From contig NZ_AJXU01000037.1 in the NCBI RefSeq assembly GCF_000264315.1, forward strand, positions 124,001 to 188,000: a DNA stretch of 64,000 nucleotides. Reading direction: 5' to 3'. The DNA is from Rhodanobacter fulvus Jip2. Its GTDB lineage: Bacteria > Pseudomonadota > Gammaproteobacteria > Xanthomonadales > Rhodanobacteraceae. The notes beneath the pieces are model-generated. The model searched no databases and was not told the DNA's origin. It worked only from the letters and a program-made list of their open reading frames with translations. The position numbers and the translations under genes are program-made. Of the stretch, positions 1-64,000 are shown piece after piece. Within the stretch, counting starts at the first letter, position 1. Each line of letters starts with the position of its first letter.

Positions 1-1
1 G

Positions 2-1978
2 GTGCTGGCCGAATCGGGCGACATCGCGCCGGAGCGTTTCGCGCGCAAGATCGCCCGCGTGCTGCGCACCCATTTCCGCCGCATCCGCACCGCCGTGGTG
101 GGGCCGGACCTGTCGCACCGGCGCACCGTGGTCGATTCGGTACTCAATGCCGAACCGGTGCGCGCGGCGATCGCCGCCAGCGCCGCCAAGGAAAAGATCA
201 GCCACGCCAAGGCCTGGCGCAAGGCGCACAAGATGCTGCTGGAGATCGCCGCCGATTACTCGCACCCGGTGGTGCGTTCGGTGTCGTTCCTGCTGTCCAA
301 CTTCTGGAACAAGCTGTACGACGGCATCGCCATGCACCACTTCGACAAGGCCCGCGCGGTGGCGCCCGGCCACGAAGTGATCTACGTGCCCTGCCATCGC
401 AGCCACGCCGATTACCTGCTGCTGAGCTACCAGTTGCACGTGTCCGGCGTGGTGGTGCCGCACATCGCCGCGGGCGTGAACCTCAACCTGCCGGTGATCG
501 GGCCGATCCTGCGTCGCGGCGGCGCGTTCTTCATGCGCCGCAGCTTCAAGGGCAACGCGCTGTACTCGGTGGTCTTCAACGAGTACCTGGCGCAACTGAT
601 CGACCGTGGCGTGCCGATGGAATATTTCATCGAGGGCGGCCGCTCGCGTACCGGCCGCCTGCTGGCGCCGCGTGCAGGCATGCTGGTGATGACCGTACGC
701 GCCTTCCTGCGCGCACCGCGCCGGCCGGTGCTGTTCCAGCCGGTGTACATCGGCTACGAAAAGCTGATGGAGGGCAACGCCTATGCCGGCGAACTCAGCG
801 GCAAGCCGAAGGAGAAGGAATCCCTGCTGGGCTTCCTGCGCGGCCTGAAGGTGCTGCGCCAGCGCTACGGTCATGTGGCGCTCAATTTCGGCGAACCGAT
901 CGAGCTGAATCCGCTGCTGGACGCCACCGGCACCGACTGGCGCGCCGGCAGCGGCGACCCGGATGCCCGCCCCGAGTGGCTCAACGACGTGGTCGACCAG
1001 GTGGCCGAACGCATCCAGATCAATATCAACCGCGCCGCCGACGTCAACCCGATCAACCTGCTGGCGCTGGTGCTGCTGGCCACGCCCAAGCACGCGATGG
1101 CCGAGAGCGACCTGCTGACACAGCTGGAGCTGAGCAAGGCGCTGCTGGAGGAACTGCCCTATTCCGACCGCGTCACGCTGACCCCGATGAACCCCGCCGG
1201 GATCATCGCCTACGGCGAGCAGATGGCCTGGATCCAGCGGGTCAAGCACCCGCTGGGCGACGTGCTGACGGTCAGCGGCGAGCAGGCGGTGCTGCTGAGC
1301 TATTTCCGCAACAACGTGCTGCACCTCACCGCCACCGCGGCGTGGGTGGCCTGCTGCTTCCTCAACAACCGGCGCATGGCACGCGCCACCGTGGTGCGGC
1401 TGGGCACGCTGATCTACCCGTTCATCCAGAGCGAGCTGTTCCTGCCGTGGGACAGCGACGGCTTCGCGGCGCAACTGGAAGCCACGCTGGACTTCTTCAT
1501 CCGCCGCGGCCTGCTGGAATCGCGCAGCGACGGACGCACGGTCGAGCGCGGCCCGGGTCAGGAAGACAGCGCCTTCCAGCTCAAGGTGATCGCACGTGGC
1601 CTGCTGCAGGCGTTCGAGCGCTACTACATCACGCTGGCGGCGCTGGCCAAGCACGGCCCGCACACCATCACCGGCTCGGAATTGGAAACCGCCTGCACGC
1701 TCACCGCGCAACGGCTGGGCCTGCTCAACGAATTGTCCGCGCCGGAGTTCTTCGACAAGGCGCTGTTCCGCGGCTTCATCCAGAAACTGCGCGAGCAGAA
1801 GATCGTGTGGACCGACGAGGCCGGCAAGCTCGATTACGACAGCGCGCTGGAAGGCATGGTGCGCGACGCGCGGGTGATCCTGTCGCGCGATGTGCGCCAT
1901 TCGATCCTGAAGATCACCCAGGGCGGCGGCGAGAAGGAGCCGCCGGCCGAGACGGGCGAGGCGGACACGGCGGCGTGA
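2..1978 (+). CDS. plsB: Glycerol-3-phosphate 1-O-acyltransferase PlsB, 5'-truncated by window edge
   Basis: Catalyses acylation of glycerol-3-phosphate at sn-1, the first step of phospholipid synthesis, at the inner membrane. The visible 658 residues contain the acyltransferase blocks in order: HRSHAD (132-137, the HX4D catalytic motif), GAFFMRR (174-180) and FIEGGRSRTGR (209-219), followed by the long C-terminal region typical of PlsB rather than PlsC. Family members are about 800 residues or more, and in E. coli PlsB the HX4D motif lies near residue 306, so roughly 170 N-terminal residues lie upstream of the window and the apparent GTG at position 2 is not the real start. A large inverted repeat follows the stop. 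Confidence 0.95.
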   Translation: MLAESGDIAPERFARKIARVLRTHFRRIRTAVVGPDLSHRRTVVDSVLNAEPVRAAIAASAAKEKISHAKAWRKAHKMLLEIAADYSHPVVRSVSFLLSNFWNKLYDGIAMHHFDKARAVAPGHEVIYVPCHRSHADYLLLSYQLHVSGVVVPHIAAGVNLNLPVIGPILRRGGAFFMRRSFKGNALYSVVFNEYLAQLIDRGVPMEYFIEGGRSRTGRLLAPRAGMLVMTVRAFLRAPRRPVLFQPVYIGYEKLMEGNAYAGELSGKPKEKESLLGFLRGLKVLRQRYGHVALNFGEPIELNPLLDATGTDWRAGSGDPDARPEWLNDVVDQVAERIQININRAADVNPINLLALVLLATPKHAMAESDLLTQLELSKALLEELPYSDRVTLTPMNPAGIIAYGEQMAWIQRVKHPLGDVLTVSGEQAVLLSYFRNNVLHLTATAAWVACCFLNNRRMARATVVRLGTLIYPFIQSELFLPWDSDGFAAQLEATLDFFIRRGLLESRSDGRTVERGPGQEDSAFQLKVIARGLLQAFERYYITLAALAKHGPHTITGSELETACTLTAQRLGLLNELSAPEFFDKALFRGFIQKLREQKIVWTDEAGKLDYDSALEGMVRDARVILSRDVRHSILKITQGGGEKEPPAETGEADTAA

Positions 1979-2016
1979 TGCGACGGCGTTCGCGTTCGTC
2001 CTGAGCGCAGAGCAGG

Positions 2017-2161
2017 AGCGCCCTCATCCGCCCTGTCGGGCACCTTCCCCCGCAAGCGGGGGAAGGGAAAAGTCGCGGCGCCGAGGGAATGCGTGAAGCG
2101 CAGCGTCGCTTCCCTTCTCCCGCTTGCGGGAGAAGGTGCCCGAAGGGCGGATGAGGGCGCT
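2017..2161. repeat. Large intergenic inverted repeat with two nested hairpins (family A)
   Basis: A left arm from 2017 to about 2068 and a right arm from 2111 to 2161 are near-complementary over about 50 bases. Each arm holds its own hairpin, at 2044-2066 and 2113-2136, of the form CTTCTCCCGC..GCGGGAGAAG. It lies between plsB and ubiE, so it could act as a terminator or mRNA 3'-end stabiliser. Related CT-rich elements occur near 4104, 13283, 52345 and 63880. Confidence 0.8.
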
Positions 2162-2211
2162 TTTCGCCCCCCCGCCGCTCCACACAACCCCATCCTGTAA
2201 CATCACCGCCC

Positions 2212-2979
2212 ATGAACGAGCAGCCCGAACCCTCCGCCGCCCCGACCACCCATTTCGGTTTCCGCGACGTCCCCGTCGGCGACAAGCAGAAGCTGGTGGG
2301 CGAAGTATTTACCTCGGTGGCGCGCAGCTACGACCTGATGAACGACCTGATGTCGTTCGGCGTGCATCGGCTGTGGAAGCGGCATTTCGTGGCGATCAGC
2401 GGCGTGCGCCGCGGCGATCGCGTGCTGGACCTGGCCGGCGGTACCGGCGACATCGCCGCGCTGCTGAAGCCGGTGGTGGGCGAGACCGGCGAAGTGGTGG
2501 TGGGCGACATCAACGCCGCCATGCTGGGCGTGGGCCGCGACCGGCTGACCGACCGCGGGCTGGTGTCCGGCCTGCGCTGGGCGCAGCTCAACGCCGAGGC
2601 GCTGCCGTTTCCCGACAACAGCTTCGACGCGGTGACCATGGCCTTCGGCCTGCGCAACGTCACCGACAAGGACAAGGCGCTGGCCGACATCTGCCGCGTG
2701 CTGAAGCCCGGCGGCCGCCTGCTGGTGCTGGAGTTCTCGCGCGTGCAGAACGAGCTGTTCAACAAGCTCTACGATTTCCACTCGTTCAAGGTGCTGCCGA
2801 AACTGGGCCGCCTGTTTGCCGGCGACGCCGACAGCTACCAGTACCTGGCCGAATCGATCCGCAAGCATCCCGACCAGGAAACGCTGAAGGGGATGATGGA
2901 ACGCGCCGGCTTCGGCAAGGTGGAGGTGCGCAACCTCACCAACGGCGTCGTGGCGATCCACCGCGCGTACAAGCTGTAG
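2212..2979 (+). CDS. ubiE: UbiE, ubiquinone/menaquinone biosynthesis C-methyltransferase
   Basis: SAM-dependent C-methyltransferase of quinone biosynthesis (demethoxyubiquinol and demethylmenaquinol are the known substrates). The 255-residue length fits the family. SAM motif [12 protein letters not shown], lies near residues 66-76, and the UbiE signatures [14 protein letters not shown] (residues 39-52) and [10 protein letters not shown] are both present. The ATG follows the family A repeat closely with no obvious promoter in the short gap, so transcription could read through from plsB or start within the repeat region. Confidence in function is high; in a Lysobacterales-type genome the ubiquinone step is the likely role. 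Confidence 0.96.
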
Positions 2980-3085
2980 GAGCCTGTCGGACCTTGGCTG
3001 GTCGGTCTGAGAATCCGCCTGTGTGGTCCACATTCCCGCCGACTCGACCACCAAAGCCCGACAGACGGCTCGCAGCGCGGCCTCG

Positions 3086-3127
3086 CTGATCCAGATCAGG
3101 GGCCTGGCGCGGATCGCGGCGTATGTT
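3086..3127 (+). promoter_or_regulatory. Candidate FNR/DNR-type promoter of the DUF2249-FmdE pair
   Basis: CTGATCCAGATCAG at 3086-3099 is a perfect inverted repeat matching the FNR/DNR consensus TTGAT-N4-ATCAA at 8 of 10 positions. A TATGTT -10-like hexamer lies at 3122-3127. A start near 3134 would put the box centre about 41.5 bases upstream, the class II activator geometry. The spacing is seen in the sequence; regulation by an FNR-family protein is inferred. Confidence 0.45.
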
Positions 3128-3154
3128 GATGACCTCTTGCAACGAGGTATCAAC
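3125..3154 (+). promoter_or_regulatory. Inverted repeat overlapping the ribosome binding site of the DUF2249 gene
   Basis: GTTGATGACCTC (3125-3136) pairs with GAGGTATCAAC (3144-3154) with one bulged base. The right arm contains the GAGG Shine-Dalgarno used by the ATG at 3158. It could hide the ribosome site in RNA, or be a DNA operator. It is not fully compatible with a transcript starting at 3134, so at most one of the two readings holds. Confidence 0.35.
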
Positions 3155-3157
3155 ACC

Positions 3158-3424
3158 ATGTCGATCGACGCCCTACCCGAAGCCAATGTCCACACGTTCG
3201 ACGCACGCGGCGTGGCCCGGCGTTTCCGCCATTCGGCCATCTTCGCCGCCATCGGCGTGCTGCGCTCGGGCGAAACGATGCGCTTCATCAACGACCACGA
3301 CCCGATCCCGCTGATCGCGCAATTGAACGAGCGCCTCGGCGAAAACCTCACCGTGACCTACCGCCAGCGCGACCCCGGAGCGATCGTGATCGACTTCGGC
3401 ATCGTCGGCCTGCCCATCGAGTGA
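3158..3424 (+). CDS. DUF2249 domain protein
   Basis: Small soluble 88-residue protein of the DUF2249 family: the core includes LRSGETMRFINDHDPIPL followed by a C-terminal strand region. Function is not established; the family is TusA/SirA-like in fold and is often found near nitrate/nitric-oxide respiration and hemerythrin genes. The ATG at 3158 was chosen over an in-frame upstream ATG at 3023 because GAGG stands at 3144-3147 and the homologous part begins here. The following gene overlaps its stop codon, indicating translational coupling. A candidate FNR-like box precedes it. Confidence 0.8.
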   Translation: MSIDALPEANVHTFDARGVARRFRHSAIFAAIGVLRSGETMRFINDHDPIPLIAQLNERLGENLTVTYRQRDPGAIVIDFGIVGLPIE

Positions 3425-4047
3425 GCGCCGCGATGCATTACCCCGCGTTCTATGACGAAGCTCCGCGCATCGCGATGCGCGATCCGCTGGCCGCCCTGCT
3501 GGGCGCCGCCGACGATGGCCTGATCGACTACGGATACGCGGATGCCGTGCGCCTGGCCGGCCACTCCTGCCCCACCGTGGCCGGTGCCTACCTGATGGCG
3601 CGCACGGCCCTGCGCACGCTGTATCCGGACCAGCCGGCCGAGCGCGGCGGCATCTGCGTGCGCATGCCGGCGGCCGAAGACGAGGGTGTGACCGGCGTCA
3701 CCGCGCAGGTGCTGACGCTGATCACCGGCGCGGCTGCCAGCAACGGTTTCCACGGCATCGGCGGGCGTTTCGTGCGGCAATCGCTGCTCAGTTACGCCGC
3801 GGTGAGGGGCGCCAGCGCCGTGCAGTTCCACCGTCGCGACAACGGCGACGCGGTGTCCGTCGAGCTGGACCTGAGCCGCGTACCGCCAGCGCCGCAACTG
3901 CGCGAATTGATGGGCGCGGCACTCGACCCGGCCGCCACCGCGGCGCAACGCACGGCATTCGGCCAGGCCTGGCAGGATCGCGTGCGGCGGCTGTTGCTCG
4001 ATCACGCCGACGACCCGCAAGTGGTGCGGTTGACGCAGTTGCAGTGA
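3421..4047 (+). CDS. FmdE-domain protein
   Basis: 208 residues with a single FmdE-like domain (named after formylmethanofuran dehydrogenase subunit E). The N-terminal metal-binding type motif is GHSCPTVAGAY with His48 and Cys50. There is no zinc-ribbon tail. The start GTG at 3421 overlaps the upstream stop codon by four bases; an ATG at 3433, four codons later, is an alternative. Methanogenesis is not implied: stand-alone FmdE proteins occur widely in bacteria with unknown roles. Pairing with DUF2249 under a possible anaerobic promoter suggests a shared role in low-oxygen or nitrogen-oxide metabolism. That role is inference. Confidence 0.75.
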   Translation: MSAAMHYPAFYDEAPRIAMRDPLAALLGAADDGLIDYGYADAVRLAGHSCPTVAGAYLMARTALRTLYPDQPAERGGICVRMPAAEDEGVTGVTAQVLTLITGAAASNGFHGIGGRFVRQSLLSYAAVRGASAVQFHRRDNGDAVSVELDLSRVPPAPQLRELMGAALDPAATAAQRTAFGQAWQDRVRRLLLDHADDPQVVRLTQLQ

Positions 4048-4103
4048 GCGCTCCGCCGGAGGCCAGGCGCCCCGGCTGATACCCGCCCGACAGCTCGCTG
4101 CTC

Positions 4104-4125
4104 CCTCCCCTGCTCGAAGGGGAGG
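4104..4125. terminator. Hairpin between convergent genes
   Basis: CCTCCCCT (4104-4111) pairs perfectly with AGGGGAGG (4118-4125) around a six-base loop, extendable by CTC/GAG on either side. It lies between the convergent FmdE and peptidase genes and resembles family A repeats. There is no U-tract, so terminator function is a guess from position. Confidence 0.4.
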
Positions 4126-4145
4126 AGAGCAAAGCGGGCCTGTGC

Positions 4146-5870
4146 TCAGGGTTTGCCGAGTCCCAGCACATCCAGGCCCTGCTCGAAGCGGATATCGACC
4201 GGGATGTTCGCCTCGGCCAGCCGGTTCAAATCACCCGCCAGCTTCGCATCGGCCGCCCCCAGCTGGTCGGTCAGCTGCTTGGCCGCGTCGTAGTCGCCGT
4301 CGCCCTGGATGGTCAGCAGCTTGGTCGACAGCGAGCTCATCGCGGCGGTCATCTTGTCGAAATCGACGCGGTAGCGGCCGGTTCTTTCATCGCGCGTGAA
4401 CGCACCCGCCTGCTTGAAATAGTTGAAGCGCACCATGTTCGCCCGTGCGTGCGCGTCGCTGGCGCCGAAGCGCACCGAGCGCAGGATGCCGGCCAGGAAG
4501 GTGACGTAGTTGTCCATCAGCCTGGTCTTGTCCAGCTCGCCCTTGTCGGCCAGCTTCACCACCATGTACAGGCCCAGCACATCGGCCTTGCCTTCCTCGA
4601 AACTGGAGGCCTGATCCTTCAGCGCCTTGCGCACCGTGCCCTTGCCATCCAGCGTCTGCTTGATGCCCAGCCCGTGCGCCACCTCGTGGAACATGGTGTT
4701 CTGGAAGAACGCGTCGAAGGTGAGGTTCTGCTGCTGGTCGTCGGCGATCAGCAGCTTGCCGATGGGCAACATGATGGTGTCGAACTTCGCCTTCATCACG
4801 TTTTCCAGCTGCAGCCGGCGCGTGCCTTTTTTCAGCTGCACCTGCTCGTCGTTGGGCAGGTTGATGGCGATGGTCTTGGCGCCGGCGTTGGCGTCGCCGC
4901 CGTAGTACACCGCGAAGTAGGCGTTGAGGTCGGCATCGGAGCCGGGCTTCTCCGCCTTGTAGCGGTCGGGCACGGGCAGGCCGCGCTGCAGTTCGGGCAG
5001 GTATTTGGCGAAGCGCGCCAGCTTGGCGCTCCAGGCCTGGTCCTTGATCAGCACGTAGGATTCGTAGCTGGCCTTGTAGCCGTAGAGCTGGTCTTCGTAG
5101 GTTTCGATGGGCCCGATCACGATGTCGACCGGGTTTTTCTTCATGTCCATCCAGGCCAGGTCGCTGGGCTGGTAGTTGTCGCTGAGCAAGGCATCGGCGC
5201 GCAGCGTGAGGTACTTCCTGAAGCCCGCGTCCTGCGCCAGCTTGGCGGCATCGCGCAGCAGGCCGGCGGCTTTCTCAAGCTCGGCCTTGTACGCCTCGTG
5301 ATAGGGCACGGTGATCAGCTGGCCCTGCGCGTCGCGGCGCAGCAGGGTGTAGAGCGAGGTCTTGTCTTTCAGCGGCGACTGGTCGAACTGCTCGCGGGTC
5401 ATGTCGGCCGGGTAGAACTGCGCGCCGGGCGGGCGCTCGACGACGCCATCGACGAAGGGCTTGTCGTTGTTGAGCCGGTCCCACGGGCCGTAGTTGAGTT
5501 CGGCGAACTCGCGCGTGGCCGGGTCGGTGATGCGGCTCAGCAGTGCGTCCTTGTCGCCCCACGACTGGCGCCAGTAGATCGCGTTCATGCTGTCGGCCGC
5601 TTCGACCAGCAGGGCGATCATCTTCTTCTGGCGCTTGTTGAACGCGGACAGGTCCGCTTCCAGTTTCACCGGCGCGTAGCTGGCCAGGCGCTGCGCCACG
5701 CTGCCTTCTTCCGCCGTTGCTGCCGCACTCGCGGCAGAGGCCGGCGCCGAGCTGGCCGGGGCTGGCGCCAGCTCCTCTTTCGACACCGGTGCGATAGGCG
5801 CCGCATCGTGGCCGGATGAACAGCCCGCCAGCGCAAGCAGCAGGCACAACGGGAGCAGGCGTCGATGCAT
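4146..5870 (-). CDS. Zinc-dependent peptidase lipoprotein (HEVAHGLG type)
   Basis: 574-residue predicted lipoprotein: the N-terminus has Arg-Arg, a hydrophobic stretch and the lipobox LAGC with the acylated Cys near residue 17. A zinc site is visible as HEVAHGLG near residue 393 and EEGKAD near 421, the HExxxH/EExxxD pattern of DPP III-like (M49-related) metallopeptidases; the substrate is unknown. The ATG at 5870 was chosen because AGGA stands six bases upstream and the signal peptide starts directly; an in-frame ATG at 5939 would put 23 polar residues before it. It follows natB on the same strand by 84 bases and may belong to that operon. Confidence 0.85.
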   Translation of the reverse strand: MHRRLLPLCLLLALAGCSSGHDAAPIAPVSKEELAPAPASSAPASAASAAATAEEGSVAQRLASYAPVKLEADLSAFNKRQKKMIALLVEAADSMNAIYWRQSWGDKDALLSRITDPATREFAELNYGPWDRLNNDKPFVDGVVERPPGAQFYPADMTREQFDQSPLKDKTSLYTLLRRDAQGQLITVPYHEAYKAELEKAAGLLRDAAKLAQDAGFRKYLTLRADALLSDNYQPSDLAWMDMKKNPVDIVIGPIETYEDQLYGYKASYESYVLIKDQAWSAKLARFAKYLPELQRGLPVPDRYKAEKPGSDADLNAYFAVYYGGDANAGAKTIAINLPNDEQVQLKKGTRRLQLENVMKAKFDTIMLPIGKLLIADDQQQNLTFDAFFQNTMFHEVAHGLGIKQTLDGKGTVRKALKDQASSFEEGKADVLGLYMVVKLADKGELDKTRLMDNYVTFLAGILRSVRFGASDAHARANMVRFNYFKQAGAFTRDERTGRYRVDFDKMTAAMSSLSTKLLTIQGDGDYDAAKQLTDQLGAADAKLAGDLNRLAEANIPVDIRFEQGLDVLGLGKP

Positions 5871-5954
5871 GGAAAGTCCTCCGGCGAAAGGGCCATGGTA
5901 TCGCCTGCGCCGGTGTCCGCAATGCGATGGCGATCGCATGCGGACGCGCGCCGT

Positions 5955-7159
5955 TCAGCCGGAAATGGCCAGCCGCTCCGAGCGGTACAACTGCATGCCG
6001 ATCGCCACCGCCACCAGCGCGGCCGCCGCGGTACCCGCCAGGCACAACAGCATGTGCATCGGCGCCACACCGGTGCCGCGCAGCAGGTCGATGATGCCCA
6101 GGTGCTGGCCCAGCAGCGGTACGGCGTACATCCATTCCTGCGGCTTGATCGGCATCACCATCAACATGATGCTGGGCAGGATCGGCAGCATCATCAATAG
6201 CGACAGGTACGTCTGCGCCTCGCGGTAGCTCTTGGCGAAGGCGGCCACCAGCGATTGCAGCGCCGCCAGCAACACGATCATCGGCCACTGCAGCAACAGC
6301 ACGTTGGCGGCGAAATGCCAGCCCAGGTTGATTTCCATGCCCAGCTTGTCGGTGGGCAGGAAGCGGCCGACCAGCGAGAACGCCAGCAGGCAGATCAGCA
6401 GGCTTGCGGTGGAAAACGCGCAGATCGCCGCCAGCTTGCCCAGCAGGATCTTCCAGCGCGGCACCGGGTTGGCGAACAGCGGCTCCAGCGATTGCCGCTC
6501 GCGCTCGCCCGCGGTGAGGTCGATCGCCAGATACATGCCGCCGATGAAAATGGTCAGCACGAACAGGTACGGCAGCATGTTGAACAGCAGCACCGCACGC
6601 GATTCCGCCGTGGCCTGATCGCGCCGCGCCACCTGCACCGGCCACGCCGTACCGGGTGACAGGCCGCGCGCCACCAGCCGCATCACACCTTGCTGGCGCG
6701 CGTACGACTGCACCAGCTGGTTTACGCGGTCGACCGAACCGCCGGCATCGCGCTGGGACGAGTCGTAGATCATTTCCACCTGCACCGGCTCGCCCTGGCG
6801 CCAGGCCTTGGGGTACTCGGCGCTGAGGCGCAGCACCAGATCCGCCTCCTGTTCGCGCACGGCTTTTTCGGGGTCGGCGATGGCCGGCTGCGGCACGATG
6901 CCGCCGGCTTTCAGCGCATCGATCAGGTTGGGCGCGTATTGCGCGCCGATCACCGGCACCTTCAACGGCTGCTCGGCCTTGTCCAGCTGGCGGTGGATGG
7001 ACACGCTGATCAGCATCACGAAGATCAGCGGGGTCAGCAGCGGGCCGGTGACGAACGCGCTGATCAAGGTGCGCCGGTCGCGCAGGTTCTCGCGCACTTC
7101 CTTCAGGAACACGGTGACGAACGCACGGCTGCGGCGCACGCGGGTGGGCTTGATGACGT

Positions 7160-7163
<4 letters not shown>
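5955..7163 (-). CDS. natB: NatB-type ABC exporter permease
   Basis: 402-residue ABC-2 family permease. A first membrane helix near residues 35-55 is followed by a large extracytoplasmic domain (about 60-200), then a cluster of five or so helices to the C-terminus, the topology of NatB. The signature FLKEVRENLRDRRTL at the start is typical of this family. It overlaps natA by four bases (ATGA), so the two proteins are translationally coupled and probably form one exporter. Sodium extrusion is the function shown for Bacillus NatAB; the substrate here is not known. Confidence 0.85.
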
Positions 7164-7894
<731 letters not shown>

Positions 7895-7906
7895 GGCGCC
7901 GCTCCC

Positions 7907-9478
7907 TTATGGCGTTGAACCGTTGAAATCGATGAACAGCGGCGGGGCCTGCAACCGGTCCAGGCAACTGGCGTCCAGCGCCTTGGGCTGCAGATCCTCG
8001 ATGAATGTTTTCACCAACCGTGGCGCGCAACCGGCACCCATCACGTTGTGGCCCTGGCCCTTGAGCACCAGGTGGCGCGCATCGGTGAGCCCCTTCAGCA
8101 CCGCCTCGCCATAGGCCGGCGGCGTCACCGGATCGTATTGGCCCGACAGCAGCAAGGCCGGCGTGGCACCGCGCAAAGGCTGGTGGAAATCGGCCGGCCG
8201 CGTGCCCCGCGGCCACACCGTGCACACCGCCTGCAGCGCCGCGATCATCCGCGTACCCAAGATGGTGTCTTCATCCTGCGGACGCGGGCGCAGCAGATCC
8301 GCATCCTCACTGCAGATCACCGACGACTGCATGCCGCCATCCATCGAATCGACCAGGTCGCCCTGCAGCAATTTCGCCTGGCCCAGCAGCGGCCCCACGT
8401 CGCCGTGTGCGGCCGCGTCGATCGACAGCGGCAACAGCGCGGCGGTGATTGGCGTGTAGGCGAACATGCGCACCACGCTGGCCAGTGAATCCTCGCTCAG
8501 CACGCGCTGCACGCTCTGGTAGCTTTGCGGATCGCGAAAGCTCACCTTGTGCGGGTTGGCACGCAGCGCATCGCGCAATTGGTAAAGCGTCTGGTACGGG
8601 TCGCCGAAGCGCGCCTTGCAGGCGGGCTGCGCCGTGCAACGGGCGAATTGCAACTTCAATGCCGCATCGAGGTTCTGCGCAAAATCCTCGCCCAGCACCA
8701 GCGGGTTCGGCACCACGCCATCGAGCACCAGGCTGCGAATCGCGTCGGGATAATGCATCGCATATTGCTGCGCCACGCGCGTGCCGTAGGACACGCCGAC
8801 CAGGTCGAAACGCGGCGAACCCAGCGCGCGGCGCACGTCTTCCAGATCCTGCACGGCAATGGTCGTGGTGTAGTAGCGCGGATCGGCGCGCGATGTCACC
8901 TGCTGCAGGCAACGCGCCGTTTCCGCCCGCAGCGCCTCCGGGTCGAAGCCCACTTTCTCGTCCGTGGCCGCCTGCTCGGGGCCCTTGCAGCTGAGCGGGT
9001 TGGAATGGCCGGTGCCGCGCTGGTCCAGCAACAGCACGTTGCGGTGCGCCAGCAGCGGGTCCAGCGCGTTTGCCACCGACGGCCAGCTTTCCGTGGCGGC
9101 CTGGCCGGGGCCGCCGGCCAGCAGCACCACCATGTCTTTCGCCGGCAGTTGCGCCGCCGAGCGGATCACCGCCAAATTCAGGGTGATCTTGCGGCTGTGC
9201 GGATCGTCCCGATTTTCCGGCACCTCGAACGGCGCGCACCATGCCGCGCTGGAAAGCCCGGTGTGCGGCTGCGGCAGTTCGCAGGCGGTCAGCGTGAGCG
9301 AACCCAGCCGCCAGGTGCGCGGCTTCTGCGGCGCGCTGGTCGCGATGGCGTCGTCACTGGCGGGCGAAGCGGTTGCATCGGTGCGTGCCCGGTCAGGATG
9401 GAAGTAGCTCCAGCCGAACCAGCCCAGGGCCGCCGCGGCGAGAACGATGCGAAACACGGTGCGCGGTGCGAGCTTCAT
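7907..9478 (-). CDS. Alpha/beta-hydrolase of the tripeptidyl aminopeptidase (TAP-like) family
   Basis: 523-residue serine hydrolase with an N-terminal signal anchor (hydrophobic about residues 8-24). Motifs of the proline-iminopeptidase/TAP family are visible: oxyanion region LLAGGPGQAA, nucleophile elbow GVSYGTR, LLLDQRGTGHSNPL, and C-terminal catalytic GQGHNVMG. Likely acts in the periplasm or at the membrane face on peptides or esters. GAGGAG precedes the ATG at 9478. It stands 12 bases upstream of natA, so it may process or release the transporter's substrate; that link is inferred from position only. Confidence 0.85.
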   Translation of the reverse strand: MKLAPRTVFRIVLAAAALGWFGWSYFHPDRARTDATASPASDDAIATSAPQKPRTWRLGSLTLTACELPQPHTGLSSAAWCAPFEVPENRDDPHSRKITLNLAVIRSAAQLPAKDMVVLLAGGPGQAATESWPSVANALDPLLAHRNVLLLDQRGTGHSNPLSCKGPEQAATDEKVGFDPEALRAETARCLQQVTSRADPRYYTTTIAVQDLEDVRRALGSPRFDLVGVSYGTRVAQQYAMHYPDAIRSLVLDGVVPNPLVLGEDFAQNLDAALKLQFARCTAQPACKARFGDPYQTLYQLRDALRANPHKVSFRDPQSYQSVQRVLSEDSLASVVRMFAYTPITAALLPLSIDAAAHGDVGPLLGQAKLLQGDLVDSMDGGMQSSVICSEDADLLRPRPQDEDTILGTRMIAALQAVCTVWPRGTRPADFHQPLRGATPALLLSGQYDPVTPPAYGEAVLKGLTDARHLVLKGQGHNVMGAGCAPRLVKTFIEDLQPKALDASCLDRLQAPPLFIDFNGSTP

Positions 9479-9553
9479 GGCGCGGGCTCCTCGTGGGACC
9501 GGAAAAGGGTAATGGCGTCGTGCATCATCAGCGGGTATGGCATCGACATGCCC

Positions 9554-9748
9554 TCATGCGCCCGGGTCGAAGATCGACTCGATCGGACGGCCAAACAAGG
9601 CGGCAATCTTGAACGCCAGCGGCAGGCTGGGATCGTACTTGCCGGTCTCGATGGCGTTGACGGTTTGCCGCGACACATCCAGCCGCTCGGCCAGGTCGGC
9701 CTGCGACCAGCCCTGGTCGCCGCGCAGTTCGCGCACATGATTATTCAT
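9554..9748 (-). CDS. Small XRE-family transcriptional regulator
   Basis: 64-residue helix-turn-helix protein consisting only of the DNA-binding domain: WSQADLAERLDVSRQTVNAI forms the HTH, followed by the family tail AALFGRPIESIF. This subfamily of short XRE proteins is commonly co-encoded with a small membrane protein. Its ATG at 9748 lies inside the end of the membrane-protein gene (8-base overlap), so translation is coupled; upstream in-frame starts would intrude further into that gene. It probably represses its own operon through the two palindromes at 11336-11397. Confidence 0.88.
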   Translation of the reverse strand: MNNHVRELRGDQGWSQADLAERLDVSRQTVNAIETGKYDPSLPLAFKIAALFGRPIESIFDPGA

Positions 9749-10349
9749 GGTCGCGGTAGCGCCTTGCGACCAGCGGCTTGGCGATGCCGAAGATGGCAAA
9801 CAGGCATGGCATCACCCAGATCGCCACCGCATCGCCACGCACATGCCAGCCGATATCCGCCAGCGGCAGCAGGCCGAAGCTGAAAAAGCCGAAAGCCGTC
9901 GACATCGCGGCGATCGCGATGGCCTCCAGGTCGATGCGCCGCTCCAGTTCATCCTGGTCGCGCAACACGCGGACCATGGCGCGTATCAGCAGCACGATCG
10001 GCAACAGCGGGAGCACCGCCAGCGCCATTCGACCAACGACACTCTCCATGCGGGAGACCAGCGTGCCGGACACCATGATGAGCACCAGATAGCCCACCAT
10101 CGCCGGAAGAAACTCGCGCAGGTAGCGCCTGTGCACCGGGCGCAGCGCCTCCTCGCGGGCGAAGCGGGCGCACAACAGCCACGCCACCCCGGTGACGGCG
10201 GCGACGATACCCGCCGTCACCAGCCAGCCGCGATGGGTGAGCCCACCGACGAGCAGGCAGGGCAAGGCGCCAAGCACGGCCATGCCACCCATCGCGGTCA
10301 GGATGCGGCGGTTGGTGAGCTTCAGCGGCGATTTCGATGGTTCGGACAT
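9741..10349 (-). CDS. Integral membrane protein encoded with the XRE regulator
   Basis: About 202 residues with five or six hydrophobic segments (two near the N-terminus, two in the middle, two near the C-terminus) and an Arg/Glu-rich cytoplasmic linker (RDQDELERRIDLEA). No family function is recognised. The ATG at 10349 was chosen because GGAG stands about seven bases upstream; an in-frame ATG at 10385 is possible. Its last codons overlap the XRE start. Small membrane proteins paired with short XRE regulators often tune the regulator or share a signal; that role is inference. Confidence 0.75.
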   Translation of the reverse strand: MSEPSKSPLKLTNRRILTAMGGMAVLGALPCLLVGGLTHRGWLVTAGIVAAVTGVAWLLCARFAREEALRPVHRRYLREFLPAMVGYLVLIMVSGTLVSRMESVVGRMALAVLPLLPIVLLIRAMVRVLRDQDELERRIDLEAIAIAAMSTAFGFFSFGLLPLADIGWHVRGDAVAIWVMPCLFAIFGIAKPLVARRYRDHE

Positions 10350-10394
10350 GCGACGGCTCCGGTGGTCTTGCACGTTGGCGATCATGATCGGGTC

Positions 10395-11318
10395 TCAAAG
10401 CGACGTCAGGAAACCGTCCAGCGCGCGCTGGAATTTCTGCGGCTGGTCAAGCATCACGAAATGCCGCGAAGGCGAGATCGAGACCACGTTCGCCCGTGGC
10501 GCGCCGGCCAGCAGGCTTTCGTAGTACGCGGTCTTCTGCGCCTCGCTCATGGCCATCGGCGGCTGGCTGAAGTCGGGCGCGTTGTAAGGCGAGATCTCCA
10601 GGATCGGCACGTTCGCATTTTTCAGCCCCGGGCGGTAATCGGCGACCATGTCCTCGGCCATGTACTGCGCGCTGGCCTTGATGTCGCTGCGCGCATTCAT
10701 CGGCGCGTAGCGCGCCGCCAATTGCGGATCGATCACCCCGATCTTCTGCATGTAGCCCAGCGACTGCGCCGCAAACTGCTCGGGCGAGAGCGCGGCCATC
10801 TGCTGCTGTATCCGCGCCGCCATGGCCTTGCGCTGCTCCCCACCCATCCGCTCCATGCCGGGGAAGATCGGCAGCCCGTCGACCGCCACCACGCCGGAAA
10901 TCATTTGCGGATGCTCGCCGGCAAAACGCAACGCCAGCGTGCCGCCCAGGCTGTGGCCCACCAGTACCGGCTTGTCGATCTTCCGCTGCTCGATCAACTG
11001 CTTCAGCGACGTATCCGCCCGATCGAGCAGGTTGCCGCCGCCGGCCGGGGCCGGCATGCCATCGAACCCGGCCAGCGTCACCGCATACACCACGTGGTCC
11101 TTCTGCAACGCCCCGATCGTCTGCCCCCACACCCACGGCCCTCCCTCCAGCCCGGGAATCAGGATCACCGGCCGGCCATGGTCGCCATGACGCTCGACTT
11201 TCAGGGTGCCGACCGTGCCGGCGATCGCCGGCGGCCCGGCATACGTGGGGCCATGCCACAGCCATGCCGAGAATCCGAGCAACAGCGTGGCAATCATTCG
11301 GTAACCGATCTTGTTCAT
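10395..11318 (-). CDS. Secreted alpha/beta-fold hydrolase
   Basis: 307 residues with an N-terminal signal peptide (hydrophobic about 6-20, cleavage near AYA). The alpha/beta-hydrolase landmarks are ILIPGLEGGPWVWG (oxyanion), GHSLGGTLAL with the nucleophile Ser, and the C-terminal catalytic His in SRHFVML. The substrate is unknown. The ATG at 11318 is preceded by a strong GGAGG, which rules against the in-frame ATG at 11354. It is the first gene of the hydrolase / membrane protein / XRE operon, and both palindromic operators lie immediately upstream. Confidence 0.85.
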   Translation of the reverse strand: MNKIGYRMIATLLLGFSAWLWHGPTYAGPPAIAGTVGTLKVERHGDHGRPVILIPGLEGGPWVWGQTIGALQKDHVVYAVTLAGFDGMPAPAGGGNLLDRADTSLKQLIEQRKIDKPVLVGHSLGGTLALRFAGEHPQMISGVVAVDGLPIFPGMERMGGEQRKAMAARIQQQMAALSPEQFAAQSLGYMQKIGVIDPQLAARYAPMNARSDIKASAQYMAEDMVADYRPGLKNANVPILEISPYNAPDFSQPPMAMSEAQKTAYYESLLAGAPRANVVSISPSRHFVMLDQPQKFQRALDGFLTSL

Positions 11319-11335
11319 GGCGATGCCTCCATATA

Positions 11336-11353
11336 TGTCAAGTGAACTTGACA
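11336..11353. promoter_or_regulatory. Palindromic operator 1, TGTCAAGTGAACTTGACA
   Basis: Perfect 8-2-8 inverted repeat 18 bases upstream of the hydrolase ATG, just downstream of the presumed start of transcription. It shares 14 of 18 bases with operator 2. Its dyad form, its place at an operon that encodes an XRE repressor, and the duplicate site support autoregulation. The binding protein is inferred. Confidence 0.6.
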
Positions 11354-11379
11354 CGAGGTTAGAAGCATCGTTGGCGTCA

Positions 11380-11397
11380 TGTCAAGCAGACTTTACA
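11380..11397. promoter_or_regulatory. Palindromic operator 2 overlapping a -35 element
   Basis: TGTCAAGCAGACTTTACA is an imperfect copy of operator 1, centred 44 bases (about four helical turns) further upstream. Read on the minus strand it contains TTGACA, a consensus -35, followed 18 bases later by TAACCT as a weak -10. A protein bound at both sites would cover the promoter. Confidence 0.55.
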
Positions 11398-11480
11398 TGA
11401 CGCAACGGTGAGGCGCAGACCATCATTGCCTCATTGCCGGCACGGGCCGATTCCGGCGGGCCCGATGCGGACGCCGCCGC

Positions 11481-12227
11481 TCAGCGCGACGAGATGTATT
11501 TCTCGCGGCGGATCTGCGGCACCGGCAGGCCGAATTCCTTCAGCGCCGCGAAGGCCGCGTCGACCATGTTGGGATTGCCGCAGAGATAGGCGATGTCGCG
11601 CTCGGCGCTGGGGCCCAGTTCGGCCAGCACGTTCTGCACGTGGCCGCTGCGGTCGCTGGAACGCGGCACGGCCCGCGCCTCGCGGCTGAGGCAGCCGTGG
11701 AACAGGAAGCCCGGGTGCGTCTGCGCGAACGCCTCGAATTGCTCGCCGTAGAGCAGCTCCGCCTCGTTGCGCGCGCCGTACAGCAGCACCACTTCGCGAT
11801 CCCCGCGGGCCAGCAGCTGTTCGATCTGCGGCAGCATGGCGCGGTACGGCGTGACGCCGGTGCCGGTGGCCAGCAGCAGATAGCGCGGATGCGTGTCGGC
11901 AGCCTGCAGGCAGAAGCGGCCATACGGGCCGCTGGCGTCCACGATGCCGCCAATGGGCAACTCGCCCAGCAGCTTGGTGGCGGCGCCGCCTTCCACGTAG
12001 CTCACCGCGATCTCGATGCGCGGCACCGGCGAACTGCCGTCGCCCACGCTGGCCACCGAATAGCTGCGCTTGGTGGCCGTGCCGTCGTCGTAGTGGAAAT
12101 GGATCTGCAGGAACTGGCCGGGCGTGAACGCCAGCGGCTGCCCGTCGACCCGCTCGAACACCAGATGGCGTACGGCGGAGGCCAGCATGTGACTGTCGAC
12201 GAGGCGGAGCTGGAAGTGATCGGCCAT
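11481..12227 (-). CDS. fpr: Ferredoxin/flavodoxin-NADP+ reductase
   Basis: 248-residue FAD-dependent reductase moving electrons between NADPH and ferredoxin or flavodoxin. The FAD-binding motif is KRSYSVAS (variant of RxYS), the NADP region contains LLLATGTGVTPYRAML, and the C-terminal part has the CGNPNMVD motif common to Fpr proteins. The ATG at 12227 begins the conserved domain; an in-frame ATG at 12260 adds only 11 residues. It is divergent from the ABC exporter genes. The C-terminus ends in YISSR; whether it belongs to the short or long Fpr subclass is not clear. Confidence 0.9.
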   Translation of the reverse strand: MADHFQLRLVDSHMLASAVRHLVFERVDGQPLAFTPGQFLQIHFHYDDGTATKRSYSVASVGDGSSPVPRIEIAVSYVEGGAATKLLGELPIGGIVDASGPYGRFCLQAADTHPRYLLLATGTGVTPYRAMLPQIEQLLARGDREVVLLYGARNEAELLYGEQFEAFAQTHPGFLFHGCLSREARAVPRSSDRSGHVQNVLAELGPSAERDIAYLCGNPNMVDAAFAALKEFGLPVPQIRREKYISSR

Positions 12228-12285
12228 GGTGATTCCGGAAACGATGTGTGCTTCTGGCACGGCCAGACGGCAGGATGTAGCCCGC

Positions 12286-12291
12286 TATAAT
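12286..12291 (+). promoter_or_regulatory. Candidate -10 element TATAAT upstream of the ABC exporter
   Basis: A consensus TATAAT stands 28 bases before the ATG of the ATPase gene in otherwise GC-rich DNA. The -35 position shows only a weak match. It lies in the gap between the divergent fpr and ABC genes. Confidence 0.35.
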
Positions 12292-12318
12292 AAGCGGCTA
12301 GCCTTTTCGGTGCAGCCC

Positions 12319-13269
12319 ATGTCATTGCAGTCTCTTTCTTCCGCACCCGCGCTCGTGGTCGACAACCTGCGCAAGACCTATGGCAACGGCGTGGAAGCGC
12401 TGAAGGGCATCAGCCTCACGGTGCAACCGGGCGATTTCTTCGCCCTGCTCGGCCCCAACGGTGCCGGAAAATCCACCTTGATCGGCATTCTTTCCTCGCT
12501 GGTCAACTCCACCAGCGGCGACGCCAGGGTGTTCGGCGTGTCGGTCAACAGCGACCGCAGCGAGGCGATGCGGCTGATCGGGCTGGTGCCGCAGGAAATC
12601 AACTTCAACCAGTTCGAGAAGCCGTTCGACATCTGCGTCAACGAGGCCGGTTTCTACGGCATCCCGCGCAAGGAGGCCGCCCGTCGCGCGGAGAAATACC
12701 TGAAGGAACTGCGCCTGTGGGACAAGGCGCAGATGCAGGCGCGCACGCTGTCCGGCGGCATGAAGCGGCGGCTGATGATCGCCCGCGCGATGATGAACGA
12801 GCCGAAGCTGCTGATCCTGGACGAGCCCACCGCGGGCGTGGACATCGAGATCCGCCGCTCGATGTGGCAGTTCGTCAGCGCCATCAACGCGGCCGGCACC
12901 ACGGTGATCCTCACCACGCATTACCTGGAAGAGGCCGAGTCGCTGTGCCGCAACATCGCGATCATCGACCACGGCAGCATCATCGAGAACACCAGCATGA
13001 AGCGACTGCTGGCGACGCTGGACGTGGAGACGTTCGTGCTCGACGTGATCGCCATTCCCGACGAACTGCCGAACCTGCCCAACATCATCCTGCGCCGCCG
13101 CGACGAGCACACGCTGGAGGCCGAAATGGCCCGCTCGCACGACCTCAATTCGCTGTTCGCGCAGCTCTCCACGCACGGCATCATGGTGACCTCGATGCGC
13201 AACAAGACCAACCGGCTGGAGGAGCTGTTCGTGCGGCTGGTGGAAGGCGGCAGGGAGCAGGCGGCATGA
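12319..13269 (+). CDS. yadG: ABC transporter ATP-binding protein, YadG type
   Basis: 316-residue ATPase of the ABC-2/DrrA class. Walker A is LLGPNGAGKSTL, the signature is LSGGMKRRLMIARAM, Walker B is LLILDEPTAGVD, and the H-loop is TTHYLEEAE; a C-terminal extension of about 80 residues follows, as in YadG. The ATG at 12319 begins the recognisable domain; upstream in-frame codons lie in the intergenic region. With the permease after the repeat it forms an exporter of unknown substrate. A family A repeat separates the two genes, which is unusual within an operon. Confidence 0.88.
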   Translation: MSLQSLSSAPALVVDNLRKTYGNGVEALKGISLTVQPGDFFALLGPNGAGKSTLIGILSSLVNSTSGDARVFGVSVNSDRSEAMRLIGLVPQEINFNQFEKPFDICVNEAGFYGIPRKEAARRAEKYLKELRLWDKAQMQARTLSGGMKRRLMIARAMMNEPKLLILDEPTAGVDIEIRRSMWQFVSAINAAGTTVILTTHYLEEAESLCRNIAIIDHGSIIENTSMKRLLATLDVETFVLDVIAIPDELPNLPNIILRRRDEHTLEAEMARSHDLNSLFAQLSTHGIMVTSMRNKTNRLEELFVRLVEGGREQAA

Positions 13270-13282
13270 GCGCCGCGCACTG

Positions 13283-13410
13283 CTCCCTCTCCCCCAACGG
13301 CGTTGGGGGAGAGGGCTGGGATGAGGGGGCGCTCTGGCTTTCCGCCCCAACATCAAAAGCGCCCCCTCACCCCAACCCTCTCCCCCGGCTGTGCCGGGGG
13401 AGAGGGAGTG
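13283..13410. repeat. Family A inverted repeat inside the yadG-yadH operon
   Basis: Two hairpins, ccctctcccccaacg paired with cgttgggggagaggg (13285-13315) and CTCTCCCCCGGC..GCCGGGGGAGAG (about 13379-13406), flank a second inverted repeat, AGGGGGCGCT..AGCGCCCCCT. The whole fills the gap between co-directional ATPase and permease genes, so it may reduce permease expression relative to the ATPase. Confidence 0.75.
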
Positions 13411-13429
13411 ACCTCGCGGAGATCCACGC

Positions 13430-14209
13430 ATGAGCAACACCACCGCCAACCTGGTCGCCCTCAACACCCTGGTGCGCCGCGAGATCGTGCGCATCATGCG
13501 CATCTGGACGCAGACGCTGATTCCGCCGGCGATCACCATGACGCTGTACTTCGTGATCTTCGGCAAGCTGATCGGCAGCAAGATCGGCACGATCGAAGGC
13601 GGCTTCACCTACATGCAGTACATCGTGCCGGGACTGGTGATGATGAGCATCATCACCAACAGCTACGGCAACATCTCCAGCTCGTTCTTCGGCGCCAAGT
13701 TCAGCCGCGCGGTGGAGGAAATGCTGGTGTCGCCGATGCCGAACTGGGTGATCCTGCTGGGCTACGTCACCGGCGCGGTGGCGCGCGGGCTGGTGGTGGG
13801 CGTGCTGGTGCTGCTGATCGCGCTGTTCTTCACCGACCTGCACGTGATGCATCCGCTGATCACGTTCGCCTCGGTGCTGCTGGGCGCCACGATCTTCTCG
13901 CTGGCCGGTTTCGTCAACGCGGTGTACGCCAAGAAATTCGACGACATCGCGCTGGTGCCCACCTTCATCCTGACCCCGCTGACCTACCTGGGCGGCGTGT
14001 TCTACTCGGTCAACATGCTGGCCGAACCGTGGCAGGCGATCTCGCGCGCCAACCCGATCCTGTACATGGTCAACGCGTTCCGCTTTGGCGTGCTCGGCAT
14101 CAGCGACGTGCATCTGGGCGTGGCGTTCGCGGTGATGCTCGGGTTCGTGATCGGACTGTCGGCGCTGGCGCTGCAGTTGCTGAAGCGCGGCGTGGGGCTG
14201 AGGTCGTGA
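13430..14209 (+). CDS. yadH: ABC-2 type permease, YadH type
   Basis: 259-residue inner-membrane permease with about six hydrophobic segments and the ABC-2 signature GGVFYSVNMLAEPWQ near residue 185. Conserved N-terminal LVRREIVRIMRIW and the mid-region FSRAVEEMLVSPMPNW support the YadH/NodJ-like family. It works with the ATPase encoded upstream. The ATG at 13430 directly follows the repeat; no strong Shine-Dalgarno is visible other than GGAG about ten bases before. Substrate not known. Confidence 0.87.
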   Translation: MSNTTANLVALNTLVRREIVRIMRIWTQTLIPPAITMTLYFVIFGKLIGSKIGTIEGGFTYMQYIVPGLVMMSIITNSYGNISSSFFGAKFSRAVEEMLVSPMPNWVILLGYVTGAVARGLVVGVLVLLIALFFTDLHVMHPLITFASVLLGATIFSLAGFVNAVYAKKFDDIALVPTFILTPLTYLGGVFYSVNMLAEPWQAISRANPILYMVNAFRFGVLGISDVHLGVAFAVMLGFVIGLSALALQLLKRGVGLRS

Positions 14210-14213
14210 GAGG

Positions 14214-14306
14214 CGGGATTCGCGAGGCGGGATTCGGGATTCGCAAAAGCCGGGAGCTGGCGAGCGCGCGCCTTGCCGAATCCCGAATCCCGAATGCCGA
14301 ATCCCG
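14214..14306. repeat. Heptad inverted repeat (GGGATTC/GAATCCC family) before rluF
   Basis: Tandem GGGATTC units at about 14214-14242 are mirrored by CGAATCC units at 14276-14305 around a short spacer. It is the only one of six copies in the window that lies outside the type II secretion operon. It ends ten bases before the rluF ATG. Confidence 0.75.
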
Positions 14307-14316
14307 GCCCTGACCC

Positions 14317-15036
14317 ATGCGCGTCAACAAATACATCAGCGAAGCCGGCCTCTGTTCGCGCCGCGAAGCGGACGAGATGCTGCTGGCCGGTCGCGTCAGC
14401 ATCAACGGTGAAACGGTCACGACCGGCGCCAAGGCGCTGGACGGCGACGAGGTGCGCGTCGACGGCGAGATCGTCAAGGCACGCATTCTCGCCGCCACGC
14501 CGGCGGCGAAAAAGGCCATCTACATCGCGCTGAACAAGCCGGTCGGCATCACCTGCACCACCGATCAGGGCGTGGACGGCAACATCGTGGATTTCGTGGA
14601 CCACCCGCAGCGAATCTTTCCGATCGGCCGGCTGGACAAGGATTCCGAGGGGCTGATCCTGCTGACCAGCAACGGTGACATCGTCAACGAGATCCTGCGC
14701 TCGGAGAACAACCATGAGAAGGAATATCTGGTCGGCGTGAACAAGGCGGTCACCGACGAATTCCTGGCCGGTATGAGCAAGGGCGTGCGCATCCACAACC
14801 AGATGACGAATCCCTGCCGCGTGCGCCGCATCGCCAAATTCGGCTTCTCGATCGTGCTGACCCAGGGCCTGAACCGGCAGATCCGGCTGATGGCCGCCGC
14901 GTTCGGCTATCGCGTCACCCAGCTGCGCCGCGTGCGCATCGACAACGTGAAGCTGGCGCACCTGAAACCCGGCCAGTGGCGCAACCTCACCGAGGCGGAA
15001 CTGAAGGGGCTGCTGCCCGGGCGCACGCAATGGTGA
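14317..15036 (+). CDS. rluF: 23S rRNA pseudouridine synthase RluF
   Basis: 239 residues: an N-terminal S4 RNA-binding domain (about 1-60, RVNKYISEAGLCSRREAD) followed by an RsuA/RluF-type catalytic domain. The catalytic Asp lies in the motif IGRLDKDSEGLILLT and the C-terminal KxxRL-like region is RVRIDNVKLAHL. Known RluF isomerises U2604 (and U2605) of 23S rRNA. The short S4 domain and overall sequence favour RluF over RluB or RluE. It converges on tsaD across a repeat. Confidence 0.88.
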   Translation: MRVNKYISEAGLCSRREADEMLLAGRVSINGETVTTGAKALDGDEVRVDGEIVKARILAATPAAKKAIYIALNKPVGITCTTDQGVDGNIVDFVDHPQRIFPIGRLDKDSEGLILLTSNGDIVNEILRSENNHEKEYLVGVNKAVTDEFLAGMSKGVRIHNQMTNPCRVRRIAKFGFSIVLTQGLNRQIRLMAAAFGYRVTQLRRVRIDNVKLAHLKPGQWRNLTEAELKGLLPGRTQW

Positions 15037-15050
15037 TGCCGCGCCTCTCT

Positions 15051-15120
15051 GTGGGAGCGGCTTCAGCCGCGATGCTTTTCCGGTTGCCCGAAGAGCATCG
15101 CGGCTGAAGCCGCTCCTACA
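15051..15120. repeat. Inverted repeat, GCGGCTTCAGCCGC family (B), rluF/tsaD junction
   Basis: GGGAGCGGCTTCAGCCGC is mirrored by its complement about 50 bases on, forming a long hairpin with GATGC/GCATC inside. It lies between convergent genes, consistent with bidirectional termination. Four further copies occur at 17409, 21083, 40361 and 46873. Confidence 0.8.
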
Positions 15121-15127
15121 GGAGCCT

Positions 15128-16192
15128 TCAAGCCGCCGGCAGCGTCTGCAGATCCCAGCGCGGGCGCACCTGCACGGTTTCGTCCTGATGCTGGCCGCTG
15201 GCCAGGCGGATGGCGCCGGCCAGGGCGATCATGGCGCCGTTGTCGGTGCAGAAATCCAGCCGCGGGAAATACACCTGGAAGCCGTCCTTTTCGCCGGCCT
15301 TCGCCAACTCCGCGCGCAGGTGTCGGTTGGCGCCCACACCGCCGGCGATCACCAGCCGCTTGGCGCCGCAGGCTTCCAGCGCGCGGCGGCACTTGATGAT
15401 CAGCGTGTCGACGATCGCTTCCTGGAAGGCGCGGGCGATGTCGGCGCGGGTCTGCTCGCTCTGGTCCGATTTCTGCCAGGCCAGCAAAACCTGCGTCTTC
15501 AGGCCGGAGAAGCTGAAATCCAGCCCCGGTCGATCGGTCATCGGGCGGGAGAAACGGAACGCGCCGGCCGTGCCCTGCTCGGCCAGTCTCGCCAGCGCCG
15601 GACCGCCCGGATACGGCAGGCCCATCATCTTGGCGGTCTTGTCGAACGCCTCGCCCGCCGCGTCGTCCAGGGTGTCGCCCAGGATCGTGTACTGGCCGAT
15701 CGCCTTCACCTCCACCAGCATGGAATGGCCACCGGAAACCAGCAGCGCCACGAACGGCGGCTCCGGCGGGTTCTCCTCCAGCAACGGCGCCAGCAGGTGG
15801 CCTTCCATGTGGTGTACGCCGATCGCCGGTACGCCCAGCGCCCAGGCCAGCGCGCGGCCCGCCGAGGCGCCCACCAGCAGCGCGCCGACCAGGCCGGGGC
15901 CGGCGGTATACGCCACCCCGCCCAGGTCCTGCACGGTGAGGCCCGCCTGGGCCAGCGCCTCGCGGATCAGCGGCAGCAGCTTGCGCACATGGTCGCGGCT
16001 GGCCAGCTCCGGCACCACGCCGCCGTAATCGGCGTGCAGCTTGATCTGGCTGTACAGCGTGTGGGCCAGCAAGCCACGGCCCGGCGCGTCCGGCTCCCAG
16101 CGCAGCAGGGCCACGCCGGTCTCGTCGCAGGAGCTTTCGATGCCCAGGATTGGCCGGTTGTTAACCGGCTTTGAAAATTCTCTGATATCCAC
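15128..16192 (-). CDS. tsaD: TsaD, tRNA N6-threonylcarbamoyladenosine transferase subunit
   Basis: 354-residue ASKHA-fold subunit that, with TsaB and TsaE, transfers threonylcarbamoyl to A37 of ANN-decoding tRNAs. Metal ligands are visible in HHMEGHL and the nucleotide loop in VSGGHS; the N-terminus reads [15 protein letters not shown]. The likely start is GTG at 16192, giving about 12 residues before that motif; in-frame ATGs further upstream overlap rpsU and are unlikely. No Shine-Dalgarno precedes this GTG, and it falls within the divergent rpsU promoter, so a leaderless message is possible. Confidence 0.93.
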
Positions 16193-16200
16193 GGTATAAT
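16171..16200 (+). promoter_or_regulatory. Promoter of rpsU
   Basis: TTGAAA (16171-16176) and a consensus TATAAT (16195-16200) are separated by 18 bases, giving a leader of about 55 bases to the rpsU ATG. The promoter overlaps the first codons of divergent tsaD, so the two transcription units share very little space. Confidence 0.65.
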
Positions 16201-16222
16201 TCGCGGCTCGCTCTATCCAACA

Positions 16223-16238
16223 GTCCCGACAGCGGGAC
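16223..16238 (+). promoter_or_regulatory. Hairpin in the rpsU leader
   Basis: GTCCCG and CGGGAC pair perfectly around ACAG, 21 bases before the rpsU ATG. Ribosomal protein leaders often carry regulatory structures, but this one is short and its function is unknown. Confidence 0.3.
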
Positions 16239-16259
16239 AGATTACCACTCGGAGTTTCC

Positions 16260-16475
16260 ATGCCCAACGTAAAAGTTCGCGAGAACGAGCCGTTCGAGAT
16301 TGCACTGCGTCGTTTCAAGCGTACCTGCGAAAAGGCCGGCGTCCTGGCTGAAACGCGCAAGCGCGAGTTCTACGAAAAGCCCACCCAGGAGCGCAAGCGC
16401 AAGCGCGCTGCCGCCGTCAAGCGTCACCTGCGCCGCCTGTCGCGCGACGTGTCGCGCAAAGTCCGCCTGTACTGA
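16260..16475 (+). CDS. rpsU: 30S ribosomal protein S21
   Basis: 71-residue basic protein matching bacterial S21 end to end ([19 protein letters not shown] start, Lys/Arg-rich C-terminus). S21 sits on the 30S platform and assists initiation. GGAG precedes the ATG. The gene stands in the classic rpsU-yqeY-dnaG order, divergent from tsaD. Confidence 0.97.
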
Positions 16476-16485
16476 TTCCTGTCTC

Positions 16486-16508
16486 GATCCACCGCCCGTC
16501 GGTGGATC
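16486..16508 (+). terminator. Perfect 9-bp hairpin after rpsU
   Basis: GATCCACCG (16486-16494) pairs with CGGTGGATC (16500-16508) around a five-base loop, 10 bases after the rpsU stop. There is no U-tract, so it may stabilise the rpsU 3' end or attenuate read-through rather than terminate fully. Confidence 0.4.
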
Positions 16509-16669
16509 CCGCACACAGGAAGCGCGGTCGGCGCCAGCTCCTTGACGGGAGCCGCTCGCAGCCACCGCAAGCACTCGGATGCGAATTGGCCGGTGTTGTC
16601 CTCGGGGCAACGCCGGCTTCGCCGTTTCCGTAAAATCGTTTTTTCTCCCTTTCCCACGAGGCTTTCGCC

Positions 16670-17116
16670 ATGACGCTCAAGCAGCAGCTTACCGACGACA
16701 TGAAAACCGCCATGCGCGGCGGCGACAAGCAACGGCTGGGCGTGATCCGGTTGATGCTGGCCGCGATCAAGCAGCGCGAGGTGGATGAGCGCGTGGAACA
16801 GACCGACGCCATGGTGCTGGCCACGCTGGAAAAGATGCTGAAGCAGCGTCGCGATTCGGTCAGCCAGTTCGACGCCGCCAACCGCGACGATCTGGCCGCC
16901 ATCGAGCGCGCCGAGATGGTGGTGATCGAGGCCTACCTGCCAGCCAAGCTGAACGAGGCGGAGATCGACGCACTGATCGAGGCCGCCATCGCCGAAACCG
17001 GCGCCAGCTCGCCGCGCGACATGGGCAAGGTGGTGGCGGCGGTGAAGGACAAGGCCGCCGGCCGCGCCGACATGGCCGTGGTGTCCGGCAAGATCAAGGC
17101 GCGACTGGCGCCCTGA
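16670..17116 (+). CDS. yqeY: GatB/YqeY domain protein
   Basis: 148-residue protein of the YqeY family, related to the tail domain of the amidotransferase subunit GatB, with the N-terminal LKQQLTDDMKTAMRGGDKQR and the C-terminal helical domain ending GKIKARL. It is thought to interact with tRNA, but no activity is proven. GAGG lies nine bases before the ATG. It is conserved between rpsU and dnaG in many proteobacteria. Confidence 0.92.
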   Translation: MTLKQQLTDDMKTAMRGGDKQRLGVIRLMLAAIKQREVDERVEQTDAMVLATLEKMLKQRRDSVSQFDAANRDDLAAIERAEMVVIEAYLPAKLNEAEIDALIEAAIAETGASSPRDMGKVVAAVKDKAAGRADMAVVSGKIKARLAP

Positions 17117-17221
17117 GCCCGCAGCGGCGCGCCGATGCGCCGCATTCACGCCGATCCCGCTAAAACATGGCGACACCTGCCGGCACACCGCCGCGCGGGA
17201 TCTCATGGGCGGGAGAAACGC

Positions 17222-17392
17222 ATGCTGAAGTGGGCCATCATTTTCGCCATCGTGTCGCTGATCACCGGCTGGCTGGGTTTTGGCGGCGTCTCCGGCGCCA
17301 CCGCCACGATCGCCAAGATCCTGTTCGCCTGTTTCGTGATCCTGTTCCTGCTGGCGATACTGGCGGTCATCGGCGTGTTCCACATCCTCTGA
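17222..17392 (+). CDS. DUF1328 small membrane protein
   Basis: 56 residues with two transmembrane segments: [19 protein letters not shown], a short Gly/Ala-rich turn, then [23 protein letters not shown]. This is the DUF1328/YtjA family of small inner-membrane proteins of unknown function. The ATG at 17222 follows GGGAG; the longer in-frame ATG at 17135 is not supported. It is inserted between yqeY and dnaG, and a family B repeat follows. Confidence 0.85.
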
Positions 17393-17408
17393 CCGCGCCA
17401 TCGCCCTT

Positions 17409-17488
17409 GTGTGGGAGCGACTTCAGTCGCGATGCTTCTGCTGTGGAGCCCCGGAACAAGAGCATCGCGACTGAAGTCGCTCCCACAA
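17409..17488. repeat. Family B inverted repeat between the DUF1328 gene and dnaG
   Basis: GGGAGCGACTTCAGTCGC and its complement form the arms. Unlike most family B copies here it lies between co-directional genes, so it could separate dnaG transcription from upstream genes. Confidence 0.8.
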
Positions 17489-17535
17489 GGGGGATCCGCG
17501 CTACGCCGGCGGCAACCGACTAAACTAGGCCGCTT

Positions 17536-19281
17536 ATGCGCGGCCTGATTCCCGACAGCTTCATCGATGAACTGCTTGCCCGCGTCGACATCGTCGACGT
17601 GGTCGAGCGGCGGGTGCCGCTGAAGAAAGCCGGTCGCGAATGGACCGCCTGCTGCCCCTTCCACGACGAGCGCACGCCGTCGTTCTACGTCAGCCCGGCC
17701 AAGCAGTTCTTCCACTGTTTCGGCTGCGGTGTCAGCGGCAGCGCGATCAAGTTCATCATGGACTTCGACCGCCTGGAATTCCCCGACGCGGTGGAGGAGC
17801 TGGCGCAGACGGCAGGCATGACCGTGCCGCGCGAAAGCGGCCGCGACGGCGCCCCGCGCGAGGACAAGACCGATCTCTACAGCCTGCTTGAGGATGCGGC
17901 CAGCTGGTACGAGCGCGAACTGCCGCGCCATGCCGACGCCCAGGCGTATTGCAAAAAGCGCGGTCTGGACGCCGACACCATCAAGCGTTTCCGCATCGGT
18001 TGGGCGCCCGCCGGCTACGACGGCGTGATGAAGGCGCTGGGCAACAGCACGCGTCGGCGCGACCTGCTCGATCAGGCCGGCATGCTGGCCAGCGGGGATC
18101 GCGGCAAGTACGACCGCTTCCGCGAGCGGCTGATGTTCCCGATCCTGGATCGCCGTGGCCGGGTGATCGCGTTTGGCGGACGCGTGGTGCAGGCCGCGCC
18201 GGCGTCGGGCCAGGCGCCGCCGAAGTACCTCAACTCGCCCGAGACGCCGCTGTTCCACAAGGGCCGCGAGCTGTTCGCGCTGTGGCAGGTGAAGCAGGCC
18301 AACCAGAGCCTGGCGCGTATCGTGGTGGTCGAGGGCTACATGGATGTGATCGCCCTGCACCAGGCCGGGCTGCCGATCGCGGTGGCCACGCTGGGCACCG
18401 CCACCACGCCCGACCACACCGAAATCCTGTTCCGCGCCGCGCCCGACGTGGTGTTCTGCTTCGATGGCGACCGCGCCGGCCGCGCCGCCGCGTGGAAGGC
18501 GCTGGAAGCGGCGCTGCCGCGGCTGCGTGACGGCCGCCAGGCGTATTTCCTGTTTCTGCCCGACGGCGAGGATCCCGATTCGCTGGTGCGCCAGGAGGGC
18601 AAGGACGGCTTCGAGAAGCGCATCAGGGAAGCGATGCCGCTGTCCGATTATTTCTTCAGCGAGCTGTCGCACGACGTGGAGATGGGCAGCCTCGATGGCC
18701 GCGCGCGACTGGCCGAGCGGGCGCGCCCGCTGATCGGCAAGCTGCCCGATGGCGCGTTCCGCGACTTGATGGTGCAGGAGTTGGAGAAGCGCAGCGGCGT
18801 GGGCGCCAACCTCCCCGCCAGCGCGCTCCATCGCGCCGCGCACCAGCCCACCACGGTGCAGCGCAGCCTTGTGCGCAGCGCCATTTCGCTGCTGCTGACC
18901 CAGCCGACACTGGCCGACCGGGTCGACAAGCCCTATCGCTTCCTGCGCCTGGACAAACCCGGCGTGGGTTTGCTGGCCGAGTTGCTGGACCTGGCGCGGG
19001 CCCGGCCGGGGATCAATTCGGCGATGCTGGTGGAACATTTCGCCGAGCGGCCCGAATACGCCGCGCTGAAGAAACTGATGGCCACGCTGTCGGTGGGCGA
19101 GCCCGAGGCGCAGGCAATGGAGTTCTTCGACGCGCTGACGCGCATGGACGACCAGGCCACCACCCAGCGTCGCGACACGTTGCTGGACAAGAGCCGCAGC
19201 GGCGCGCTGGACAGCGCCGAAAAGGCCGAGCTGCGCGAATTGCTGGCCGCACGCGCACGGCCACCCGTGGCATCGACATGA
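17536..19281 (+). CDS. dnaG: DNA primase DnaG
   Basis: 581-residue primase that makes RNA primers at the replication fork. The N-terminal zinc site uses Cys40, His43, Cys61 and Cys64. The TOPRIM domain is visible as VVVEGYMDVIAL (near 265) and FCFDGDRAG (near 310), followed by the C-terminal helicase-binding domain. The ATG at 17536 gives the standard start. rpoD, usual next in the macromolecular-synthesis operon, does not follow; dedA does. Confidence 0.97.
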   Translation: MRGLIPDSFIDELLARVDIVDVVERRVPLKKAGREWTACCPFHDERTPSFYVSPAKQFFHCFGCGVSGSAIKFIMDFDRLEFPDAVEELAQTAGMTVPRESGRDGAPREDKTDLYSLLEDAASWYERELPRHADAQAYCKKRGLDADTIKRFRIGWAPAGYDGVMKALGNSTRRRDLLDQAGMLASGDRGKYDRFRERLMFPILDRRGRVIAFGGRVVQAAPASGQAPPKYLNSPETPLFHKGRELFALWQVKQANQSLARIVVVEGYMDVIALHQAGLPIAVATLGTATTPDHTEILFRAAPDVVFCFDGDRAGRAAAWKALEAALPRLRDGRQAYFLFLPDGEDPDSLVRQEGKDGFEKRIREAMPLSDYFFSELSHDVEMGSLDGRARLAERARPLIGKLPDGAFRDLMVQELEKRSGVGANLPASALHRAAHQPTTVQRSLVRSAISLLLTQPTLADRVDKPYRFLRLDKPGVGLLAELLDLARARPGINSAMLVEHFAERPEYAALKKLMATLSVGEPEAQAMEFFDALTRMDDQATTQRRDTLLDKSRSGALDSAEKAELRELLAARARPPVAST

Positions 19282-19408
19282 CCGTGCTGCACGGCCGCAT
19301 CCGGGTATACGCACCGCGTCATCGTGCCTCGCCTCCCCTTCCCCGCCGACCGACTGTGGGATCATGCCGGCCCGCGATGCATGTCGCGCATGGCGCGCAA
19401 GGATATCG

Positions 19409-20029
19409 ATGGATCTTCTGCAACAACTGATTACGGTGTTTGCCGAGAACGGCTACGTTGCCGTCTTCATCGCGCTGATGATCTGCGGCGCGGGCCTGCC
19501 GTTGCCGGAGGACATCACCCTGGTCGCCGGCGGCGTGATCGCCGGGCTGGGCTACGCCAACGTGCATGTGATGTTCGCGCTGACGATGTTCGGCGTGCTG
19601 CTGGGCGACGCGGCGATCTTCCTGCTGGGCCATCACTACGGCCCGCGCATGCTGAAGTGGCGCCTGGTGGCGCGCGTGCTGACGCCGGAGCGCTACGCCC
19701 GGGTGCAGGAGAAATTCGACCGCTACGGCAACCGCATGCTGTTTTTCGCGCGCTTCCTGCCCGGCATGCGCACCACCGTGTACATCACCGCCGGCACCAC
19801 GCACCGGGTCTCGTTCTGGCGGTTTCTGCTGATCGACACGCTGGCGGCGCTGATCAGCGTGCCGTTCTGGGTTTACCTCGGCTACATCGGCGCCAACAAC
19901 CACGAATGGCTGGTGAAGTGGATGCACCGCGGCCAGACCAGCCTGTGGGTGGTGCTCGGCATCCTGCTGGTGGCGCTGCTGGTGCTGTGGTGGCGCCATC
20001 GCTGCCGCGCGCGCTGCAACCTGCCTTGA
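19409..20029 (+). CDS. DedA family membrane protein
   Basis: 206-residue DedA/SNARE-associated-domain protein with four to five hydrophobic segments. Family motifs include LPLPEDITLVAGGVIAGLGY (18-38) and FFARFLPGMRT (near 112-122). DedA proteins act in undecaprenyl-phosphate or phospholipid translocation and envelope homeostasis. The ATG at 19409 follows AAGGA and is preferred to an upstream in-frame ATG at 19364. Confidence 0.88.
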   Translation: MDLLQQLITVFAENGYVAVFIALMICGAGLPLPEDITLVAGGVIAGLGYANVHVMFALTMFGVLLGDAAIFLLGHHYGPRMLKWRLVARVLTPERYARVQEKFDRYGNRMLFFARFLPGMRTTVYITAGTTHRVSFWRFLLIDTLAALISVPFWVYLGYIGANNHEWLVKWMHRGQTSLWVVLGILLVALLVLWWRHRCRARCNLP

Positions 20030-20077
20030 TCGCCACCCGCCGCAGGCCGCGTTGCCGCTCGACCGGACGCTGATTCC

Positions 20078-21079
20078 ATGTCGCTGCGACGCCTGCTGCC
20101 GGACAACTTCACCCTGGCCTTGCTGGCCACGGTGGTGCTGGCCTCGCTGCTGCCCTGTCGCGGCGAGACGGCGCGGGTGTTCGACCTCATCACCGACGGC
20201 GCGATCGCGCTGCTGTTTTTCCTGCATGGCGCCAAGCTGCCGCGCCAGGCGATCGTGCAGGGCGTGACCCACTGGCGACTGCATCTGACCGTGTTCGCCA
20301 GCACCTTCGTGCTGTTTCCGCTGCTGGGGCTGGCACTGCAGCCGCTGGGCCATGCGCTGCTGACGCCACAGCTTTATCTCGGCGTGCTGTTTGTCTGCGC
20401 GCTGCCGTCCACCGTGCAATCGTCGATTGCCTTCACCTCGATCGCCGGGGGCAATGTGCCGGCAGCGGTGGTCAGCGCCTCGGTGTCCAACCTGATCGGC
20501 ATCGTGCTGACGCCGCTGCTGGTGGGCCTGCTGCTGGCCAGCCATGGCGGCGGCATGTCGTGGCACGGCGTGCTGGACATCGTGCTGCAGCTGTTGCTGC
20601 CGTTCGTGCTGGGCCATGTCGCACGGCGCTGGATCGGCACGTTCGTGGATCGGCACAAGCCGCTGCTGCGGCTCACCGACCAGGGCACGATCCTGCTGGT
20701 GGTGTACACCGCGTTCAGCGCCGCCGTGGTGCAGGGCCTGTGGCACGACACGCCGGTCGGCGCGCTGGTTTCCACGCTGGCGCTGAGCGCGTTGCTGCTG
20801 GCGCTGGTGATGACCATCGTGACCTGGGCCGCGCGGCGCCTGGGCTTCTCGCGCAGGGACGAGATCGCCATCGTGTTCTGCGGCTCCAAGAAGAGCATGG
20901 CCAGCGGCATCCCGATGGCCAAGATCCTGTTCGCCGGCCAGCTCGGCGGCCTTGGCGCGCTGGTGCTGCCGCTGATGATCTTCCACCAGTTGCAGTTGAT
21001 GGTGTGCGCGGTGGTGGCGCGCAGGTATGCGATGCGGGGCGATCATGCGGATGCCGAAGATCGCCGCGAGGCCGAATGA
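20078..21079 (+). CDS. Bile acid:sodium symporter family transporter (YfeH type)
   Basis: 333 residues with about nine to ten hydrophobic segments. Family features are DGAIALLFFLHGAKLPRQAI near the N-terminus, ALPSTVQSSIAFTSIAGGNVP (the discontinuous helix of SLC10-type carriers) and the C-terminal CGSKKSMASGIPMAKILF. These place it in the SBF-like YfeH branch; the substrate is not known. It stands 48 bases after dedA and is probably co-transcribed. It converges on mgtA. Confidence 0.87.
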   Translation: MSLRRLLPDNFTLALLATVVLASLLPCRGETARVFDLITDGAIALLFFLHGAKLPRQAIVQGVTHWRLHLTVFASTFVLFPLLGLALQPLGHALLTPQLYLGVLFVCALPSTVQSSIAFTSIAGGNVPAAVVSASVSNLIGIVLTPLLVGLLLASHGGGMSWHGVLDIVLQLLLPFVLGHVARRWIGTFVDRHKPLLRLTDQGTILLVVYTAFSAAVVQGLWHDTPVGALVSTLALSALLLALVMTIVTWAARRLGFSRRDEIAIVFCGSKKSMASGIPMAKILFAGQLGGLGALVLPLMIFHQLQLMVCAVVARRYAMRGDHADAEDRREAE

Positions 21080-21082
21080 AGG

Positions 21083-21165
21083 TGTGGGAGCGACTTCAGT
21101 CGCGATGCTTGGCGCGAAGACCGTTCAACGCCTGCAAGAGCATCGCGGCTGAAGCCGCTCCCACA
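21083..21165. repeat. Family B inverted repeat with hybrid arms, between convergent genes
   Basis: The left arm carries the GCGACTTCAGTCGC variant while the right arm carries GCGGCTGAAGCCGC. Each arm is self-complementary, but the two differ, so the copy looks like a recombinant of two sub-variants. Position suggests a bidirectional terminator for the symporter gene and mgtA. Confidence 0.75.
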
Positions 21166-21173
21166 AAAACCCG

Positions 21174-23801
21174 CTACAGCCACCGGCCATAGCGGCGGAT
21201 GTAGATCACTTTCACCAGCTGGGTCAGCACGCAGTAACTCGCCAGGGTGAGCGCCAGCCACGCGAAGTAGATCGGCGGCAGCGGCACCATGCCGATCTTC
21301 GCGCCCAGCGCGCTGAACGGAATCAGCATGCCGGCGATGATGATGGCGAGGGTCAGCCCAACCACTGGCGCGGCCGCCCTGCTCTGCAGGAAAGGGATGC
21401 GGCGGGTGCGGATCATGTGCACGATCAGGGTCTGCGACAGCAGGCCCTCGATGAACCAGCCGGACTGGAACAGCGATTGCTGTGCGGGTGAATTCGCGCC
21501 GAAGTAATGCCACATCAGCCAGAACGTGGTGATGTCGAAGATCGAGCTGACCGGCCCCACCCACACCATGAACCGGCCGATGTCGCCGGCATCCCACTGG
21601 CGCGGCACGGCCAGGTAATCCTCGTCCATGCGGTCGAACGGGATCGACAGTTGCGAGATGTCGTAGAGCAGGTTCTGCACCAGGATCTGCAGCGGCAGCA
21701 TCGGCAGGAACGGCAGGAACGCGCTGGCCACCAGCACACTGAACACGTTGCCGAAGTTGGAGCTGGCAGTCATCTTGATGTACTTCATGATGTTGCCGAA
21801 GGTGACGCGCCCTTCCAGCACGCCCTCCTCCAGCACCATCAGGTTTTTTTCCAGCAGGATGATGTCGGCCGACTCCTTGGCGATGTCGGTGGCGGTATCC
21901 ACCGAGATGCCGACGTCGGCATCGTGCAGCGCCGGCGCGTCGTTGATGCCGTCGCCCAGAAACCCCACCGTGTGCCCCAGCCGCTGCAGCGAACGGACCA
22001 CCCGCGATTTCTGCAGCGGCGACATCTTGGCGAACACGGTGACGCGCGCCACCTGCGCATCCAGCGCCGGGTCATCGAGCGCCTCAATCTCGCTGCCCTG
22101 CATCGAGTGGCGGACATCCAGCCCCACCTCGCGGCAGATCTTGCGCGTCACCGCCTCGTTGTCGCCGGTGATCACCTTCACCGCGACGCCGTGCTGGTGC
22201 AGCGCGCGGATCGCGGTGGCGGCCGAATCCTTCGGCGGATCGAGGAATGCCAGGCAACCGACGGCGATCAGGCCGCTTTCGTCGGCCACGCTGTAGGGCT
22301 GTCCGCGCGCGCCCTGGCGCTGCATGGCCACCACCAGCACGCGCAAGCCGTCCTCGTTGAGGCGGCGGGTCATCGCCTTGATGGCGCGGCGACGGGCGTC
22401 GGTCATCGGCGCGATCGCGTCGCCGGTCCGGGCGAAATCGCAGATCGCCAGCATCTCCTCGACCGCGCCCTTGCAGATCAGCAGGTGATCGCCATCGCCT
22501 TCGGCCAGCACCACCGACATGCGCCGGCGCTGGAAGTCGAACGGGATTTCGTCGATCACCCGGAAGCGAGCCGCCGCCGTTTCCAGCTCGCGGTGTTCCA
22601 GCACCGCCTTGTCCATCAGGTTGCGCAGGCCGGTCTGGAAACGGCTGTTGAGATAGCCGTATTCCAGCGCCTCGCCGGAGGCCTCGCCATCCAGATCAAG
22701 GTGGCGTTCCAGCACGATGCGGTCGAGCGTGAGGGTGCCGGTCTTGTCGGTGCACAACACGTCCATCGCGCCGAAGTTCTGGATCGCGTTGAGCCGTTTC
22801 ACCACCACCTTGCGCCGCGACATCGCCATCGCGCCGCGGGCCAGGTTGGCGGTGACGATCAGCGGCAGCATCTCCGGGGTCAGGCCCACCGCGATCGACA
22901 GCGCGAACAGGAACGCCTCGGCCCAGCTGTGCTTGTCCAGCCCGTTGATCAGGAAAACCACCGGCACCATCACCGCCATGAAGCGGATCAGCAGCCAGCT
23001 GACCCCGCTCACGCCGCGGTCGAAACTGGTCTGCACGCGCTGGCCGGTCATGCTGTGCGACAGCGATCCCAGATACGTGCGCGGGCCAGTGGCAAGCACC
23101 ACCGCCACCGCGGTGCCGCTGACCACGTTGGTGCCCATGTAGCAGATCGTGGGCAACTCCAGCGGATCGCCATCCGCCTGGCCTTCGGCCCCAGCGACGG
23201 CCGCGGATTTTTCCACCGGCAGCGATTCGCCGGTGAGGATCGCCTGGCTGATGAACAGGTCCTTGGCGCTGAGCAGGCGCACGTCCGCGGGCACCATGTC
23301 GCCCGCACCCAGGTGCACGATGTCGCCAGCCACCAGCTCGGCCACCGGTACCTCGATCATCTCGCTGTGGCCGTCGGACGCGCGCCGCGTCACGCTGGCG
23401 GTGTTGCGCACCATCGCCTTCAGGCTGTCCGCCGCGCGCGACGAACGGTATTCCTGGCTGAAACTCAGCGCCACGCTGATCGCCACCATCACCGCGATGA
23501 TCGCCGGCCCGGTCAGGTCCGTGCGATCGGTGAACAGCTGCACGCCGGCCAGCACCAGCAGCACCACGATGAAGGGGTTCTTGAACGCACGCAGCAACTG
23601 CCGCGTCCAGTGCGGCGGCTTCTCGTGCGCCACCTCGTTTGGCCCGTCGCGATGCAGCCGCGCCCTGATCCGCGTCTCGTCGAGACCGTCTTGCGTGGTG
23701 TCCAGCGCCCGCAGCAATGCATCGACGGGACGAAACGCCTCCGCCGCGGCGCCCGGCCGCGCGCCCTTCTTTTCCGGTCGCGGGATGGTGAAGTTGTTCA
23801 T
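21174..23801 (-). CDS. mgtA: Magnesium-translocating P-type ATPase MgtA
   Basis: 875-residue P3-type ATPase for Mg2+ uptake. Visible motifs: AILTGESLPVEK (actuator), CTDKTGTLTLDRI (phosphorylated Asp), GDGINDAPAL (hinge), and ten or so membrane helices. The start is uncertain: ATG at 23801, or an in-frame GTG at 23840 adding 13 residues; neither has a clear Shine-Dalgarno. Upstream lie a perfect 11-bp hairpin and a proline-rich small ORF on the same strand, which may form a leader. It converges on the symporter gene. Confidence 0.94.
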   Translation of the reverse strand: MNNFTIPRPEKKGARPGAAAEAFRPVDALLRALDTTQDGLDETRIRARLHRDGPNEVAHEKPPHWTRQLLRAFKNPFIVVLLVLAGVQLFTDRTDLTGPAIIAVMVAISVALSFSQEYRSSRAADSLKAMVRNTASVTRRASDGHSEMIEVPVAELVAGDIVHLGAGDMVPADVRLLSAKDLFISQAILTGESLPVEKSAAVAGAEGQADGDPLELPTICYMGTNVVSGTAVAVVLATGPRTYLGSLSHSMTGQRVQTSFDRGVSGVSWLLIRFMAVMVPVVFLINGLDKHSWAEAFLFALSIAVGLTPEMLPLIVTANLARGAMAMSRRKVVVKRLNAIQNFGAMDVLCTDKTGTLTLDRIVLERHLDLDGEASGEALEYGYLNSRFQTGLRNLMDKAVLEHRELETAAARFRVIDEIPFDFQRRRMSVVLAEGDGDHLLICKGAVEEMLAICDFARTGDAIAPMTDARRRAIKAMTRRLNEDGLRVLVVAMQRQGARGQPYSVADESGLIAVGCLAFLDPPKDSAATAIRALHQHGVAVKVITGDNEAVTRKICREVGLDVRHSMQGSEIEALDDPALDAQVARVTVFAKMSPLQKSRVVRSLQRLGHTVGFLGDGINDAPALHDADVGISVDTATDIAKESADIILLEKNLMVLEEGVLEGRVTFGNIMKYIKMTASSNFGNVFSVLVASAFLPFLPMLPLQILVQNLLYDISQLSIPFDRMDEDYLAVPRQWDAGDIGRFMVWVGPVSSIFDITTFWLMWHYFGANSPAQQSLFQSGWFIEGLLSQTLIVHMIRTRRIPFLQSRAAAPVVGLTLAIIIAGMLIPFSALGAKIGMVPLPPIYFAWLALTLASYCVLTQLVKVIYIRRYGRWL

Positions 23802-23849
23802 CGGTTGCTGCTTTGGATGCGGTGAGGTCGCAGTCGCCACGCGTCATCG

Positions 23850-23875
23850 CGAATGGACGTATGGACGTCCATTCG
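23850..23875 (-). promoter_or_regulatory. Perfect 11-bp hairpin in the mgtA leader
   Basis: CGAATGGACGT (23850-23860) and ACGTCCATTCG (23865-23875) are exact complements around ATGG. It lies 49 bases upstream of the ATG at 23801 and after the small ORF. There is no U-tract on the mgtA strand, so if it acts in RNA it would be with Rho or by blocking translation; it could also be a protein-binding site. Confidence 0.45.
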
Positions 23876-23939
23876 TGGAACACGGAAAAGGCCGTGGTAG
23901 CGCGCAGCGGTCAAGGCCCGCCTGCCGGGCAGTCGCCCG

Positions 23940-24137
23940 TCAGTGGCCGAGTGGCGCGAAAGACGGGCCCAGCGCGGGTGGCATCGCCGGCTCGACGGCA
24001 TGCACGCCATCGGCCACCGGCGCGGCCAGCGGCGGCGGCACGGTCACCACAAAGCTGCGCTCGCGCCGGTCGACGCCAACAGTCAGCCAGGGCCGACCGG
24101 CGAGGCGCCGGCGGCAGAATTCACGTATGAGCTTCAT
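23940..24137 (-). CDS. Proline-rich small ORF upstream of mgtA (candidate leader)
   Basis: 65 codons on the mgtA strand. The ATG at 24137 follows GAGGAG at good spacing. Ten prolines are present, nine of them in the last 32 residues, including VPPPLAAP and VEPAMPPALGP. No family is recognised. Mg2+-transporter leaders in enterobacteria (mgtL, mgtP) are also proline-rich ORFs that control read-through, but those are only about 17 codons and this shows no sequence kinship. It could equally be an unrelated small protein gene. Confidence 0.5.
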   Translation of the reverse strand: MKLIREFCRRRLAGRPWLTVGVDRRERSFVVTVPPPLAAPVADGVHAVEPAMPPALGPSFAPLGH

Positions 24138-24536
24138 GGGCCCATCTCCTCGTAACGGCGCCAGCGGCGTCGTCAGGGGGAGGGCCGGACTTCCCTAGCG
24201 GAAAGCACCAACCGTCCGCAGGCGATCGCTGCAGGCGTTCAATGTGAAAAGCGACGCCGGCACCCGAAGCAAGCGGATGTCGACGGTGCGACTAGGGTAG
24301 ACGTCCATGGGCCTTGATCAGTCAGGACTGGATACCCGCTGGCGCGGGCGCGCCGGAGGGCGCGCGCATTGTTGTGCTGCATTGCGCGGCTGTCAATCCA
24401 TTTCGCGGCGACCGTCATCGTTGCCATGAACCCGTTTGCTAAGATGCGCCGCTACCGGTTCATCCCCCATGACGCCGCTTGGGCGGCGGTGGAATCCACG
24501 CTCGCTGCCGAACCGACACGTCTCATCTGGAAGCCC
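24138..24536. other. Gene-free stretch upstream of the TPR-sulfotransferase gene
   Basis: No supported gene. The stretch contains one perfect GC-rich hairpin, GCGCGCC and GGCGCGC around GGAG at 24348-24365. In-frame ATGs at 24369, 24426 and 24441 could extend the next gene, but that part shows no domain. Promoters for mgtA's leader ORF and for the sulfotransferase gene must lie here; none is clear by eye. Confidence 0.5.
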
Positions 24537-26135
24537 ATGACGCCACCCGCCCCACCCAGGCTGCACGCCGCGAAGTTGCTTGCCGAGGCTCACGCCGCCC
24601 TCCTCCAGGGAGACCCGGGCAAAGCGCGGGAGCTTGCACTGCAGGCCTTGCAGATGGATGCCGACCAGCCGGAAGCACGCTACCTCGCAGGCAAGGCGGC
24701 GTTGGCGCTGCGGCGGCTGCCCGAAGCGCTGGATCATCTGCACCGCGCGGCCAGCGCCATGCCACGGCACGCGGCGTACGCCGTGCACTTCGCCCGGGCG
24801 CTGGCGGCCACGCACCGCACCGGCGATGCCCTGCAGGTTGCCAACATCGCGCTTGGACTGGCGCCCGACGATCCGCTATTGCTCCACAGCCTCGGCACCA
24901 CGTATATGCAATGCCACGCTCACGAGCGGGCCGCGGCGGCGTTTCGCCAGGCCGCCACGCTGGCACCGGACAACCCGGCATGCCGCTTCAGCTTTGCCAC
25001 CTCGTTGATCTTTTCCGGCGACGTAGCCCAGGCCGAAACCGAACTGGAGGCTTGCCTGGCGCTGGCGCCCGGGCACTGGCATGCGCACGCCACGCTTTCG
25101 CGCCTCCGGCGCCAGACCCCGGCGCACAACCACGTCGACAGGCTGCTCGCGCTGGCCGCAGACGTGGACGAGGAACCGGTGGCCTCGATGCATACGCACG
25201 TGGCGCTCAGCAAGGAGTACGAGGATCTCGGCGATTTCGCGAAAGCCTTCGACCAGCTGGTGATCGGCAAATCCCCGGTCAAGGTGGCCATCGGCTACAC
25301 CATCGATCGCGACCAGGCCATCGTGGATGCCTTGATCCAGGCCTTCCCCGAACCGCGACCGCAACCGGCAGGCCACCCGTCGGCCGAGCCCATCTTCGTG
25401 ATGGGCATGCCGCGCACGGGCACCACGCTGGTGGAACGCATCCTTTCCAGCCACCCGGAGGTCTACGCCGCCGGCGAACTGGAAAACTTCGGGGTCGCGC
25501 TGGAACGCCTCTCGGGCGCCAACTCACCGGTGATGCTGAGCCCGGACGTCATCCGCCGCGCCGGCAGTATTTCGTGGGAAACCCTGGGCGAGGTCTACAT
25601 CGCCAGCACGCGCCCGGCGACCTGCCTGAAACCGCGCTTCATCGACAAGCTGCCGCACAATTTTCTCTATGCCGGCTTCATCGCCAACGCGTTGCCGAAC
25701 GCCCGCATCATCTGCCTGCGGCGCCAACCGCTGGACAGCTGCCTCAGCAATTTCCGCGAGCCGTTTTCGGAAACGTCGCCGCTGCATGGCTACTCGTTCG
25801 ACCTGCTCGATACCGGCCGCTATTACGTGTTGTTCGACCGCTTGATGGCGCACTGGAAGCGGGTCCTGCCCGGTCGCATCCTGGAAGTGGATTACGAAAC
25901 CCTGGTGGCCACGCAAGAGGCCAGCACGCGCCAGTTGCTGGAACATTGCGGCCTGCCGTGGAACGAGGCCTGCCTGCACTTCGAGCGCAATCAGGCGCCG
26001 TCCACCACGGCCAGCTCGGTGCAGGTGCGCGCCCCCATGCACCGCGACGCGGTCAGGCGCTGGACGAAGTACGAGGAACAGCTGAAGGACCTGCGTACCC
26101 TGCTGAGCGATGCAGGGATCGATTGCGACCGCTAG
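24537..26135 (+). CDS. TPR-repeat sulfotransferase family protein
   Basis: 532 residues: about five tetratricopeptide-like repeats (residues 10-200) followed by a sulfotransferase domain. The PAPS 5'-phosphosulfate loop is visible as MGMPRTGTTLVERILSSHP (near 290), and the 3'-phosphate region as RRQPLDSCLSNF. The acceptor is unknown; relatives modify tyrosines, glycans or lipids. The ATG at 24537 follows GGAAG and begins the TPR domain; upstream in-frame ATGs are possible but add an unremarkable segment. It converges on cyoE. Confidence 0.85.
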   Translation: MTPPAPPRLHAAKLLAEAHAALLQGDPGKARELALQALQMDADQPEARYLAGKAALALRRLPEALDHLHRAASAMPRHAAYAVHFARALAATHRTGDALQVANIALGLAPDDPLLLHSLGTTYMQCHAHERAAAAFRQAATLAPDNPACRFSFATSLIFSGDVAQAETELEACLALAPGHWHAHATLSRLRRQTPAHNHVDRLLALAADVDEEPVASMHTHVALSKEYEDLGDFAKAFDQLVIGKSPVKVAIGYTIDRDQAIVDALIQAFPEPRPQPAGHPSAEPIFVMGMPRTGTTLVERILSSHPEVYAAGELENFGVALERLSGANSPVMLSPDVIRRAGSISWETLGEVYIASTRPATCLKPRFIDKLPHNFLYAGFIANALPNARIICLRRQPLDSCLSNFREPFSETSPLHGYSFDLLDTGRYYVLFDRLMAHWKRVLPGRILEVDYETLVATQEASTRQLLEHCGLPWNEACLHFERNQAPSTTASSVQVRAPMHRDAVRRWTKYEEQLKDLRTLLSDAGIDCDR

Positions 26136-26156
26136 CCGCCGGGTACGGCGGGTCGG

Positions 26157-27062
26157 TCAGACCGTCTGCTGCAGCACCGGCCCCTGTTGCAGGATCGGTT
26201 CCACCAGCCAGTGATCGGCCAGCAGGAAGGCGAACAGCGCCATCAGGTAGACGATCGAATAGCTGAACACCTTCATGGCGAAACGCTCGTCGGGCGGGTT
26301 CAGCAGGCGCACCGCGTAATACAGGAAAGCCCCGCCCAGCACGGCCGCGCCGCCCAGGTAGATCAACCCGCTCATGCCGGTCATCGCCGGCAGCAGGGTC
26401 ACCAGCACCAGCAGCACGGTGTAGAACAGGATGTGCCAGCGCGTGTAGACCACGCCATGCGTCACCGGCAACATCGGCACCTGGGCGCGCGAGTAGTCGT
26501 CGCGACGGAAGATCGCCAGCGCCCAGAAGTGGGGCGGCGTCCATACGAAGATGATCAGGCACAACTGCAACGCGTACGGATGCAGCGAACCGGTGACGGC
26601 GGTCCAGCCCAGCACCGGCGGGATCGCGCCGGCCAGGCCGCCGATCACGATGTTCTGCGGCGTGGCGCGCTTGAGAAACGCGGTGTAGATCACCGCATAG
26701 CCGATCAGGCCCGCGAAGGTCAGCACCGCGGTCAGCGTGTTGACCAGCAGCACCAGCACCACCATCGAGGCGATGCCCAGCGCCATCGCGAAGACGAACA
26801 CCTGGCGCGGGTTGAGGTTGCCGGTGGCCAGCGGCCGGTTCGCGGTGCGCACCATCACCTTGTCGATGCGCTGGTCGATCAGCTGGTTGAATGCCGCCGC
26901 CGACGATGACGCCAGCCAGATGCCCAGCGTGCCGAACACCAGCGCGCGCCATGGCGGCATGCCGGGCACGGCCAGGAACATGCCGATCACCGCGCAGAAC
27001 ACCAGCAGCGCCACGATGCGCGGCTTGGTCAGTTGCAGGTATTGGGATAAGGACAGCTTCAC
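26157..27062 (-). CDS. cyoE: Protoheme IX farnesyltransferase (heme O synthase)
   Basis: 301-residue UbiA-family membrane prenyltransferase that adds farnesyl to heme B, giving heme O for oxidase. Seven or more hydrophobic segments are present. The first Asp-rich motif reads [12 protein letters not shown] (about 75-86), followed by RPLATG. No ATG starts the frame; the GTG at 27062 ([17 protein letters not shown]) fits the family, while a TTG two codons earlier is possible. It follows the heme A synthase gene, so heme B to O to A conversion is encoded together. Confidence 0.93.
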
Positions 27063-27131
27063 GGGCAACTCGGCAACGGGCGACTGCCTAGTGTAATGCC
27101 TGGCGATGCCAGCGGCATGGCGCGCGGCGGT

Positions 27132-28307
27132 TCAACCGCCGTGCACCGGTTCGTCCGCGGCGACCGCCGCCCGACACTGGGTGCGCGCCAGCGTGGCCAG
27201 CAAGGCGAACAGCAACAGCGCCGCCATGCCGTTGTGCGCGGTAGCCACGGGCAGCGGCAAGCCGAAATGCACGTTGCTGATGCCCAGCAAGACCTGGCAG
27301 ACCAGGGTCACCGCGATGGCGATGCCAAACCCGCGCAGCCCCTGCCGCGACGCCTTGAACGACAACCACGCCAGATAGCAGAACACCACCAGCGCCCCCA
27401 GCCGGTGCACCAGCTGGATCGCGCTGCGCGCCGGCAGATCCAGCACGCCGCCCTCGTAGTTGACGCCGATGCCGCGCCACAGGATGAAGCCCTGCTTGAA
27501 ATCCGTCGCCGGCATCCATTGGCCGAGACATTCGGGGAACGAACCCGGGCCGTAGCCGCAGGCCAGCGCCGCGTAGTTCGCCGAGGTCCAGCCACCCAGC
27601 GCGATCTGGCAGGCCAGCAACACCACGCCGATCACCACCAGCTTGCGCAGGCTGGCCAGGCCATCGTCCGCCGCGCCCACGCCGGCAAAGCGCAGCGCCG
27701 CCCAGGCCAGCAGGCCGAACGTGGTCATGCCGCCGAGCAGATGGCTGGTAACCACCACCGGCTTCAGCAGCAGCGTTACCGTCCACATGCCCAGCATGGC
27801 CTGGAAGATGATCACCGCCAGCGCGAACACGCTGATCTTCCACGCGCCCGGCCGATTCAGGCCAAGCGACGCAAACAGCGGCAGCGCGATGGCGCAGGCG
27901 GCCAGCGCCGACGACCACAGGTGTTCGCCGTGCATGTACATGCCAACGCCGACGGCCGCGAACACGGCGCCGGTGACCACCGCCGCCAGCGCGCGGCGAC
28001 GACGCCAGCTGGCCAGCAAGGCCAGCACCAGCACCATCACGCCGAGCGTGCCGGCCAGGAAGCGGTGCACCTGCTCACGCCAGGCCTTGTGCGCCTCATA
28101 GGGACGATCCGGAAAACTGGCGTCGGCATGCGCCACTGCCTGCGCATGCTGCGGCCAGGTGACCTGGCCATAACAGGTCGGCCAATCCGGGCACGACAGC
28201 CCGGCGTTGGACAGCCGCACGAAGGCGCCGAACATCACCAGCCCGAACGCGAACAGGGCCGCAAAGGCCGCCAGCCAGCGCAACCATCGCTTCATTCGCA
28301 GCGACAT
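27132..28307 (-). CDS. ctaA: Heme A synthase (COX15/CtaA)
   Basis: 391-residue eight-helix membrane protein that oxidises heme O to heme A. Heme-ligand His residues lie in HKAWREQVHRFLAGTLG, TSHLLGG, and IQLVHRLGAL. Two extracytoplasmic Cys pairs are visible: CPDWPTC in the first loop and CGYGPGSFPEC later. The ATG at 28307 overlaps the preceding stop codon (TGATG). It works with cyoE to supply heme A to the aa3 oxidase encoded nearby. Confidence 0.93.
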   Translation of the reverse strand: MSLRMKRWLRWLAAFAALFAFGLVMFGAFVRLSNAGLSCPDWPTCYGQVTWPQHAQAVAHADASFPDRPYEAHKAWREQVHRFLAGTLGVMVLVLALLASWRRRRALAAVVTGAVFAAVGVGMYMHGEHLWSSALAACAIALPLFASLGLNRPGAWKISVFALAVIIFQAMLGMWTVTLLLKPVVVTSHLLGGMTTFGLLAWAALRFAGVGAADDGLASLRKLVVIGVVLLACQIALGGWTSANYAALACGYGPGSFPECLGQWMPATDFKQGFILWRGIGVNYEGGVLDLPARSAIQLVHRLGALVVFCYLAWLSFKASRQGLRGFGIAIAVTLVCQVLLGISNVHFGLPLPVATAHNGMAALLLFALLATLARTQCRAAVAADEPVHGG

Positions 28308-28891
28308 CACTTGACCACCTTTTGCAGATCACGCGCCAAGCCGGGGCCATCGAAGCCGGCCGGGTAGTACGACAACGCGGTGCCGTTGGATTCCACCAGC
28401 ACCACGCCGAGGCTGTCCGGCGCGGACGGGCGGAACGTCGCCAGCTTGTCGCCCACGTCCTTGCCCAGCAGCCAGAACGGCTGCATCGCCTCGCGGCGCT
28501 GCGGATCGGCCGGCGGCGCGCCGAGATAGAGCAGGCGCAGGCGCCCCTGGTTGCGGTTGAGCATCACCCGCGCCTTGGCCAGACCGGTGAGCAGATCGAA
28601 ACACCGCGCCGCGCAATCGGGCCCGGGCAGCGCCACCAGGGTCATCCGCGGCTTGCTGTCGCGCCAGGCGTACGGATGGCCATCCGCCAGTTGCACGTCG
28701 AGCTTCTCCGCCACGAAATTCCGTTGCGGCACGATGGGCTCGCCGTTGCCCTTGGTGCCGGGCTGCCACCCCGCCAGGGTCAGCAGACCGGCCACCAGCA
28801 TGGGCGCGGCGAACACCAGCGCGATCAACACCAGATACAGCCGGCTTCGCTTGCGCGAATGGGGTGACGAAGGGGAGCGGGTTTCATTCAT
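28307..28891 (-). CDS. Membrane-anchored CxxxC protein of the oxidase assembly cluster (SCO-like candidate)
   Basis: 194 residues with one N-terminal transmembrane helix (about 18-40) and a periplasmic domain. LPGPDCAARCFDLLTGLAKA resembles the CxxxC copper/redox loop of SCO proteins, which bind Cu for CuA assembly; the downstream His of SCO proteins is not evident. Proteins of this type are frequent between SURF1 and CtaA genes but have no assigned function to my knowledge. Tight packing (1-base overlap with ctaA, 12 bases after SURF1) argues for a role in aa3 assembly. The SCO relation is inference. Confidence 0.65.
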   Translation of the reverse strand: MNETRSPSSPHSRKRSRLYLVLIALVFAAPMLVAGLLTLAGWQPGTKGNGEPIVPQRNFVAEKLDVQLADGHPYAWRDSKPRMTLVALPGPDCAARCFDLLTGLAKARVMLNRNQGRLRLLYLGAPPADPQRREAMQPFWLLGKDVGDKLATFRPSAPDSLGVVLVESNGTALSYYPAGFDGPGLARDLQKVVK

Positions 28892-28903
28892 GGTCAGGCA
28901 TCT

Positions 28904-29632
28904 TCAAGGAGAACGGCGGCGCTTGTCGCGATTCAACACCAGCAGGATCGCCACCGCCGCCAGCGCAAACGAAAACCACTGGAACGCATAGGCACGGTGG
29001 CGCGCGGGCGTCATCGAAAGTTCAAGCGAATGCTGGCGGATGTAGCCGGAAACGGGGTCCGCATCCAGCGCCAGCACGCGTGGAAACAGCGGGCGGCCCA
29101 GATCGGCGGCGAGCTCGGTCGGGTCGAGAAAAATGCTTTCCTTCGGCCAGTGCGTCTGCCGTGCCAGCGCGTTGCCACCCATCTCGAAACCAACCGGCGG
29201 CGGCGGCACATACAACCCCTGCAGCGTGGTTTCCTCTTTCGGCAAGGCCGGCAGCGCTGGCGTGGTGCCGTTGGCGCCGGGATGCAGGAAGCCCGCGTCG
29301 ACCAGCAGCAAGCTGGTTTCACCCTCGACCGCAAACGGCACGAAGACCTCGACGCCACCGCGATGATCGTGGTGCGGGTTGTCCAGCAGGTAGATGCGAT
29401 CAAGCAGGTAACGGCCACGGGCGCGCACTCGCGGAAAGCTGTCCGTCGGCGGCCGCACCGCGACGCCGGCAAAGTCCTGCGCCGCGGCCGAAACGGATGT
29501 GGCATAGCGCCGCAGAAGCGCTTCCTTGTAGTCGGCCCGATGCAGCTGCCAGACGCCCAGATACACGAACAGCGCCGCTCCGGCCACGGTAAGCAGCAGC
29601 GCCCACCAGGGCGGACGGCGCAGCCGCATCAT
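28904..29632 (-). CDS. SURF1 family cytochrome oxidase assembly protein
   Basis: 242 residues with the SURF1 layout: N-terminal transmembrane helix (WWALLLTVAGAALFVYLGVWQL), a periplasmic domain, and a second helix near the C-terminus (FQWFSFALAAVAILLVL). Conserved residues include LGVWQLHRADYKEALL and GLYVPP. SURF1 helps insert heme A into subunit I. It is the first gene of the minus-strand assembly operon and is divergent from the DUF2909 gene. Confidence 0.9.
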   Translation of the reverse strand: MMRLRRPPWWALLLTVAGAALFVYLGVWQLHRADYKEALLRRYATSVSAAAQDFAGVAVRPPTDSFPRVRARGRYLLDRIYLLDNPHHDHRGGVEVFVPFAVEGETSLLLVDAGFLHPGANGTTPALPALPKEETTLQGLYVPPPPVGFEMGGNALARQTHWPKESIFLDPTELAADLGRPLFPRVLALDADPVSGYIRQHSLELSMTPARHRAYAFQWFSFALAAVAILLVLNRDKRRRSP

Positions 29633-29691
29633 GCGGAACGCCTGCCGGCGGTGGTTATACTGGCGATGTCGAATTCCTTCGGATCAATCAC

Positions 29692-29907
29692 GTGGAAACC
29701 ATCTACAAATATGCGCTGGTGGTGATGCTGCTGGTGGTGATTTTCAGCCTCGGCCAGGCGCTGTACTTCATGATGACCGACAAGGACGACGACAAGCGCA
29801 CGGTGTGGGCGCTGACCCGGCGCATCGGCCTGTCGATCGTGTTGATCGGCATGGTTGCGTTCGGCATCTGGATGGGATGGCTGCAACCGCACGACGTCGG
29901 CGGCTGA
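29692..29907 (+). CDS. Twin-helix membrane protein, DUF2909
   Basis: 71 residues with two transmembrane helices separated by the charged loop TDKDDDKRTVWALTRRIGLS. The family (twin transmembrane protein) is a regular member of proteobacterial oxidase clusters, with unknown role. The start is GTG at 29692, preceded by a weak GGA. A TATACT -10-like hexamer lies at 29656-29661 in the gap to divergent SURF1. The gene runs opposite to its neighbours. Confidence 0.85.
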   Translation: METIYKYALVVMLLVVIFSLGQALYFMMTDKDDDKRTVWALTRRIGLSIVLIGMVAFGIWMGWLQPHDVGG

Positions 29908-30020
29908 TTGTACTGCCCCCGCGGCGCCCGCGCGCCGCGCGCGACATTCGCGCACGCCGTCGCGGCGCATCCGCCGACCGGCACAAACCGCCCCTTGCAG
30001 AACACGCCGGATCGCCGGCC

Positions 30021-30050
30021 AAAAAAAACCCGCCGATTGGCGGGTTTTTT
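30021..30050. terminator. Bidirectional Rho-independent terminator
   Basis: An A-run, a CCCGCC stem, GATT loop, GGCGGG and a six-T run form a symmetric intrinsic terminator between the convergent DUF2909 and coxC genes. It is the clearest terminator in the window. Confidence 0.92.
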
Positions 30051-30069
30051 CATGCGGCGAGCCTGTCGT

Positions 30070-30957
30070 TCAGAGGATGTAGACGAACAGGAACAGGCAC
30101 AGCCAGACCACGTCGACGAAGTGCCAGTACCACGCCACCGCCTCGAATCCGAAATGGTGATCCTTGTTGAAATGGCCTTTCAACACGCGGAACCAGATCA
30201 CCAGAAGCATGATCGTGCCCAGCGTCACGTGCAGGCCGTGGAAGCCGGTCAGCATGAAGAAGGTGGCACCGTAGACGCCGCTGCGCAGGGTGAGGTTCAG
30301 CTCGTTGTACGCCTCCATGTACTCGTGCGCCTGGAAATACAGGAACGTGGCGCCGAGCAGCACGGTGAGGCCCAGGAACAGCAGGATCTTGCCGCGCTGT
30401 CCCGCACGCAAGGCGTGATGGGCGATCGTCACCGTGACGCTGGAGGTGAGCAGCAACATCGTATTGAGCAGCGGCAGGCCCCACGCCGGCACGGTGCGGA
30501 ACGCTCCACCGACCTGCTCCGGGCCGCCACCACCATTGGCGCCCCAGGACGCGACGTAGTCGCTCCACAGGAACTGGTGGGTCAGCACGCCGTGGCCATG
30601 GCCGCCGAGCCACGGCAGCGAATACATGCGGATGTAGAACAGGGCGCCGAAGAAGGCACCGAAGAACATCACTTCGGAAAAGATGAACCACATCATGCCC
30701 ATGCGGAACGAGGTGTCCACCTGGGCGTTGTAGCTGCCAGCCAGCGATTCGTTGATCACCGAGCGGAACCAGCCGAAGAACATGCCGATGATGCCGATCA
30801 CGCCGATCGTCAGCACACCCTTGCCGAAACCGGCTTCGCCGGGGCCGGCGTTCAACCAGTGCGCGGCACCGAACACGGTGATGAACATGACTACTGCGGC
30901 CACGATCGGCCAGTAGCTCTTGGTCGGAACGAAATACGCGTCGTGCTGCTGACCCAT
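30070..30957 (-). CDS. coxC: Cytochrome c oxidase subunit III
   Basis: 295-residue subunit III of the aa3-type oxidase, with seven hydrophobic helices. Features include AYFVPTKSYWPIVAAVVMF at the N-terminus, FFGWFRSVINES, and TGFHGLHVTLGTIMLL near the C-terminus, where the conserved Glu/His residues of the family lie. The start at 30957 gives MGQQHDAY; the longer in-frame region upstream is intergenic. It is the last gene of the oxidase operon, followed by the strong terminator. The usual cox11 gene upstream of it is absent. Confidence 0.95.
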   Translation of the reverse strand: MGQQHDAYFVPTKSYWPIVAAVVMFITVFGAAHWLNAGPGEAGFGKGVLTIGVIGIIGMFFGWFRSVINESLAGSYNAQVDTSFRMGMMWFIFSEVMFFGAFFGALFYIRMYSLPWLGGHGHGVLTHQFLWSDYVASWGANGGGGPEQVGGAFRTVPAWGLPLLNTMLLLTSSVTVTIAHHALRAGQRGKILLFLGLTVLLGATFLYFQAHEYMEAYNELNLTLRSGVYGATFFMLTGFHGLHVTLGTIMLLVIWFRVLKGHFNKDHHFGFEAVAWYWHFVDVVWLCLFLFVYIL

Positions 30958-31064
30958 GGTGAGACCCCGTGGATTTCTCTTGATGACTTCTGCCCCGTCG
31001 TGCCGCCCGGGGAACTGCATGCCGGTCAATAACCGACCGGTTGAAAGGAAAGATGTGGCAACCG

Positions 31065-31187
31065 CTACTTCATCAGCAGGATCTGCACGAACGACAGCGC
31101 GAAGAACACCAGCACGATGACGAGAAGTATCTTCACGGTGCGATTCACACCCTTGCGGCTTTCGTCGTCTTGTTGATGTTCGCTCAT
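31065..31187 (-). CDS. 40-residue single-helix protein between coxA and coxC
   Basis: A short gene reading MSEHQQDDESRKG, then a positively charged linker, then a hydrophobic helix TVKILLVIVLVFFALSFVQI, ending LLMK. The layout matches the small oxidase assembly proteins annotated at this place in proteobacterial clusters, and also resembles the membrane-anchor segment that begins Cox11 proteins, though the copper-binding Cox11 domain does not follow. AGAGAG and GAGG precede the ATG. It stands 55 bases after coxA and co-transcription is likely. Function inferred from context. Confidence 0.7.
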   Translation of the reverse strand: MSEHQQDDESRKGVNRTVKILLVIVLVFFALSFVQILLMK

Positions 31188-31242
31188 GGCCTCGGCTCTC
31201 TTTGCACCCTGCAGCCACGAAGGCGCAAGGGTGCGGCAAGAA

Positions 31243-32859
<1,617 letters not shown>

Positions 32860-32933
32860 GGCCGTGCACCTCTAACCTGAAATATTGAATGCGACTGCGT
32901 GAAACTGCGGAGGGCGAAAAGAGTGCGGAGCGA

Positions 32934-33869
32934 TCAGCCCTGCCCGCCAGCGGATACCGGTGCGGGTGCGGCCACTTGCGCGGTCTGCGGCGCCGCCGCC
33001 GGCGCGCTGGAAGCGGCCTCCTGCGCGGCCAGCCAGGTGGCGAAATCCGCCTTGGACTTGACCACCACCACGATCGGCATGAAGCCATGGTCCTGGCCAC
33101 ACAGCTCGGCGCACTGGCCGCGGTACGTACCCGGCGTGGTGAAGTTGGCCCATGCCGAGTTGACGATGCCGGGGATCGCGTCGATCTTCCAGCCGGTTGC
33201 CGGCACCCACCACGAATGGATCACGTCACCGCTGGTGATCACGAAACGGATCTTGGTGTCGACCGGCACCACCAGCGGCTTGTCGACATTCAGCAGGTAG
33301 GTGTTTTCGTCACCGACCCTGACCGCGTAGGGGTCCATGCCCGAATCGAGCTGGCGGGTGTCGTCGCTCTGCTGGTCCAGCTTGGACATGAAGCCGACCT
33401 TGGCGACCGGCTTGCCCAGGTAGTCGACGTAGTCGTAGCGCCATTTCCACTGGTAGCCGGTGACCTTGACCGTCATCTGCGAGCCGGTGGTGTCCGCCCA
33501 CGAGGTGAGGCCGGTGGTGGCGAGCCAGGCCAGCGTGACCAGGATCAGCACCGGGATCGTGGTCCAGACCACTTCGACCATGGTGTTGTGCGACCACTTC
33601 TCGGCCACGGCACCGCGTGATTTGCGGAAACGGAACATCGCGATGAACATCGCGCCGAACACCAGCAGGCCGATCACCGTGCACACGGCCAGCGAGATGT
33701 TGTTCAAGTGATATGGCACCGGGGACCAGGTGCTCGCGCCGCGGGTCAGGTTCAACTGCCAGGGGTGCGGATTGGCCTGGGCGACGCCACCGAACAGCGC
33801 GAGCGCGCCAATGGTCAGTGTGGTGAATGCCCGCCCGATGCCGTGATGCCGGATGCTGCCAGATGTCAT
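32934..33869 (-). CDS. coxB: Cytochrome c oxidase subunit II (CuA)
   Basis: 311 residues: signal peptide (cleavage near GVAQA|NPHP), two membrane helices, and a periplasmic cupredoxin domain with the CuA site. Ligands are seen in DVIHSWWVP and CAELCGQDHGFM (near residue 253). The C-terminus ends in an Ala/Pro-rich tail without a fused cytochrome c. The start at 33869 gives the signal peptide directly; the far upstream in-frame start overlaps the DUF2244 gene. Accepts electrons from cytochrome c. Confidence 0.96.
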   Translation of the reverse strand: MTSGSIRHHGIGRAFTTLTIGALALFGGVAQANPHPWQLNLTRGASTWSPVPYHLNNISLAVCTVIGLLVFGAMFIAMFRFRKSRGAVAEKWSHNTMVEVVWTTIPVLILVTLAWLATTGLTSWADTTGSQMTVKVTGYQWKWRYDYVDYLGKPVAKVGFMSKLDQQSDDTRQLDSGMDPYAVRVGDENTYLLNVDKPLVVPVDTKIRFVITSGDVIHSWWVPATGWKIDAIPGIVNSAWANFTTPGTYRGQCAELCGQDHGFMPIVVVVKSKADFATWLAAQEAASSAPAAAPQTAQVAAPAPVSAGGQG

Positions 33870-33889
33870 GTCTTGCACCTTTGTTGTAC

Positions 33890-34381
33890 CTACTTGCGCG
33901 GCTGGCCGTGAATGGCGGACAGCAACACCATGAGTTTCTTCGACAGCTCGGCACGCTCCTGTTCGGCCAGGAACGCACCAATTTCCAACGCGTTTCCGTG
34001 CGATGCCAGCAAAAGCCGATGGCGTCCCTCGCCAGGCTCCAGCACCACGCGCACCCAGTACGACTGGAATCGCGTGCAACGCCGACCAGGCAGCGATTGC
34101 ACCTCCAGCGACGATTCGTCGAGGGTGATGCGTTCGCCGCGATCGCCAGAACGCCAGGCCACGCTCAACGCGCAGGCCACGGCGACCGACTCGATCACGG
34201 CAAACAGCGGGGCAAACACATTCCCCTGCCACACGCCAAGCCCCGCCGACATCAACGCCAGAACCACCAGAGCCACGATGAGCCGTACCAGCCCCCTCCG
34301 ACTCAGCATGCGATTGGGCCGAAGCCACATCGTCACGCACGGCAGCCCGGCGGCGGTTGGTCGAAGCACGATCATGAACAT
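33890..34381 (-). CDS. DUF2244 membrane protein
   Basis: About 163 residues with two adjacent transmembrane helices (near 30-75) and a C-terminal cytoplasmic domain containing WVRVVLEP and GAFLAEQERAELSKKL, typical of DUF2244. The family often precedes coxB in Lysobacterales and may take part in oxidase biogenesis; no function is shown. Two in-frame ATGs, 34381 and 34375, are equally plausible. It is the first gene of the oxidase operon, 20 bases upstream of coxB, and is divergent from putA. Confidence 0.8.
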   Translation of the reverse strand: MFMIVLRPTAAGLPCVTMWLRPNRMLSRRGLVRLIVALVVLALMSAGLGVWQGNVFAPLFAVIESVAVACALSVAWRSGDRGERITLDESSLEVQSLPGRRCTRFQSYWVRVVLEPGEGRHRLLLASHGNALEIGAFLAEQERAELSKKLMVLLSAIHGQPRK

Positions 34382-34638
34382 CCGGCGCGCCTGGAACGAC
34401 GGAATGATAGGCCGCGGCGAGGCAGTGGGCAAGAATGTCGCACCCTGCTGACCTGGATCAGCCCGAAAGACGCGCCGTCGCGCAACGCCAGTCGCGCCCG
34501 GCGTCGCCCGCCAGGCACAGGTGTGGCAGCGTGCCATACCCCCCTTTTGGCAGGGGTCCGGGCCGTCATGCCGCGGCGTACAATCCGGCGATTCCCGCCC
34601 CTCCCCGGCGGATTCCCCGGCATACCTGCGGTCCTTCC

Positions 34639-37600
34639 GTGAACTACCCTCCCCCTGCATCACCCATCCTCAGCCCCGAATTGCCGGACGCTGTCGAACC
34701 CGCCCGCGCCCGCATCACCGCCGCCTGGCTGCGCGACGAAACCGAAGCGGTGAACGACCTCTTGGCGCAAGCCACGCTGCCACCGGTCGAACGCGAACAG
34801 GTGATCGACGTGGCCGCCGGCCTGGTCACCCGCGTGCGTGCGCGATCGAACGACCAGAGCGCGATCGAATCCTTCATGCGCCAGTACGACCTTTCCTCCG
34901 AGGAAGGCGTGCTGCTGATGTGCGTGGCCGAGGCGCTGCTGCGCATCCCCGACAAGGGCACCGCCGACAAGCTGATCCGCGACAAGCTGGGCGATGCGAA
35001 CTGGAAGAAGCACCTGGGCCAGAGCGAGTCGCTGTTCGTCAACGCCTCCACCTGGGGCTTGATGCTGACCGGCCAGCTGGTAACGCTCAGCGAGGACACC
35101 CGCCACGATTTCACCGGCTCGCTGCGCCGGCTGGTGGGCCGCGCGGGCGAGCCGGCGATCCGCCTGGCGGTGCGCCAGGCAATGCGCATCATGGGCCATC
35201 AGTTCGTGATGGGCCGCACGATCGATGAGGCGCTGGACCGTTGCGCGAAGAAGGAGAACGCGCGTTATCGCTATTCGTACGACATGCTCGGCGAATCGGC
35301 GATCACCGCCGAAACCGCCGAGCGCTACCAGGAGGACTACCGCCGCGCCATCGCCGCCATCGGCGCACGCGGCCCGTTCGCCAACCACATGGATGCGCCG
35401 TCGATCTCGGTGAAGCTGTCGGCGCTGCATCCGCGCTACGAAGTGGCCAAGCGCGAGCTGGCCCATCGTCAGCTCACCGAAAAATTGCTGGAGCTTTCGC
35501 AGCTGGCGATGAAGCACGGCATCGCGCTGTCGGTCGACGCCGAGGAGGCCGATCGGCTGGAGCTGTCGCTGGACATCATCGGCGACGTCTTCGCGCATCC
35601 GTCGCTGGAAGGCTGGAACGGCTTGGGGATCGTGGTGCAGGCCTACGCCAAGCGCACCCCGTTCGTGATCGACTGGCTGATCGAAACCGCGCGCGCCGCC
35701 CACCGCCGCTGGTACGTGCGGCTGGTGAAGGGCGCCTACTGGGACGCGGAGATCAAGCGCGCGCAGGAAACCGGTTTGGCCGGCTACCCCGTCTACACGC
35801 GCAAGCCGAACACCGACGTGTCGTACCTGGCCTGCGCGCGGCGCCTGTTCGATGGCGGCAGCGAGCTGATCTATCCGCAGTTCGCCACCCACAACGCGCA
35901 CACCATCGCCGCCGTGCATCACATCGCGCAGGGACGCGCGTTCGAATACCAGCGCCTGCACGGCATGGGCACCGACCTGTACGCCGAGGTGATCGGGCCG
36001 GACAACTTGAACGTGCCCTGCCGCGTGTACGCGCCGGTGGGCACGCACGAAGACCTGCTGCCCTACCTGGTGCGCCGCCTGCTGGAAAACGGCGCCAACA
36101 CCAGTTTCGTCAACCGCGTGGTGGACGAGAGCGTGCCGGTGCGCGAGCTGGTGGCCGACCCGTGCGAGACGGTGCGCGCGTTCGCTTCGATCCCACATCC
36201 GCGCATCCCGTTGCCGGTGAATCTCTACGCCGAGAGCACGGCGCTTGCGCAAAATCCGAATGCTGTATCCAGGAAGAATTCCATGGGCGTCAACTTTTCC
36301 AACGACAACGAATTGCGGGCGATGGCCGAGGCGGTAAACGCGCACCCCGGCCCGTGGACGGCCACGCCGCTGGTGCCCGGCGCCGCCGCCGGCAATGTGA
36401 TCGTGCCGGTGACCAACCCCGCCGACCGCCGCCAGAGCCTGGGCAGCTACGTCAGCGCCGATGCCGCCACCGTGGACACGGCGCTGAACAACGCGCTGGG
36501 CGCGCAGCTGGGCTGGGATCGCCTGCCCGCCGCCAGCCGCGCCGCCATCCTGGAGCACGCCGCCGATCTGCTGGAAGCGCGCCGCGGCGAGTTCATCGCG
36601 CTGTGCGTGCGCGAGGCCGGCAAGAACCTGCCCGACGCCATCGCCGAGATCCGCGAGGCGGCCGATTTCCTGCGCTACTACGCCACCATGGCGCGGCGCC
36701 TGTTCGGCCAGCCCGAGCAACTGCCCGGCCCCACCGGCGAAACCAACCAACTGTTCCTCAACGGCCGCGGCGTGTTCGTCTGCATCAGCCCGTGGAATTT
36801 CCCGCTGGCGATTTTCCTGGGCCAGGTCAGCGCCGCGCTGGCGGCCGGCAACGCGGTGATCGCCAAGCCCGCCGAACAAACCAGCCTGATCGGCTACCTG
36901 GCGGTGAAACTGCTGCACGAGGCCGGTATCCCCGCCGACGTGCTGCAGTTCGTGCCGGGTGACGGCGCCGTGGTGGGCGTGGCATTGACGAAGGACCCGC
37001 GCGTGGCCGGCGTGGCGTTCACCGGTTCCACCGACACCGCGTGGGCGATCAACCGCGCGCTGGCCGCGCGCAACGCGCCGATCGCCGCGCTGATCGCCGA
37101 AACCGGCGGCCAGAACGCGATGATCGCCGATTCCTCTGCCCTGCCCGAGCAGATCGTGAAGGACGTGATGGCCTCCTCGTTCCAGTCCGCGGGCCAGCGT
37201 TGCTCGGCCGCGCGCGTGCTGTTCGTGCAGGAAGACATCGCCGACAAGGTCACCGCGATGCTGGCCGGCGCCATGGCCGAGTTGGAGGTGGGCGACCCGG
37301 GCCTGCTGTCCACCGACCTGGGCCCGGTGATCGACGACGACGCACTGCAGATCCTGATCGACCACGCGGCGCGGATGGATCGCGAGGCGAAGAAGATCGC
37401 CGAGGTGACGCTGGATCCTTCCCGCACGGAGCACGGCAGTTTCTTCGCGCCGCGCGCCTACGAGATCGCCTCGCTCGATGTGCTGCAACGGGAGATCTTC
37501 GGCCCCGTGCTGCACGTGATCCGCTGGAAGGCCAGCGACCTGGCCGGCGTGGCGCAGCAGATCAACGCCGCCGGCTACGGCCTCACCCTGGGCATCCACA

Positions 37601-37842
37601 GCCGCATCAACGACACCGTGGAATACCTGGCCACGCACACGCGGGTGGGCAACTGCTACGTCAACCGCAACCAGATCGGCGCGGTGGTGGGCGTGCAGCC
37701 GTTCGGCGGCGAAAACCTCTCCGGCACCGGCCCCAAGGCCGGCGGCCCACACTACCTGCTGCGCTTCGCCACCGAACGCGTGCTGACCATCAACACCACG
37801 GCCGCCGGCGGCAATGCCTCGCTGCTGACCATCGGCGAGTAA
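34639..37842 (+). CDS. putA: Bifunctional proline dehydrogenase / P5C dehydrogenase PutA
   Basis: 1067-residue PutA oxidising proline to glutamate. The proline dehydrogenase barrel includes VRLVKGAYWDAEIKRAQ and QFATHNAHT (about 350-430), and the aldehyde dehydrogenase part includes ISPWNFPLAIFLGQ, ETGGQNAMI and the catalytic Cys in GQRCSAARVL (near 855). No N-terminal ribbon-helix-helix domain is seen, so it is a non-DNA-binding PutA. The GTG at 34639 was chosen since upstream in-frame codons encode Arg/Pro-rich sequence without a domain. A TACAAT -10-like hexamer lies at 34579-34584. Confidence 0.95.
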   Translation: MNYPPPASPILSPELPDAVEPARARITAAWLRDETEAVNDLLAQATLPPVEREQVIDVAAGLVTRVRARSNDQSAIESFMRQYDLSSEEGVLLMCVAEALLRIPDKGTADKLIRDKLGDANWKKHLGQSESLFVNASTWGLMLTGQLVTLSEDTRHDFTGSLRRLVGRAGEPAIRLAVRQAMRIMGHQFVMGRTIDEALDRCAKKENARYRYSYDMLGESAITAETAERYQEDYRRAIAAIGARGPFANHMDAPSISVKLSALHPRYEVAKRELAHRQLTEKLLELSQLAMKHGIALSVDAEEADRLELSLDIIGDVFAHPSLEGWNGLGIVVQAYAKRTPFVIDWLIETARAAHRRWYVRLVKGAYWDAEIKRAQETGLAGYPVYTRKPNTDVSYLACARRLFDGGSELIYPQFATHNAHTIAAVHHIAQGRAFEYQRLHGMGTDLYAEVIGPDNLNVPCRVYAPVGTHEDLLPYLVRRLLENGANTSFVNRVVDESVPVRELVADPCETVRAFASIPHPRIPLPVNLYAESTALAQNPNAVSRKNSMGVNFSNDNELRAMAEAVNAHPGPWTATPLVPGAAAGNVIVPVTNPADRRQSLGSYVSADAATVDTALNNALGAQLGWDRLPAASRAAILEHAADLLEARRGEFIALCVREAGKNLPDAIAEIREAADFLRYYATMARRLFGQPEQLPGPTGETNQLFLNGRGVFVCISPWNFPLAIFLGQVSAALAAGNAVIAKPAEQTSLIGYLAVKLLHEAGIPADVLQFVPGDGAVVGVALTKDPRVAGVAFTGSTDTAWAINRALAARNAPIAALIAETGGQNAMIADSSALPEQIVKDVMASSFQSAGQRCSAARVLFVQEDIADKVTAMLAGAMAELEVGDPGLLSTDLGPVIDDDALQILIDHAARMDREAKKIAEVTLDPSRTEHGSFFAPRAYEIASLDVLQREIFGPVLHVIRWKASDLAGVAQQINAAGYGLTLGIHSRINDTVEYLATHTRVGNCYVNRNQIGAVVGVQPFGGENLSGTGPKAGGPHYLLRFATERVLTINTTAAGGNASLLTIGE

Positions 37843-37891
37843 ACAGGCACGTGTCGCGTAGCCGACCGGCACGCCACACGCGGTCGCGGCA

Positions 37892-38380
37892 TCACCCCGG
37901 CAGCGTTTCCGGCATCAATGGCTCGCGCTCCACCGGGAACGCGGCCCACAGCTCGGCCATGCGCTGGCCGCCGATCGGGTGGCGGAAATCCGGTGCGATA
38001 TCGGCGATCGGCCGCAACACGAACGCGTGCTTCAATTCCTTGCGCGGCAGCTGCAGGTGGCCCGGGCCGTCGATGACCAGCGCGTCGTAGAACACGATGT
38101 CCAGGTCCAGCGTGCGATCGGAGTAACGCGGGCCGTCGCGACGGCGGCCGTGGCGATCCTCCAGTGCGTGCAACCAGTCATTCAGCGCGGGCGGCGACAG
38201 CGGCGTATCCAGCCCCACCGCCAGGTTCACGAAATCCGCGCCGTCGAAACCCACCGAACGGCTGCGGTACGCCGGCGACACGGTGATCTCGCCGAATGCC
38301 TGCCGCAATTCCGCCAACGCGGCGGGCAGATAGCGCTGCGGCTCGATATTGGAGCCCAGGCTCAAATAGACGCGTGCCAT
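37892..38380 (-). CDS. folK: HPPK, 6-hydroxymethyl-7,8-dihydropterin pyrophosphokinase
   Basis: 162-residue folate biosynthesis enzyme that transfers pyrophosphate from ATP to hydroxymethyl-dihydropterin. Conserved motifs: YLSLGSNIEP at the N-terminus, RTLDLDIVFYD (metal and ATP site) and LPRKELKHAFVL. The ATG at 38380 overlaps the folB stop codon (TGATG), so folB and folK are translationally coupled and catalyse consecutive steps. Confidence 0.96.
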   Translation of the reverse strand: MARVYLSLGSNIEPQRYLPAALAELRQAFGEITVSPAYRSRSVGFDGADFVNLAVGLDTPLSPPALNDWLHALEDRHGRRRDGPRYSDRTLDLDIVFYDALVIDGPGHLQLPRKELKHAFVLRPIADIAPDFRHPIGGQRMAELWAAFPVEREPLMPETLPG

Positions 38381-38739
38381 CAGGCGGGCCGCTGGCCGCG
38401 TTCGATCCGCACGCCCACCGCATGCGCGCCGCGCACCGCGCCGGGTTTGGACAACTTCAGCCGCACCCAGCTCACCCCGAACTCCTCGCGGATGATCGCC
38501 GCGCAACGCTCGGCCAGCGTCTCCACCAGGCCGAAGCTGGACTCGCTCACGTACGCGCTGAGGCGCTTGGACACGTCCTTGTAGTTGAGCGTCTTCTCGA
38601 TATCGTCGTCGGCGGCGGGCACGCTGTTGTCGAACGCCATCTCCACGTCCAGCGACAAGGTCTGGCGCACGCGGCGCTCCCAGTCGTAGATGCCGATGAC
38701 GGTATCGACGCGCAGGTCCTCGATGAAAACGATATCCAT
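38380..38739 (-). CDS. folB: Dihydroneopterin aldolase
   Basis: 119-residue enzyme cleaving dihydroneopterin to hydroxymethyl-dihydropterin in folate synthesis. The family signature is IVFIEDLRVDTVIGIYDWERRVRQ with the catalytic-site Glu/Tyr region, and the C-terminal VRLKLSKPGAVRGAHAVGV. The ATG at 38739 was chosen as the start of the conserved domain; a longer frame from 38784 is not supported. Coupled to folK. Confidence 0.95.
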   Translation of the reverse strand: MDIVFIEDLRVDTVIGIYDWERRVRQTLSLDVEMAFDNSVPAADDDIEKTLNYKDVSKRLSAYVSESSFGLVETLAERCAAIIREEFGVSWVRLKLSKPGAVRGAHAVGVRIERGQRPA

Positions 38740-38812
38740 GGCGGTGATCACTGATGACGGTAGCCGCACAGGGTCGGTCAGCACGCGGGTGGATGCAAGC
38801 GTGGCGATGCGT

Positions 38813-38913
38813 GGCCCTTCGACTCCGCTGCGCTACGCTCAGGGAGAACGGTAGTTGGATTGCACCGCTACACGCCGTTCGCCCTGAGCGTAGCGCAGCG
38901 GAGTCGAAGGGCC
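38813..38913. repeat. Inverted repeat with 32-bp perfect arms
   Basis: Arms 38813-38844 and 38882-38913 are exact complements; the core is CTTCGACTCCGCTGCGCTAC. An inner GAACGG/CCGTTC pair extends the stem. It lies between divergent folB and dbpA, where a terminator is not expected, so it is more likely a mobile or inactive repetitive element. Confidence 0.85.
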
Positions 38914-38964
38914 GCCAGCCGCCGCACACCCAACGAGCGCGCGGCATAGATGCGATCATGGTGC

Positions 38965-40344
38965 ATGACTTCCTTCACCACACTCCCGCTCAAACCCGCC
39001 CTGCTCGCCAGCGTGGAAACCCTCGGCTACACCGAAATGACCCCGGTACAGGCGCAAAGCCTGCCGCCGATGCTGGAAGGCCGCGACGTGATCGCGCAGG
39101 CGCAGACCGGCAGCGGCAAGACCGCCGCGTTCGGGCTGAGCCTGCTGCAGGCGATCGACGTGGATACGATCCGGCTGCAGGCGCTGGTGCTGTGTCCCAC
39201 GCGAGAACTGGCCGACCAGGTCAGCAAGGCGATCCGCAAGCTGGCCGCCAATATCCCCAACGTGAAGCTGCTGACCCTGTGCGGCGGCATGCCGCTGGGG
39301 CCGCAACTGGCCTCGCTGACGCACGATCCGCATATCGTGGTGGGCACGCCCGGCCGCGTGCAGGAGCACCTGAAACGGCAGAGCCTGCACGGCGGCGGCA
39401 TCAAGGTATTGGTGCTGGACGAGGCCGACCGCATGCTCGACATGGGCTTCACCGAAGCCATCGACGACATTATCGGGCGCATCGCGAAACATCATCAGAC
39501 CTTGCTGTTCTCGGCCACTTACCCGGAGGAAATCCGCGCGGTGAGCCAGCGCGTGCAGAACGATCCGGTGGAAGTGACGGTGGAAGCGCCCGCCGATGAG
39601 AAGCCGGCGATCGAACAGCGTTTCCACGAAGTGGAGCCGGCGCAGAAGATCGACGCGCTGACCCAGTTGCTGGGCGGCGCACACGCCGAGCAGGCGCTGG
39701 TGTTCTGCAACATGCGCCGCGAGGTGGACGCGGTGGCGCAGGAACTGGACCGCCGCGGCTTCTCCGCACTGGCCCTGCACGGCGACATGGAGCAGCGCGA
39801 CCGCGATGAAGTGCTGGTGCGCTTCGCCAACCACAGCTGCGCCGTGCTGGTGGCCACCGACGTCGCTGCGCGCGGCCTCGACATCGTGGCGCTGCCACTG
39901 GTGGTGAGCTACGACATCGCGCACGACCCGGAAACCCACACCCACCGCGTCGGCCGCACCGGCCGCGCCGGCGAGAGCGGCCTGGCGATCACCCTGTGCA
40001 CGCCGCGCGAGCGGCCGAAAGCGGCGAACATCGAAGAATTGAACGGCACCCCGCTGCCGTGGCGGCCGTTGAAAATCACGCCATCGCGCGGCAAGGCTCT
40101 GCACCTGGCGCCAATGAAAACGCTGGTGATCGATGCCGGCCGGCAGGACAAATTGCGTCCCGGCGACATCCTCGGCGCGCTCACCGGCGACGCAGGATTG
40201 GCCGCGAAGGACATTGGCAAGATCGACGTGTTCGCCACTCGCGCCTACGTGGCAATCACGCGCTCGCTGGCGAACAAGGCGTTGGAACAACTGCGGGCGG
40301 GCAAGATCAAGGGCCGCAACTTCCGCGTGCGCCCACTGGGCTGA
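38965..40344 (+). CDS. dbpA: ATP-dependent RNA helicase DbpA
   Basis: 459-residue DEAD-box helicase acting on 23S rRNA helix 92 in large-subunit assembly. Motifs in order: MTPVQAQ (Q), AQTGSGKT (I), DEAD, SAT, and HRVGRTGR (VI). The C-terminal DbpA RNA-binding domain is identified by KLRPGDILGALTGDAGL. The ATG at 38965, MTSFTTLPL, matches the E. coli start; the one at 38950 adds five residues. Confidence 0.94.
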   Translation: MTSFTTLPLKPALLASVETLGYTEMTPVQAQSLPPMLEGRDVIAQAQTGSGKTAAFGLSLLQAIDVDTIRLQALVLCPTRELADQVSKAIRKLAANIPNVKLLTLCGGMPLGPQLASLTHDPHIVVGTPGRVQEHLKRQSLHGGGIKVLVLDEADRMLDMGFTEAIDDIIGRIAKHHQTLLFSATYPEEIRAVSQRVQNDPVEVTVEAPADEKPAIEQRFHEVEPAQKIDALTQLLGGAHAEQALVFCNMRREVDAVAQELDRRGFSALALHGDMEQRDRDEVLVRFANHSCAVLVATDVAARGLDIVALPLVVSYDIAHDPETHTHRVGRTGRAGESGLAITLCTPRERPKAANIEELNGTPLPWRPLKITPSRGKALHLAPMKTLVIDAGRQDKLRPGDILGALTGDAGLAAKDIGKIDVFATRAYVAITRSLANKALEQLRAGKIKGRNFRVRPLG

Positions 40345-40360
40345 TTCGCCACGCAGCCCT

Positions 40361-40429
40361 TGTGGGAGCGGCTTCAGCCGCGATGTTTTTGACTGTTTGA
40401 AAAGCATCGCGGCTGAAGCCGCTCCCACA
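40361..40429. repeat. Family B inverted repeat between convergent dbpA and cytochrome genes
   Basis: GGGAGCGGCTTCAGCCGC and its full complement are separated by about 30 bases. Located 17 bases after the dbpA stop and 15 before the end of the cytochrome gene, it is well placed as a shared terminator. Confidence 0.8.
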
Positions 40430-40443
40430 TAAATCGCTGCGTT

Positions 40444-41160
40444 TCAAAGCGTGGACAGATACGTCGACAGCGCCTGCACATCGTCGTCGCCCAGCGTGGC
40501 GGCTACGCCCTGCATCACCTTCGCATTGCTGCTGCCGGCACGCGCGCCGCTCTTGAAATCGCCCAGCTGCTTGGCGGTATACAACGATGATTGGCCGCGC
40601 AGATGCGGATAAGTGGCCCATGGCGGTTGCGGCGCGCTACTCCAGTGCGGTTGCGGACCAAGTCCGGTCGGTCCATGACAACCCTGGCAAGGCGGGATGC
40701 CTTGCTCCGGATCACCGGCCAGATACAACTGCGCACCGCGCGAATTCGCATCGGCCTGGCCCGCCGGCTTCGGCGCCAGCGACGCGTAGTAGCTGGCCAG
40801 GTCGCGCATATCGGTATCGCTCAGCGGCGCGGCCTGCGCGGTCATCACCGGATCGTTGCGCTCGCCGTCGTGGAATTCCTTCAGCTGCACGTACAGGTAG
40901 GTGGCCGATTGTCCGGCCAGGTTCGGGAAGGTCGGCGCGATCGCCACGCCCTGCGCGCCGTGGCAGGCCGCGCACACCGCGGCCTTGCCGGCACCGGCGT
41001 GGGCATCACCGCTGATAGGCTGGATGCGGCGCAGGTCCAGCGTTGCCGCAGGTGCCGATGCACTGGTGTCTGCTGCGGGTGCTTCTTGCGCGATGGCGCC
41101 GGTGGCGGCACCGGCCATCACCAGCAGGCCGGCCAGCAGGAGGTTGCTGCGATACGTCAT
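40444..41160 (-). CDS. Diheme cytochrome c (c4-like), periplasmic
   Basis: 238 residues: signal peptide (cleavage near AIAQ), then two cytochrome c domains. Heme motifs are CAACH (63-67) and CQGCH (158-162). It resembles c4-type carriers that pass electrons to oxidases. It is the last gene of the decaheme-porin operon, 13 bases after the porin gene, and could carry electrons between the decaheme protein and the respiratory chain; that role is inferred. A low-complexity Ala/Ser/Pro linker follows the signal peptide. Confidence 0.85.
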   Translation of the reverse strand: MTYRSNLLLAGLLVMAGAATGAIAQEAPAADTSASAPAATLDLRRIQPISGDAHAGAGKAAVCAACHGAQGVAIAPTFPNLAGQSATYLYVQLKEFHDGERNDPVMTAQAAPLSDTDMRDLASYYASLAPKPAGQADANSRGAQLYLAGDPEQGIPPCQGCHGPTGLGPQPHWSSAPQPPWATYPHLRGQSSLYTAKQLGDFKSGARAGSSNAKVMQGVAATLGDDDVQALSTYLSTL

Positions 41161-41173
41161 GCCGTCATCCTCC

Positions 41174-43777
41174 TCACAGCTTCAAATTCAACATCACGCC
41201 GACCAGGCTGGCGCTGTAATGCAGTTGGCCGCCCTTGTCGGTGTAGATGCGGTGGTCATAGCTGAGCGTGTCGTTGAAGCCGGCGTAATGCCAGTCGCTG
41301 AACGCGCCGGTCTGATAGCGGCCGAACACGCGCACGCCGACGTCACGTGTGAGGCTGAAACTCATGCCCAGGTCCAGCGTGTTGGTGCGGTACTTGTTGT
41401 CGGGAAATCCGTCGCCGACGGCGGCGGCCGCATCGGCACCTTTATAGGCCAGCGCGGCGAGCGAGGCGTAGTCATAACCGACGCGCCCCAGTGAGCCGGT
41501 GTAGTTGTAGCTGAGATCGAAGCGCACGCGGCTGAAGTCGTGGCTGAAACTCAGACCCGCGTTGCGGTTGCGTTCGCGATCGAATTCCCACCATTGATTG
41601 GCGTAGGGATACAGCGGCCCGCCCAGGTTCGGATCGGTCTGGCCGATGTCGGCACCGACCAGTGCCTCGTTGTCGGCCACGTTGGAAATGCCCATGCGCG
41701 ACGTTTCCGCGCCCAGGTAGACGTTCATCGTGGTCGCCGGAGTCGGCTGCCAATCCCACTGCAGCGTGCTGCCGGTGGTACGCGTATCCTGCCGGCCGAT
41801 CAACGCGTCGTAGTTGTCGCGGTTGCCGTAGAACGTGGCCGACAGCGTCGCCGACTCGCCCCACGGGTAGGTGACGATCGCGCGCGCCTTGCTCTCGGTG
41901 CGGTCGGACAGATCGTACTTGCGCATGTCGGCGACGGTGTGCACGGCGACGCCGGTGGCCGGTTCGACATAGCCGGGCAGCGACTCGGAGAAAAACTGCG
42001 CGTACGGATCGTAGTTGTACTTGTCGCCATCGCGTTTGGCGTATTCCCAGCTCAGTCGAACGGTGGCGCCGATGACGTCGCGGCTGACCCAGTCGAACTT
42101 GATGCGCTGGTCGTCGACGCGTTTGCGCTCGCGGTATTTCGGCTGGTTGTGGTCATAGGTATAGGTGACACCGAGCGAGGTCTTGCGGCCGATCTGCCAG
42201 TCGGTGGCCAGCTCCAGGATGGTGTCGGTGTAACCGAACGGCACGTTGCGCACGCTGACCATGTACGACTGGTACAGCGGGTTGGTCGGGTCGAAAATGC
42301 CGGTTTCGCCCGGCACGATGCTGCCTTGGGAACCGTTTTCGGAGATGTAGCCGTACTGGCCGGTGAGCGGGTTGTAGGCGAGGTAGCGGGTCTTGTTGTC
42401 CTCGCGGTACCAGCGCAGGTTGGCGTGCCAGCCGAACTTGGGCGTGGGCCGAAAGGTGACCCGCGCGTCGAGCAGGCCGGTGTCGATGCGGGCGTTGGCA
42501 CTGCGCTGCGACAACGCCCCGGTGGTGTTCCAGTTGGCGCACTGGAAGGTGTAATCGACCGGCGGCGCGATGAAGATGCCGCCGGTACCGGTGCAGGTGG
42601 TCGGCGGCAGCAGCGCATCGTTCTGGCGCATCGTGCCCCACGCACCGGCGATGGTGAACTGGCCGTTACCCTTCAGCTCGCGCGACAGGTCCAGCCGGAT
42701 GTTGTGGTAATCGTTGTTCGGCTCCAGCGAGAACTGGCCGTTCTCGATGTTGGCCACTTGCGGCGTGCCGACGACGTTCCACAGCGCGAACGGGCTCTCG
42801 AAGTCGAGATGGTTCTTGTGGTTGCGGAAGAACGAGCCGTTGTAGGTGGCCAGGAAATGCCACAGCTTGCCGACGTTGCGCACACTGAGGTTGATGTCGG
42901 TGGTGCGGAAGTCGATCGGCCGCACGGTTTCCAGTACGCCGCCGTTGTCGGGGAACGGATAGTTGAAGAACATCGAGCCACCCCACAACCGGGTGCCGCT
43001 GCGCTTCTCGTTGGTGATCGCGGCCGAGCCGATCCAGTTGCGGTACAGCGTGCCCTCGTAACTCAGCCCCGCGCGCGTGCGCACCAGTCCGATGCTGCGC
43101 CGGGGCGCGGCGGCCGACACCGCGGCCACCTGCGCCGGCGTGCTGGCGCCGGCCAGCAGCGACGCCGGCAGGGTCAGGTCGGTACCGCCGATGCCGTTCC
43201 AGATCGGGTAGGCGCTGGTGGACACCGTATGCGGCATGTCGCGATAGAAGCCTTCGATCCGGTAACTGCCGTATTTGCCGCCGCGCAAGCGATAGAACTG
43301 GTCGTTGCCGCTGACCCGGCTGCCGCGGAAATCCACATAGCTGCCGGTCTGGCGATTGTTGAAATCGAGCGCGAACAGGCCCAGCACCGCGCTGCTTTTC
43401 CAGTCGTCGTATTGGCGAAAATATTCGGCGTTGCGATCACCGCCCACGTGCAGGTAGCCGAATTCCAGCAGCCCGGAATACGTCCAGTCACCCGACCCCA
43501 GCGGTTTGCCCGCATCGATCATCGGCGGGTACGGATACAGCGCGCCCGTGGGCGTGCGCAGCATCCCGGGGTGCAGATACGACATGCCGTCGGGATCGGC
43601 CGGATGCAGCATCGGCGTCCAGCCGCGCAGGTCCAGACCGTTGCCGTACTGCATGTCGCCCACACGCATGGTGCCGCTGGTATCGCTGGCCGATGCGACC
43701 TGCATGCCGGACAAGCCGATCAGCAAACCGAGTGCCGCCACGGTCGGCGTCGTGCGATTTCCTTTCAAAGCAAGCAT
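41174..43777 (-). CDS. MtrB/PioB family outer-membrane beta-barrel porin
   Basis: 867 residues with a signal peptide (cleavage near VASAS) and then long alternating amphipathic strands rich in Tyr, Arg, Asp and Asn, ending in the C-terminal aromatic-poor but typical strand LVGVMLNLKL. Motifs such as NTLDLGMSFSLTRDVGVRVFGRY and repeated SYEGTLYRNW fit the MtrB/PioB decaheme-associated porin family. In known systems it forms the sheath for a periplasmic decaheme cytochrome across the outer membrane. The N-terminal CxxC of Shewanella MtrB is absent, and length is close to PioB. Confidence 0.8.
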   Translation of the reverse strand: MLALKGNRTTPTVAALGLLIGLSGMQVASASDTSGTMRVGDMQYGNGLDLRGWTPMLHPADPDGMSYLHPGMLRTPTGALYPYPPMIDAGKPLGSGDWTYSGLLEFGYLHVGGDRNAEYFRQYDDWKSSAVLGLFALDFNNRQTGSYVDFRGSRVSGNDQFYRLRGGKYGSYRIEGFYRDMPHTVSTSAYPIWNGIGGTDLTLPASLLAGASTPAQVAAVSAAAPRRSIGLVRTRAGLSYEGTLYRNWIGSAAITNEKRSGTRLWGGSMFFNYPFPDNGGVLETVRPIDFRTTDINLSVRNVGKLWHFLATYNGSFFRNHKNHLDFESPFALWNVVGTPQVANIENGQFSLEPNNDYHNIRLDLSRELKGNGQFTIAGAWGTMRQNDALLPPTTCTGTGGIFIAPPVDYTFQCANWNTTGALSQRSANARIDTGLLDARVTFRPTPKFGWHANLRWYREDNKTRYLAYNPLTGQYGYISENGSQGSIVPGETGIFDPTNPLYQSYMVSVRNVPFGYTDTILELATDWQIGRKTSLGVTYTYDHNQPKYRERKRVDDQRIKFDWVSRDVIGATVRLSWEYAKRDGDKYNYDPYAQFFSESLPGYVEPATGVAVHTVADMRKYDLSDRTESKARAIVTYPWGESATLSATFYGNRDNYDALIGRQDTRTTGSTLQWDWQPTPATTMNVYLGAETSRMGISNVADNEALVGADIGQTDPNLGGPLYPYANQWWEFDRERNRNAGLSFSHDFSRVRFDLSYNYTGSLGRVGYDYASLAALAYKGADAAAAVGDGFPDNKYRTNTLDLGMSFSLTRDVGVRVFGRYQTGAFSDWHYAGFNDTLSYDHRIYTDKGGQLHYSASLVGVMLNLKL

Positions 43778-43789
43778 CGTCCGCCTCCG

Positions 43790-44929
43790 TCACTTGTGGA
43801 ACTTCGGTCCGGAAGGATTGTTCGAGCCGTGGATATTCGTGTGGCAACTCAGGCAGCCGCGCCCCATCAACCGCTCATCCGGGGATGGACCGGTGCCCAT
43901 GCCAGCGCGGGTCTGCAGGTCGTTCGGGTGGCGCGTCATCGTGTGGCATTGCTGGCACAGCATCGGGATCGGCGCGACCAGCAGGGTTTGCTGGTTGGAG
44001 CCGTGCACGTCGTGGCAGTTGAGGCAGTTGGCGCGCACCGGCGCGTGCTCGAACAAGAACGGCCCGCGCTTTTCGGCGTGGCAGGTGTAGCAGGTCTCGT
44101 TGACCGTGTCGGTTTTCAGCAGCGGCTTGGTGATCGAGCCGTGCGGATTGTGGCAATCGGTGCAGGCCATCTGCCCTTCCGGCAGCGGCATGTGCGAGCG
44201 GCGGTTGAACTTGGCGCGGATGTCCTGATGGCAGGTCGAGCAGACCTCGTTGATCGACGATTTCGCCAGCACACCCTCGGGCGAGAGCTTGGCCATCGGG
44301 TTGTGGCAGTCGGTGCAGGACAGGTCGCGGGTCTGATGGATCGAACCGATCCAGTGCTGCCGCGCACCGCCGGCGTGGCAGCTCAGGCAGACGCCCGCCT
44401 GGACCTGCGGCGAGGTTTTGGCATCGTGGGTGAAGGCGATGATCTTGCCCGGCGCGGTGGGATCCTTGGCGTGCTCGGAGCCCGGGCCGTGGCAGCTTTC
44501 GCAGGCCGCCTGCGGGCCGCTGTTGGCGGCGCCGGCGCGGAACGATGCCACATGCAGGCTGTGCGACGCCTGCACGTTTTCCTGCGCATGGCAGGCGACG
44601 CAGGTTTTCGCGCCGACCGGATCGGCATTCGGCGCCAACGGGTTGGCCGGAATCGAGGCCGCGTCGAACGGCGTGGCCGTGCTGTCGCCCATCGCAGCCG
44701 AATGCGGATTATGCGGGCGCGTCGAGTTCGCACCCATGTCGGTGGCCGGCAGCATCCGCGCGATGTCGCTCTGGCTGAGCTGATGGGAAAAGACATGATC
44801 GGCGGGCACGCTGCCCGACGGGGCCGGTGCCGCCTGTTGCGCCTGGGCGCCGTACGACATGAGAAGCAGGCCACCCGTGCCCAACATCAGACAGGCGACG
44901 ACAGCAAGAAACGGCGAAATCACACGCAT
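43790..44929 (-). CDS. Decaheme c-type cytochrome, MtrA/PioA/DmsE family
   Basis: 379 residues: signal peptide, then a linker of about 70 residues, then ten CXXCH heme-binding sites (CVACH, CESCH, CLSCH, CTDCH, CSTCH, CTDCH, CYTCH, CLNCH, CQQCH, CLSCH). Ten hemes spaced this way and the following porin gene identify an MtrA/MtoA/PioA homologue that spans the outer-membrane porin. The ATG at 44929 was chosen because it starts the signal peptide. It is the first gene of the operon, 12 bases before the porin gene. Physiological direction (Fe(II) oxidation or reduction outward) cannot be read from sequence. Confidence 0.88.
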   Translation of the reverse strand: MRVISPFLAVVACLMLGTGGLLLMSYGAQAQQAAPAPSGSVPADHVFSHQLSQSDIARMLPATDMGANSTRPHNPHSAAMGDSTATPFDAASIPANPLAPNADPVGAKTCVACHAQENVQASHSLHVASFRAGAANSGPQAACESCHGPGSEHAKDPTAPGKIIAFTHDAKTSPQVQAGVCLSCHAGGARQHWIGSIHQTRDLSCTDCHNPMAKLSPEGVLAKSSINEVCSTCHQDIRAKFNRRSHMPLPEGQMACTDCHNPHGSITKPLLKTDTVNETCYTCHAEKRGPFLFEHAPVRANCLNCHDVHGSNQQTLLVAPIPMLCQQCHTMTRHPNDLQTRAGMGTGPSPDERLMGRGCLSCHTNIHGSNNPSGPKFHK

Positions 44930-45060
44930 GGCTTGAAGCCCCTGGCTAGCGTGAAAACGGCAAACAATGATGACCGGCTGGACCGCCCCAAGCGTCGCGC
45001 TGTGCAGCGCATGCAACCGTGCTTTCGGTGACGCCCCTTCCGGCGTCGAAACGACGGCCC

Positions 45061-45092
45061 TCGATATACTGAATGCCGTATAAATTTGGCGT
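45061..45092 (-). promoter_or_regulatory. AT-rich island upstream of the decaheme operon
   Basis: In the GC-rich 184-base gap before the decaheme gene only this stretch is AT-rich, holding TATATC and TTTATAC on the minus strand. A -10 element there is plausible, with a weak -35. No FNR-type box was found. Confidence 0.3.
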
Positions 45093-45113
45093 GACGACCG
45101 CCGACTGATGGAC

Positions 45114-46364
45114 TCAGTCGCGCGCCTGGGCCTGCAACCACTGCGCCGCACCGCGGCCGGCGACCACGCCGCTGGCGAAGCAGGCGGTCAGCAGGTAGCC
45201 GCCGGTGGGAGCCTCCCAATCCAGTATTTCGCCGGCGCAGAAAACGCCGGGGCGGGTGCGCAGCATCAGTGCCTCGTCCAGCGACTCCAGCCGTACGCCG
45301 CCGGCGGTGCTGATGGTTTCGGCCAGCGGGCGCGGCGCGCACAGGCGCAGCGGCAGCGCTTTCAACTGCGCGGCCAGCGCCACGGGATCGGCCAGCGTGG
45401 GCTTGTCGGTCAGCTCGAACACCAGTGCCGCCTTGGCGCCATCCAGCCCTGCCCGCCGTCGCAGCCAGTCGCCGATGCTGTGTTTGCCGCGCGGTGCCGC
45501 CAGCCGTTCGGCCAGCACGCTCTGGCTGTAGCCGGGGACCAGATCCAGCATCAGCGTTGCTTCGCCGCGCGCGACCAGTTGCTCGCGCAGCTCGGCGCCG
45601 ACGGCGTAGATGAGGCTGCCTTCGATGCCGTATTCGCTGATCACGCACTCGCCCTGGCGCGCGTGGTCCAGGCCCGTGCGGTCGCGCCAGTGCGCCACCA
45701 CCGGTTTCAATGGCGCGCCGGCAAAGCGCTGGATCAGGTGCTCGCTCCAGCGCAGGTCGAAACCGCCGTTGGCCGGTTGCAGCGGCGCCACCTCGGCGCC
45801 AAGTTGTTCCAGCGCGCCAACCCAGGCACCATCGGAACCCAGCCGCGGCCAGCTGGCGCCGCCCAATGCCAGCAGCACCGCATCGGCCTGCTGCTGCTTC
45901 TCGCCGGCGGGCGTGGCGAAGCGCAGCGCGCCGGAGGCGTTCCAGCCCAGCCAGCGATGGTGCATGTGAAAACCCACGCCCGATTCACGCAGGCGCCGCA
46001 GCCACGCGCGCAGCAGCGGGGCGGCCTTCATGTCGCGCGGGAATACCCGGCCGGAGCTGCCGACGAAGGTTTCCACGCCCAGCCCACGGGCCCAGTCACG
46101 CAGCGCGTCGGCATCGAATGCCGCCAGCCATGACGCCACGGCGTGCTGGCGTTCGCCATAGCGCTGCACGAAAGCGGCCGGCGGTTCGCCGTGGGTGAGG
46201 TTGAGTCCGCCCTTGCCGGCGAGCAGGAATTTGCGCCCGACCGAGCCCATGGCGTCGTAGACGTCGACCGCCACACCCGCCGCGACGGCGACCTCGGCCG
46301 CCATCAATCCGGCGGGCCCGCCGCCGATGATGGTCAGGTGCGGTGAATGGTTTTCTTGCGTCAT
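45114..46364 (-). CDS. BaiN/HI0933-type FAD-dependent oxidoreductase
   Basis: 416-residue flavoprotein. The N-terminal FAD-binding Rossmann motif is TIIGGGPAGLMAAEVAV, followed by RKFLLAGKGGLNLTHGE, and the C-terminal FCAGEILDWEAPTGGYLL, all standard for this family. Some relatives reduce bile-acid dienes, but most have unknown substrates. The frame starts with an ATG at 46364. It is encoded on the same strand as the decaheme operon but upstream with a 184-base gap, so co-regulation is doubtful. Confidence 0.87.
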   Translation of the reverse strand: MTQENHSPHLTIIGGGPAGLMAAEVAVAAGVAVDVYDAMGSVGRKFLLAGKGGLNLTHGEPPAAFVQRYGERQHAVASWLAAFDADALRDWARGLGVETFVGSSGRVFPRDMKAAPLLRAWLRRLRESGVGFHMHHRWLGWNASGALRFATPAGEKQQQADAVLLALGGASWPRLGSDGAWVGALEQLGAEVAPLQPANGGFDLRWSEHLIQRFAGAPLKPVVAHWRDRTGLDHARQGECVISEYGIEGSLIYAVGAELREQLVARGEATLMLDLVPGYSQSVLAERLAAPRGKHSIGDWLRRRAGLDGAKAALVFELTDKPTLADPVALAAQLKALPLRLCAPRPLAETISTAGGVRLESLDEALMLRTRPGVFCAGEILDWEAPTGGYLLTACFASGVVAGRGAAQWLQAQARD

Positions 46365-46446
46365 GCGGCCATGGTCGCACGAGCACCGGCGATGGCATCC
46401 GTGCCACCCACATCAGCATTGCCTGGGCGCGACGGCGCCCGCCGGA

Positions 46447-46779
46447 TCAATGACCGGCGGTGGAAGCCGCTGTCGGCTCGCTGCCCCTGGTGTTGTCATC
46501 ATTCATCGGCATGGCCGGGTTGTCCGGACTGTTGCTCGCCGGGCTCGATGCGCTGACGGCGCCGCGCGTGTAGACGATCTGCTGGTCGCCCTGGCAATGC
46601 CCCACCACCTTGCCCGACGCTACCTCCTGCCCCGCCGGCACGACGGCCAGCGTGTAGTCGGCCACGCCGTTGGCCTTGATCTTGGCGTCGATATCCGCCT
46701 TTACCGTGTCGCAGGACGCGTGGGCAAGCAGCGGCATCATCGCCAGCGCCAGTATTCCCAATCCGATACGCATGTTCAT
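46447..46779 (-). CDS. DUF1161 periplasmic protein
   Basis: 110 residues with a signal peptide (cleavage near LAHA|SCDT). The DUF1161 core is CDTVKADIDAKIKANGV and VVGHCQGDQQIVYTR, with two Cys probably in a disulfide. The C-terminal 40 residues are low-complexity Ser/Pro/Asn. AGGAGAGGT precedes the ATG at 46779. Function is unknown. It stands alone between the flavoprotein and the cyclic-di-GMP gene. Confidence 0.82.
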   Translation of the reverse strand: MNMRIGLGILALAMMPLLAHASCDTVKADIDAKIKANGVADYTLAVVPAGQEVASGKVVGHCQGDQQIVYTRGAVSASSPASNSPDNPAMPMNDDNTRGSEPTAASTAGH

Positions 46780-46872
46780 GGCGACCTCTCCTGGGTGGAA
46801 TCCCGCCATCAGACGACAGCCGCGATGAACGCTGCGTCTAGGAACCTGGATGGCCTCAACCCGGCAGCCCCC

Positions 46873-46949
46873 TGTGGGAGCGGCTTCAGCCGCGATGCTG
46901 TTGTTCTGGGCTCCAAAGCAAGCGCATCGCGACTGAAGTCGCTCCCACA
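46873..46949. repeat. Family B inverted repeat with hybrid arms
   Basis: The left arm has GCGGCTTCAGCCGC and the right arm the GCGACTGAAGTCGC variant. It lies just before the end of the cyclic-di-GMP gene and between co-directional minus-strand genes. Confidence 0.75.
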
Positions 46950-46956
46950 TGCAGCG

Positions 46957-49674
46957 TCAAGGCGCGGACGGCGGCGCCGTCTCGTTGCGCTGGAATCGCG
47001 CCGGCTCCGGCGCGTGCAGGCTGAAGCCCTGCGCGTGGCCGACGCCCATCGCGGTGAGCACGCGCACCGTTTCCTCGTCGGCCACCCACTCGGCCACCAC
47101 TTCCAGCCCCAGCCGCTGGCCGATGTCGGCCACCGCGCGCACGATGGCGTGGCTGACCGGGTCGGTGAGCATGTCGCGGATGAAGCTGCCATCGATCTTG
47201 ATGATGTCGATCGGCAGGTTCTTCAGATACGCGAACGACGACATGCCCACGCCGAAGTCGTCCAGCGCGGTCTTGCAACCAACCTGGCGCAGTTGCTCCA
47301 TGAAACGGGCCACGCGCGACAGGTTGCGCACCGCCACGGTTTCGGTGATCTCGAAACACACCCGCGACGGCGCCACCCCATGTTTCTTCAGCAGGGCGAT
47401 GATCAGGTCGGCCAGCGCGTCGTCCTCGACGCTGGCGCCGGACAGGTTGATCGTCGCCAGCCGCAAGTCGGCGCCGGCCGGGTGCAACTGGTCAAAATGC
47501 GCCAGCGCGGTCTCGACCACCCAGCGATCAAGCATCGGCATCAGGCTGTAGCGCTCGGCGGCGGGCATGAACACGCCCGGCAGCACCAGCGCGCCGGAAT
47601 CGTCGCGGAAGCGCAACAGCAACTCCACCCGGGGACCGGCCCCGGGCCGCGGCGACAGCGCTATCAGCTCCTGATAGACCAGCACCAGGCGTTTTTCATC
47701 GATGGCCCAGCGCAGGCGATTGGCCCACTCCATCTCGCCGCGGCGACGCGCCGCCTCGTCGTCGCGCTCGGAATAGAAATGCACGCGGTTGCGGCCCAGC
47801 TCCTTGGCCATGTAGCAGGCGGTGTCGGCGCGCGCCAGCAGGTCCTTCATGGTCATGCCCGGCTGGTCGATCATCACCACGCCGATGCTGGCGCTGACCG
47901 TGTAGCTGCGCTGCTCCCACACGAACACCCATTCGTCGATGCAGTGGCGCATGCGCTCGGCCACCGCTTCGGCATCCTCGCGATCGCGCACGCCCAGCGC
48001 CAGCACGCCGAACTCGTCGCCGCCCAGCCTTGCCAGTACGTCACCGGTGGCAAGCTGCTTGTGCATGGTGGCCGCCAGTTGCGCCAGCAGGTGATCGCCG
48101 GCGATATGGCCGGAGGTGTCGTTGATCAGCTTGAACTGGTCCAGGTCGATGTACAGCAGCACCGCCATCGGCGTGTCGGTTTCGGTGGCGTTGAGGATGC
48201 TTTGCAGGCGGCTCTCGAATTCGCGCCGGTTGTACAGCTCGGTCAACGCATCGTGGCTGGCCTGGAAGCTCAGCATCTCGTTCAATTGCCGCTGCTCGGT
48301 GACGTCGATCGCCACCATCAGCAACTTGTCGGCGCCGTCCAGCACCACCCTGGAGATGGCCACGTCGGCCCAGAACCGGTAATCCTGCTCATCGCACAAC
48401 TGGACGCTGAGGCGATGGAAATCGCGCTTGTCCGGTTGCTGCATGTCGGGATACAGGCGCGGGTCTTCGAACAGGTCCGACAGCCGCCGCTCGCCCACGT
48501 TTTCGCCGAGCCGCTCGCGGGACGCGCGGTTGGCATAGGTGATGGCGCCGTCATGCCCGTCGGCCAGCAGGACCAGCGCCGGCAGCAGATCGTTCAGCGC
48601 GCGAAAGCGCTCTTCGCTCTCGCGGTAGCGACTGGTCATGTGCCACGCCAGGGCAATCGCCCGCTGGCGGGTGCTGGCGATGGTGAACACCAGCATCGCC
48701 AGCAGGATGCTGGCCAGCACGCCGACCGGCAGCGCCGAGTCGCCCAGGTCGAAACCGGGCCGGGCGGTCACCCGCGGTTGCAGGTTGAGGCGCCACACCC
48801 GCCCGCCATAGGCAAGCCGGCGGTGGAAGTCCTTGTCGCCATCGACCTTCGCCGTCGCGGCCGAGTCGAACAGCAGCTGCTCCCCGGCATCGGTGACGTC
48901 GATGATGCGCACGCGGAACATCTGCGTGACGTCTTGCGAAATCGCATTGCCGATCAGGCCGCTGACGCGAAACGACACCGCCAGCGATCCCACCTCGCGC
49001 CGACGCCGCTCCGCCACCGATGCGGGCGGCGGCCCGGGGCTGAATATCGGCATGCGCAGGGTGATGCCGTCGTTGCGCGGCAGCGCACCCGTCTGCTGCG
49101 CCAGCCGGAACGGGGCCGACAAGGTGGGCAAGTCGGTATCACGCGAGGCGATCACGCCTTGCAGGTTGTTCGGCTGCGCGTTGATATCCAGCCCGGCCAG
49201 GGCGGCATTGCCCGACAGCGGCTGCACCCAGGTGGTGAGGTAGTGAACGCCATCCGTCCGTACCTCTTTACGCGCATAGGCAAGCGCCTGCAGCGAAGGG
49301 AAGCGGCGGCGCGGCTGCAGGTTGGCGTAGATGTTGGCGAACTCCTGCTCGCTGACCTCGTCGGAGGAAAGAAACAGGCTCTGCACCGCGCGCAGCAGGC
49401 TTTCCGCCGCCTGCAACTGCGTTATCAGTGCGACCGAGCTCTTGTCGACCAGGGCGCTGCGCGTGAGATCCAGCGCGGCTTGCTCCCGCTGGATCTGCTG
49501 GTAACGCAGCAGCATCGTCAGCGCCAGGCCCAGCAACAACGCCAGCACGCTCCACCCGTAAGCGGAGGATCGCCGTGGCCCCGGCGCGGGCATACCTCGC
49601 TCCGGGCCGAAGACTGCGGTGTCCGGCAGTGCTGGAGCAGTGGAGCGTTTGGCTGTGCGCAAGACGTCTCCCAT
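46957..49674 (-). CDS. CHASE-PAS-GGDEF-EAL cyclic-di-GMP protein
   Basis: About 905 residues: transmembrane helix (about 40-58), a periplasmic CHASE-type sensor (about 70-290), a second helix, a PAS domain, then GGDEF and EAL domains. RLGGDEFGVLA keeps the cyclase site, but the inhibitory RxxD is missing (the Arg position is Ala). The EAL motif reads ELLLRF rather than EALLR; downstream catalytic residues INLSG, ITETVA, DDFGVGMSSFAYL, IKIDGSFI and AEWV are kept, so phosphodiesterase activity is possible. The ATG at 49674 is preferred to an in-frame TTG at 49707. Confidence 0.88.
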   Translation of the reverse strand: MGDVLRTAKRSTAPALPDTAVFGPERGMPAPGPRRSSAYGWSVLALLLGLALTMLLRYQQIQREQAALDLTRSALVDKSSVALITQLQAAESLLRAVQSLFLSSDEVSEQEFANIYANLQPRRRFPSLQALAYARKEVRTDGVHYLTTWVQPLSGNAALAGLDINAQPNNLQGVIASRDTDLPTLSAPFRLAQQTGALPRNDGITLRMPIFSPGPPPASVAERRRREVGSLAVSFRVSGLIGNAISQDVTQMFRVRIIDVTDAGEQLLFDSAATAKVDGDKDFHRRLAYGGRVWRLNLQPRVTARPGFDLGDSALPVGVLASILLAMLVFTIASTRQRAIALAWHMTSRYRESEERFRALNDLLPALVLLADGHDGAITYANRASRERLGENVGERRLSDLFEDPRLYPDMQQPDKRDFHRLSVQLCDEQDYRFWADVAISRVVLDGADKLLMVAIDVTEQRQLNEMLSFQASHDALTELYNRREFESRLQSILNATETDTPMAVLLYIDLDQFKLINDTSGHIAGDHLLAQLAATMHKQLATGDVLARLGGDEFGVLALGVRDREDAEAVAERMRHCIDEWVFVWEQRSYTVSASIGVVMIDQPGMTMKDLLARADTACYMAKELGRNRVHFYSERDDEAARRRGEMEWANRLRWAIDEKRLVLVYQELIALSPRPGAGPRVELLLRFRDDSGALVLPGVFMPAAERYSLMPMLDRWVVETALAHFDQLHPAGADLRLATINLSGASVEDDALADLIIALLKKHGVAPSRVCFEITETVAVRNLSRVARFMEQLRQVGCKTALDDFGVGMSSFAYLKNLPIDIIKIDGSFIRDMLTDPVSHAIVRAVADIGQRLGLEVVAEWVADEETVRVLTAMGVGHAQGFSLHAPEPARFQRNETAPPSAP

Positions 49675-49780
49675 GGGTAGCCATGGCGCGATCGATGGTA
49701 CAGACAACCACGCAGCACGAATACCGCAGCCATTCGATCGACAACCGGGTGAAGGCCGCGGGAAACCACCCCGATCGTAT

Positions 49781-52276
49781 TCAGCGCTGGCGAGGCTTGG
49801 CGCGATGGGTCGGCTGCGCCGTCCAAGGATCGTCCGGCCACGGGTGGCGCGGATAGCGACCTTTCAGTTCGCGCCGCACCTCGGGATAGGTGCGCTGCCA
49901 GAAGCCGTGCAGATCCTGGGTCACCTGGATCGGCCGCCCCGCCGGCGACAGCAGATGCAGCGTGACCGGTATGCGTCCGCCACCGATGCGCGGCGTGTCG
50001 GCCAGCCCGAACAGCTCCTGCAGTTTCACCGCCAGTACCGGCGGTTCGCCGGGCACGTAGTCGATCCGCCGCAACTGGCCGCTGGGTACGATGAGGCTTT
50101 CGGGCGCATGCTGGTCCAGCGCCTGGCGCTGCGCATGATCGAGCAGCGCCGAAAGCGCCTGCGACAGCGCATCGGCGCGCAACGCATCGAGCCGGTGCAC
50201 GCCATCCAGGAACGGCGCCAGCCACTGTTCCAGCGTGGCCAGCAGCGCCGCATCGGCCACGTCGGGCAGACCGAGCGCCGGCATCCATGCGCGCAATGCC
50301 TGCATGCGGGCGCGCAAACGGCGCGCCGATTCACTCCACGGCAGCAGGTCGAGCCCGCCGCCGCGCACGGCCGCGAGCAAGGCCGGCAACGCATCGCGCG
50401 CATCCACCGGCACGCTGCGGCGCTCCAGCACGATGGCACCGAAGCGGCGCTCCTCGAACGCCTCCACTGCACCGCGCTCGTCGTTCCAGCGCTGCGTGCG
50501 CTGGCGGGTGAATTGCGCGGGGTAGTCACGCTCCAGCATGTCCGGATCCAGCGGCGCGGCGGCCAGGATCAGGCTGTCGCGCGTCTCGTGGCGAAGGTCC
50601 AGCGCCACCAGCCAGGGCTCGCCATGCAAGGCGGTGTTCTCGTGCAATCGCGCACCACGGCCGTTGGCCAGCGTATAGCGCAGCGGATCGTTGCCGCTGC
50701 GGTGCGCCACCCGATCGGGGAAGGCGTGCAGAAGAAGGTCGCCGACGGCATGGCTACCCGGCGTGCCACTGGCGGACGTATGGACGTCCAGACGTCTGCG
50801 CCACCCTTTGCTGGCCTGCTCGATGGCGGTCAGTGCGCCCGCATCCACCGTGCCACGGGCCAGCGTGCCGCGCCGGTCGCGCCAGGCATGCAGGGCGGTG
50901 ACCCGGTCGCGGAAATCATCGCTGCGCGACTGCTCGCCACGCAGCGGCGAGCGCGCCTCCATCAACGCCAGCAGGTCGGCAATCAGCGGACGCAATGGGG
51001 TCGGCGCACGCAAGGCGGCGGCGCCCAGCCGGGGCGTGGCGCCCAGTTCCAGCAGGTCGCGGCCCAGCGCGGTGATGCGGTGGTCGTCGTCCACCGCCGC
51101 CAAAGCACGCAACAGCTCGCGCGCCTGCGCCAATGCGCCGGGCGGCGGCGGGTCCAGCCATGGCAACGCGTCGCTGCCCCATGCCGCCAGTTCCAGCGCC
51201 AGGCCGGACAGGTCGGCCTGGGCGATCTCCGGCGTGCGCGCGCTTTCCAGCCGTTTGCTCTGCGGCCACAGCCGGTACGCCGTGCCCGCGGCCACGCGGC
51301 CGGCGCGTCCCGCGCGCTGATCGGCGGAGGCTTGCGAAATGTTCACCGTCTGCAGCCGGGTGAAGCCGGAATTCGGATCGAAGCGCGGCTCGCGCGCCAG
51401 CCCGCTGTCGATCACCGCGCGGATGCCGGGCAGCGTGATGCTGGATTCGGCCACGTTGGTGGCCAGCACCACGCGGCGCGTCCCCGGCGCCGCCTCGCTC
51501 AATGCCGCCTGCTGTTCGGCCAGCGAAAGCTCGCCATGCAGCGGCATGACGTCCAGCTCGGGATAATCATCGGTCAGCGATGCCAGCAGGCTCTGCGCTC
51601 GCGCGATCTCGCGCCGACCGGGCAGAAACGCCAGCACGTCGCCCGCGTTTTCCTGCAGTGCCAGCCGCGTTACCCGGACCAGCTGCTGCTCCACGCTTTC
51701 CTGCGCGCGGGCGGGCGGATGTTCGACATGCACGGGGAAGCTGCGGCCGGGACTGGTGATGCGCGGCGCATCCAGCCACTGCGCGATGCGCTCGCCATCG
51801 AGCGTGGCCGACATCAGCAGCAGCCGCAGATCCGGCCGCAAGGTGGCCTGGATGTCCAGCGCCAGCGCCGCGCCCAGGTCACCCGCCAGATGCCGTTCGT
51901 GGAATTCGTCGAACACGATCGCGCCGATGCCGGTCAGCTCCGGATCGCGCTGGATCAGCCGCGTGAGGATGCCCTCGGTGATCACCTCGATCCGCGTGGC
52001 GTCGCTGACCTTCGCCTCGAACCGGATGCGATAGCCCACCGTCCGCCCCACCGCCTCGCCCAACTGCTGCGCCATGAACTGCGCCGCCGCGCGCGCCGCG
52101 ATGCGGCGCGGCTCCAGCATCAGAATTTTTCCGTCAAGCCACGGCTGCTGCAGCAAGGCCAGCGGCACTTGAGTCGTCTTGCCCGCGCCGGGCGGCGCTT
52201 CCAACACCAGCCGCGGACCGGCGGCGAGCGCGGCGCGGATGTCGGGCAGCAGCGGGGTGATGGGGAAGACGGTCAT
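49781..52276 (-). CDS. hrpB: ATP-dependent helicase HrpB
   Basis: 831-residue DExH-box helicase. Motifs: APPGAGKTTQVPLALL (I), DEFHERHL (II), MSATLDGERIA (III), and QRAGRAGRVAAGTAYRLW (VI), followed by the HrpB C-terminal domain. The family is implicated in mRNA processing and stress, but its substrate is unclear. An ATG at 52276 starts just before the nucleotide-binding domain. A large set of repeats precedes the gene. Confidence 0.93.
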   Translation of the reverse strand: MTVFPITPLLPDIRAALAAGPRLVLEAPPGAGKTTQVPLALLQQPWLDGKILMLEPRRIAARAAAQFMAQQLGEAVGRTVGYRIRFEAKVSDATRIEVITEGILTRLIQRDPELTGIGAIVFDEFHERHLAGDLGAALALDIQATLRPDLRLLLMSATLDGERIAQWLDAPRITSPGRSFPVHVEHPPARAQESVEQQLVRVTRLALQENAGDVLAFLPGRREIARAQSLLASLTDDYPELDVMPLHGELSLAEQQAALSEAAPGTRRVVLATNVAESSITLPGIRAVIDSGLAREPRFDPNSGFTRLQTVNISQASADQRAGRAGRVAAGTAYRLWPQSKRLESARTPEIAQADLSGLALELAAWGSDALPWLDPPPPGALAQARELLRALAAVDDDHRITALGRDLLELGATPRLGAAALRAPTPLRPLIADLLALMEARSPLRGEQSRSDDFRDRVTALHAWRDRRGTLARGTVDAGALTAIEQASKGWRRRLDVHTSASGTPGSHAVGDLLLHAFPDRVAHRSGNDPLRYTLANGRGARLHENTALHGEPWLVALDLRHETRDSLILAAAPLDPDMLERDYPAQFTRQRTQRWNDERGAVEAFEERRFGAIVLERRSVPVDARDALPALLAAVRGGGLDLLPWSESARRLRARMQALRAWMPALGLPDVADAALLATLEQWLAPFLDGVHRLDALRADALSQALSALLDHAQRQALDQHAPESLIVPSGQLRRIDYVPGEPPVLAVKLQELFGLADTPRIGGGRIPVTLHLLSPAGRPIQVTQDLHGFWQRTYPEVRRELKGRYPRHPWPDDPWTAQPTHRAKPRQR

Positions 52277-52671
52277 TCAGTGAATGATAGCGGCGGGGGT
52301 GTGGCTACCCCGCGCCACGCGTCAACGCTGGAAGAAGCCGTAATCCCCTCTCCCCTGCGGGGAGAGGGCAGGGAGAGGGGGACACGCCGCGGGGAAGTGG
52401 CAACGAAGCGCAACATGCCGCGGGGAAACCCAACGAAGCCCCCAGCCGCCGAAAGCTCACCCATCAACTTTCCCGCGGCGTGTCCCCTCTCCTGTTTCCT
52501 CTCCCCAAGGGGAGAGGAGGTTACGGTGCCTTCATGCTTTCCCGTTTATCGACGAGGCAGGAACAGGCCACACGCGGCGCCGTAAAACCGAAAGCTCCAC
52601 TCACCGACTTCCCCGCGAGCACCGCCCCCTCTCCTCGATCCTCTCCCCGCAGGGGAGAGGAAGCAGAGCAG
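52277..52671. repeat. Repeat-filled gap (family A hairpins and a long inverted repeat)
   Basis: No gene is supported in these 395 bases. They contain hairpins at 52345-52368, 52499-52516 and 52640-52660 of the CTCTCCCC..GGGGAGAG type, and a longer inverted repeat whose arms (about 52372-52397 and 52467-52492) share GACACGCCGCGGG. The tract separates the end of the secretion operon from hrpB. Confidence 0.75.
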
Positions 52672-54876
52672 CTACTTCGCCCGCAACGGCGCAAGCGATT
52701 CGAACTTGCGCTGGTACTCGTCGGTGACCTGGCGAGCATCATTGCCGCTGGTAATCACTCGAGGGGTGATCAGCACCAGCAGTTCGGAGCGGTCGCGGTG
52801 GCGGTTGGTGGTGCCGAACAGGCGGCCGATCAGCGGGATCTTGTTGAGCACGGGGATGCCGGTGTCGGTGGTGCCTTCGTTCTGCTGGATCAGGCCGCCG
52901 AGCAGCACGGTCTGGCCGCTCTGCACCGCCACCTGGGTTTCCAGCAGGCGCTTCTGGATGGGGAAGTTGCCGTTGTTGTCCTTGATGCCGGGCGCGCTGA
53001 CTTCCTGGCTGAGTTTCAGGTACACCAGGCCGCCCGGATTGACCCGCGGCACGACTTTCAGGATCACGCCGGTCGGCTTGTACTGCACCTCGCCCAGCGT
53101 GCTGATGCCGCTGCCCGCGTTGCCCAGGCCGGGGCTGATGAAGCTCTGGTTGACCGGGATCTCGTTGCCGACCTGGATGTTCGCCTGCTGGTTGTTCATC
53201 ACCACCAGCGACGGCTCGGACAACACCTTGGTGTTGCCGCTGGTTTCCATCGCGCGCAACGCCACCTGCAGGTTGCTGTTCATGAAGGAATAGAAGAACG
53301 GCTCGCCGCCGAAGTTCACGCCGCCCTGGCCCAGCGCGATCTGTCGCGGGTTGTTGGCATTCCCCGGCGAAAACGTGATGTTGCCATTGCTGTCGGTGGT
53401 GCTGGTGGCGCCGCGCAGCCCTTCCAGATACCACTGCACGCCGAAGCTGAATTCGCCGGTGAGGCTGACTTCCAGGATGCGGGTTTCGATCTGTACCTGC
53501 AGCGGCACGCTGTCCAGCTTCTGGATCGCCGACTCGATCTCGCTCCATTGCGAGGGCCGTGCGCGCACCAGCAACTGGTTGTTGCTGTCGACCGCGCTGA
53601 TGCGCACGCTGCCGTCGCTGGAGCTGTACGACTTGCCGGGCGCGGTATTGCTGTCGACAGGCTGCGTGGCCGATCCGGTCATGGCGCCGCCGTTGTCGAT
53701 ACCGCTGACCAGGCTGTTGCCGGTATCGCCATCGGCATTGCCCAGGGTGGCGCTGCTCAGGCCGGGACCGACCTGGCCACCGTTGTCAGCGCCGGTGCCG
53801 GCACCGTTGGTGTAGATCTGCGCCAGGTAGCGGGCCAGGTCCGACGCCTTGATGTTGCGCACGTCGTACACGAACAACTGCGGCTCGTTGCCGCCGCCGC
53901 GGTCGATGCGGGCGATCCATTCGCCCACTTCGCGCAGGTAGTCGGGCTGGGTGCTGATCACCACCAGCGCGTTGGTGCGCTCGATCGGGATGAAGCGCAG
54001 CATGCCGGCCAGTGGCGTGTCGCCCTTGGGGCCGAACATGCTGTCCAGCTTCGGCATCAGTTCATCGACGCTGGCGCGCTGCAGGCTGAACACGCCTACC
54101 GACATGCCGCGCAGCCAGTCCACGTCGAAGGTGCGCACGGTGCGCTGGTAGTTGGCCAGCTCCTGCGCGGTGCCGGACATCACCAGCAGGTTGCGCGCCG
54201 AATCGACCAGCAGGATCGAATCCGGCCGCGCGAACGGCTTGATCAGTTTCTCCATCTCGGTGGCGGAGATGTAGCGAAGCGGGAACAGCCGCGCCTGCAG
54301 GCCGCCCTGCGGCGCCGACGCGCCCAGGCTGGGCACCAGGTTGCCGCCCAGCGCGTCCTTCGCCGGCAGCACCACGTAACTGCCGCCGCGCAGCACCAGC
54401 GCATTGCCGGTCCACGACAGCAGCGTCTCCAGGATCGGCAGCGCCTCGCCCGCATCGACCGGCTCGGCGGTGGAGAACGAAATGTTGCCCTGCACGCCGG
54501 GCACGATGGTGTAGTTCTTTTTCAGCAGGTCGCCCAGGATCGCCTTGACCACCGCCTGCACCGGCTGGTTCTCGAAATTGAAGGTGACGCCTTCAGGGCC
54601 GGCCGCTGGCGCGCGCGGCGTGGCCAGGCCGGTGGGGCGGATGAACTGGCCACTGCCTTGGCTCAGTTGCGGGCGCACTACCGATGCCGAATCGGGCGCA
54701 ACCGTGGTGTTCAGAGGCAACGGCGCCGGCACCGGGTCCCGGGTGCCGGCTACCGCCTCGCGTTGCAACGCGTCGTTGTCGTGCGGTTGCGGCAGGCTGG
54801 AGCAGCCCGCCAGCCATACCGCCAGCGCCAACCCCAGCGCGCGTAGCGGACGGGCCTGTCTGTGCGTGCGATGCAT
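52672..54876 (-). CDS. gspD: Type II secretion secretin GspD (XpsD)
   Basis: About 734 residues: lipoprotein signal (WLAGC), N0-N3 periplasmic domains, and the C-terminal secretin domain with NKIPLIGRLFGTTNRHRDRS and ELLVLITPRVI. It forms the outer-membrane channel of the type II secretion system. The ATG at 54876 follows the stop of gspN by two bases; an in-frame TTG at 54882 overlaps that stop, and AAGGAG fits either. It is the last gene of the operon. Confidence 0.95.
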   Translation of the reverse strand: MHRTHRQARPLRALGLALAVWLAGCSSLPQPHDNDALQREAVAGTRDPVPAPLPLNTTVAPDSASVVRPQLSQGSGQFIRPTGLATPRAPAAGPEGVTFNFENQPVQAVVKAILGDLLKKNYTIVPGVQGNISFSTAEPVDAGEALPILETLLSWTGNALVLRGGSYVVLPAKDALGGNLVPSLGASAPQGGLQARLFPLRYISATEMEKLIKPFARPDSILLVDSARNLLVMSGTAQELANYQRTVRTFDVDWLRGMSVGVFSLQRASVDELMPKLDSMFGPKGDTPLAGMLRFIPIERTNALVVISTQPDYLREVGEWIARIDRGGGNEPQLFVYDVRNIKASDLARYLAQIYTNGAGTGADNGGQVGPGLSSATLGNADGDTGNSLVSGIDNGGAMTGSATQPVDSNTAPGKSYSSSDGSVRISAVDSNNQLLVRARPSQWSEIESAIQKLDSVPLQVQIETRILEVSLTGEFSFGVQWYLEGLRGATSTTDSNGNITFSPGNANNPRQIALGQGGVNFGGEPFFYSFMNSNLQVALRAMETSGNTKVLSEPSLVVMNNQQANIQVGNEIPVNQSFISPGLGNAGSGISTLGEVQYKPTGVILKVVPRVNPGGLVYLKLSQEVSAPGIKDNNGNFPIQKRLLETQVAVQSGQTVLLGGLIQQNEGTTDTGIPVLNKIPLIGRLFGTTNRHRDRSELLVLITPRVITSGNDARQVTDEYQRKFESLAPLRAK

Positions 54877-54878
54877 GC

Positions 54879-55625
54879 TCAATGCTCTCCTTCGTGAACC
54901 GCGGCGGCTTGCGCGGCGCGACGTTTCTGGATGATCTCGCGCAGCGCGCGGATGCGCTGCGTTTGGGAATGGGTTTGAGTGTCGGGAGACGTCGGCTCCG
55001 GAGCGCGGAGCGTCCCCGCAGCGGGCTCGCCGGGACGGCCGTCCGGCCCGGCCGCGGGGGCCGGGGTGACCAGTGGCGTCGACGGCCAGGACACGCTACT
55101 GCCGGGACCGGGCCCAGCGGCCTGACCCGGCGTTGGCGGTGGGCCATCGACCGGCGCACCTGCAGGCAGGGACAATTCCACGCGACCGCTGGCGGTATCG
55201 AAAACCGCCGAGCGCGGCTTCACCTCGACCAGGGTGAGGTTGCCGCCGGGCAAGGTCTCGCCGCGACGCAAACGCAGCTCCCGATTGCCCTGGCGGTCAT
55301 GCAGCAGCGCCATGTGCAAGGTGGGCGTGACGATGACGCCGGTCAGTTCCAGCTCGCCGATGCTGCCGTTGTCGGTCACCGGCGCCGCCGGCCGGCGATC
55401 GGGATCGAACAGCGGCCGCTGCCAGATCACGGCGAACTGGTTGCGCGGCACCGGCGGTGGCAACGGCGCGGCACGATCCGCCACCGGCGCCGCCGACGGC
55501 AAGCTGGCGGCCGGCCAGTGCGCGTGGCTGCCAATGCCGGACAACAGCAGCAGCCACAAGCCCGCCAGCACGGCCAGCAGCACCAGCAGCATCGGGGTCA
55601 GCCGGCGCTGGCTGGCGGCATTCAT
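54879..55625 (-). CDS. xpsN: Type II secretion inner-membrane protein GspN/GspC type (XpsN)
   Basis: 248 residues: one N-terminal transmembrane helix (about 10-30) and a periplasmic homology region (IWQRPLFDPDRRPA, ELELTGVI, LRLRRGETLPGGNLTLVEV) followed by a Pro/Ala-rich tail and a C-terminal coiled helix. It takes the place of GspC, linking the inner-membrane platform to the secretin, as XpsN does in Xanthomonas. Its start overlaps gspM by four bases. Confidence 0.82.
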   Translation of the reverse strand: MNAASQRRLTPMLLVLLAVLAGLWLLLLSGIGSHAHWPAASLPSAAPVADRAAPLPPPVPRNQFAVIWQRPLFDPDRRPAAPVTDNGSIGELELTGVIVTPTLHMALLHDRQGNRELRLRRGETLPGGNLTLVEVKPRSAVFDTASGRVELSLPAGAPVDGPPPTPGQAAGPGPGSSVSWPSTPLVTPAPAAGPDGRPGEPAAGTLRAPEPTSPDTQTHSQTQRIRALREIIQKRRAAQAAAVHEGEH

Positions 55626-56236
55626 GGCTGCACCTGCGCGGCGGCGCGGGCGGGACGCAGGTAGCCCGATACGGTGAACTGCACTTCCAGCGGTGCGGCG
55701 CGGTCCTGCTGCACCGCCACCGGGTTGCGGTAGATGTTGAGCTCATCGACGAACAGGTACGGCGTGCCCTGCTCCAGCGCGTGCAGCACCGCCGCCAGCG
55801 GTTCGATGGCGCAACTCAGGCTGATGCGGGCGGCGGCCTTGCGATAGGGCTCGCCGCGCGCCGCCGGTGGATCGGAAATGGGCATTTTCTGGCTGACCAC
55901 GCAGCGCTGGTTGGCGGCCTGCGCGGCCACCGCGTCGACCACGCGCTGCATCAGACCCGCGGCCGCGGTATTGGTGTCGCTCTCGGGAAGGAACGCGCTG
56001 CTGGCCGCCTGGCCCGCGCCCAGCGCGGCCAGCCGCCGCTCCAGCCGGGGCTGGTCGGCGATCGCTGCGGCGTAACTGGCGTGGGTCTGTTGCAGCTCGT
56101 CCATGCGGGCATCGATCTGTCGCAGCGGTGCCACCCACCACCAGTGCAGCAGCAGGAAGTAGGCCAGTGCCAGCGCCGCCAGCAGCAACAGGATTGCGGC
56201 GATGCGGCGCTCGCGCGGCGTGGGTGAATAGCTCAT
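55622..56236 (-). CDS. gspM: Type II secretion protein GspM
   Basis: 204 residues with one N-terminal transmembrane helix (LLLLAALALAYFLLLHWWW) and a periplasmic ferredoxin-like domain, the GspM layout. It partners GspL in the inner-membrane platform. The start overlaps gspL's stop by four bases, and its own stop overlaps xpsN, so translation is coupled on both sides. Confidence 0.85.
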   Translation of the reverse strand: MSYSPTPRERRIAAILLLLAALALAYFLLLHWWWVAPLRQIDARMDELQQTHASYAAAIADQPRLERRLAALGAGQAASSAFLPESDTNTAAAGLMQRVVDAVAAQAANQRCVVSQKMPISDPPAARGEPYRKAAARISLSCAIEPLAAVLHALEQGTPYLFVDELNIYRNPVAVQQDRAAPLEVQFTVSGYLRPARAAAQVQP

Positions 56237-57396
56237 GGCGCACTGCCGCCGCTGGCGGGGGCAGCTGCCGGCGCAGATGCCTGCCGCAACTGCGCCACCA
56301 GGTAGAAGCGCTCCTTGCCGGTGACCGCATCGGGCTGGATCGACCCCTGGAAGCTGGCGTCGGTGATCAGTGGCGAATCCTTCAAGGCATCCAGCAATCG
56401 TGCCGCCTGCGGACTCTGGCCCTGCATGCCGACCTGGCCATCGGTATCGATGCTCAGCCGCTCCAGCCAGGCGCTGTCGGGCAAACGCCGGGTGAGGTCG
56501 GCGAGCAGTGCCAGCATGGTCGTCGCATGCTGTTTGCGCTGCACCAGGAAACCGGCGGCGCCGGCGTTGTCCTGCAGTTGCTGGCGCAGCGCCAGCACCT
56601 GCTGCGCGTCGGCACGCATGCTTTCCACCTGCGCCTGCATCCGCACCAGCGCCTGCCGGCGGTTGTGCAGGTATTGGCCCAGCACCAGCAGCAGCAGCGC
56701 CAGGCAGGCCACCGCCAGCGCGCGATTCCAGCGGCGGCGCGGATGGACATGATGCGGCCGGCGCGCAGGCGGCAGCAGGTTGATGCCCAGCCGTCCATTC
56801 CCCTCGGGCAGATCCACCGCATCGACGACCACACCGGCGGCCGCAAGGCGCGCCAGCAGCGGATCGAGCGTGTTGCGCGGCGTGGCCAGCAGCTCGGCAC
56901 GGAAATGCGCGGCAGCGACCGGCGTCGGCGACGTCAGCTCGCGTGCGGCGTAGTGCACCTGTTCGACGGTGAAGGGGGTTTGCCGATCCATTTCGAACGC
57001 CATCACCTGGGCCAGCTGGCTGCGCGCGGCCAGCGGCAGCGAGACGGCGCGCCGCAATACCGTACGTGGATCCAACAGCAAGGCGAGGCGGCGGTCTTCG
57101 CGATCCACCGCCTGCAGCGCCGTGCTCACCGCCGCGCGTTGTGCGAGCGCATCGTCATCGGCGAACCAGCGCGCCAGCGGCTGCGCCTCGCCGGCGCGGC
57201 GCAAGGTCCACTGTCCCTGCTCCTGCTGCAACAGATGCCACGCCACGCCATCGCCCAGCCAGCCACGCCAGCGCGGCGGCGGCAGCGCGCGCAATTCAGT
57301 GCCCCACCAGGCGAAAAACGCCGGGCACGGCGAGCTGCGCCAGGCCTGGCGCAGGCGATCGCGCCCTGACCGCAGTGGCGGCAGCAGCGTATTCAT
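56233..57396 (-). CDS. gspL: Type II secretion protein GspL
   Basis: 387 residues: a cytoplasmic actin-like domain (about 1-220), one transmembrane helix (LAVACLALLLLVLGQYL) and a periplasmic PilN-like domain. It recruits the ATPase GspE to the membrane. The cytoplasmic part is divergent but contains RRAVSLPLAARSQLAQVMAF. An ATG at 57396 overlaps the gspK stop by four bases. Confidence 0.86.
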   Translation of the reverse strand: MNTLLPPLRSGRDRLRQAWRSSPCPAFFAWWGTELRALPPPRWRGWLGDGVAWHLLQQEQGQWTLRRAGEAQPLARWFADDDALAQRAAVSTALQAVDREDRRLALLLDPRTVLRRAVSLPLAARSQLAQVMAFEMDRQTPFTVEQVHYAARELTSPTPVAAAHFRAELLATPRNTLDPLLARLAAAGVVVDAVDLPEGNGRLGINLLPPARRPHHVHPRRRWNRALAVACLALLLLVLGQYLHNRRQALVRMQAQVESMRADAQQVLALRQQLQDNAGAAGFLVQRKQHATTMLALLADLTRRLPDSAWLERLSIDTDGQVGMQGQSPQAARLLDALKDSPLITDASFQGSIQPDAVTGKERFYLVAQLRQASAPAAAPASGGSAP

Positions 57397-58259
57397 TCCT
57401 CGTTTCCCTCCTGCCAGCGCAGCACTGCGTAAGGTTGCGCCGCGGCGCTCCCCGCCCGCCAACGAACCGTGGCCCGCAATACGGCTTGCGTGCCATCCGC
57501 TAGCGTAGCTTGCGAACGCACGCTGTGGGTGACTCCGCTGCCAACAGTCAGCTCGGGATCGGCGGCATTGCGCCGCCGCGCAGCCTGGATTTCCCGCGCG
57601 CGCTCGGCGGTCATGCCGGGAATCGCAGCCAGCGCCAGCGACGTGGCCACGTTCGGGTCCGGGCTGGCCTGGCCCGACCACAGGGTGATGTGCGGCGCCA
57701 GCGAGCGGTACAGCGCCGGCGTCATGCCCAGCACCATCTGCAACTCCTCGACGCTGGCGAAGGATCCGTGCCGCGGCCGGTAGTGTCGACCCGCCGTGGC
57801 GTATCCCGCGGCATCGCCGGCCGTGCCATCGAACGCGGAAGGACTGCGCCATTCCACCACCCGCATGGCCAGCGCCTGCGCCGCATCCGGGGCCGCGCCC
57901 GCAGCCCGGAACAGGCCCTGCAAAACCTCCGGCGAAGCGCTGTTCAAGTCAACCTTGCCGCTCTCGTCGACGGCCCGAATCCGCACTTCGGCGCCGTCGT
58001 AGGACATCGTGTACAGACGGCCATCGCCGATCCAGCGCTGTTTGGCGCGCGTATCGTGCAACCCGCGCAAGGCACGCATGAGGCCCGCTTCGGCGGCGTA
58101 ATGGGCGCGGGTCTGCGCCAGTTGATGGCGCGCCAGCACCGCCTCGGTATGCACCACGGCCGCATAGCCGCCCAACAGCACGGCCAGCAGCGCGCACGCC
58201 CACAGCACCAGCAGCAAGGCCACGCCGCGCTGCCGTCGGGGTGATGGACACGCGCGCAT
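57393..58259 (-). CDS. gspK: Minor pseudopilin GspK
   Basis: 288 residues. The leader is short and ordinary: twelve residues ending QRG, followed by VALLLVLWACALLAVLLGG, with the typical lack of Glu5. The mature domain contains DLNSASPEVLQGL, two SAM-like helix regions and NVATSLALAAIPGM, typical of GspK. It caps the pseudopilus. The start overlaps gspJ by one base (TGATG). It is the one pseudopilin here without a heptad repeat in its 5' end. Confidence 0.92.
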   Translation of the reverse strand: MRACPSPRRQRGVALLLVLWACALLAVLLGGYAAVVHTEAVLARHQLAQTRAHYAAEAGLMRALRGLHDTRAKQRWIGDGRLYTMSYDGAEVRIRAVDESGKVDLNSASPEVLQGLFRAAGAAPDAAQALAMRVVEWRSPSAFDGTAGDAAGYATAGRHYRPRHGSFASVEELQMVLGMTPALYRSLAPHITLWSGQASPDPNVATSLALAAIPGMTAERAREIQAARRRNAADPELTVGSGVTHSVRSQATLADGTQAVLRATVRWRAGSAAAQPYAVLRWQEGNEE

Positions 58260-59074
58260 CACTGCGCCCCCATGCGACGGATCGGCAAGGTCGACGCGCC
58301 GGGCCCGGCGTCGCCGGCCTCCACGCGCAGCGGCACCTCCAGCGTGGGCCAGGACACCATGCCATCCAGCTGCAACTCCACCCGCACCAGCCGCGGCAAC
58401 GCGCGGCCATCGGGCCAGCTGGCAAGCCACGGCGTGGCGCGACCCCGCACGTCGACGCCGCGATAGCTGAAACGACCAGCCCGCACGTGATCGACCAGCA
58501 CCTGTGGCTCGCCCATCGGCTGCGGCTCATTGCCATCGGGCGGCAGCAGGGCCAGACCAAGCTCCAGCCGCAAGCCACCCGTGCCGTCATCAACCAGACG
58601 CAGCGTTTGCAACTGCGGCCCCAGTTGGCCGAGGTAACCCGGCAACGGCGCCACGTAACGCAGCCGTTGCGGCGCGCCATCGACAACCAGCGGCGTACCG
58701 TGGTCATCGTGATCGATCGTCTGACTCAGCGCCTGCGCCAGTTCACGACGCAGCAACTGTTGCGCCGCGCGCACCTGGTCGAGCCGCTCGATACGCGCAT
58801 TGCCGGCGTGCACGCTGCGCGTGGCGATGCGGACGCCGGCGTAGACACCCAACATCAGCAAGGCCAGCAAGGCCAGCGATGCCAGGACTTCGAGGAGGGT
58901 GAAGCCGTTGGCGCGCGTTGCGCGCCGGGAATGGGGAATGGGGAATGGGGAATGGGAAGAGCGAAAAGCTGGTCTCGACGCGCCTTTCCTATTCCCTATT
59001 CCCCATTCCCTATTCCCCCCGGGCGCGCCCCGCCGAACCCCGGTTCTCATCGCACCCTCACCGCGCCCGGTCAT
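58259..59074 (-). CDS. gspJ: Minor pseudopilin GspJ with long repeat-encoded leader
   Basis: About 271 residues. The prepilin site is RATRANG|FTLLEVLASLALLALL; the mature part has GspJ features (RLDQVRAAQQLLRRELAQAL). The start ATG at 59074 overlaps the gspI stop (ATGA). Between it and the site lie 57 residues, most of them encoded by a GGGAATG inverted repeat at 58927-59021. No ATG, GTG or TTG lies in frame in the last 40 or so codons before the site. GspJ normally has a leader of fewer than 15 residues. Confidence 0.85.
   Translation of the reverse strand: MTGRGEGAMRTGVRRGAPGGNREWGIGNRKGASRPAFRSSHSPFPIPHSRRATRANGFTLLEVLASLALLALLMLGVYAGVRIATRSVHAGNARIERLDQVRAAQQLLRRELAQALSQTIDHDDHGTPLVVDGAPQRLRYVAPLPGYLGQLGPQLQTLRLVDDGTGGLRLELGLALLPPDGNEPQPMGEPQVLVDHVRAGRFSYRGVDVRGRATPWLASWPDGRALPRLVRVELQLDGMVSWPTLEVPLRVEAGDAGPGASTLPIRRMGAQ
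58927..59021. repeat. Heptad inverted repeat inside gspJ
   Basis: Four GGGAATG units run from 58927 to 58957; TATTCCC-type units run from about 58989 to 59017. Flanking CGCGCGTTGCGCGC lies on the cleavage-site side. The reading frame stays open across the whole element. Confidence 0.85.
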
Positions 59075-59652
59075 GGCGTCGGCGCCATCGGGTTGGAACC
59101 GGGGCCGGTCGAAAGCAGGCGCAGGGTGCGGAAATTCGCCGTGTGCGGATGCGCTGCCGGCCCCCAACTGACCCGCAGATCCAGTTGGTAAAGCTGCAGC
59201 GGTGTCTGGTCGTCAGCCGCAGCGGCATGCCATGGCGTCACGTCGAGCTGCCACTCGAATTTGCGATCGAACCGTCCGGTGCTGTGACCCGGCTGCAACG
59301 GCTCGACCACGTACGCGCTGTCGAGCTTGCTGCGCGCCCACATCGCCGCCTCGCTGGCATCGGCCGCCTGCCCGGTGAGCCCAATCGCGCCGCCCGCGAC
59401 CTGCATCAATACCGCGAAGGCGATGCCGAGCAGCAGGATCGCGGCGAGGACTTCGAGGAGGGTGAAACCGTTGGCGCGCGTAGCGCGCGCCCGGGAATCG
59501 GGAATCGGGAATCGGGAATGGTTTGAATGCAGGGAATGGGGAACGGGGAATGGGGAATGGGAAGAGCGAAAAGCTGGTGCTCGCCTGCCTTTCCTATTCC
59601 CTATTCCCCATTCCCTATTCCCGGGCGCGCCCCGCCAACTTTCGGCTTTCAT
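59071..59652 (-). CDS. gspI: Minor pseudopilin GspI with long repeat-encoded leader
   Basis: About 193 residues. The prepilin site is RATRANG|FTLLEVLAAILLLGIAF, and the mature domain matches GspI (WARSKLDSAYVVEPLQPG). The ATG at 59652 overlaps the gspH stop by four bases. The leader would be 62 residues, translated from a double heptad array at 59493-59628. No ATG, GTG or TTG lies in frame between residue 1 and the site. Confidence 0.85.
   Translation of the reverse strand: MKAESWRGAPGNREWGIGNRKGRRAPAFRSSHSPFPVPHSLHSNHSRFPIPDSRARATRANGFTLLEVLAAILLLGIAFAVLMQVAGGAIGLTGQAADASEAAMWARSKLDSAYVVEPLQPGHSTGRFDRKFEWQLDVTPWHAAAADDQTPLQLYQLDLRVSWGPAAHPHTANFRTLRLLSTGPGSNPMAPTP
59493..59628. repeat. Double heptad inverted repeat inside gspI
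   Basis: Two left arrays stand in tandem: GGGAATC units at about 59493-59520 and GGGAATG/GGGAACG units at about 59532-59561, facing one right arm at about 59592-59622. It is longer than the other copies by one array, an expansion in a multiple of three bases. Confidence 0.8.
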
Positions 59653-60188
59653 CGAACCACCACCGCGCCCGTAAGCCACGCCACATCGACCCGCCACTGA
59701 CGCTGGCCGCGCTGCACCACGATGTGGCCGCCAGTGGAGCTGCCGTCGGGGAAGAAGCGGATGCGGCCGGTGTGGTCGTCGGGCGCATCCTCGCGGGCGC
59801 TGGTGATGCTCAACTTCATGTCCGGCGGCAGCTGCACGGTTTGTCCGCGCGCATTGCGCCAACGGTTGTCGCGGGTATCGAGATCGAACACCTGCGCCCT
59901 GCCGCGCACGATCGCCTGGGCGCGAGTGGCGCGCAGCGCGGCGGCCAGGTCGGCACTGGCCGCCGCGGCGCGGGCGCCGGCCAAGCCCTGCGTCACCGAG
60001 AACGCCACCGCCGCCGTGGCCACGCCGATCAGCAGGATCACGGCCAGCATTTCCAGGAGGGTGAAGCCGTTGGCGCGCGTTGCGCGCCCGGGAATCGGGA
60101 ATCGGGAATCGGGAATGGGAAGAGCGAAAAGCCGGTGCTTGCCGGCCTTTCCGATTCCCGATTCCCCATTCCCGATTCCCGGCCTCAC
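59649..60188 (-). CDS. gspH: Minor pseudopilin GspH with long repeat-encoded leader
   Basis: About 179 residues. The prepilin site is RATRANG|FTLLEMLAVILLIGV and the mature domain fits GspH (AALRATRAQAIVRGRAQVF). The likely start is GTG at 60188 overlapping the gspG stop (GTGA); a TTG at 60194 is possible. The leader would be 41 residues, encoded by the repeat at 60089-60182. No other ATG, GTG or TTG lies in frame before the site. Confidence 0.83.
   Translation of the reverse strand: MRPGIGNGESGIGKAGKHRLFALPIPDSRFPIPGRATRANGFTLLEMLAVILLIGVATAAVAFSVTQGLAGARAAAASADLAAALRATRAQAIVRGRAQVFDLDTRDNRWRNARGQTVQLPPDMKLSITSAREDAPDDHTGRIRFFPDGSSTGGHIVVQRGQRQWRVDVAWLTGAVVVR
60089..60182. repeat. Heptad inverted repeat inside gspH
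   Basis: GGGAATC units at 60089-60118 are mirrored by GATTCCC units at about 60150-60182. The outer end reaches the gspG stop codon. Confidence 0.85.
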
Positions 60189-60718
60189 TGCCAACTACCC
60201 ACATCCTTGCTGTAGCCGTCGCCGCCGGGCTTGCCGTCCTGGCCGTAGAAAACCAGGTCGAAATTGCCGTGTTGGCCGGGCGCGGCGTAGCCGAACGCGT
60301 GGCCCCAGGGGTCCAGCAACTGCGATGCCTTGAGATACGGGCGCTGCCAGTTCGGCGCATTGGCCGGCTTGGTCACCAGATCCTGCAATTGGCGCGGCGG
60401 TGAGCCGTTGTCCAGCGCATAGCTGTCGATCGCCTGACCCAGCACCTGCAACTGCACCTTGCCCGCGCCGTACTTGCCCTTGTCCACACTGTTGCCCACC
60501 TGCCGCACCACGATGGTGCCGACGATGCCGATCAACACGATCACGGCCAGCATTTCGAGGAGGGTGAAGCCGTTGGCGCGCGTTGCGCGCCCGGGAATGG
60601 GGAATGGGGAATGGGGAATCGCAACAGCGGAAAGCCGGGGCTGGCGCGCCTTTCCCATTCCCCATTCCCTATTCCCTATTCCCTGCCCCACCAACGCCAA
60701 AAACTTCGCCATTGCCAT
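60185..60718 (-). CDS. gspG: Major pseudopilin GspG with long repeat-encoded leader
   Basis: About 177 residues. AGGAGG just before the ATG at 60718 (a second ATG at 60712 is spaced better) marks the start. The first residues, MAMAKFLALVG, are followed by repeat-encoded sequence and then RATRANG|FTLLEMLAVIVLIGI, a 50-residue leader. The mature part has GspG features (KVQLQVLGQAIDSYALDNG, LLDPWGHAFGY, GGDGYSKDV). An in-frame ATG at leader residue 21 would leave 30 residues. It is the main subunit of the pseudopilus. Confidence 0.9.
   Translation of the reverse strand: MAMAKFLALVGQGIGNREWGMGKARQPRLSAVAIPHSPFPIPGRATRANGFTLLEMLAVIVLIGIVGTIVVRQVGNSVDKGKYGAGKVQLQVLGQAIDSYALDNGSPPRQLQDLVTKPANAPNWQRPYLKASQLLDPWGHAFGYAAPGQHGNFDLVFYGQDGKPGGDGYSKDVGSWQ
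60593..60683. repeat. Heptad inverted repeat inside gspG
   Basis: GGGAATG units at 60593-60619 face ATTCCCT units at about 60651-60683. It separates a strong ribosome site and apparently original start from the prepilin cleavage site. Confidence 0.85.
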
Positions 60719-60726
60719 ACTCCTCC

Positions 60727-61944
60727 TTACTGGATATTGCTGGTCAAACTCAACAGCGGCAGCAGAATCGCGGCCATGATGATCGCCACCAGCACCGTCA
60801 TCACAATGGTCAGCGCAGGCACCAGCGCGGCCAGCAGGCGGTCGATGGCGCGGCGCGATTCGATCTCGAAGGTGTCTGCCACTTTCAGCAGCATGCCGTC
60901 GAGCTGGCCGGCTTCCTCGCCCACCTGCACCATCTGCAACGCCAACCGTGGAAACAGGCTCGATTGCGCCAGCGCCAGGCCCAGGCCGGAGCCGCCCTTG
61001 ACCTGTTCGTGGGCGCTGGCCAGCGCCGTATCCAGGGCGCGGTTGCCGGTGACCTGGCGCGCGATGGCCAGCGCACTCAACAGCGGCACGCCGTTTTTCA
61101 GCAGGGTGCCCAGGGTGCGGGCGATGCGCGCGGTTTCGACTTTCAGCAGCAGCGGGCCGATCCAGCGCAGGCGCAGCAGGCGGGCATGCCACGCCAGCCG
61201 CGCCTGCGGATCGCGCAGCCGCGCGCGCCACGCCAGCGCGCCACCGATCAGCAACAGCGCGATCAGCCACCACCACGCCTGCAAGGTGTTGCCCAGCAGC
61301 AGCACCGCGCGGGTGATCCAGGGAATCGGTACCTGCATGTCCTGGAAGATCGGCACGAATTGCGGCACCACGTAGGCCAGCAGCAGCACCAGCGAACCCA
61401 GCACGCCCACCAACAGGAACGCCGGGTAGATCAGCGCGTTGATGACGCTGCCGCGCAGTTGCTGGGCGCGCTCCAGGTAATCGGCCAGCCGGCGCAGGGT
61501 TTCCTCCAGCGAACCGCCCGCCTCGCCCGCGCGCACCAGGCTCACGTACAGGCGGGGAAATACGCCGTGCTCCTCGTCCAGCGCGGAAGAAAGCGTATTG
61601 CCGCCACGCACGCGCTCGCGTACGCGCTCGATCAGTTTCCTGGCGCGCTCGCTTTCGGGCAGATCCAGCAGGATGCCCAACGCCCGGTCCAGCGGCTGGC
61701 CGGCGCCGAGCAGGGTCGCCAGTTGATGGGTGAACTGGGCCAGCTGGTCGCCGCTGAACGGGCCGCGGCGGAATAGCGCGCTCGCTGCGCCGCCGGTTTC
61801 ATCGGCATGCGCCGGCTGGGCTTCCAGCGGTGTGTGGCCCTGCTCCTGCAGGCGTGAGATCACGTCGCCGACGCTGGCTGCTTCCATCTGGCCGTGCAGC
61901 GTTTCGCCGGCGGCGGTGATGGCTTTGTAGCTGTATTGGCTCAC
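60727..61944 (-). CDS. gspF: Type II secretion platform protein GspF
   Basis: 405-residue polytopic protein with two T2SSF domains, three or so transmembrane helices (one near 165-195, one near 215-235, one at the C-terminus). The N-terminus SQYSYKAITAAGETLHGQ matches the family with a GTG start at 61944; an upstream in-frame GTG at 62016 would read through the heptad repeat. Characteristic motifs include RAGEAGGSLEETLRRLADYLERAQQ. The stop overlaps the gspG ribosome site. Confidence 0.94.
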   Translation of the reverse strand: MSQYSYKAITAAGETLHGQMEAASVGDVISRLQEQGHTPLEAQPAHADETGGAASALFRRGPFSGDQLAQFTHQLATLLGAGQPLDRALGILLDLPESERARKLIERVRERVRGGNTLSSALDEEHGVFPRLYVSLVRAGEAGGSLEETLRRLADYLERAQQLRGSVINALIYPAFLLVGVLGSLVLLLAYVVPQFVPIFQDMQVPIPWITRAVLLLGNTLQAWWWLIALLLIGGALAWRARLRDPQARLAWHARLLRLRWIGPLLLKVETARIARTLGTLLKNGVPLLSALAIARQVTGNRALDTALASAHEQVKGGSGLGLALAQSSLFPRLALQMVQVGEEAGQLDGMLLKVADTFEIESRRAIDRLLAALVPALTIVMTVLVAIIMAAILLPLLSLTSNIQ

Positions 61945-61962
61945 TGGGGTTGGCCCGTGAAC

Positions 61963-62058
61963 CGGGAGTAGGGAGTAGGGAATAGGGAATGGGCAAAGCA
62001 GCCGGCGGCGAGGCACTGGCTTCTGCCCTTCCTATTCCCTACTCCCCATTCCCTATTC
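61963..62058. repeat. Heptad inverted repeat between gspE and gspF
   Basis: GGGAGTA/GGGAATA units at about 61964-61994 face ATTCCCTACTCCCC units at about 62031-62057. It fills most of the 114-base gap. This copy uses A-variant heptads, unlike the G/C variants of the pseudopilin copies. Confidence 0.82.
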
Positions 62059-63780
62059 TCAGCCTTCCTGCGTAACACGCAGCACCTCCTCCAGCGTGGT
62101 GATGCCGGCGACGGCTTTGGCGATGCCGTCTTCGTACATCGTGCGCATGCCTTCGGCGCGGGCGGCGCGTTCGATGGCGCCGGCGTCGGCGCGCTGCATC
62201 ACCAGGCGGCGCAGCGGGTCGGTCATGGGCAGGAACTCCAGGATCGCCTGGCGGCCGCGGTAGCCGCTGGGGTTGGCGGCGCTGGTGCCGGGTTTCCACA
62301 GCCGGATGGGACGTTCGTCGGTGTATTTCGCCAGTTCGAACTGGGCGATGACTTCGGGCGCGGGTTCGTACGCCACGGCGGTTTCCGGATCGAGCGTGCG
62401 CACCAGCCGCTGCGCCAGGATGCCGTTGACGGTGGAGCCGAGCAGGTAATCCTCCACGCCCATGTCCAGCAGCCGCGCGATGCCGCCGGCGGCGGAGTTG
62501 GTGTGCAACGTGGACAGCACCAGGTGGCCGGTGAGCGCGGACTGGATGGCGATGCGGCAGGTTTCCAGGTCGCGCATTTCGCCGATCATGATCACGTCCG
62601 GATCCTGCCGCACGATGGAGCGCAGCGCGCCGGCGAAATCCAGCCCGATCTGCGGCTTCACCTGGATCTGGTTGATGCCTTCGAGCTGGTATTCGACCGG
62701 GTCCTCGACGGTGATGATTTTCACGTCGGGCGTGTTGATCCGCGACAGCGCGGTATACAGCGTGGTGGTCTTGCCCGAGCCGGTGGGGCCGGTGACCAGC
62801 AGGATGCCGTGCGGGCGTTGCAGCACGTCGATGAAGCGCTGCTGGAAGCTGTCGGTGAAGCCCAGCGCGGCGAAATCGAACACCACCGATTCGCGATCCA
62901 GGATGCGCATCACCACCGACTCGCCGAAGCTGGTCGGCATGGTGGACACGCGCAGGTCCAACTCCTTGCCCTGCACCCGCAACTGGATGCGGCCGTCCTG
63001 CGGCAGGCGGCGCTCGGCGATGTTCATGCGCGCCATGATCTTCACCCGCGAGATCACCGCGGCGGTGGACGACGAGGGCGGCGCCTCCACTTCGTGCAGC
63101 ACGCCGTCGATGCGGTAGCGCACTTTCAGCTGGTTTTCGAACGGCTCGATATGGACGTCCGAAGCGCGCTGCTCCACCGCGCGCTGCAGGATCAGGTTGA
63201 CCAGCCGGATCACGGGTGCCTCGGAGGCCAGGTCGCGCAGGTGCTCGACGTCGTCTTCTTCGGCCGCGCCGCCGTCCAGGTTCTCCACGATGGTGCCCAT
63301 CGCCGAACGACCGCTGCCGTAATAGCGCTCGATCAGGCCGTCGATGTCCGAACGCAAGCCGATGCGCAACGCCACCGGCCGCCCGGCCGCCAGCTCCACC
63401 GCCTGGCGCGGATAGGGATCGGCCGGATCGGCCACCACCAAGGCCAGGCCCGACGCGTCGTGCACCGGCACCACGTGCTGTTGTTTGAGAAAGCGCAGGG
63501 ATAGGTCAAGCTCCGCCGGCGGCAACTCCGGCGCATCACGCGCGGCCAGCAGCGGCACCTGCAGCAGCTCGGCCCAGGCTTCGGCCAAGTCGCGCTCGGA
63601 GACCAGGCCCAGACGCGCCAGCAGGGAGGTCAACGTGCCTTCGGGCGACTCCTCGTGCAGGCGCCGGGCGCGGCCCAGGTCGGACTCCTTCAAACGCCCG
63701 CGGGCTACCAGCAACGCGCACGCCTGCACGTCGTCGACGGCCATGTCGCGTGGTTGCGCAGGGCTGGACAAGGCCGACAT
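62059..63780 (-). CDS. gspE: Type II secretion ATPase GspE
   Basis: 573-residue hexameric ATPase driving pseudopilus assembly. An N1-type domain (about 15-150) is followed by the ATPase core: Walker A GPTGSGKTTTLYTAL, Asp box ITVEDPVEYQL, Walker B IVRQDPDVIMIGEMRD, His box LTGHLVLSTLHTN. The C-terminal region lacks the tetracysteine (CXXC...CXXC) zinc motif of many GspE proteins. GGAGGA stands six bases before the ATG. It is the first gene of the operon. Confidence 0.95.
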   Translation of the reverse strand: MSALSSPAQPRDMAVDDVQACALLVARGRLKESDLGRARRLHEESPEGTLTSLLARLGLVSERDLAEAWAELLQVPLLAARDAPELPPAELDLSLRFLKQQHVVPVHDASGLALVVADPADPYPRQAVELAAGRPVALRIGLRSDIDGLIERYYGSGRSAMGTIVENLDGGAAEEDDVEHLRDLASEAPVIRLVNLILQRAVEQRASDVHIEPFENQLKVRYRIDGVLHEVEAPPSSSTAAVISRVKIMARMNIAERRLPQDGRIQLRVQGKELDLRVSTMPTSFGESVVMRILDRESVVFDFAALGFTDSFQQRFIDVLQRPHGILLVTGPTGSGKTTTLYTALSRINTPDVKIITVEDPVEYQLEGINQIQVKPQIGLDFAGALRSIVRQDPDVIMIGEMRDLETCRIAIQSALTGHLVLSTLHTNSAAGGIARLLDMGVEDYLLGSTVNGILAQRLVRTLDPETAVAYEPAPEVIAQFELAKYTDERPIRLWKPGTSAANPSGYRGRQAILEFLPMTDPLRRLVMQRADAGAIERAARAEGMRTMYEDGIAKAVAGITTLEEVLRVTQEG

Positions 63781-64000
63781 GGGTTCCTCCGGTGGGGCAA
63801 CGCTCCGACGCGCCGCGAACCCCGCATTGGTAGCACAACGCGGGGACGGCGGCGATGCCGTTGACCGCTACGCTTTGCTCCCTCCCCTGCTTGCAGGGAG
63901 GGTTGGGGGAAGGGTTCGCTCCTGACCTTCCCACCAACCCTGCACAACTCCCTCCAACCTCCCCCCTGCACGCAGCGGAGGGGCCAAGCGCCGCACCTGC
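63781..64000. other. Upstream region of the secretion operon, with a partial family A repeat
   Basis: No gene is seen. CCCTCCCCTGC..GCAGGGAGGG at about 63880-63902 is a hairpin, and a further CT-rich and GA-rich stretch continues to the window edge, probably one truncated family A element. The operon promoter should lie between 63781 and 63870 but none is clear. Confidence 0.5.

Follow-up and report, generated by a model that had tools for sequence, protein, structure and literature searches.

GGGAATC heptamer repeats have been described in Xanthomonas, where four units are preferred and inverted pairs number 70 in Xcc and 75 in Xac (Rehm et al. 2015, PMC4692102). There, 89–93% of the heptamers lie between genes, with fewer copies in coding sequence than expected; xpsF is one of the genes labelled as repeat-associated, and consensus repeats are reported to form G-quadruplexes in vitro (PMC4692102). 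The main text of that paper does not contain the word 'secretion', has 'xps' once (as xpsF) and has 'pilin' in reference titles only. Palindromes within coding sequence are known from elsewhere: Rickettsia palindromic elements (RPEs) and intragenic MITEs are palindromes of ~100–200 bp with an open frame that protein genes have taken up in frame and tolerate, and RPEs are described as retained in a working protein, guanylate kinase (PMC2229807). For class III leaders, a length range of 6–26 aa is given (Berry and Pelicic, PMC4471445), and pilins of S. sanguinis are mentioned as having very long ones (PMC10191384).

The window, a 64,000-nucleotide stretch of the Rhodanobacter fulvus Jip2 genome, contains a T2SS operon in which an inverted repeat of GGGAATN heptads, ~94 nt long, lies inside the leaders of gspG, gspH, gspI and gspJ (Table 1). 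Pfam found the N_methyl prepilin motif in all four products, the gene order is that of a T2SS, and the genome has one gene for a prepilin peptidase (PF01478, PilD-type). These elements share the heptad, the inverted pairing and the kinship of the host with those of Xanthomonas, but lie in coding leaders rather than mostly between genes (PMC4692102). They resemble RPEs in being palindromic and in the coding frame without stops (60 of 62 gspH/I/J leaders), but differ in that the segment concerned is predicted to be removed by a peptidase, the site is a single recurrent one, and more than one repeat family is involved. The leaders have the hydrophilic character, the positive charge, the Gly ahead of FTLLE and the N_methyl motif of class III signal peptides; their predicted length of 41–62 aa, much of it repeat-derived, differs from the 6–26 aa given in PMC4471445. 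The sequence-only reading had known of no description of this arrangement. For the location in leaders we likewise found none in the literature searched, whereas the repeats themselves had been described (Rehm et al. 2015, PMC4692102). What was known already is the heptads, from Xanthomonas, and in-frame palindromes, from Rickettsia.

Table 1. T2SS genes, predicted leaders and heptad elements in the window.
Feature	Position	Strand	Remarks
gspG, major pseudopilin	60185..60718	-	T2SSG 8.7e-29, N_methyl; AGGAGG ahead of ATG 60718
gspG leader	60569-60718	-	50 aa; F at 60568 is the first mature residue
Heptad inverted-repeat element within gspG leader	60590..60683	-	RNA fold z -3.8
gspH	59649..60188	-	GspH 6e-11, N_methyl; GTG start overlaps gspG stop (GTGA)
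gspH leader	60066-60188	-	41 aa
Heptad inverted-repeat element within gspH leader	60087..60180	-	RNA fold z -7.6
gspI	59071..59652	-	N_methyl; coupled start ATGA, ATG 59652
gspI leader	59467-59652	-	62 aa
Heptad element within gspI leader	59491..59622	-	94-nt core 59529-59622 plus extra array 59493-59520; RNA fold z -4.9
gspJ	58259..59074	-	N_methyl; coupled start ATGA, ATG 59074; second ATG 59050
gspJ leader	58904-59074	-	57 aa
Heptad inverted-repeat element within gspJ leader	58924..59017	-	RNA fold z -6.7
gspK	57393..58259	-	T2SSK; TGATG overlap; 12-aa leader from ATG 58259; no element (internal control)
Fifth heptad element, more divergent	61962..62060	-	gspE/gspF gap; taken as non-coding
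gspF	60727..61944	-	Start by eye, GTG AGC CAA TAC
Presumed gspE	62059..63780	-	Name from gene order; tblastn matches in relatives

The window has 42 copies of GGGAATS where 15.3 would be expected, a count that none of 100 shuffles reached, and 29 of the 42 belonged to the four leader elements and the fifth element. A simple GGGAATC...GATTCCC pattern had no match in the window, because the adjacent arms are made of mixed heptads and are spaced more widely. Tandem GGGANTN heptads are dispersed genome-wide: a three-unit pattern had 75 overlapping matches on 21 contigs, and its reversed form had none in the same search of the genome contigs.

The sequence-only reading had placed a heptad repeat, in an open frame, between the start codon and the prepilin site of each of the four genes, had fixed the starts by AGGAGG (gspG) or by GTGA or ATGA overlaps, and had given gspK an ordinary leader; all of this was borne out. 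Its claim that no in-frame NTG follows the coupled start held for gspH and gspI but not for gspJ, where a second ATG at codon 9 is still upstream of the repeat and would allow a 49-aa leader. In gspG there are in-frame NTG codons ahead of the repeat and an ATG within it (codon 21). All four leaders carry a palindromic insertion in frame, with no stop in the coding frame. Both alternative frames of the gspG, gspI and gspJ leaders carry stops, and the sole alternative-frame stop of the gspH leader is the coupling site.

We compared these 5' ends with those of relatives, using 100 stretches of DNA taken from matched genomes and leaving out 37 of the 80 loci in one set of matches. From 144 loci, the removal of 4 with no recognised gspG (L143, L146, L166 and L167) and of 23 duplicates with identical gspG gave 117 non-redundant gspG loci. 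Throughout, phase was the distance from the upstream stop to the first mature codon, and the element set comprised strict two-armed heptad elements in gspH, gspI and gspJ leaders (n = 62, window included). One common phase was found in 59 of these 62 leaders (binomial against 1/3, 8e-25, with kinship ignored), and the three exceptions have a shifted in-frame ATG. Through shared ancestry, 62 leaders are not 62 events; with all of them sorted into distinct gene-by-length classes, which is a partial remedy only, 36 of 39 classes had the same phase (1.9e-14). Reading was open in 60 of the 62 from a start that overlapped the upstream stop or lay within 3 nt of it. The gspH genes of L182 and of L216 have a stop in frame near the coupled start and then a later ATG. 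Coupling site aside, stops fell in the coding frame of 2 of 58 leaders, compared to 13 and 18 of 58 for the other frames. For gspG, 17 of 18 element-bearing loci had an in-frame NTG after the gspF stop and ahead of the first arm, while in L069 no start preceded that arm.

Elements in the gspE/gspF gap followed no such rule. Eight were two-armed, and their phases were split 4:4 (Fisher 0.002 against the leaders), although this control is small and one phase is avoided as well by the gaps in which no two-armed element lies (36:26:5, n = 67). Since phase is conserved and the frame open in the leaders, and the gap elements show no such rule, the heptad elements of the gspG–J leaders are very probably translated. 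The comparison of related 5' ends that the sequence-only reading had called for thus argues strongly for long translated leaders, the first of its three options.

Could translation begin instead at a non-standard codon just before the prepilin site, such as the ATT in the repeat's ATTCCC, giving a leader of ~10 residues and leaving the repeat as 5' untranslated RNA? Each of the four window genes does have ATT in frame 10–13 residues ahead of its cleavage site, no standard start follows the repeat in gspH, gspI or gspJ, and 58 of the 62 element-bearing leaders have none after the last heptad. An untranslated element needs no phase, however, and yet nearly all leaders and length classes share one, unlike the elements of the gspE/gspF gap. 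Starts of this kind, which the sequence-only reading had offered as one option, would free insertion lengths to change by 1 or 2 nt; they are unsupported, and we consider them very improbable. An in-frame NTG was present at or after the first heptad in 36 of the 62 leaders, 4 of which had it after the last heptad; in these 36, translation may begin at a standard codon within the element.

Element-bearing leaders had a median length of 42 aa (range 36–86, n = 57), compared to 9 aa for coupled gspI and gspJ leaders free of heptads (n = 162, 15 of them >26 aa). Net charge over the last 12 residues was at least +1 in all 57. Other repeats, again in phase, were found in the gspH leaders of genomes G111 and G108. 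Among 68 long gspH/I/J gaps (60–399 nt) in which heptads were few or absent, 33 were open from an NTGA start; this group was left out of the evidence because many of the gspH genes are not overlapped.

Within 44 operons scanned, some of them at loci shorter than the scanned span, 31 of 35 elements were in gspG–J leaders, 4 in the gspE/gspF gap and none elsewhere in the span. Among relatives of gspK, the gap was <60 nt in 83 of 86 loci, and one of the 86 (L189) had a two-armed element, in the NTGA phase; two long heptad-free gspK leaders were likewise in that phase. The genome has 16 N_methyl matches, 4 of which are the window genes. Among the 12 other prepilin-like genes, 11 could be read (10 above the Pfam cut-off; L256 was left out); in these heptads were absent, and the leaders were ~6–17 aa from the nearest plausible start. 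Given these genes and the rarity in gspK, cleavability alone does not predict insertion. Elsewhere in the genome, 22 of 24 heptad stretches yielded 27 arrays, with genes called by length and GC3 and Pfam run on ORFs of L266, L270, L277 and L279 only. Fifteen arrays were outside any candidate ORF, 3 lay between Pfam domains of one gene (L270), and 9 overlapped a candidate ORF in its 5' part or preceded its Pfam domain, mostly upstream of a likelier start.

The hairpins might instead regulate the pseudopilin ratio, as the sequence-only reading had also proposed. RNA structure or a G-quadruplex of the G-rich arm near the starts would then tune how much of the major pseudopilin is made relative to the minor ones. 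Such control would be compatible with translation, and it fits the strong predicted folds of the four leader elements (-64 to -84 kcal/mol, z -3.8 to -7.6, with 0 of 200 shuffles as stable in each case) and the in vitro G-quadruplexes reported for repeats of this kind (Rehm et al. 2015, PMC4692102). We nevertheless think it improbable. The presence, type and number of leader elements are patchy between relatives: in 80 of the 117 loci none of gspG–J has a two-armed heptad element nearby, and the number in the other 37 ranges from one to four, in genes that vary. Repeat type and length also differ among relatives, and in the window the gene for the major subunit, gspG, carries the element just as the minor ones do.

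How did four leaders of one operon come to hold such similar elements? The window leader elements scored 113–156 against one another and at most 104 against 9 further inverted elements from this genome, and the gspE/gspF copy scored 72–80 against them. Across all loci, the median score was 74 for different genes within one genome compared to 38 for the same gene in different genomes. The gspG, gspH and gspJ elements share an identical 31-nt 3' flank, and the 5' flanks of gspI and gspJ are 81% alike over 52 nt. Judging from this similarity, local copying or gene conversion probably spread one element type across the four leaders of the window. On a stricter version, homologous exchange between paralogous 5' ends produced all four copies with no repeated insertion, and their placement would then not reflect tolerance of the leader. 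The mutual closeness, the medians and the shared flanks favour this, but the similarity could be partly mimicked by genome-specific repeat subtypes, and exchange leaves unexplained the other repeats in the same leaders of other genomes. As the whole account it is unlikely; as an addition to the explanation below, paralogue exchange may well have contributed.

Our preferred explanation, to which we give a probability of about 0.8 on the sequence comparisons above, is that palindromic repeats in frame find a safe harbour in the cytoplasmic leader, which prepilin peptidase removes, and that the four repeats of the window are translated. The frame through the repeats is open and conserved in phase, and from this a protein product of the repeat is predicted. 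Each pre-pseudopilin would start upstream of its repeat and carry a hydrophilic leader of which ~31 or more residues come from the palindromic heptad element. This leader would stay in the cytoplasm, and the peptidase, judging from its family, would cut after the Gly that precedes FTLLE to give normal mature pseudopilins. Because gspH, gspI and gspJ overlap their neighbours, no room is left between the genes, and the leader that is cut off would be the coding stretch of the operon that tolerates inserts, provided that the frame and the positive charge beside the cleavage site are kept. Repeats probably settle there because the leader is removed after translation and junk is tolerated, and insertion would have occurred repeatedly and from more than one repeat family.

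These results point to a site in a protein where a bacterium may absorb mobile repeats cheaply. The predicted lengths (36–86 aa in the 57 element-bearing leaders, compared to the range given in PMC4471445) also suggest that there is no tight upper limit to the length of a class III leader. Software for calling genes or predicting leaders may misplace these starts if it expects short prepilin leaders, and natural leader-length variants are available for studying how prepilin peptidase reads its substrates. We lean slightly towards a broader view, in which prepilin leaders offer selfish repeats a general niche, recolonised by unrelated families across Xanthomonadales, with proteolysis neutralising the product of an in-frame element much as splicing does for an intein. 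If so, prepilin peptidase would in effect remove the product of repeat DNA.

The minus strand of the window carries gspE-F-G-H-I-J-K, in that order, and by GspG its closest named relative is Rhodanobacter sp. Root480 (88% identical over the best segment). Each of gspG, H, I and J contains one inverted repeat of GGGAATN heptads of about 94 nt, and a fifth, more divergent element is present (see table). A frame check of the window bore out the leaders of 50, 41, 62 and 57 residues that the sequence-only reading had predicted for gspG, H, I and J; the frame is open through all four repeats, from a start preceded by a ribosome-binding site or coupled by an NTGA overlap, to the prepilin site. Stops are present in both alternative frames of the gspG, I and J leaders, and in the gspH leader the coupling site is the sole stop outside the coding frame. 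The genome yielded one prepilin peptidase gene.

Coordinates of features in the window and elsewhere in its genome
Feature	Coordinates	Strand	Position or basis
Fifth heptad element, more divergent	61962-62060 (window)	minus	gspE/gspF gap
Fused gene, B12-binding + MeaB + mutase domains	L270:947-3201 (contig C45)		Pfam domains
Second cluster, four prepilin genes	28389-29817 (contig C51)		Short leaders, no heptads

A comparison of gspG-J 5′ ends across related genomes, which the same reading had proposed, drew on 43 of 80 related loci, 100 stretches from relatives' genomes and the window (144 in total; gspG was recognised in 140, and 117 were non-redundant). Two-armed elements, having both heptad arms, occurred in 62 leaders of the 117 non-redundant loci (gspH 31, gspI 23, gspJ 8). 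Counted from the upstream stop, the first mature codon lies at a distance of 2 modulo 3 in 59/62. An in-frame overlapping NTGA start was present in 58 of these 59, and the remaining one (locus L076) has an in-frame ATG at the third base of the upstream stop; the three out-of-phase leaders have in-frame ATG starts 3-6 nt past the first base of that stop. From a start at or near the upstream stop, 60/62 leaders were open, the exceptions being gspH of L182 and L216, with a stop soon after the coupled start. As relatives have common ancestry, we also counted distinct gene-and-length classes, and 36 of the 39 classes over all 62 leaders share one phase (binomial, 1.9e-14). Stops beyond the coupling site were found in the coding frame of 2/58 leaders, compared to 13/58 and 18/58 in the other frames. 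Since gspF starts independently of gspE, the gap between the two served as a small control: eight two-armed elements in it were split 4:4 over two phases, and gaps without such an element were split 36:26:5. The gspG start has no overlapping upstream gene; of 18 loci with an element in gspG, 17 (all but L069) have an in-frame NTG 3′ of the gspF stop and 5′ of the first arm. This constancy of phase does not support a non-standard start downstream of the repeat, an option raised previously. In-frame NTGs occur at or after the first heptad in 36/62 leaders, so that a standard start within the element is possible in some genes, but after the last heptad in only 4/62. The frame comparison gives good support to a reading in which all or most of the repeat is translated.

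Elements were mapped in 44 loci (43 named and the window), over a span that began at most 4.5 kb before the gspG cleavage site and ended at most 5 kb after it, using a slightly stricter arm definition than for the 62 leaders. The G-J leaders held 31 of the 35 two-armed elements and the gspE/F gap the other four; the rest of the span had none. Elements near G-J were found in 14/43 named loci, in 8/21 loci counted under the window's genus, and in at least one locus of 8/19 other genera of the family. The hairpins, predicted to be very stable, may affect expression; however, a two-armed element near G-J is absent in 80/117 loci, and element type and number vary between loci. Element-bearing leaders had a median of 42 aa (range 36-86), compared to 9 aa for heptad-free coupled gspI/J leaders (n=162; ≤26 aa in 147), and the 12 residues just ahead of the cleavage site carried a net charge of +1 or more in each of the 57 leaders measured. 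The available text of one source gives prepilin leaders as 6-26 aa (PMC4471445), and that of another notes very long leaders in S. sanguinis (PMC10191384).

Other repeats occupy the same leaders. In R. glycinis (L066), the peptide encoded by the gspH leader is matched 15 times in the same genome (self counted, some weak); this repeat need not be read through, as a later in-frame ATG lies 3′ of it. In genome G108 the gspH leader, in phase with its ATGA start, encodes a peptide with 50 matches in roughly 38 places, both palindrome strands counted. The gspJ of L063 has an open leader of 289 residues, also in phase with an ATGA start, which contains a tandem SQEQ tract as well as a stretch of PLTPTLSPNGRAVGGEG, the latter presumably a common repeat peptide. 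A different, tandem mode of lengthening was seen in gspJ of L144, whose 51-residue leader consists of repeated VMKPA-like units.

How did four copies arise? Mutual scores of the leader elements were 113-156, and none exceeded 104 when they were compared with nine inverted elements from elsewhere in the genome, two of which are partial; the gspE/F copy was no closer to them (72-80). The 31-nt 3′ flank into FTLL is identical in gspG, H and J, and gspI and gspJ are 81% alike across 52 nt 5′ of the element. Over all loci, median element similarity was 74 for different genes of one genome versus 38 for the same gene in different genomes. These similarities point to local copying or gene conversion inside the operon as the likely route. 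Part of the similarity could instead stem from repeat subtypes particular to each genome.

The window repeat is a member of the Xanthomonas heptamer repeats of Rehm et al. 2015, which, in the available text, are GGGANTN heptads with four units preferred, and form inverted pairs in 70 cases in Xcc and 75 in Xac (PMC4692102). Those repeats are mostly intergenic, in contrast to the window copies inside gspG-J leaders. The same text labels xpsF as repeat-associated in Xanthomonas (PMC4692102), perhaps the same place as the gspE/gspF-gap element. Three-unit heptad matches number 75 (overlapping) in the window's genome, compared to none for the reversed pattern. Elsewhere in this genome, 24 stretches yielded 27 arrays: 15 overlap no candidate ORF, three fall within a single gene, and nine overlap a candidate ORF's 5′ part or precede its Pfam domain, mostly upstream of a likelier start. 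In the fused gene of L270, which we take to be isobutyryl-CoA-mutase-like, in-frame heptad arrays flank a linker on both sides and a third array is likewise in frame. It has a further in-frame palindromic insert, HPSPLGRG...PLSQGERG, with only one weak additional match within the genome.

Our main reading (probability roughly 0.8) is that the repeats are translated in leaders that prepilin peptidase removes and that tolerate in-frame inserts. Overlapping genes would leave no intergenic room for insertion, and the leader would be cytoplasmic, hydrophilic and taken off by the peptidase, as prepilin leaders are described in the available parts of two sources (PMC4471445, PMC10191384). Because of this overlap and removal, frame-keeping insertions would be nearly neutral. 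We lean slightly towards a wider proposal, that prepilin leaders are a general niche for selfish repeats, recolonised by unrelated families across Xanthomonadales. Eleven other prepilin-like genes of the window's genome have short leaders in which heptads are absent, and gspK carries an element in 1/86 loci; tolerance is therefore an incomplete model, with probable contributions from gene overlap, proximity and paralogue recombination. The element-free prepilins, the in-element NTGs and the later R. glycinis start lead us to hold both readings somewhat less firmly. The four-gene prepilin cluster on contig C51 may be a second set of T2SS-like or pilus genes.

Proteins that tolerate palindromic inserts in frame have been described before, in Rickettsia and for MITEs, in the available text of one source (PMC2229807). 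A literature search by title and abstract opening, covering few subscription journals, found no description of repeats in pseudopilin leaders. Within the reach of this search, the claim that the arrangement was undescribed thus stands for the leader location, the repeats themselves being published (PMC4692102, available text). With repeats and palindrome tolerance already known, what is newly noticed is the location: a leader that should be cleaved off after translation.
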